NCBI GenBank assembly: GCA_007125415.1
Contig: SLDH01000230.1
Location: forward strand, 1 to 22,845
Source: Roseovarius sp.
Lineage (GTDB): Bacteria > Pseudomonadota > Alphaproteobacteria > Rhodobacterales > Rhodobacteraceae
DNA: 22,845 nucleotides
Reading direction: 5' to 3'
In this document: piece after piece, positions 1-22,845 of the stretch
Numbering within the stretch: the first letter of the stretch is position 1
Layout: each line of letters opens with the position of its first letter
Program-made: the position numbers and the translations under genes
The notes under the pieces: model-generated
The model's database searches: none
The model's input: the letters and a program-made list of their open reading frames with translations, nothing else
Told to the model about the DNA's origin: nothing

Positions 1-1
1 A

Positions 2-142
2 GAGTTGCTTTTCGGCAAGCTCGCCAAGGGCGGCGTCGTGAAGGTCGGGGTCAAGGATGGCAAGATCGACCTTGAGATCAACGGCCCGGATCAACCGCGC
101 CTTTCGGGCAAGAAGAAGCCGCCGTTGCTCACCGCGGAGTGA
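2..142 (+). CDS. clpA: ClpA, ATP-dependent Clp protease ATP-binding subunit (C-terminal fragment)
   Basis: Only the last 46 residues are present; the gene begins outside the window. The reading frame starts at base 2 with ELLFGKLAKGGVVKVGV and ends with KKPPLLTAE and a TGA stop. This glycine- and lysine-rich tail is the usual end of the ClpA D2 small domain in Rhodobacteraceae, where the LLFGKL...GG segment follows the last helices of the AAA+ module. ClpA is the cytoplasmic hexameric unfoldase that feeds substrates to ClpP. A GC-rich hairpin 42 bases after the stop probably ends the transcript. The call rests on a short tail recognised by eye; the frame and stop are certain. Confidence 0.75.
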   Translation, partial: ELLFGKLAKGGVVKVGVKDGKIDLEINGPDQPRLSGKKKPPLLTAE

Positions 143-183
143 TGCGCCTCACGGGCGCTGATCAGCTTTCCGACCAATGCACA

Positions 184-204
184 GGCGGCCCATCCCGGGC
201 CGCC
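184..204 (+). terminator. Hairpin after clpA, probable terminator
   Basis: GGCGGCCC and GGGCCGCC form a perfect 8-bp stem around the loop ATCCC, 42 bases downstream of the clpA stop. It is followed by TGAACCTTGATCG, which has no clear T-run, so it may need Rho or act weakly. Its position directly after a complete gene and before the next promoter region supports a terminator role. The rest of 143-362 shows no gene. Confidence 0.6.
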
Positions 205-362
205 TGAACCTTGATCGTAGCCCGTTACGCCACATGGCATTCTTCCCCGCCCGGGCACGGGCAGAGGTGACCCCGATCAGACGCGGCGGGCTTCCCGGAG
301 CAGTGCTTGCCTTTCCCTGCGCCGCGTGGTGGTAGTCTCGGAAGATAGTGAGGAGGCACAGC

Positions 363-1604
363 ATGTCGAAACCCTTGAAAATCGTCGTGATCGGTGCCGG
401 AATCGTTGGTCTGAGCTCGGCGATATGGCTGCGGCGCGCCGGTCATGAGGTGACACTTGTCGACAAGGATCATCCCGGCGCGGGCGCCTCTTTCGGCAAT
501 GCCGGCCTGCTGGCGCAATGGGGTGTTACCCCCATCAACACACCCGGGCTTGCGCGGAACGGGCTGAAATATCTTCTGGACCCGAATGCGCCTCTCTTCA
601 TGCAATGGTCGCATCTGCCGCGTCTTGTGCCCTGGCTTCTGAAACTGCTCTCCAACGCGACCGACAAGGGCGTGGCGCATATGTCGGGCGCGCTGCACAC
701 ATTGCTGCATGACAGCCTCGCGCAGCATCAGTCGCTGACCCGTGGCACTCCGGCGGCCAGTTTCGTGGCCCCCAGCGATTTCCTTTTCGTTTACGAAAAC
801 CGCGCCGGATTCGAGGCCGAGAATTATGGCTGGGACAAGCGGCAGGAATTCGGCCATGAACTGGAGGTGATCGAAGGACCCGCCATCCGCGAGATCGAGC
901 CGATGCTGAGCCCCGATGTCGGCTGCCTTGCCCGCACCCGCGGGCATGGCCATATCCTCAATCCCGGAGCCTATATGCAGGCGCTTGCGGATGTGCTTGT
1001 CGCCGAAGGCGGACGCTATCTTCAGGCCGAGGTGACCGATTTCACCATGACAGGCGGACGCATCACCCGGGTTGAAACCCTGGGCGGCCCCTTGCCCTGT
1101 GATCACGCGGTGCTGGCCGCGGGGATCTGGTCCAAACCTCTGATGGCCAAGCTCGGCCTCAAGGTGCCACTGGAAGTGGAGCGCGGGCATCACCTGCATC
1201 TGCCCGATCCCGCGCAACTGCCCAACACACCGATGATGATCACGCGTGGCAAATTCGTGGCCACCCCGATGGGTCACGGGCTTCGCTGCGCGGGCACGGT
1301 GGAACTGGGGGGGCTTGACCCCACGCCGTCAAAGGCACCCCTCGCCCTGATCCGCAAGGGCATGAAGTGGGCCTTTCCAGAGCTTGACATCGAAGGGGCC
1401 GAAGAATGGGTGGGCTTTCGGCCCTCCACCCCGGACAGCCTGCCGCTTGTGGGCGAGGTCGGGCGCAGCGGTGTCTTTGCCGCCTTCGGGCATCAGCATG
1501 TGGGCCTTACCGGTGGCCCGAAGACCGGGCGATGGGTGGCGGAGATGATCAGCGGCCGCAGGCCGAATGAAGACCTTTCGGCCTTCGACGCCAATCGCTT
1601 CTGA
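363..1604 (+). CDS. FAD-dependent D-amino-acid dehydrogenase-like oxidoreductase (DadA/DAO family)
   Basis: A 413-residue protein of the DAO family (glycine/D-amino-acid oxidases). The N-terminus IVVIGAGIVGLSSAIWLRRA is a classical Rossmann FAD-binding fold with GxGxxG, followed by an acidic strand end (TLVDKD) and the GASFGNAG segment typical of DadA. Near the C-terminus, GFRPSTPDSLPLVGEV and the FGHQHVGLTGGPKTGR stretch complete the FAD and substrate cap pattern. The family oxidatively deaminates D-amino acids or N-methylated amino acids and passes electrons to the quinone pool or oxygen. The start is ATG 363 because AGGAGG lies at 351-356; an in-frame GTG at 348 would sit upstream of that ribosome site. 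The gene converges on a Rieske oxygenase gene only 29 bases away. The exact substrate cannot be read from the sequence. Confidence 0.85.
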   Translation: MSKPLKIVVIGAGIVGLSSAIWLRRAGHEVTLVDKDHPGAGASFGNAGLLAQWGVTPINTPGLARNGLKYLLDPNAPLFMQWSHLPRLVPWLLKLLSNATDKGVAHMSGALHTLLHDSLAQHQSLTRGTPAASFVAPSDFLFVYENRAGFEAENYGWDKRQEFGHELEVIEGPAIREIEPMLSPDVGCLARTRGHGHILNPGAYMQALADVLVAEGGRYLQAEVTDFTMTGGRITRVETLGGPLPCDHAVLAAGIWSKPLMAKLGLKVPLEVERGHHLHLPDPAQLPNTPMMITRGKFVATPMGHGLRCAGTVELGGLDPTPSKAPLALIRKGMKWAFPELDIEGAEEWVGFRPSTPDSLPLVGEVGRSGVFAAFGHQHVGLTGGPKTGRWVAEMISGRRPNEDLSAFDANRF

Positions 1605-1633
1605 AAGCCCGACCCGCCGCGCGCGTTTCTGGC

Positions 1634-2842
1634 TCAGGCTGTCGCGGCCTGCGCTAACAGCTCCGCGTTGCGCCGCGCCAGCGCGCCTTCGGGCGGCTCA
1701 TCTTCGGCAAGGACCGGGAAATGCCTCCGCAGGATGTCGTGATATGTCTTCACACCATATTCCAGATCACTCAGGATAACGCCGTCATATCCACTCGAAA
1801 ACGCCGCTTCCCAGGTCCATTTTATGAGTTGCACATCTTCCTCGCTGGTGATCCGGTCGATCCGTCCACTGAGATAGCGTGCAAGCCGCATGCGCCGGTC
1901 CTCTTCCGGGTATCGGTAGGTTGCACTGCGTTGGATGGTGCGGCCATTCGCCAGCGGATATTCCTGATAGAAGATCACACTGTCGGGATAAAGCCCGAAG
2001 ACGAAGTTCGGGAAAACGCCATAATAGAGCCACGCCGTCTTGTGCTCATCATCCAGCCGCGCAGGCGGCTCAAGCACCGATTTGTAGGCCCGTACGGACC
2101 AGAGCCGCCCATTGCCCTCACGAAAGCTGGCGAAGGAGCGGGAGGTTCCGTTATGAAAAGGCTCATCGAAATAATTCGGACCATAGAGGTCCTGCAGGCC
2201 GGGATGGGCCATGGGCACATGGTAGCCTTCATTGTCCACATCGCGGACACATTTCCAGTTTGCCGCAATCTCTTCGGCAAAAAACCCTTCGCCGGAAGGC
2301 TGCAGGCTCTCGAGCGCGTATTGCGCCACTTCGTCGTCGAACCGCGCCATCACCTCGCGCATGGACGGCTGAGGGCCGGGTTGGAAACGCACGAAAACAA
2401 AGCCCTGCCAGATATCCATCTCGATCGGTTTGAGCCCCATTTCCACCGGGTCGAAACGCGGCAGGCTGTCCGGCTTGGCCACACCACGCAGGGTGCCGTC
2501 AAGATTGTAGGCCCATCCGTGGAACGGGCAGATGATCGCGGACTTGCACGTACCGCTTTGCTCGGCCATCACGCGAGAGCCACGATGCCGGCAGAGATTG
2601 TGAAAAGCGCGGATCACGCCATCATGCCCACGAATGACCAGCGCGCGCTCTCCCACCATATCAAGCGTGATGAAATCACCCGCGCCGGGAACATCCGAGG
2701 CATGACACACCACCTGCCAATGTCGTCTGAAAAGCTGCTCCTTTTCAAGCTCCAGCATCTCGGGACTGAAAAAACTCCAGGCCGGAAGGCCCTTGCGATC
2801 CCAGCTTTCAGGCGTGGTGTTGGCGTCAGGGGCGACTAGCAT
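1634..2842 (-). CDS. Rieske non-heme iron oxygenase, alpha subunit (quaternary-ammonium demethylase type)
   Basis: A 402-residue oxygenase component. The N-terminal Rieske domain shows C84-R-H86 and C105-PF-H108, ligands of a [2Fe-2S] cluster. The catalytic domain shows N-E-G-Y-H208-x4-H213, two histidines of the mononuclear iron facial triad. The residue three before the first histidine, normally the electron-bridging Asp, is Glu here, as known for carnitine monooxygenase CntA. The C-terminal run EDVQLIKWTW...GVILSDLEYGVKTYHDIL also resembles the CntA/GbcA-type group, which removes N-methyl groups as formaldehyde. The ATG at 2842 was chosen over an upstream extension because the longer form would read through the palindromic region and lacks family-like sequence. 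No reductase gene is adjacent; the ferredoxin gene just upstream could supply electrons. Substrate is inferred only to class level. Confidence 0.82.
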   Translation of the reverse strand: MLVAPDANTTPESWDRKGLPAWSFFSPEMLELEKEQLFRRHWQVVCHASDVPGAGDFITLDMVGERALVIRGHDGVIRAFHNLCRHRGSRVMAEQSGTCKSAIICPFHGWAYNLDGTLRGVAKPDSLPRFDPVEMGLKPIEMDIWQGFVFVRFQPGPQPSMREVMARFDDEVAQYALESLQPSGEGFFAEEIAANWKCVRDVDNEGYHVPMAHPGLQDLYGPNYFDEPFHNGTSRSFASFREGNGRLWSVRAYKSVLEPPARLDDEHKTAWLYYGVFPNFVFGLYPDSVIFYQEYPLANGRTIQRSATYRYPEEDRRMRLARYLSGRIDRITSEEDVQLIKWTWEAAFSSGYDGVILSDLEYGVKTYHDILRRHFPVLAEDEPPEGALARRNAELLAQAATA

Positions 2843-2888
2843 AGCGGGTTTCTTTGTGCTGTTGACGATGGCGCTAACGTATAGGTAA

Positions 2889-2919
2889 TTGAGCAAGTGC
2901 TCAAGTGACGAGTCGTCAC
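2889..2919 (-). promoter_or_regulatory. Two abutting perfect palindromes before the Rieske gene (candidate operator)
   Basis: TTGAGCA-AG-TGCTCAA (2889-2904) is followed without a gap by GTGACGA-G-TCGTCAC (2905-2919); both have perfect 7-bp arms. They lie between the ferredoxin stop (2922) and the Rieske start (2842). Read on the minus strand, the first gives TTGAGC, a possible -35 box, with TATACG about 15 bases further on as a weak -10. The arrangement suits an operator for a dimeric regulator. The TTGAGCA repeat could also fold as a small RNA hairpin after the ferredoxin gene. Confidence 0.5.
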
Positions 2920-2921
2920 AG

Positions 2922-3227
2922 TCAGGTCGCTTTACGCTCCGCCTCAAGCAGGCGCATCAGCGCCGCACGAGTCGCATCGGTCAGGATGATGGCATCTGGC
3001 GTGCAGACCTCGGCACAAAGGCCGCAGCCCGAGCAGAGCGAGGATGATAGCAAGAGCGGGAAGCGATTGCGATCCAGGAGGATGATCCCGCTCGGACAGA
3101 CATCCATGCAATCCCCGCAGCCGGTGCACGTATCCTCCAGCAATACTTCGTTCAGAGCACCGGGCGGGCGTTTGAGACGGCGATCGATGATCTCGACACC
3201 AACTCCGGATGTGGTCGTGAACGTCAT
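2922..3227 (-). CDS. Small 2[4Fe-4S] ferredoxin-type protein
   Basis: A 101-residue protein with two bacterial ferredoxin motifs: CTGCGDCMDVCP and, about 30 residues later, CSGCGLCAEVCTP. Each supplies CxxCxxCxxxC for a [4Fe-4S] cluster. The N-terminal 30 residues (FTTTSGVGVEIIDRRL) and the short C-terminal helix are not a known catalytic domain, so this is probably a cytoplasmic electron carrier. The ATG at 3227 is preceded by GGGAGG at a suitable distance; a TTG six bases upstream is less likely. It lies 85 bases downstream of fdhF and 79 bases upstream of the Rieske gene on the same strand, so it could accept electrons from formate oxidation or donate to the oxygenase. Which partner it serves is inference. 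Confidence 0.85.
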   Translation of the reverse strand: MTFTTTSGVGVEIIDRRLKRPPGALNEVLLEDTCTGCGDCMDVCPSGIILLDRNRFPLLLSSSLCSGCGLCAEVCTPDAIILTDATRAALMRLLEAERKAT

Positions 3228-3272
3228 GCCCAAGGCCCTCCCAAGCCTCTCACTAAGAGCGTTCTAAATGTG

Positions 3273-3303
3273 CCCGCTCCGCCGCCAGAGCATGCGGTGC
3301 GGG
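3273..3303 (-). terminator. Imperfect hairpin between fdhF and the ferredoxin gene
   Basis: On the plus strand, CCCGC-T-CCGC (3273-3282) pairs with GCGG-T-GCGGG (3294-3303), a ten-position stem with one mismatch and an 11-base loop. It starts 9 bases after the fdhF stop in the direction of transcription. No T-run follows, so it may be a weak terminator, an RNA processing site or an mRNA-stabilising 3' end that separates fdhF from the ferredoxin message. Confidence 0.35.
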
Positions 3304-3312
3304 GTTGACGGC

Positions 3313-6078
3313 CTATTCAGCCGCGATGCTTGTCGTCTGCACCACCTCGACCTTCACCGCCGAGAACTTGAACTCCGGGATCTTGCCATAGGGGTCCACC
3401 GCCGGGTTGGTCAGGATATTCGCGGCCGCCTCCACATAGGCGAAAGGCAGGAACACCATGTCAGGCGATACAGCCCGGTCCGCACGCACCATGATCTCGA
3501 TGCTGCCCCGCTTGGTGGTCAACCGCACCATGCCGCCGGGTTCAACCCCCATCTGGCGCATCGTTCCGGGATGCATGGAGCAGTTCGCCTCGGGCTCCAC
3601 CGCATCAAGGACCGAGGCGCGGCGCGTCATCGAGCCTGTATGCCAGTGCTCGAGCTGACGGCCCGTTGTCAGGATCATCGGATATTCCTCATCCGGCACG
3701 TCATCGGGCGCGATGATCGAGGCCGGCGTGAACCGCGCGCGCCCGTCAGGCCGCGGGAAGCCATCGCCGAACACCACCGCCTGACCCGGATCCTCGGGGC
3801 TGAGGCTGGGATAGGTCACCGCCGTTTCCTCCAGCCGCTCCCAGGTGATGTTGTCGAGGCTGCGCATGTTGATCGCCATCTCGGCGAAGACCTCCCGGGG
3901 ATGCGTATAGCTCCATGGCAGGCCGCAACGCCTGGCCAGTTCCACCTCTATCCACCAATCTTCCCGCGCCTCACCCGGCGGTGGAACGGCCGGACGCACC
4001 ATCTGCACCTGCCGGTTGGTGTTCGAGACGGTCCCGGATTTCTCGTAAAGCGAGGAGGCGGGCAGAATCACATCGGCATAATTCGCCGTTTCGGTAATGA
4101 AGATGTCCTGCACCACGAGCATGTCGAGCTTGGCAAGCGCGTCGCGCGCATGGTCCACATCCGGGTCCGACATGGCAGGGTTCTCGCCCAGAATATACAT
4201 GGCCTTGATGTCACCGGCATGAACGGCATCCATGATCTCGGTCACCGTCAGGCCCTTCTCGGCCGAGAAATCCTCCGAGCCCCAGACCGAAGTGAAGGCC
4301 TTGCGGGTCTCTGCATCCGTCACGGTCTGATAATCGGGCAGGAACATCGGAATAAGCCCCGCATCCGAGGCACCCTGCACATTGTTCTGGCCACGCAAGG
4401 GGTGCAACCCGGTTCCCGGCCGGCCAACCTGGCCGCACATGAGCGCGAGGCTGATCAGGCAACGCGAATTGTCGGTGCCGTGGATATGCTGGCTCACGCC
4501 CATGCCCCAGAAGATCATCGCCGACTTCGCACCCGCGAACTCCCGTGCCACGGCGCGCAGGGTCTCGGCGGGGATGCCGCAGATATCTTCCATTTTTTCG
4601 GGGGCAAAATCAGCCAGATGCGCCTTCTGGGCCTCCCAGTTTTCGGTATATGCTTCGACATATTGCTGGTCATACAGCTCTTCTTCCACGATCGTGTGCA
4701 TGATCGCGTTGAGCATGGAGACATCCGCGCCGGGGCGGAATTGCAGCATATGGGTAGCAAAACGGCGCAGCCCGACGCCCCGAGGATCCATCACGATGAG
4801 CTTGCCGCCCCGCTTGGTGAACTGCTTGAAATAGGTGGCGGCCACGGGATGGTTCTCGACCGGGTTGGCCCCGATGATGATGGCCACATCCGCGTTCTCG
4901 ATCTCGTTGAACGTTGCCGTGACAGCGCCGGAGCCCACGTTTTCGATCAGCGCTGCCACAGAGGAGGCATGACAAAGCCGTGTGCAGTGATCCACATTGT
5001 TGTGGCCAAAGCCTTCGCGGATGAATTTCTGGAAGAGATATGCCTCTTCATTGGTGCATTTGGCCGAGCCGAACCCGGCCACCTCGCGCCCGCGCCCCTT
5101 GAGCCCGTCCGCGGCTGCGTCGAGCGCCTCGTCCCAGCTGGCTTCGCGGAAGAACTCCTGCCAGTTTTCAGGGTCCACATTGAGCCCCTTGGGCGGCGCA
5201 TCCTCGCGGCGGATCAGCGGTCTGGTCAGACGGTGCGGGTGATGGATATAGTCGAACCCGAAGCGCCCCTTGACACAGAGCCGCCCCTCATTGGCCGGGC
5301 CGTTGATGCCTTCGACATATTTGATCCTGTTGTCCTTGACCTTGAGGCTCACCTGACAACCCACACCGCAGAAGGGGCAGACGCTCTTGACCTCCTTGTC
5401 ATAATCGCGGCTGTCGCCCACCTGCGCGTCGTCAAGCACGGTGGCGGGCATGAGCGCGCCCGTGGGGCAGGCCTGCACGCATTCGCCGCAAGCCACACAG
5501 GTGCTCTCGCCCATCGGATCGGCCAGATCGAAGACCGGGTAAGCATCATGGCCACGCCCGGCCATGCCGATCACGTCATTGACCTGAACCTCGCGGCAGG
5601 CGCGCACGCAAAGCCCGCACTGAATGCAGGCATCAAGGTTGACGCGCATCGCCACATGGCTGTCATCCAGCAGTGGAATGCGCTCTTTCTCAAGCTTGGG
5701 AAAGCGGCTTTCGCTCACACCGGCAAGCGCGGCCATGTCCCACAGATGGGCGGATTTATCGCGCGCGACCTCCTGCTCGGGCTGATCGGCGACCAGCATT
5801 TCCACCACCATCTTCCGCGCGCTTTTCGCACGGGCCGAATTGGTAGTCACCTTCATGCCGTCCTGCGCTTCGCGAATGCAGGAGGCCACAAGCGTACGCT
5901 CGCCCTCCACCTCGACCATGCAGGCCCGGCAATTGCCGTCAGGGCGATATCCCGGCGCCGGCTTGTGGCACAGATGCGGGATCACGAGGCCGCGGCCATT
6001 GGCCACTTCCCAGATCGTCAGGCCCTTCTCGGCCTCCACTTCCTGCCCATCAAGCGTGAATCGAATGGTCTCGGTCAT
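3313..6078 (-). CDS. fdhF: Molybdenum-dependent formate dehydrogenase catalytic subunit (FdhF type)
   Basis: A 921-residue enzyme oxidising formate to CO2 with a bis-MGD molybdenum cofactor. Domains in order: an N-terminal [2Fe-2S] fold with C37, C50, C53 and C67; a double [4Fe-4S] segment with CIQCGLCVRACR and CVACGECVQACP; a molybdopterin domain opening with VCPFCGVGC; the active site HCTRLCHASS, in which Cys369 is the Mo ligand (Sec in E. coli FdhF) followed by catalytic His370; and a C-terminal MGD-binding barrel (LTTGRQLEHWHTGSMTRR). The His-Cys cluster motif (HxxxCxxC) found after the [2Fe-2S] domain in NuoG-like subunits is missing; the stretch there reads MLVADQPEQEVARDK. GGGAG lies 8 bases before the ATG. 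No NAD-binding flavin subunits (FdsB/FdsG) are adjacent, so the electron acceptor is unclear; a ferredoxin gene follows. Cofactor genes sit 12 kb away. Confidence 0.92.
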   Translation of the reverse strand: MTETIRFTLDGQEVEAEKGLTIWEVANGRGLVIPHLCHKPAPGYRPDGNCRACMVEVEGERTLVASCIREAQDGMKVTTNSARAKSARKMVVEMLVADQPEQEVARDKSAHLWDMAALAGVSESRFPKLEKERIPLLDDSHVAMRVNLDACIQCGLCVRACREVQVNDVIGMAGRGHDAYPVFDLADPMGESTCVACGECVQACPTGALMPATVLDDAQVGDSRDYDKEVKSVCPFCGVGCQVSLKVKDNRIKYVEGINGPANEGRLCVKGRFGFDYIHHPHRLTRPLIRREDAPPKGLNVDPENWQEFFREASWDEALDAAADGLKGRGREVAGFGSAKCTNEEAYLFQKFIREGFGHNNVDHCTRLCHASSVAALIENVGSGAVTATFNEIENADVAIIIGANPVENHPVAATYFKQFTKRGGKLIVMDPRGVGLRRFATHMLQFRPGADVSMLNAIMHTIVEEELYDQQYVEAYTENWEAQKAHLADFAPEKMEDICGIPAETLRAVAREFAGAKSAMIFWGMGVSQHIHGTDNSRCLISLALMCGQVGRPGTGLHPLRGQNNVQGASDAGLIPMFLPDYQTVTDAETRKAFTSVWGSEDFSAEKGLTVTEIMDAVHAGDIKAMYILGENPAMSDPDVDHARDALAKLDMLVVQDIFITETANYADVILPASSLYEKSGTVSNTNRQVQMVRPAVPPPGEAREDWWIEVELARRCGLPWSYTHPREVFAEMAINMRSLDNITWERLEETAVTYPSLSPEDPGQAVVFGDGFPRPDGRARFTPASIIAPDDVPDEEYPMILTTGRQLEHWHTGSMTRRASVLDAVEPEANCSMHPGTMRQMGVEPGGMVRLTTKRGSIEIMVRADRAVSPDMVFLPFAYVEAAANILTNPAVDPYGKIPEFKFSAVKVEVVQTTSIAAE

Positions 6079-6101
6079 CAGAATTCTCCCGTATTGGAAG
6101 T

Positions 6102-6113
6102 ATTCTATAGAAT
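6102..6113 (-). promoter_or_regulatory. 12-bp palindrome at the fdhF promoter
   Basis: ATTCTATAGAAT is a perfect 12-bp palindrome 24-35 bases upstream of the fdhF ATG. On the minus strand it contains TAGAAT, a plausible -10, with CTGACC as a -35 at 17-bp spacing. A repressor bound here would cover the promoter. It stands out as AT-rich in a GC-rich region. Confidence 0.5.
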
Positions 6114-6319
6114 GCAGACCGCAAGGTCAGTCGGGCAAAGGCGACACACGCTCCGAATTTTGCGCCATATGCCTGGCCCGAGTTTCCGATCGTGAACATC
6201 ATTTCCCGGCTCACCATTGAGCACATGGCCTTTGCAATTCGCTTTTTCCGGCGCGGCGTCTTCCCCCTGCCGCGCTCTGGCGCTAGCCTGTGGCACAGAC
6301 AAGCATGGGGAATGCAAAC

Positions 6320-6970
6320 GTGTCAGAGATCATCCTTGTCCGACACGGACAGGCCAACAGCCACGCGACCGATGAAGCTAGCTATGACCGCCTGTCGGAT
6401 CTGGGCCGCCAGCAATCGCGCTGGCTGGGCGATTATCTGCGCAGCACCAATCCGCATTTCGACAGGGTGCTCACCGGATCGCTGAAACGGCAGGCCGATA
6501 CGGCGGTGGAGATGGGCTACAGCCTTGACCAGCAAGATCCGCGCTTTGACGAATTGCGCTATTTTCCCATGGCGCAGGCGCTGGAGGCCGAACATGCCAT
6601 TCCGATGCCCAGATCACCGCAGGCCTATGCCGCGCATCTGCCACAGCTTCTCGACCATTGGGAACGCGACGCCATCCGCGCCGCGCCCGAGCGCTTCTCG
6701 GCTTTCGAAACACGCATTTCAACCTCGCTGGAGGAGTTGTGCAACCTCCCCGGGCGCACGCTCGTCGTCACATCGGGCGGGGTGATCGGCATGATGCTGC
6801 GCCGCGCCCTCGGGCTGCGCAACGGCAGCACCGCCAAGGTCATGCTGCAGATCATGAATTCCTCGCTGCACCGGTTGGAATATGTCCACGGAAACCTGAT
6901 GCTGGGGGCTTTCAACGCCACACCCCATCTCGACCTTCCGGACCGGGCCCATGCCCGCACCCATGTCTGA
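6320..6970 (+). CDS. Histidine phosphatase family protein (phosphoglycerate mutase-like)
   Basis: A 216-residue protein of the histidine phosphatase (PGAM-like) superfamily. The N-terminus SEIILVRHGQAN carries the RHG motif with the phospho-acceptor His9. The C-terminal VVTSGGVIGMMLRRALGL segment replaces the usual second catalytic histidine region (normally SHGG); here the dipeptide reads TSGG, so the second histidine appears to be Ser, which might lower activity or narrow substrate range. The start is uncertain: GTG 6320 has GGGGAA 8 bases upstream and gives the family-typical MSEIILVRHG; ATG 6305 and GTG 6290 are in frame but lack a ribosome site. It may be cotranscribed with the saccharopine dehydrogenase gene 55 bases downstream. 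Substrate is unknown. Confidence 0.82.
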   Translation: MSEIILVRHGQANSHATDEASYDRLSDLGRQQSRWLGDYLRSTNPHFDRVLTGSLKRQADTAVEMGYSLDQQDPRFDELRYFPMAQALEAEHAIPMPRSPQAYAAHLPQLLDHWERDAIRAAPERFSAFETRISTSLEELCNLPGRTLVVTSGGVIGMMLRRALGLRNGSTAKVMLQIMNSSLHRLEYVHGNLMLGAFNATPHLDLPDRAHARTHV

Positions 6971-7025
6971 CAAGGGTTGAATGCCCCGCTCCGCCTGCCC
7001 GGCCTGCTGATCTGAGGAAAATTGC

Positions 7026-8075
7026 ATGACACATCTATGGGTCCGCGCCGAACAGAGGCCGAACGAGGAACGCGTGGGGATTACCCCCGAGGGTGTCCGC
7101 GCCCTGCTTGACGCCGGGATCGGCGTGACCGTGGAAGAAAGCGCGCGCCGTGTGCTCCCGATCCAGGGTTATCGTGCCGCCGGCGCGCAGGTCGCCCCCG
7201 AAGGCAGCTGGCCCGAGGCACCGGATGATGCCTTCATCTTCGGGCTGAAGGAGTTGCCCGAGGATGGCAGCCCGCTGCGGCATCGCCACATCATGTTCGG
7301 CCATGCCTTCAAGGGCCAGCATGCGGGCCGCGCCCTTCTGGAGCGGTTTCGCAAGGGTGGCGGAACGCTCTATGACCTGGAATATCTGGTCACAACCGAG
7401 GGTCGGCGCGTGGCCGCTTTCGGCTATTGGGCGGGCTATGCGGGGGCGGCTGTCTCGCTCCGGGCGTGGGCGTTTCAGGCCCGCGGCGACATCTGTCCGC
7501 CCGTCTCGACCTCTCCCGACAAGAACGCGTTGCTGGCGGCATTGGCAGAGGACATGGCGGGGCTGGGCGCGCCGAGTGCCATCGTCATCGGAGCGCTGGG
7601 GCGCGTGGGCACCGGGGCCGCAGATCTCTGCGAGGCGATGGGTGTCACCGTCACAAGGTGGGACATGGAGGAGACGCAGCATGGCGGGCCATTTCCCGAA
7701 ATCCTCGCACATGACCTTTTCTTCAACTGCATCCTCGCGCGGCCCGGCACACCCGTCTTCGTGCCGAAATCGGCGCTCTACGCGCCGCGCAAACTCGGCG
7801 TGATCGGCGATGTGGCCTGCGACCCCGACAGCGATTACAACCCGGTGCCGCTCTACGACACGGCGACAAGCTGGGCCGCCCCGGTGACAAGGGTGCACGA
7901 TGCGCCGCCGCTCGATGTCATGGCCATCGACAATCTGCCATCCCTGCTGCCGCGCGAAAGCTCAGAGGATTTCGCCGCCCAGCTTCTGCCGCATCTGTTG
8001 ACTCTCGGCGAGCCGGACCGCGATGTTTGGGGCCGGGCCGAAGCGATGTTTCGCGAACATTCGGGCAGGCTCTGA
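7026..8075 (+). CDS. Saccharopine dehydrogenase, L-lysine-forming type (LYS1-like)
   Basis: A 349-residue protein with the alanine dehydrogenase/PNT N-terminal fold: HLWVRAEQRPNEERVGITPEGV is the start seen in LYS1 and related lysine-ketoglutarate reductases. A Rossmann segment (AIVIGALGRVGTGAADLCEAMG) binds NAD(P), and the C-terminus carries AIDNLPSLLPRESSEDF, close to the conserved DHLPSLLPRE signature of LYS1. The reaction joins lysine and 2-oxoglutarate to saccharopine, or its reverse. AGGAAA precedes the ATG by about 8 bases. The partner LYS9-like enzyme, an Lrp regulator and a LysE exporter are encoded in the next 2.4 kb. In Ruegeria pomeroyi saccharopine enzymes are reported to act in lysine degradation, which I take as the likely direction here. 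Confidence 0.85.
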   Translation: MTHLWVRAEQRPNEERVGITPEGVRALLDAGIGVTVEESARRVLPIQGYRAAGAQVAPEGSWPEAPDDAFIFGLKELPEDGSPLRHRHIMFGHAFKGQHAGRALLERFRKGGGTLYDLEYLVTTEGRRVAAFGYWAGYAGAAVSLRAWAFQARGDICPPVSTSPDKNALLAALAEDMAGLGAPSAIVIGALGRVGTGAADLCEAMGVTVTRWDMEETQHGGPFPEILAHDLFFNCILARPGTPVFVPKSALYAPRKLGVIGDVACDPDSDYNPVPLYDTATSWAAPVTRVHDAPPLDVMAIDNLPSLLPRESSEDFAAQLLPHLLTLGEPDRDVWGRAEAMFREHSGRL

Positions 8076-8094
8076 GACACGCGCGCCGGTGCAC

Positions 8095-8694
8095 TCATCC
8101 TCCGAAGCCAAGAACCGGGACGATCGACGCAACCAGCAGCAGCGCCATGGTGATGTTGAACCGCCGAAGCCGCCGCCGATCCGAGAGCCAGTGCCGAACA
8201 GCCGTGCCAAGCCAGGTCCAGACAGAATTGGCCGGAAAGCTGACCAGCGCGAAAGCGCAAGCCACGATCACGACCGAAGACAGGGTGCGGTCAGGGGCGT
8301 AGAGCGTGATCGCCGACAGGCACATGGCCCAGGCCTTGGGGTTGACCCATTGGAAAGTGGCCGCCTGCAGAAAGCTCATCGGCCCGCGGCAGGCAGCGGT
8401 CCGCTCCGACGGGACGGCTGTGGCGATCCGCACGGCCAGCCAGAGCAGATAGAGGATGGAAAGAACCTTCAGCGCCATTGTCAGCCCCGGTGCCGCCTCG
8501 AAAAGCGCCATCAGTCCGGCCCCGACCAGCAAAACCATCACCGTCACACCGCTCAGAATACCGAACATGTGCGGCAAGGTGCGACGATATCCGAAATTCG
8601 CGCCGGAAGCCAACAACATCAGGTTGTTCGGCCCCGGCGTGATGGTTGCGGCGAGGGCAAAGCCGAAGAGACCGGCCAGAAGGGCAATACTCAT
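8095..8694 (-). CDS. LysE family amino-acid exporter
   Basis: A 199-residue membrane protein of the LysE/RhtB family. The signature ATITPGPNNLMLLASGANFG lies in the first helix region, and about six hydrophobic segments follow (for example SGVTVMVLLVGAGLMALF, VVIVACAFALVSFPANSVWTW and ITMALLLVASIVPVLGFGG). The family exports lysine, arginine, threonine, homoserine or related amino acids. ATG 8694 was chosen because GAGGAACGAGGAA sits directly upstream and it gives the normal family length; the frame is open 14 codons further. The gene diverges from an Lrp-type regulator and is flanked by two saccharopine-pathway genes, which makes lysine a reasonable substrate guess. It ends 19 bases from the LYS1-like stop. 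Confidence 0.87.
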   Translation of the reverse strand: MSIALLAGLFGFALAATITPGPNNLMLLASGANFGYRRTLPHMFGILSGVTVMVLLVGAGLMALFEAAPGLTMALKVLSILYLLWLAVRIATAVPSERTAACRGPMSFLQAATFQWVNPKAWAMCLSAITLYAPDRTLSSVVIVACAFALVSFPANSVWTWLGTAVRHWLSDRRRLRRFNITMALLLVASIVPVLGFGG

Positions 8695-8710
8695 TTCCTC
8701 GTTCCTCGCA

Positions 8711-8803
8711 GCAACATAATGATCCAGTTCGAGCAATATTAGTTGCAGTGGAGTGCAATTTATCGTCTAAGTGATGCGAAATTCTTGTTTTTGTGCAACA
8801 TAT
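8711..8803. promoter_or_regulatory. Phased GCAAYWTWW repeats in the lysE/lrp intergenic region (candidate Lrp operator)
   Basis: GCAACATAA (8711), GCAATATTA (8733), GCAATTTAT (8755) and GCAACATAT (8795) are direct repeats, the first three exactly 22 bp apart and the fourth 40 bp on. An inverted repeat, TTGCA-N6-TGCAA, spans 8743-8758. Lrp/AsnC proteins bind as octamers to helically phased AT-rich sites, so this fits binding by the adjacent regulator to control both divergent genes. The exact half-site is inference. Confidence 0.5.
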
Positions 8804-8810
8804 GAGAGCC

Positions 8811-9257
8811 ATGGACCTTGTTGATCAAAAAATATTGCGTGAATTGCAGCGTGATGGGCGGATCAGCAATGTGGCTCTTTCGGATCGGGTCAATCTATCG
8901 CCTTCAGCCTGCCTTCGGCGCGTGCAGGATCTGGAGCGAACAGGGGTGATCCGGGGGTATCGTGCCGTGACCGACCCTGAACGCATGGGCCGCGGCTTCG
9001 CCGCCTACGTGATGGTTGGCCTGTCGCTGCACACAAAGGTGGCCCAGGAGGGCTTCGAGCGAGCGATGGAGACCGCGCCGGAGGTGATCGAATGCCACAA
9101 CATCGCCGGAGTCTTCGAGTATCTGCTGCGCGTGGAATGCGCCGATCTCACAAGCTACAAGCGCTTTCACACGGAAGTGCTGGGCACTCAGACCCATGTG
9201 AGTGCCATCAATTCCTACATCGTGATGGGATCGTCCAAGGATGAACGAGCGGCTTGA
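8811..9257 (+). CDS. Lrp/AsnC family transcriptional regulator
   Basis: A 148-residue regulator. The N-terminal winged helix-turn-helix reads MDLVDQKILRELQRDGRISNVALSDRVNLSPSACLRRVQ (only parts quoted as diagnostic: DQKILRELQRDGR and LSPSACLRRV), and the C-terminal RAM ligand-binding domain contains FAAYVMVGLSLH and the VIECHNIAGVFEYLLRV strand pair. Such proteins sense amino acids and assemble as dimers to octamers. The start is ambiguous: ATG 8811 gives the family-typical MDxxDxKIL; ATG 8802 and GTG 8793 are in frame and none has a strong ribosome site. It diverges from the LysE gene and sits between the two saccharopine dehydrogenase genes, so a lysine-responsive local regulator is the simplest reading. 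Confidence 0.88.
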   Translation: MDLVDQKILRELQRDGRISNVALSDRVNLSPSACLRRVQDLERTGVIRGYRAVTDPERMGRGFAAYVMVGLSLHTKVAQEGFERAMETAPEVIECHNIAGVFEYLLRVECADLTSYKRFHTEVLGTQTHVSAINSYIVMGSSKDERAA

Positions 9258-9314
9258 AACCCGGGCGGCTCTGTAGAATGAGTAGGGCGTGGAGAATTGG
9301 GAAAGGGTGATCAC

Positions 9315-10454
9315 ATGACAATTCACTGGTGCGGCACGGGCCTTTCGGCCATTCCCGGCCTGCGCCGTCTGATCGAGGCGGGGCAGGATGTGATCGTCTG
9401 GAACCGGACGGTCGAAAAGGCGCAGGCCGCTGTCGGTGATCTGACCTCCCGCATTCACAGTTTCGATTTCGACACGCTCGCCGGGGTGACCGAGGAGAAC
9501 GATATCATCGTTTCCATGCTGCCCGGTGACTGGCATGTGCCGCTGGCGGAGATGGCAATCAACAAGGGCGCGCATTTCGTCTCTTCTTCCTATATCTCGC
9601 CCGAGATGCGCGAATTGCACGGCAAGGCGCTGCTCAAGGGCGTGGCACTCGTCAACGAGGTGGGGCTCGATCCGGGGATCGATCATCTGATGGCGCATCA
9701 CCTCATGAGCGATTACCGCGCTGCCCCGGCATTCGATCCGGGCAATGATCTGAGTTTCCTGTCCTATTGCGGGGGCATCCCCAAACACCCCAACCCCTTT
9801 CGCTACAAGTTCAGCTGGTCGCCGCTGGGCGTGCTCAAGGCGCTGCGCTCGCCGTCGCGGTCGATCCGCAATTACACCGAGTTCACGGTGGACCGCCCAT
9901 GGAACGCCCTTTCAACCTATATCGCGCCGCTCGATACGCCCGAGAGCTTCGAGGTCTATCCGAACCGCGATTCCCTGCCCTTCATGGAGGATTACGGGTT
10001 CGAGCCGGGCTGGCGGGTGAAGGAGTTCGTGCGCGGCACCTTGCGGCTCAAGGGCTGGGCCGAGGCCTGGTCGGATGTCTTTACCGAAGTGGAACAGTTG
10101 GAAGGCCCCGACGGTGATGCACGGCTCGAGGAAATATCTGACCGGTTCTGGCAGGACCATGCCTATGAGGAGGGCGAGCCGGACCGTGTCGTCCTGTGTG
10201 TGGCGCTCAAGGCCGAGGCCGAGGGGCGCACGGTCTATCACAAGACCTTCGTGATGGATGCCTGGGGCGATGAGCGTGGCACCGCCATGGCGAGGCTGGT
10301 CTCCATCCCGGTCGCGCTGGCGGTCGAGGCGGTGGCCAAGCGCGAAATCGGGGCCGGTGTCAGCCCGGCGCCGCATGAGCCGAAACTCGTCGCCCGGTTT
10401 CTGGGCGAGGTGGACAAGCTGGCGCAGCATCTGCAGGTGATCGAGCATGTGTGA
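9315..10454 (+). CDS. Saccharopine dehydrogenase, L-glutamate-forming type (LYS9-like)
   Basis: A 379-residue protein. The N-terminus MTIHWCGTGLSAIPGLRRLIEAG is an NAD(P)-binding Rossmann start, here with a GTGxxxxP loop, followed by VIVWNRTVEKAQAAVGDL. The middle carries LVNEVGLDPGIDHLMAHHL, the conserved saccharopine dehydrogenase C-terminal domain signature (EVGLDPGIDH), and then the FLSYCGGIP segment that lines the substrate site. It splits saccharopine to 2-aminoadipate semialdehyde and glutamate. GGAAAGGGTGA precedes ATG 9315; the frame is open 18 bases further to a TTG. The gene follows the Lrp gene by 57 bases and ends 17 bases from a convergent hydrolase gene. With the LYS1-like gene it completes the two saccharopine steps. 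Confidence 0.9.
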   Translation: MTIHWCGTGLSAIPGLRRLIEAGQDVIVWNRTVEKAQAAVGDLTSRIHSFDFDTLAGVTEENDIIVSMLPGDWHVPLAEMAINKGAHFVSSSYISPEMRELHGKALLKGVALVNEVGLDPGIDHLMAHHLMSDYRAAPAFDPGNDLSFLSYCGGIPKHPNPFRYKFSWSPLGVLKALRSPSRSIRNYTEFTVDRPWNALSTYIAPLDTPESFEVYPNRDSLPFMEDYGFEPGWRVKEFVRGTLRLKGWAEAWSDVFTEVEQLEGPDGDARLEEISDRFWQDHAYEEGEPDRVVLCVALKAEAEGRTVYHKTFVMDAWGDERGTAMARLVSIPVALAVEAVAKREIGAGVSPAPHEPKLVARFLGEVDKLAQHLQVIEHV

Positions 10455-10471
10455 CGCCAGCCAGCAGGTGC

Positions 10472-11314
10472 TCAGCCCTGCGTGATGGCAGCCGCCGAAT
10501 AGAGCAACTCCATCTCCGCATTGACCCGGCGCGCCCCGTCATGCGGCGCCTCCGCCAAAAGAGCTTCCACAGCATGCAACAGATCCTCCAGATCCGCATG
10601 GCCGAGCGCGGGCATGTCATGCATCCCCGCCCTTTCCTGCCCGTGAGCGCAGAGGATTTCGACATCGCGGGGTAGGAGGGCCAGAAGCTGCCGCAGGCTC
10701 CGGGCATAGGCGGGCAGTGAAGCACCGGGTATCTGCGCATAAACCTCGCCGGGATAAATGAAATCCGCGGCGTAGAGCCGAACCCGCCCGGGCTCCCACA
10801 GGGCAACCGAATCCGGCGAATGACCGGGCGTGTGCAAGAGTTCGAACCGCCTTGCGCCGATTGTAAAAGTCTCGCCCGGGCGCTGCCAGAAGCCCACCTC
10901 GAAGCGTGGCGCGGTCAGGTTTTCGTAGGCGCCGAGATAAAGCTCTTCGGGCGGGGTAACCCGGCCATGTTTCTCCAGCGCCCGAAGACAGGCCAGATCT
11001 GCCAGCATGACGGGCCCGAAATCACGCACTCCACCCAGATGATCATAATGCATGTGAGAGGGAAACGCCGTGACCTTCCTTCGCCCGTGCCGTGAAACAA
11101 CCGTCGCGATCGGTCGCCGCCCCGAGCCGGTATCCCACAGCAGGCTCTCATCCCCGTCCGAGATCAGGTAGGACCAGTTGCATTGATGATAGGCAGGCTC
11201 CCCGATCGCCAAGGTGCCGCCATCGCGCCATTTCAGGGCATACCAGTCATCCTCAAGCCAGAGACCTGGGGCCAGCCTGATTTCAGAGATCGGACTCTCG
11301 AGCGCGCTGCTCAT
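10472..11314 (-). CDS. Metallo-beta-lactamase-fold hydrolase
   Basis: A 280-residue protein of the MBL-fold superfamily. The metal motif is H87-M-H89-Y-D91-H92 in FPSHMHYDHLGG, followed by LLHTPGHSPDS (third metal histidine) and AADFIYPGE (bridging Asp). The late CAHGQERAG segment carries the last histidine. This is a full set of ligands for a dinuclear site. No signal peptide is visible, so it is probably cytoplasmic. The substrate is not recognisable; members include glyoxalase II, lactonases and phosphodiesterases. Its ATG overlaps the stop of the DUF3775 gene by 4 bases (ATGA at 11311-11314), indicating translational coupling and a shared message. Confidence 0.87.
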   Translation of the reverse strand: MSSALESPISEIRLAPGLWLEDDWYALKWRDGGTLAIGEPAYHQCNWSYLISDGDESLLWDTGSGRRPIATVVSRHGRRKVTAFPSHMHYDHLGGVRDFGPVMLADLACLRALEKHGRVTPPEELYLGAYENLTAPRFEVGFWQRPGETFTIGARRFELLHTPGHSPDSVALWEPGRVRLYAADFIYPGEVYAQIPGASLPAYARSLRQLLALLPRDVEILCAHGQERAGMHDMPALGHADLEDLLHAVEALLAEAPHDGARRVNAEMELLYSAAAITQG

Positions 11315-11637
11315 CCGCCGCGGATCAATTCATCTTCATCGTCCATCGCCGAGATGCCAAGCGCATCGAGGCCGTTCTCCAGATGATCCGAAAGATGCGG
11401 CGTGCCCAGCAGGTAATCGGCCGTCGGCGTCGTCGCCTCATGCCGCGCTGTGACAAGCGCCTCGTCCAGTTCATCCACCTCAAAGGCTCCGCGCCCGATC
11501 CACATGACGGCAACAAGACAAACCTGCTCATCCTCGCTTAGCCGGTCGATGAACGCTCGTAGTTCTGCCTCGGCGCGGTCAAGCTCGCGCGACATGAGAA
11601 TGACCTGTGCAATCTTGTCTGTAGTGATATCCAGCAT
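11311..11637 (-). CDS. DUF3775 domain protein
   Basis: A 108-residue acidic protein that I match to the DUF3775 family: ITTDKIAQVILMSRELDRAE at the start, then DEQVCLVAVMWIGRG, VDELDEALVTARHE and TADYLLGTPHLSDHLENGLD. The family is found in alphaproteobacteria and has no established function; the sequence looks helical and soluble with no metal or nucleotide motif. AGGAGGG lies 6 bases before the ATG, a strong ribosome site. It is translationally coupled to the downstream MBL-fold hydrolase gene, so the two products probably act together, but the nature of that link is unknown. Confidence 0.78.
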   Translation of the reverse strand: MLDITTDKIAQVILMSRELDRAEAELRAFIDRLSEDEQVCLVAVMWIGRGAFEVDELDEALVTARHEATTPTADYLLGTPHLSDHLENGLDALGISAMDDEDELIRGG

Positions 11638-11703
11638 GTCGGCCCTCCTGCTACGCCTGAAGATACCACAGCTTGCGCGGATCGCAGAGCGCCGTCTTTG
11701 ATC

Positions 11704-12435
11704 TTACGCAAAAAGCCGATAGTAGAGCCAGTTGGGCATCAGGCGGGACAGGCGAAAGACGAAAGAAAAGAGCAAGGGGAAATGTTTGACGAAACGGCCT
11801 TCGTCGCACATCAGCTCGAAGATTTCCTGCGCGGCCGCGTCCGGCTCCATCAGGAAAGGCATCTTGAAGTCGTTCTTGTCGGTCAGGCGGGTCTTGATGA
11901 AGCCCGGATTGGCCAGTTGCACGCGCACATTGGTGCGCCACAGATCGGCCTGAAGGCTCTCCGCCAGCGCCATCACACCAGCCTTCGAGGGTGCATAGGC
12001 AATGGCGCCAGGCAACCCGCGAAAGCCCGAAAGCGAACCTGTCAGCACGATATGCCCCGAATCCCGCGCGACCATCTGCGGCACACAGGCCCCCAATACC
12101 CGAAACGCCCCGGTGAAATTGATATCGGCCATGGTCTCGGCCTGCTCGGCATTCCAGTCCTGTGCGCCGAAAGGCCAGTAGACACCGGCCAGAAAGACGA
12201 TCCCGTCAATCTCGCCTGCCTCTTTCGCGGCCGCCTCGACACTTTCGCGGCTTCCCACATCCACAGGCACGATCTGTGTCTTGCCGGGCAATTCCGCAGC
12301 AAGGGCCTGCAAACGCTCTTCATTACGCGCCGAAAGCACCACCTCGGCGCCGGCGCGGCTGATCTTTCTGGCCAGGGCTGCGCCCAGCCCCTCGCTGGCA
12401 CCGACCAGCCAATAGCGTTTGCCTTTCCACTCCAT
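11704..12435 (-). CDS. Short-chain dehydrogenase/reductase (last gene of the RpoE-linked operon)
   Basis: A 243-residue classical SDR. The cofactor loop is G12-A-S-E-G16-L-G18 near the N-terminus, and catalytic residues are Tyr147 and Lys151 in AYAPSKAG with Ser134 or Ser136 in LTGSLSG. The C-terminal region ends in an amphipathic, tryptophan- and tyrosine-rich tail (LMPNWLYYRLFA) that may contact membranes. Its ATG overlaps the stop of the DUF3833 gene (TGATG at 12433-12437), so its translation is coupled to that gene, which carries a premature stop further upstream. I recall that the corresponding R. sphaeroides operon (RSP1087-1091) also ends in an SDR gene. The substrate is unknown; a lipid-related ketone is possible. 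Confidence 0.87.
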   Translation of the reverse strand: MEWKGKRYWLVGASEGLGAALARKISRAGAEVVLSARNEERLQALAAELPGKTQIVPVDVGSRESVEAAAKEAGEIDGIVFLAGVYWPFGAQDWNAEQAETMADINFTGAFRVLGACVPQMVARDSGHIVLTGSLSGFRGLPGAIAYAPSKAGVMALAESLQADLWRTNVRVQLANPGFIKTRLTDKNDFKMPFLMEPDAAAQEIFELMCDEGRFVKHFPLLFSFVFRLSRLMPNWLYYRLFA

Positions 12436-12875
12436 CAGGGCCCATCCACGCGGCGCATCGTCGCCACCAGTTCGGCCACCTTGATGCCGAATTTACGAAA
12501 GACCGAGCGGTTCACGATTACCCCATCGGGGGCGACATACATCCAGTCGGTCACGCTCAGCACGTGCCCCCCCGCCTCCTCGGGCAGGCGAATGTTGTAA
12601 TTCAGTCTCAGTCCGTTGCCCATCTGCTGTCCCGTTCCCTGACCTACAAGATCGTCCGCATCCGCCTTCACGAAACCATCGTTTCCCAATTCCAGACGCC
12701 ACTCACGATCCTGTGTATTGCCACTATCATATCGAAAATGTTCGGTCATGACACCCCGGTTTCCATCCCATGTCGCATGGAAATCCGCCGAAAAACGCGA
12801 GCTTACCCGCCCCAGAGGCCCGTAAATCACCCCGTCGCACCTGATCGGCCCGTCGAGGTGCTTCCGCAGGTCCAT
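12435..12875 (-). CDS. DUF3833 family protein, 3' part of a gene split by an amber codon
   Basis: A 146-residue open frame starting at ATG 12875 and matching the DUF3833 family by pattern: GPLGRVSSRFSADFHATWDG, TEHFRYDSGNTQDREWRLEL, DLVGQGTGQQMGNGLRLNY and SVTDWMYVAPDGVIVNRSVF. The family is of unknown function, usually about 180 residues with an N-terminal membrane or lipoprotein segment. Here that segment lies in frame upstream (12906-12998) but is separated by TAG at 12906-12908. No ribosome site precedes ATG 12875. The domain itself looks intact. Either the protein is made without its membrane anchor by reinitiation, or the gene is a recent pseudogene, or the base is a sequencing error. 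Confidence 0.7.
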   Translation of the reverse strand: MDLRKHLDGPIRCDGVIYGPLGRVSSRFSADFHATWDGNRGVMTEHFRYDSGNTQDREWRLELGNDGFVKADADDLVGQGTGQQMGNGLRLNYNIRLPEEAGGHVLSVTDWMYVAPDGVIVNRSVFRKFGIKVAELVATMRRVDGP

Positions 12876-12905
12876 ATGCGGCGTGGCATCGGCATAATCT
12901 TCAGG

Positions 12906-12998
12906 CTACTGGGCAGAAAACCCGGCAAATCGCTCCCTGAGGAAGATCAGGATCAACACACCGGCCGCGCCGGCGAGAAACCATGTCAGCGCCGTCAT
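12906..12998 (-). pseudogene. 5' fragment of the DUF3833 gene: membrane segment ended by TAG
   Basis: ATG 12998 overlaps the TGA of the upstream MFS gene (ATGA at 12995-12998), as at other junctions of this operon. It opens a 30-codon frame, MTALTWFLAGAAGVLILIFL then RERFAGFSAQ, a single hydrophobic helix followed by a basic residue. The frame ends at TAG (12908-12906) and continues, still in frame, as PEDYADATPH and then the DUF3833 domain. CAG or AAG to TAG would need one base change. This is direct evidence that the original gene ran 12998-12435 (187 residues). Confidence 0.7.
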
Positions 12999-14257
12999 GT
13001 GGATGCACTCCTTTCGGTTTGTGATGTCTCTAGAGGTGTCGTGACCAGAAGCCCGATGGCCACCAGTTTCAGCACGCAAGGGAGCGCGCCATAGAGCAGG
13101 CTGAGCAGGAGCAGCGCTTCCGCATCATTGGGGCCCTCGGGCGTGAACCCGCCCAACTCCAGCATCGGCAGCAGGAACACCGCCGCCAGTGCCAGCGTGA
13201 ACTTGGACACGAAGGACCAGAGCCCGAAAGCCTCGCTCGCGCCCGGTGAAACCTCGGCCATGCGCCGGGCAAAGAGCGCGGCCAGCAAAGTCATGTCTGC
13301 CCCCAAGGCAAGGCCCGAGGCGAAACAGATCAGCGCAAAGGCAAGGATATCGCCCGGCCCCAGCGTCACTGCGAAGGCGAAGGCCACGATCGAAAGCACC
13401 ATCCCCGTCAGCAGCACGCGCTTGGCGCCGAAGGTTTCCGCAATCCGCCCCCAGAAGGGTGCACCCAGTGCCGCCGAAAGAAAGAAGAGCAGCAGAAACG
13501 GCCCCTCCATCCCCGGTGCATCGAGACGGCTTTCCACAAAAAACAGAAAGAGGGTGGAACTGACCGCCACAGGGGCCGCATTGACAAGCGCCACCATGAG
13601 CAGGCGCCGCGCGGTGAAGTCGCGCAGAACCCGCATGAAGCCGAACTGCTCCATCGCTCCTGGCGCCGCGCCACGCCATTGCCCTCGCATGGCCCAGAGT
13701 GCGAGAAACCCGAGGATCACGAAAGCCAGCGTAAAGCCCACATAACCGCCCAGCGCCACCGGGGCGACCGCTGCAGCACAGACGCCCAGAAGCGCGCCTG
13801 TCTCGCGCCACCGCGCAAGGCGCACATGGCCGAAGACTGGCAAGCTTTCGGCGGCGCTCACGCCCTGAGCATAAAAGCAGATGGTGAGGTAGCTGAAGGC
13901 CGAAAAGACAAAGGTCAGCATGACCGCAAACCACGCCAGCGGCGTGATCGGCGGCGGCACCACGAATAGCCCCAGCATGGAAAGCATCAGGATCAGCACG
14001 GCGACAAGCACCGTGGCCGCGCGCCACTCTTCCATCGCCCGCGCGGCGCGCCCCAGAAGCGGGTCCTGCACGAAATCAAGGAGGCGCAACAGGCCCAGCA
14101 CCAGCCCCAGCGCCCCCAGTGACACGCCGTATTCATCCACATAGAATTTCGGCGCGTGGATATAGAGCGGCAGGCCCGCCGCCGCCAGAAAGGCGCCGAA
14201 GATGGCATAGCCCGGCAAGCGCGGCACCCATGGCGCTTGCGGCGGGTTGTACCTCAT
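12995..14257 (-). CDS. MFS transporter of the GPH/MelB-like (MFS_2) type
   Basis: A 420-residue integral membrane protein with about twelve hydrophobic segments. The N-terminal half carries YIHAPKFYVDEYGVSLGALG and LLDFVQDPLLGRAARAMEEWR, matching the conserved R/D...DP loop of glycoside-pentoside-hexuronide:cation symporters. The second half has the FWGRIAETFGAKRVLLTGM repeat of that loop. Such carriers move sugars or other solutes with a cation; the substrate here is not readable. ATG 14257 overlaps the DUF1365 stop by 4 bases, and its own stop overlaps the start of the DUF3833 gene by 4 bases. I recall that the R. sphaeroides counterpart operon has a transporter at the same place. Confidence 0.85.
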   Translation of the reverse strand: MRYNPPQAPWVPRLPGYAIFGAFLAAAGLPLYIHAPKFYVDEYGVSLGALGLVLGLLRLLDFVQDPLLGRAARAMEEWRAATVLVAVLILMLSMLGLFVVPPPITPLAWFAVMLTFVFSAFSYLTICFYAQGVSAAESLPVFGHVRLARWRETGALLGVCAAAVAPVALGGYVGFTLAFVILGFLALWAMRGQWRGAAPGAMEQFGFMRVLRDFTARRLLMVALVNAAPVAVSSTLFLFFVESRLDAPGMEGPFLLLFFLSAALGAPFWGRIAETFGAKRVLLTGMVLSIVAFAFAVTLGPGDILAFALICFASGLALGADMTLLAALFARRMAEVSPGASEAFGLWSFVSKFTLALAAVFLLPMLELGGFTPEGPNDAEALLLLSLLYGALPCVLKLVAIGLLVTTPLETSQTERSAST

Positions 14258-15009
14258 CGGCTCACCTCATCTGCCGGCGGCTCTGGTCGATGGGCGAAGG
14301 TGGCCCCTTTCCACCAGAGCTTGAGCGCCTGCCAGTGAATGAGCGCCAGAACACGGCGCGAACCGAAGGGGCGCCGCAGGCACGCGCGCAAAAGGCCCGC
14401 ATTCGTGAGCGGCTTGCAGGCCCCGTGCAGCGTGGCGGTCACGCCGCCATTGCCGGCAGTGAAGTCGATCCAGATGCCGATCCGGTCCGGCCGCAGATCA
14501 TAGCGGAACTCATAGGCGCCATCGATGATCTGAAAGGGAGAGACGTGGAAGACCTTGCGGGCATGCAACCGGTCGGACGCCGCGATTGGCGCCAGATCAT
14601 CACGGTGGCACAGATAGGAATGGCGGTCGCCATAGGTGTTGCTCACCTCGGCGATGATCACCGGCACCTGCCCGTCGGCATCCCGGCAGATCCAGAACGC
14701 CACCGGGTTGAAGACATGGCCGAGGATGCGTGGTTGCGCGATCAGTTCTATTCGCGCGGGGACAGGCAAGTCATGAGCGGCAAGCACCTCGCGCACCCAC
14801 GCCGCCCCGCGCCCCTGTTTCGGCACCCCACCGTGATCGATATCCCAAAGCGAGGCAAGCCCCCGGCGGTTTCGCCCGAAAAGCGCGGGTGCTCTGGCGG
14901 GCGCCTCTGCATCGGTCCAGACATAATCGATGGAGTAGCGAAAGGCGTTCTCCACCGCGCCCTTGCGCCCATGCCATGTCTGGCCCGCGATATGCCTAAG
15001 CTGGCTCAC
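14254..15009 (-). CDS. DUF1365 family protein (probable furan-fatty-acid operon member)
   Basis: A 251-residue DUF1365 protein starting with GTG 15009: (M)SQLRHIAGQTWHGRKGAVENAF, then the family core FRYSIDYVWTD, HVFNPVAFWIC and VIIAEVSNTYGDRHSYL. The frame is open further upstream to 15174, but GTG 15009 overlaps the stop of the preceding gene (GTGA at 15006-15009) and gives the usual family length. DUF1365 genes commonly neighbour FAD amine-oxidase-like genes and cyclopropane-synthase-like genes in lipid operons. My recollection is that the R. sphaeroides homologue is UfaO, proposed to incorporate oxygen into furan fatty acids; I hold this at moderate confidence. No transmembrane helix is obvious, so it may act on phospholipid acyl chains at the membrane surface. 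Confidence 0.85.
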   Translation of the reverse strand: MSQLRHIAGQTWHGRKGAVENAFRYSIDYVWTDAEAPARAPALFGRNRRGLASLWDIDHGGVPKQGRGAAWVREVLAAHDLPVPARIELIAQPRILGHVFNPVAFWICRDADGQVPVIIAEVSNTYGDRHSYLCHRDDLAPIAASDRLHARKVFHVSPFQIIDGAYEFRYDLRPDRIGIWIDFTAGNGGVTATLHGACKPLTNAGLLRACLRRPFGSRRVLALIHWQALKLWWKGATFAHRPEPPADEVSR

Positions 15010-16304
15010 TGCGCTGCCACCTGCGGCTGACTGCGCGCGTTCAACGCCGAGACGACGTCGAGCGCGGTTGCAAGCCCGTCCTCGTGAAAGCCGTGGCGCA
15101 TCCACGCCCCGCAAAACCAGGTGTTGTTGGTGCCATTGGTGGCACGGATACGTGCCTGCGCCTCGAGCGCGCACATGTCGAAGACAGGATGATGCATCGT
15201 CACCTGATCGTGGATCAGGTCTTCGCGGATGGGCCGCGCGCTGTTGAGTGTGACGAAAAGCGGATCATCGAGCGGGATCGGCTGCAATGAGTTCATCCAG
15301 TAGGTGATGTCGATCAACCCGCCCCCGGCGCCGGGACCTTCGGCATAATTCCACGAGGACCAGACGGCGCGGCGTTTGGGCATCACGCTCTCATCGGCAT
15401 GCAGCACCGCGTCATTCGCCTGATAGCGCACGGCGCCGAGGTCTGCCCGTTCCTGCGGGCTGGCATCGGCGAGAAGCTTAAGCGTCACGTCGGAATGGGT
15501 CGCGAAGACCACCTCATCAAAGCGCTGCCAGTCTGCCCCATGCGTTTTCACCTCCACCGCTTCGGCATCGCGCCGCACGGCCTGTACGGGGCAGCCCGCC
15601 CGGATGCTGACACCCTGATCGGCCATCGCGCGGCCCAGACGCTCGACATAGGTGATCGAGCCGCCTTGAACCGTGTACCACTGGTGCTGGCCATCATACC
15701 CCAGAAGCGCGTGGTTCTTGAAGAATTGCAGCATGGCATGGGCGGGAAAATCCATGATGCGTTCGGTCGGCGTTGACCAGATGGCCCCGGAGAAGGGCAA
15801 GAGGTAATATTCACGAAAATACCGCCCGAGGCGCATCCGTTCGATGAGTTGGCCAATGGTCAGGTTTCTGTCTTGTGCCACGGTGAGCGCGCCCGCATTG
15901 AAGCGGAATATGTCGCGAAGCATGCGCAAAAAGGCCGGGTTGAGCGCATTGCGGCGCTGCGCAAAGAAGGCTTTTGGCCCGTCGAGCCCGTATTCGATCC
16001 GCCCGCCTGCGACAGAGGCACCAAAGCTCATGCGGCTTTCGGTGATCGGCACCTGAAGCCGCTCGAATAGCGCGGTGAGATTGGGGTAGTTTATGTGGTT
16101 GAAAACGATGAAGCCGGTATCTACCGGCTGGTCGCCGCGTTTGCCGGCAAGCTTGGTGCGCGCATGTCCGCCAAGGCGCGGCTCAGCTTCGAAGAGCGTC
16201 ACCTCATGGGTCTCACTCAGGACATAGGCCGCGCCCATGCCAGATATGCCCGCGCCGACTACAGCGACTTTACGACGCAGAGCCGCGCCTGATCCAGATG
16301 TCAT
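15006..16304 (-). CDS. FAD-dependent amine-oxidase-like oxidoreductase (probable UfaD-type lipid desaturase)
   Basis: A 432-residue flavoprotein. The N-terminus KVAVVGAGISGMGAAYVLSE is the FAD-binding fold, followed by VTLFEAEPRLGGHARTK, the RxGG(H)xxT motif of the amine oxidase/phytoene desaturase superfamily. The C-terminal TWFCGAWMRHGFHEDGLATA segment is the second FAD contact. ATG 16304 lies 27 bases from the inferred transcription start of an RpoE-like promoter. It is the first gene of a five-gene coupled operon divergent from rpoE-chrR, the same arrangement I recall for RSP1091-1087 of R. sphaeroides. There, to my recollection, the first product (UfaD) desaturates methylated vaccenoyl chains on the way to furan fatty acids. 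No UfaM-like methylase gene lies in the window. Confidence 0.87.
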   Translation of the reverse strand: MTSGSGAALRRKVAVVGAGISGMGAAYVLSETHEVTLFEAEPRLGGHARTKLAGKRGDQPVDTGFIVFNHINYPNLTALFERLQVPITESRMSFGASVAGGRIEYGLDGPKAFFAQRRNALNPAFLRMLRDIFRFNAGALTVAQDRNLTIGQLIERMRLGRYFREYYLLPFSGAIWSTPTERIMDFPAHAMLQFFKNHALLGYDGQHQWYTVQGGSITYVERLGRAMADQGVSIRAGCPVQAVRRDAEAVEVKTHGADWQRFDEVVFATHSDVTLKLLADASPQERADLGAVRYQANDAVLHADESVMPKRRAVWSSWNYAEGPGAGGGLIDITYWMNSLQPIPLDDPLFVTLNSARPIREDLIHDQVTMHHPVFDMCALEAQARIRATNGTNNTWFCGAWMRHGFHEDGLATALDVVSALNARSQPQVAAQ

Positions 16305-16337
16305 GATTCGGAAGATCTTTCTTTCTTGTTCATGTCT

Positions 16338-16367
16338 GGGATACGAGACCAGGCCGAAACCGGATGA
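16338..16367 (-). promoter_or_regulatory. RpoE-type promoter of the FAD oxidoreductase operon
   Basis: On the minus strand: -35 TCATCC (16367-16362), 18-bp spacer, -10 TATCCC (16343-16338). The -35 continues as GGTTTC, identical to the bases after the -35 of the rpoE promoter on the other strand. The expected transcription start near 16331 leaves a leader of about 27 bases before ATG 16304. The RpoE (ECF11) consensus -35 is TGATCC, so one base differs. Confidence 0.6.
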
Positions 16368-16391
16368 GAATGGATAATTTCGTATCTTCGG

Positions 16392-16420
16392 TGATCCGGT
16401 TTCTGCGTAACGGCGTAATC
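16392..16420 (+). promoter_or_regulatory. RpoE-type autoregulated promoter of rpoE-chrR
   Basis: TGATCC (16392-16397), an 18-bp spacer, then TAATC (16416-16420). TGATCC is the known -35 element recognised by R. sphaeroides RpoE, which activates its own operon. The expected start near 16427 makes ATG 16426 unusable and pushes the RpoE start codon to 16480 or 16540. Confidence 0.7.
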
Positions 16421-16479
16421 TCTACATGTATGATCAAGCCGTCGCATTTGACCATGGTGGAGTTGCAGCGAACTGCACA

Positions 16480-17088
16480 ATGGGAGTATCTGTCGCGCAG
16501 CCGCAGTCAGGCGGCACAGCGCAAGCGGATGCCGAAAACGTGACGGAAAGAGACATCGAAAACCACGAATGGGCGGAGTGTATCGCTGCCATCCGCGACC
16601 GGCAGAGCACGGCGGCCTTTGCTGTGCTGTTCGAGCATTTCGCACCGCGGGTGAAGGGCTTCCTGATGCGCAGCGGTGCAGATGAAGGGCTCGCGGAGGA
16701 ATGCGCGCAGGAAGTGATGGCCACGTTGTGGCGAAAGGCTCACCAGTTCGATCCGAGCCGGGCCAGCGCCGCGACATGGATTTTCACGATCGCGCGGAAC
16801 CGCCGGATCGACGCGATCCGCAAGCAACGCCGGCCCGAGCCCGAAGAGCTGAGCTGGGGGCCAGAACAGGAACCGGACCAGGAAGATGTGTTGGCTCTTC
16901 AACAGGAGTCGGAACAGTTGACCAAGGCCATCGCCGCCCTGCCTGACAAGCAGCGAGCCTTGATCGAGAAGGCTTATTTCGGCGATCTGAGCCATCGCGA
17001 GATTGCCGAGCAGACGGGATTGCCGCTCGGGACGATCAAATCACGCATACGGCTGGCGCTTGAGCGCCTGCGACATGAAATGACATGA
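16480..17088 (+). CDS. rpoE: RpoE, ECF11-type sigma factor of the singlet-oxygen response
   Basis: An ECF sigma factor of about 182-202 residues. Region 2 is seen as FAVLFEHFAPRVKGFLMRSG, ECAQEVMATLWRKAHQFDPS and ASAATWIFTIARNRRIDAIR, and region 4 as ALPDKQRALIEKAYFGDLSH, REIAEQTGLPLGTIKSRIRL. FAPRVKGFLMRSG and the region 2.3-2.4 text closely resemble R. sphaeroides RpoE, which directs transcription after singlet oxygen releases it from ChrR. Start codon: the promoter excludes ATG 16426; ATG 16480 is used here, while GTG 16540 (VTERDIENHEWAECIAAIRD) would give a length nearer that of the R. sphaeroides protein. Neither has a strong ribosome site. The chrR gene follows after 18 bases. Confidence 0.9.
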   Translation: MGVSVAQPQSGGTAQADAENVTERDIENHEWAECIAAIRDRQSTAAFAVLFEHFAPRVKGFLMRSGADEGLAEECAQEVMATLWRKAHQFDPSRASAATWIFTIARNRRIDAIRKQRRPEPEELSWGPEQEPDQEDVLALQQESEQLTKAIAALPDKQRALIEKAYFGDLSHREIAEQTGLPLGTIKSRIRLALERLRHEMT

Positions 17089-17106
17089 CATGAAGAAGAC
17101 GAAGAC

Positions 17107-17754
17107 ATGAAAGACAAGATACAGCACCATCTCTCTGACGCCCTGCTCATGGCCTATTCGGCAGGTAGCTTGCCCGAAGCGTTCAGCCTCACGGTCGCGT
17201 CTCATATCGCGATGTGCGATGAATGCCGCGCCCGGCTTGAGGCGTTCGACAGTGTCGGTGGCGCGCTGATCGAGAGCGTCGAGACAGTGGCGATGGGTAA
17301 TGGCAGCCTGAAAGCCACGCTCGCAATGATTGGCGGCGCGATGACTGAGCGGCCGAAGGCTCGGGCGGTGACTGGGGTGTTGCCCTCTCCCTTGCACGAT
17401 TACATCGGAGGTGATCTGGATGATGTGAATTGGCGGCCGGTAGGCATGGGCGTGAAACAGGCGATCCTGCCCACATCGGATGAGGCCACGGCGCGGCTTC
17501 TTTACATACCGGCAGGGGTTGCCGTACCGGATCATGGCCATCAAGGGATGGAACTGACCTTGGTGTTGCAGGGCGCGTTCATGGATGAGAATGCGCATTT
17601 CGGCCCGGGTGATATCGAGATCGCCGATGAGCACATGCACCATACGCCCGTTGCCGCGCCAGGCATGGATTGCATCTGTCTCGCGGCAACGGATGCGCCT
17701 TTGCGCTTCCGCGGGTTGGTCCCACGCATCGCGCAGTCCTTCCTGAATATCTGA
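17107..17754 (+). CDS. chrR: ChrR, zinc-dependent anti-sigma factor with cupin domain
   Basis: A 215-residue ChrR/ZAS-type anti-sigma factor. The N-terminal anti-sigma domain binds zinc through a histidine near position 7-8, His33, Cys37 and Cys40 (SHIAMCDECR). The C-terminal cupin domain shows H143-G-H145-x3-E149 in PDHGHQGMELTLVLQGAF and a histidine at 178-179, matching the four cupin metal ligands of R. sphaeroides ChrR with an offset of two. In the known system the anti-sigma domain holds RpoE and the cupin domain is needed for release by singlet oxygen. It lies 18 bases after rpoE and shares its promoter. A pair of GC-rich hairpins follows. Confidence 0.92.
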   Translation: MKDKIQHHLSDALLMAYSAGSLPEAFSLTVASHIAMCDECRARLEAFDSVGGALIESVETVAMGNGSLKATLAMIGGAMTERPKARAVTGVLPSPLHDYIGGDLDDVNWRPVGMGVKQAILPTSDEATARLLYIPAGVAVPDHGHQGMELTLVLQGAFMDENAHFGPGDIEIADEHMHHTPVAAPGMDCICLAATDAPLRFRGLVPRIAQSFLNI

Positions 17755-17776
17755 CACGGCAAGCCGTGATCATGGA

Positions 17777-17828
17777 GCGCGCCCGAGGCGCGCAACCGAC
17801 ATCTCGGCCCCGCGGAAGACGCGGGGCC
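17777..17828. terminator. Two tandem GC-rich hairpins between convergent chrR and moeA
   Basis: GCGCGCC-CGA-GGCGCGC (17777-17793) and a stem GGCCCCGCG/CGCGGGGCC around GAAGA (17806-17828) are perfect inverted repeats of 7 and 9 bp. They sit 23 and 52 bases after the chrR stop and about 86 bases after the moeA stop on the other strand. Neither is followed by a T-run, so they may work as a bidirectional Rho-assisted barrier. Confidence 0.55.
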
Positions 17829-17913
17829 TCGCGGATGCGGAGCCGTGACGCCATGGACCCGCGTTGCGATAGCGGTGAGGCCGGTGGCAAGGGTATTTCT
17901 GCCGAGAAGAAGA

Positions 17914-20022
17914 TCAGAGGAATGCGGCATAGGGAATGTAGCGCACCGGATCCCCGGGGGTTATGGTGTCCGCACCATCGGGCAGTTCCACGAGCCCTTC
18001 GGCCCAGCTCAGCCCACTGATCCGGCCCGAACCTTCCGATGCGAAGACCTCCGCATGGCCATCGCGGAAGCGAGCGCGCAGATATTCACGGCGGCCCGGC
18101 TTCTTGGATTTCCGGAAGGCCGCCGGAACCATGAAGCCCTCGGGCTGGTGCCACGCCGCACCGGACAAAAGCCGCATTGCGGGGCGCGCGAAGATCAGGG
18201 TGCAGACAAGTGCTGCCACAGGATTGCCCGGCAAGCCGAAAACCGGCATCCCCTTCCAGAGACCAAGGGCCAAGGGCCTCCCAGGCTTGAGGGCGATGCG
18301 CCATTCCGCCATCGCGCCCGCGTCTTCCAGAAGGGCAGAGACGTGATCCTCATCGCCCGATGAGGCACCGCCCGAGGTCAGGATCATGTGGGATCGTGCT
18401 GCGGCTTCGTCCAGCCTGTCGCGCAGGGCCGCGCGGTCATCGGGCACGATCCCCATATCGACGGGCAGATAGCCAAACTGCGCAACAAGGGCGCAGAGCA
18501 TCGGGCGATTGGCGTCATGGGTCTGGCCCGTTTTGGCCGGATGTCCGGCCTCGCACAGTTCATCGCCGGTGGAGAGCACCGCCACGCGCAAGCGCTCGTG
18601 AAGCGCAAGCTCGGGCCCCGCGCCGACCGCGGCGACAAGCGCCAGATCGGCCGGGGTGAGCACGCGACCCGGTCCCAGAAGCTGTGCACCCGCCTCGACA
18701 TCCTCACCGGCCTTGCGGGTATTGGCGCCTGCTTTGATCCCGGCGCGGAAGGCGATGGCGCCCTCGCCCTGTGTCACATCCTCCTGAAGCACCACCGTAT
18801 CGACCCCCTGGGGCAGCACCGCGCCTGTGAGGATCCGAATGGCCGAGCCATGGGGCACGGCACCCTGAAAAGGTGCGCCTGCCGCCGCGCGCCCGGCGAT
18901 CAGCGGCAAGACCGGCGCTTCTCCATCAATTGCCGCATGGGCAAAGCCGTAGCCATCCACGGCGGTATTGGCCTGTGCCGGGTTGGCACGGCGCGCGATC
19001 ACCGGCGCGGCCAGTACCCGGCCCAGCGCTTCACCCATCGGCGCACGTTCCACCCCCACCACCGGGTGCAGCCTTTCCTTCAGTCGCGTGAGCACCGTGT
19101 CCACAGGGGTCCATGCCACCCCGGCGGGCAGGGCGAAACAATCATTGCACAAGGGCGGTGGTTTCAGATCCGGCAGGAGGCTGCGCTCAAGCTCCTTTTC
19201 GTGGCCAAGCCCCAGGATCCAGCCTTCCTCCGGGGCGTCTGCTGCCAACATGGCGCGCAGCGCCTCGCCGGGCAATCGCGCGAGAGCTCGCGCGAGCAGC
19301 CGCACCTGATGCGCATCGCGGATGCCGCCGGAGGCCTCGGCCTGCTGCACATGACTGTTGATCAGCCCCGGCCAAATTTCGACGAGGGTCACTGGGGCTG
19401 ATTCCGGCGGCTCGAACGGCCAGACCGCGACCTGCCCGGCAAAGCGCTGCCGCAAGCGGTGCAGGACAGGCAGGCCCGTGAGCACCTGCCCGCCCACAGC
19501 CCCCGCGCCACCCAGTTGCCAGCAGCTGAACGCGCCTTTGAGGGCAACCTCGCAGGTCCGCCGCTCGGCCATGCCATGGCCGGCGCGCATATCCTTGCGG
19601 GGCAGATCGGGGATATCGCGCTTGAGCCCGTTGAACCAGAAAGGGCCGACGCCCGGAAAGTGGCGGTTGATTTCCGCCGCAAGATCAAAGCGGTTGTTGG
19701 CGCTCGGGTTGTCTTCCAGGCGCTCAGCCAGCCATGCCCAAACCGCAAAGGGGTCCGCCTGTCCGGTCAGGGCTTCGGCAAGTCCCTGCGGGTAGCCAAA
19801 AGGAAAGTCGAACCCGAGGCAGAGCCGCCGTCCCGCCGCAAGCTCTTGCTCGATGAGATCGGCGATCGCCGTCTCTGCGACAGCGCGGTTCCGCAGGTAG
19901 CCCGGCGCGGCCTCGATACCCTCGCGCACCAGCCCCAGCCAGATCGCGTCCTTGCGTGGCGTCGGGCCCGTGTCATTGCCCGCGGACCAGTCCACGATGG
20001 CAAAGCTGTCAAAAAGACTCAC
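17914..20022 (-). CDS. moeA: DUF429-MoeA fusion, molybdopterin molybdotransferase
   Basis: A 702-residue two-part protein. Residues 1 to about 285 resemble a DUF429-type RNase H-like fold: FAIVDWSAGND at the first strand, CLGFDFPFGYP, VTLVEIWPGL and RDAHQVRLLARAL. After a short LCNDC linker (291-295), residues 297-702 form MoeA: ANTAVDGYGFAHAAI (domain III start), GVDTVVLQEDV, LSTGDELCEAG, TSGGASSGDEDHV and GLPGNPVAALVC. MoeA inserts molybdate into adenylylated molybdopterin. MoeA alone is about 400 residues, so the N-terminal 290 are an addition; the role of that domain is unknown. GTG 20022 overlaps the MobB stop by 4 bases (GTGA). It is the last gene of the fdhD-mobA-mobB-moeA cluster. Confidence 0.88.
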   Translation of the reverse strand: MSLFDSFAIVDWSAGNDTGPTPRKDAIWLGLVREGIEAAPGYLRNRAVAETAIADLIEQELAAGRRLCLGFDFPFGYPQGLAEALTGQADPFAVWAWLAERLEDNPSANNRFDLAAEINRHFPGVGPFWFNGLKRDIPDLPRKDMRAGHGMAERRTCEVALKGAFSCWQLGGAGAVGGQVLTGLPVLHRLRQRFAGQVAVWPFEPPESAPVTLVEIWPGLINSHVQQAEASGGIRDAHQVRLLARALARLPGEALRAMLAADAPEEGWILGLGHEKELERSLLPDLKPPPLCNDCFALPAGVAWTPVDTVLTRLKERLHPVVGVERAPMGEALGRVLAAPVIARRANPAQANTAVDGYGFAHAAIDGEAPVLPLIAGRAAAGAPFQGAVPHGSAIRILTGAVLPQGVDTVVLQEDVTQGEGAIAFRAGIKAGANTRKAGEDVEAGAQLLGPGRVLTPADLALVAAVGAGPELALHERLRVAVLSTGDELCEAGHPAKTGQTHDANRPMLCALVAQFGYLPVDMGIVPDDRAALRDRLDEAAARSHMILTSGGASSGDEDHVSALLEDAGAMAEWRIALKPGRPLALGLWKGMPVFGLPGNPVAALVCTLIFARPAMRLLSGAAWHQPEGFMVPAAFRKSKKPGRREYLRARFRDGHAEVFASEGSGRISGLSWAEGLVELPDGADTITPGDPVRYIPYAAFL

Positions 20023-20510
20023 AGCGCAAGCTCCCTCAGAAGGAAGTCGGCGATGGCCCGGGTCGCGTCAAGATCGAACACCGGCCGGTCCAGTTCCATC
20101 GGCACGTCGCTCGCCACGGCGCGAATTGTCGCGTCCCCCGGGGCGATCAGCGGATTGCCGGCCGCCGCGCGATAGGCCTCGATCTTCGGGTGGGGAGCGG
20201 TCTTGTAGCCTTCGATCAACACCAGATCGACGGGCGAGAGCCTCGACAGCAGCGCATCAAGCGGCGGCTCCGGCGCATCGCGCAGCTCATGCATGAGGGC
20301 AAAGCGCTTGCCCGAGGCAAGCAGCACCTCGGTTGCGCCGGCGGCCCGGTGGCGATAGCTGTCGCGCCCCGGCTGATCCACATCGAACGCATGGTGCGCG
20401 TGCTTGATGGTGGAGACACGCAGGCCCCTGCCCGTGATCTCGGCCACCAGCCGCTCCATGAGGCCGGTCTTGCCTGCATTCTTCCAGCCTGTCACGCCGT
20501 AGATCCTCAT
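20019..20510 (-). CDS. mobB: MobB, molybdopterin-guanine dinucleotide biosynthesis adaptor GTPase
   Basis: A 163-residue P-loop protein. MRIYGVTGWKNAGKTGLMER contains the Walker A GWKNAGKT (8-15), followed by VSTIKHAHHAFDVDQPGRDS, the MobB signature of the switch region, and VDLVLIEGYK, the Walker B-like strand. MobB binds GTP and assists MobA in making bis-MGD, the cofactor form used by formate dehydrogenase. Its ATG overlaps the MobA stop by 4 bases (20507-20510), and its stop overlaps the moeA GTG by 4 bases, so the three genes are translated in chain. Confidence 0.93.
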   Translation of the reverse strand: MRIYGVTGWKNAGKTGLMERLVAEITGRGLRVSTIKHAHHAFDVDQPGRDSYRHRAAGATEVLLASGKRFALMHELRDAPEPPLDALLSRLSPVDLVLIEGYKTAPHPKIEAYRAAAGNPLIAPGDATIRAVASDVPMELDRPVFDLDATRAIADFLLRELAL

Positions 20511-21151
20511 GCGCGGGCCGCCAGCATCTCGCGGGCACGCTCGAGATCCGCAGGTGTGTTGACATTGAAGAAGGGCTCACCAGCCATCGCGAACACCGCT
20601 TCGCGCCCGTCATGCTGCGCGGTCCACAAAACGACCTTGCGCAACCCGTGCTCAAGCGCCGCCCGCAGATCATGGCGCAGCGCGACCGGCCAGAGCCCGA
20701 AGGTGGGATGCCGGATCAGGCCCGCCACCGACATGGATTTCGTCTCCTCGCCCGGCGCGCGGGGCGTGGCCGCCAACACCAGCGGATGCACCTGTCCCTC
20801 GGCTTGCGCGGAAAGACGGGCCACGAGATCGGTCGGAAAGAACGGCGTATCCGCAGCGACAGTGACGATGGCTTCAGCGCCCTCTCGGGCGGCCCAGTCG
20901 AGCCCCGCAAGCACGCCGGCAAGTGGCCCCGCAAAGCCTTCAACCGTATCGGGCAGGACCGGCAGGGCGAAGCGGTCAAACCGGCGCGGATCACCATTGG
21001 CATTGAGAGCCATGCCCGCGACCTGCGGGCGAAGACGCGCGATCACCTGATCAAGGATCGTGCCCTGCCCCAGCGGCAAGAGGCCCTTGTCGCCGCCGCC
21101 CATGCGTGTGGCCTGCCCCCCCGCGAGGATCACTGCGAGAGGTCGCCTCAT
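20507..21151 (-). CDS. mobA: MobA, molybdenum cofactor guanylyltransferase
   Basis: A 214-residue nucleotidyltransferase. The N-terminus reads PLAVILAGGQATRMGGGDKG, the LAGGxxxRMGxxDK signature that binds GTP. VTVAADTPFFPTDLVARL supplies the metal-binding Asp (DTPF), and the C-terminus has FFNVNTPADLERA, typical of MobA. It adds GMP to Mo-molybdopterin to give MGD in the cytoplasm. GGAGA lies 9 bases before ATG 21151. A large palindromic structure lies 20-65 bases upstream, separating this gene from fdhD. Confidence 0.93.
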   Translation of the reverse strand: MRRPLAVILAGGQATRMGGGDKGLLPLGQGTILDQVIARLRPQVAGMALNANGDPRRFDRFALPVLPDTVEGFAGPLAGVLAGLDWAAREGAEAIVTVAADTPFFPTDLVARLSAQAEGQVHPLVLAATPRAPGEETKSMSVAGLIRHPTFGLWPVALRHDLRAALEHGLRKVVLWTAQHDGREAVFAMAGEPFFNVNTPADLERAREMLAARA

Positions 21152-21170
21152 GCACCAAACTCTCCGCCCG

Positions 21171-21216
21171 GGTCAGGAAAATTCGAATTTTCCTGACCAT
21201 TTTCCGGATGGAAAAT
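21171..21216. repeat. 28-bp perfect palindrome plus related 18-nt inverted repeat between fdhD and mobA
   Basis: Bases 21171-21198 are a perfect 28-bp palindrome starting GGTCAGGAAAATTC and ending with its reverse complement. Directly next, 21199-21216, is ATTTTCC-GGAT-GGAAAAT, with perfect 7-bp arms. The shared GGAAAAT unit thus appears four times in alternating orientation within 46 bases. The structure begins 8 bases after the fdhD stop and ends 19 bases before the mobA ATG. No T-run follows, so a plain intrinsic terminator is not obvious. Confidence 0.8.
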
Positions 21217-21224
21217 GCGCCCCT

Positions 21225-22115
21225 TCACAACGCGGCACTCCTGCGGCGATGTTTGCGGTCTTCATCCTGCACCGCGTCAGGGTCCGCATCGCGGAGAAGC
21301 CTGTCTTCACCGCTTAGACACATGAAGCGCTTGCCCCGCATGCGCCCGATAAGCGTCAGCCCGACCTCCCGGGCAATCTCCACCCCCCACGCAGTGAAAC
21401 CCGAGCGTGATGCGAGGGCCGGTATCCCCATCAGCGCCGTCTTGATGACCATTTCCGAAGTGAGACGCCCGGTGGTGTAGAGCAGCTTGTCCGTCGCGCT
21501 GACCTGCTCCGACAGCATCCAGCCCGCGATCTTGTCCACCGCGTTGTGACGCCCCACATCCTCCATATAGACCAGCGGCCGTGCGCCCTGGCACAGCACC
21601 GTGCCATGTATTGCCCCCGCTTCGAGATAAAGCGAGGGCGTGCGGTTGATCGCATGGGCCAGCGCATAGAGATCAGATGTCTTCACCGTCAGATCGGGCA
21701 GGCGCACATCTTCCAGCCCCTCCATCATATCGCCGAAAACCGTGCCCACAGCGCAGCCGCTGGTGCGGGTCTTCTTCTTCAGCTTTTCCTCGTAGCTGGT
21801 CTGTCCGTCGGTGCGCACCACGACGGTTTCGAGATCCTCGTCATAGTCGATCCCTTTCACGACCTCGCCATTGCGCAGCATGCCCTGATTGCGCAGAAAC
21901 CCCAGCGCCAGATACTCGGGATAGTCCCCGATCGTCATGGCGGTGACGATCTCCTGCCCATTGAGAAAGATCGTCAGCGGACGTTCCTCGACCACGGAAA
22001 TGGCAGTGACGCGCCCGTGCTGATCCACACCCTCGACAGCCCGGGTCAGCCGTGCGGCACCGGGGTCCGGCGCAATCACATAATCGGGAAAATCACCTTG
22101 ATCGGCCAATTGCAT
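21225..22115 (-). CDS. fdhD: FdhD, sulfur carrier for formate dehydrogenase activation (single-Cys variant)
   Basis: A 296-residue FdhD protein, which transfers sulfur from IscS to the Mo cofactor of formate dehydrogenase. The core is clear: EERPLTIFLNGQEIVTAMTI, YPEYLALGFLRNQGML, YMEDVGRHNAVDKIAG, LYTTGRLTSEMVIK, and SRSGFTAWGVEIAREVGLTL. At the catalytic loop the sequence is TRTSGC121AVG124TVFG, so the second cysteine of the E. coli CxxC motif (C121/C124) is Gly. The C-terminus extends about 25 residues (LRDADPDAVQDEDRKHRRRS) past the usual end. ATG 22115 has GGAGGAAGG directly upstream; the frame is open 69 bases further. The FdhF encoded 15 kb away is its likely client. Confidence 0.9.
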   Translation of the reverse strand: MQLADQGDFPDYVIAPDPGAARLTRAVEGVDQHGRVTAISVVEERPLTIFLNGQEIVTAMTIGDYPEYLALGFLRNQGMLRNGEVVKGIDYDEDLETVVVRTDGQTSYEEKLKKKTRTSGCAVGTVFGDMMEGLEDVRLPDLTVKTSDLYALAHAINRTPSLYLEAGAIHGTVLCQGARPLVYMEDVGRHNAVDKIAGWMLSEQVSATDKLLYTTGRLTSEMVIKTALMGIPALASRSGFTAWGVEIAREVGLTLIGRMRGKRFMCLSGEDRLLRDADPDAVQDEDRKHRRRSAAL

Positions 22116-22171
22116 TTCCTTCCTCCGGCGGATAGGCCACCTGCTGTACATTACTAATCTAAGAGCAGCCC

Positions 22172-22845
22172 ATGCCGAGGCCAACCACGAAAACCGTCTT
22201 CTGGCGCGGCCTGCGCGACGGTTCGCCTTTCATTCTGGTCATGGCTCCCTTTGCAGCCCTTTTCGGCGTGGTCGCCTCCGAAGCGGGCTTGCGCGTGTTC
22301 GAGGCGCTTACCTTCTCGGTATTGGTTCTGGCGGGGGCCGCACAATTCGCCGCGCTGCAGGTGCTTCGGGAAGATGCGCCCACCATCATAGCCATCGTCA
22401 CGGCGCTGGCGATCAATCTGCGCATGGCGATGTACACTGCGGCGCTCACCCCCTGGCTGGGCGCAGCCCCTTTCTGGCAACGTGCGGTGGTCACCTATTT
22501 CGTCGTCGATCAGACCTATGCCTATTCGGTCAACGCCTATGAGGCGAATACCGATTGGGACATGCCGCGCAAGCTGGCCTATTTCTTCGGCGTCGCCGCC
22601 CCGATCATACCTTTCTGGTATGGTGCGACCCTTGTGGGTGCCTGGCTGGGCAGGAGCATCCCACCCGAACTTGCGCTCGATTTCGCGGTGCCCATTGCCT
22701 TTATCGCTCTCGTCACGCCCATGTTGCGCAGTGCTGCACATGTTGTCGCCGCTTTCGTTGGGGTCACGGTCTCTCTTGCACTGGCGTGGCTCCCCCATTC
22801 CACCGGCATTCTGGTGGCGGGTTTGCTGGGCATGATGACAGGCGC
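22172..22845 (+). CDS. azlC: AzlC family branched-chain amino-acid exporter subunit (partial)
   Basis: An open frame from ATG 22172 to the window edge, 224 codons without a stop. It starts MPRPTTKTVFWRGLRDGSPF, then FILVMAPFAALFGVVASEAG, VLVLAGAAQFAALQVLREDA and AINLRMAMYTAALTPWLG, all typical of AzlC/YgaZ. Further hydrophobic segments follow (LAYFFGVAAPIIPFWYGATLV, VVAAFVGVTVSLALAWL; shortened here). AzlC pairs with the small AzlD protein to export branched-chain amino acids; an azlD gene would be expected just past the edge. It diverges from fdhD with 56 bases between the start codons. No strong ribosome site is visible (AAGAG at 22161-22165). Confidence 0.88.
   Translation, partial: MPRPTTKTVFWRGLRDGSPFILVMAPFAALFGVVASEAGLRVFEALTFSVLVLAGAAQFAALQVLREDAPTIIAIVTALAINLRMAMYTAALTPWLGAAPFWQRAVVTYFVVDQTYAYSVNAYEANTDWDMPRKLAYFFGVAAPIIPFWYGATLVGAWLGRSIPPELALDFAVPIAFIALVTPMLRSAAHVVAAFVGVTVSLALAWLPHSTGILVAGLLGMMTG

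Follow-up and report, generated by a model that had tools for sequence, protein, structure and literature searches.

The DUF3833 gene of a Roseovarius sp. draft genome is interrupted by one in-frame amber codon directly behind its N-terminal membrane helix, which raises the question of whether the protein has been lost, is made in two pieces, is made by reading through the stop, or is interrupted only in the assembled sequence. The window, the whole stretch of 22,845 nucleotides that was analysed, carries the gene as a single minus-strand frame (12998–12435) of 187 codons, TAG counted, where an uninterrupted frame would be expected of a DUF3833/RSP_1088-type protein. The DUF3833 domain and the N-terminal helix are both present, in the matching frame and at the matching place in the operon, and the TAG now severs the helix. 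The parts of the gene are:

13015-13008, minus strand: Shine-Dalgarno-like GAAAGGAG upstream of the DUF3833 start, read from the sequence
12996..12998, minus strand: DUF3833 start ATG, overlapping the MFS stop TGA 12997-12995 (ATGA), placed from the sequence and homologous starts
12909..12998, minus strand: N-terminal membrane helix, 30 codons (MTALTWFLAGAAGVLILIFLRERFAGFSAQ), from hydropathy and from the modelled structure of an intact relative (helix 2-29)
12906..12908, minus strand: in-frame TAG, a sense codon in 119/119 relatives with a matchable column
12827..12895, minus strand: out-of-frame 22-codon ORF from the ORF scan, with ATGs at 12895 and 12889, both between the TAG and ATG 12875
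12873..12875, minus strand: first in-frame ATG past the TAG, a possible restart, beginning 30 nt behind the stop, with no Shine-Dalgarno motif in the scan
12435..12905, minus strand: remainder of the DUF3833 frame, holding the full domain and the stop (PF12915, 1.9e-49)

Ten sense codons follow the TAG, then ATG 12875 and the DUF3833 domain; the frame closes with TGA 12437-12435, which shares a base with the SDR ATG at 12435 (TGATG). The domain matches PF12915 over profile positions 13-163 of 163 with 167.8 bits (cut-off 25), and the best 19-residue mean hydropathy of the helix is 2.2. The sequence-only reading that drew attention to the locus had this anatomy right (ATGA coupling, 30 hydrophobic codons, TAG, ten codons, ATG 12875), and the length it called family-like is so: 187 codons including the TAG compare with mostly 184–195 residues in relatives and 186 residues given for RSP1088 in the available text of PMC7380195. 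No Rfam family reaches its gathering score anywhere in the window, and RNA structure downstream of the TAG is unremarkable (z-score -1.96, with 9 of 200 shuffles folding at least as well).

The neighbouring genes suggest what the intact protein would belong to:

11704..12435, minus strand: SDR gene with a start that overlaps the end of the DUF3833 gene (TGATG), RSP_1087-like by place (adh_short 1e-42; PMC3818230)
12995..14257, minus strand: MFS_2 transporter gene, RSP_1089-like by place (PF13347 1.3e-48)
14254..15174, minus strand: DUF1365 gene, UfaO/RSP_1090-like by place (PF07103 5.3e-66)
15006..16304, minus strand: FAD amine-oxidase-family gene, UfaD/RSP_1091-like by place (PF01593 5.3e-20)
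16426..17088, plus strand: rpoE-like ECF sigma factor gene, pointing away from the operon (family match)
17107..17754, plus strand: ChrR-family anti-sigma factor gene (TIGR02451, 218 bits, cut-off 124.5)

The order amine oxidase, DUF1365, MFS, DUF3833, SDR next to rpoE-chrR is that of the RSP_1091-1087 operon as laid out in the relevant part of PMC3818230. Judged by order, size and family, the window gene thus corresponds to RSP_1088 in the sigmaE-ChrR singlet-oxygen operon. Singlet oxygen raises RSP_1088 in the values available from PMC7074977 (log2 1.1 and 0.8), and a core regulon table in PMC5507510 includes it, with a Pseudomonas syringae counterpart annotated as a lipoprotein. Furan fatty acid requires RSP1090 (UfaO) and RSP1091 (UfaD), as stated in the available text of PMC7380195. 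The DUF1365 gene is listed above from GTG 15174; a start at GTG 15009, overlapping the upstream stop, is more likely. Two further observations concern the neighbourhood. In its own tree, the MFS_2 gene (12995-14257, minus strand) has the longest tip branch among 46 taxa (0.42, against a median of 0.06), and a 702-residue frame at 17914-20022 (minus strand) has MoeA domains from residue 306, behind approximately 300 N-terminal residues with no Pfam match.

Comparison with relatives bears on whether the gene was ever read as one frame. DUF3833 matches occur in 72 of 120 genomes close to the window's own genome; the comparison set comprises 54 loci from near genomes, the best 80 of 568 further loci, and the window (135 in all), from which removal of 14 duplicates leaves 120 distinct relatives and the window. 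Among named relatives, Roseovarius and uncultured Rhodobacteraceae stand nearest. Not one of the 120 distinct relatives has a stop within the frame; in one (L049) the frame runs into the contig end, and the other 119 terminate in a stop. The residues at the amber column in the 119 matchable relatives are of 11 kinds, and the flanking codons align with the family, the downstream PEDYA corresponding to xxDYx in most relatives. A clearly hydrophobic N-terminus (best 19-residue hydropathy window at least 1.6) is present in 117 of 120 relatives, 115 of 121 sequences, window included, have a mostly strong Shine-Dalgarno-like motif ahead of the start, and the relatives' start overlaps the transporter gene or sits just behind it. 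Since no relative contains a stop, and the helix, the Shine-Dalgarno motif and the coupled start are common among the relatives, the sequence comparison supports a DUF3833 gene that was formerly continuous from the coupled ATG 12998, with an amber codon that now parts anchor from domain. The proposed former read-through from the coupled ATG is thereby borne out. Homologues that start at the position of ATG 12875 and lack a hydrophobic segment had been named as the observation that would speak against it; all 120 relatives examined start upstream of that position, which rules out ATG 12875 as the genuine gene start.

If the TAG is real, translation could resume behind it, and the lineage might even have evolved to make a membrane peptide and a soluble barrel separately, through termination and restart. 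The in-frame ATG starts only 30 nt past the stop, and the barrel would probably lie in the cytoplasm with or without its anchor, both of which suit such a split. However, none of the 120 relatives is split, ATG 12875 lacks a Shine-Dalgarno motif, the two nearer ATGs are out of frame, and the relatives have Met at this position in only 10 of 120 cases (7 could not be matched), so that neither mark of a reinitiation site was found, a Shine-Dalgarno motif in the window or a start conserved across the 120 relatives. Restart is possible and bears no sign of selection; an evolved split is very improbable, and we reject it together with programmed readthrough.

The expectation about the barrel comes from the predicted structure of an intact relative, which consists of one helix (2-29) and a nitrobindin/fatty-acid-binding-like barrel, ten-stranded and of calycin type in the model. 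In 115 of 120 relatives, lysine and arginine are commoner on the C-terminal side of the helix than on its N-terminal side (1 opposite, 4 equal). Under the positive-inside rule, by which positively charged residues flanking a membrane helix lie on the cytoplasmic side, this excess would place the barrel in the cytoplasm. The intact protein would be a lipocalin-like (nitrobindin/FABP-type) barrel on a membrane helix, probably on the cytoplasmic side. A search of solved structures by sequence gave a single match, a synthetic antibody (E 0.088), which we take as chance, and none of the three papers found on DUF3833 concerns its function by title and abstract.

A true recent nonsense mutation would release a 30-residue hydrophobic peptide, and the barrel would be lost or made at a low level, anchorless, from ATG 12875; translation of the TGATG-coupled SDR gene may also fall. 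Such a fall had been proposed from the window alone, and it is plausible in that the stop codon of DUF3833 shares bases with an ATG or GTG in 98 of 119 relatives and an SDR gene with more than 85% cover was seen next to DUF3833 in 109; the effect itself is a prediction. The TAG stands in the sequence as given, and a profile search of the own genome, a draft that is 87% complete, gave a single DUF3833 match. In a chrR-deleted Rhodobacter sphaeroides strain, in-frame deletion of RSP1087, RSP1088 or RSP1089 left the fatty-acid profile unchanged in the available account of PMC7380195, so loss of the gene may be tolerated. Against this, the signs of a decayed pseudogene, further lesions and relaxed constraint, were not seen in the window DUF3833 when compared with 45 relatives. 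It has no changes at the 49 columns invariant among these relatives (SDR 2/81, MFS 4/137), its tip branch is 0.17 as against 0.22 for SDR and 0.42 for MFS with the same 46 taxa, and its root-to-tip distance ranks 23 of 46. A true mutation must then be very young. Sequence intactness of this kind is compatible with a sequence error, with a mutation of very recent date or with continued production of the protein.

The genome, whose draft comprises 3.09 Mb and 410 contigs, was also examined for lesions of the same kind. Stops were scanned in 843 kb of it (27%; 93 pieces including the window; approximately 475 kb of strong coding sequence), with 400 kb of a same-genus genome (G008; approximately 10 contigs, 99% complete) as control, in 20 pieces with 138 kb of strong coding sequence. 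Three conserved genes in the sample each contain one in-frame TAG: DUF3833, a DUF4159 gene and dnaX. First, the dnaX stop (L183, G000:C276, 649-651, plus strand) lies 56 codons before the end, between two parts of the C-terminal PF12362. Second, the DUF4159 stop (L169, G000:C238, 610-612, plus strand) falls at a column where each of the 22 same-genus relatives has Glu. Both sites are open, in register and occupied by a sense codon in all 22 same-genus relatives. Each stop is flanked on either side by matches to the Pfam domain of its gene (DUF4159 or PF12362); in dnaX the segment after the TAG scores 24.1 bits, under the cut-off of 30.2. A fourth frame with an in-frame TAG (L311, G000:C233, 315, minus strand) was judged by eye; we take it to be transposase-like.

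The scan itself limits how these cases may be counted. Its final version gave 13 candidate stops in the own genome (7 TAG, 5 TGA, 1 TAA) and 8 in the control (5 TAA, 2 TAG, 1 TGA), of which 4 and 0 were judged real, by eye except for DUF4159 and dnaX, which were checked against relatives, and the window. The TAG candidates L176 7866 and L311 2013 and the TGA and TAA candidates were set aside by eye and could alter the TAG share. Simulated stops were recovered in 2294 of 3000 cases in the own genome and 2114 of 3000 in the control. Earlier scans of 184 kb and 486 kb had the window TAG below their thresholds, one scan with a poor coding model missed the DUF4159 site and another missed dnaX, while the final scan flagged all three conserved TAGs. 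A frameshift scan gave 20 startless candidates in the own genome and 3 in the control; many resemble antisense shadow frames by eye, and they were left out.

The recurrence of the lesion in two other conserved genes, dnaX included, weighs against an independent nonsense mutation in DUF3833, which we regard as a possibility of the second rank. TAG within dnaX favours a shared cause, either a consensus error or, less likely, amber suppression. Under amber suppression, the strain would read UAG part of the time as a residue and make the full-length protein, and UAG would have drifted into tolerant positions of conserved genes. All three conserved interruptions and the fourth, transposase-like frame are indeed TAG, and the DUF3833 column, with its 11 residue kinds, would accept many insertions. 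However, with the own codon usage approximately 60% of random nonsense changes would be TAG (50% counting G to T only), so that four of four has p ~0.13 (0.06 for G to T only) and three of three p ~0.22 (0.13), for cases that were partly chosen by eye; and the invariant Glu column of DUF4159 is not a tolerant one.

In the translation machinery, RF1 is present (prfA, 475 bits; cut-off 423), and TAG still terminates 39 of 402 strong genes, as compared with 18 of 116 in the control, so that neither hallmark of UAG reassignment, loss of RF1 or loss of TAG as a terminator, is found in the own genome. No CTA anticodon occurs among the 29 tRNAs found by a tRNA model in the 87% complete genome, a set that is incomplete because Ala, Ile and Tyr tRNAs are missing from it, which leaves some room for a suppressor. 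For pyrrolysine use, the own genome gives only two PylS matches, both below the cut-off; comparable matches arise in 13 of 14 control genomes, one of them over the cut-off. A literature search yielded no paper on an amber suppressor in Roseovarius, and a 2021 survey (PMC8629427) states that the bacterial stop reassignments known before it concern UGA. We consider amber suppression unlikely as the explanation of the DUF3833 stop. Slightly more doubtful still is the wider proposal that a free-living Roseovarius-type strain keeping RF1 reads UAG part-time as sense in DUF3833, DUF4159 and dnaX alike, amber codons having drifted into conserved genes.

The lesion looks like a one-base change private to this assembly, either a recent mutation or a sequencing error, and not like a new mechanism. 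We lean, with confidence just short of even, to a consensus error or minority variant, mainly because of the TAG in dnaX: it is difficult to believe that a replication gene has really lost its C-terminal end. The draft is fragmentary (410 contigs, 87% complete), two more conserved genes carry single TAGs in the 27% sampled, no relative of DUF3833 has a stop, and the domain behind the TAG is free of decay. We infer the consensus to be the common cause of all three TAGs. Two points count against this. Three nonsense sites in approximately 475 kb are not clearly above the control, where none was judged real in a stretch of only 138 kb, so that the nonsense rates are not clearly different; and random errors should also yield TGA, TAA and frameshifts, whereas all the interruptions judged real are TAG. 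If a consensus error is the cause, an ordinary RSP_1088-type gene, fourth in the sigmaE-ChrR singlet-oxygen/furan-fatty-acid operon, would encode a barrel held by an N-terminal membrane helix; a single base private to the assembly would create TAG at a variable codon that directly follows the helix; and the fragmentary draft would carry a wrong base or minority variant in its consensus, the cells making the normal protein. Of the four outcomes first listed for the locus, evolved reinitiation and readthrough find no support, and a base-call error or a recent nonsense mutation remain.

A lone nonsense codon in a single draft genome carries little weight, and a gene caller would here report a shortened soluble DUF3833 protein and miss its anchor. 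If true, UAG readthrough with an amber codon inside dnaX would be natural, tolerated amber suppression in a free-living bacterium.

As with nonsense alleles, pseudogenes and natural amber suppression, the locus has a gene that is intact but for one in-frame stop. Unlike pseudogenes, the DUF3833 gene shows no decay, and unlike systems of amber suppression, its genome yielded neither a suppressor tRNA among the 29 found nor a loss of RF1. The barrel predicted for the intact relative is of the type of nitrobindin and fatty-acid-binding proteins. Lipoprotein forms of DUF3833, such as L055 and the P. syringae counterpart so annotated in the table of PMC5507510, share the domain that the window gene matches over profile positions 13-163. 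L055 has a lipobox-like signal, the sole case among the 120, whereas in the proteins of Roseovarius type the helix looks uncleaved and has K/R after it; one and the same kind of barrel, known with either arrangement, may face opposite sides of the membrane. The closest counterpart is RSP_1088 of Rhodobacter sphaeroides, which, in the available text of PMC3818230, PMC7380195 and PMC7074977, agrees in gene order, in size (186 residues) and in standing beside sigmaE-ChrR; the window gene is likened to it by place, size and family, and differs in a frame broken by TAG behind the helix.
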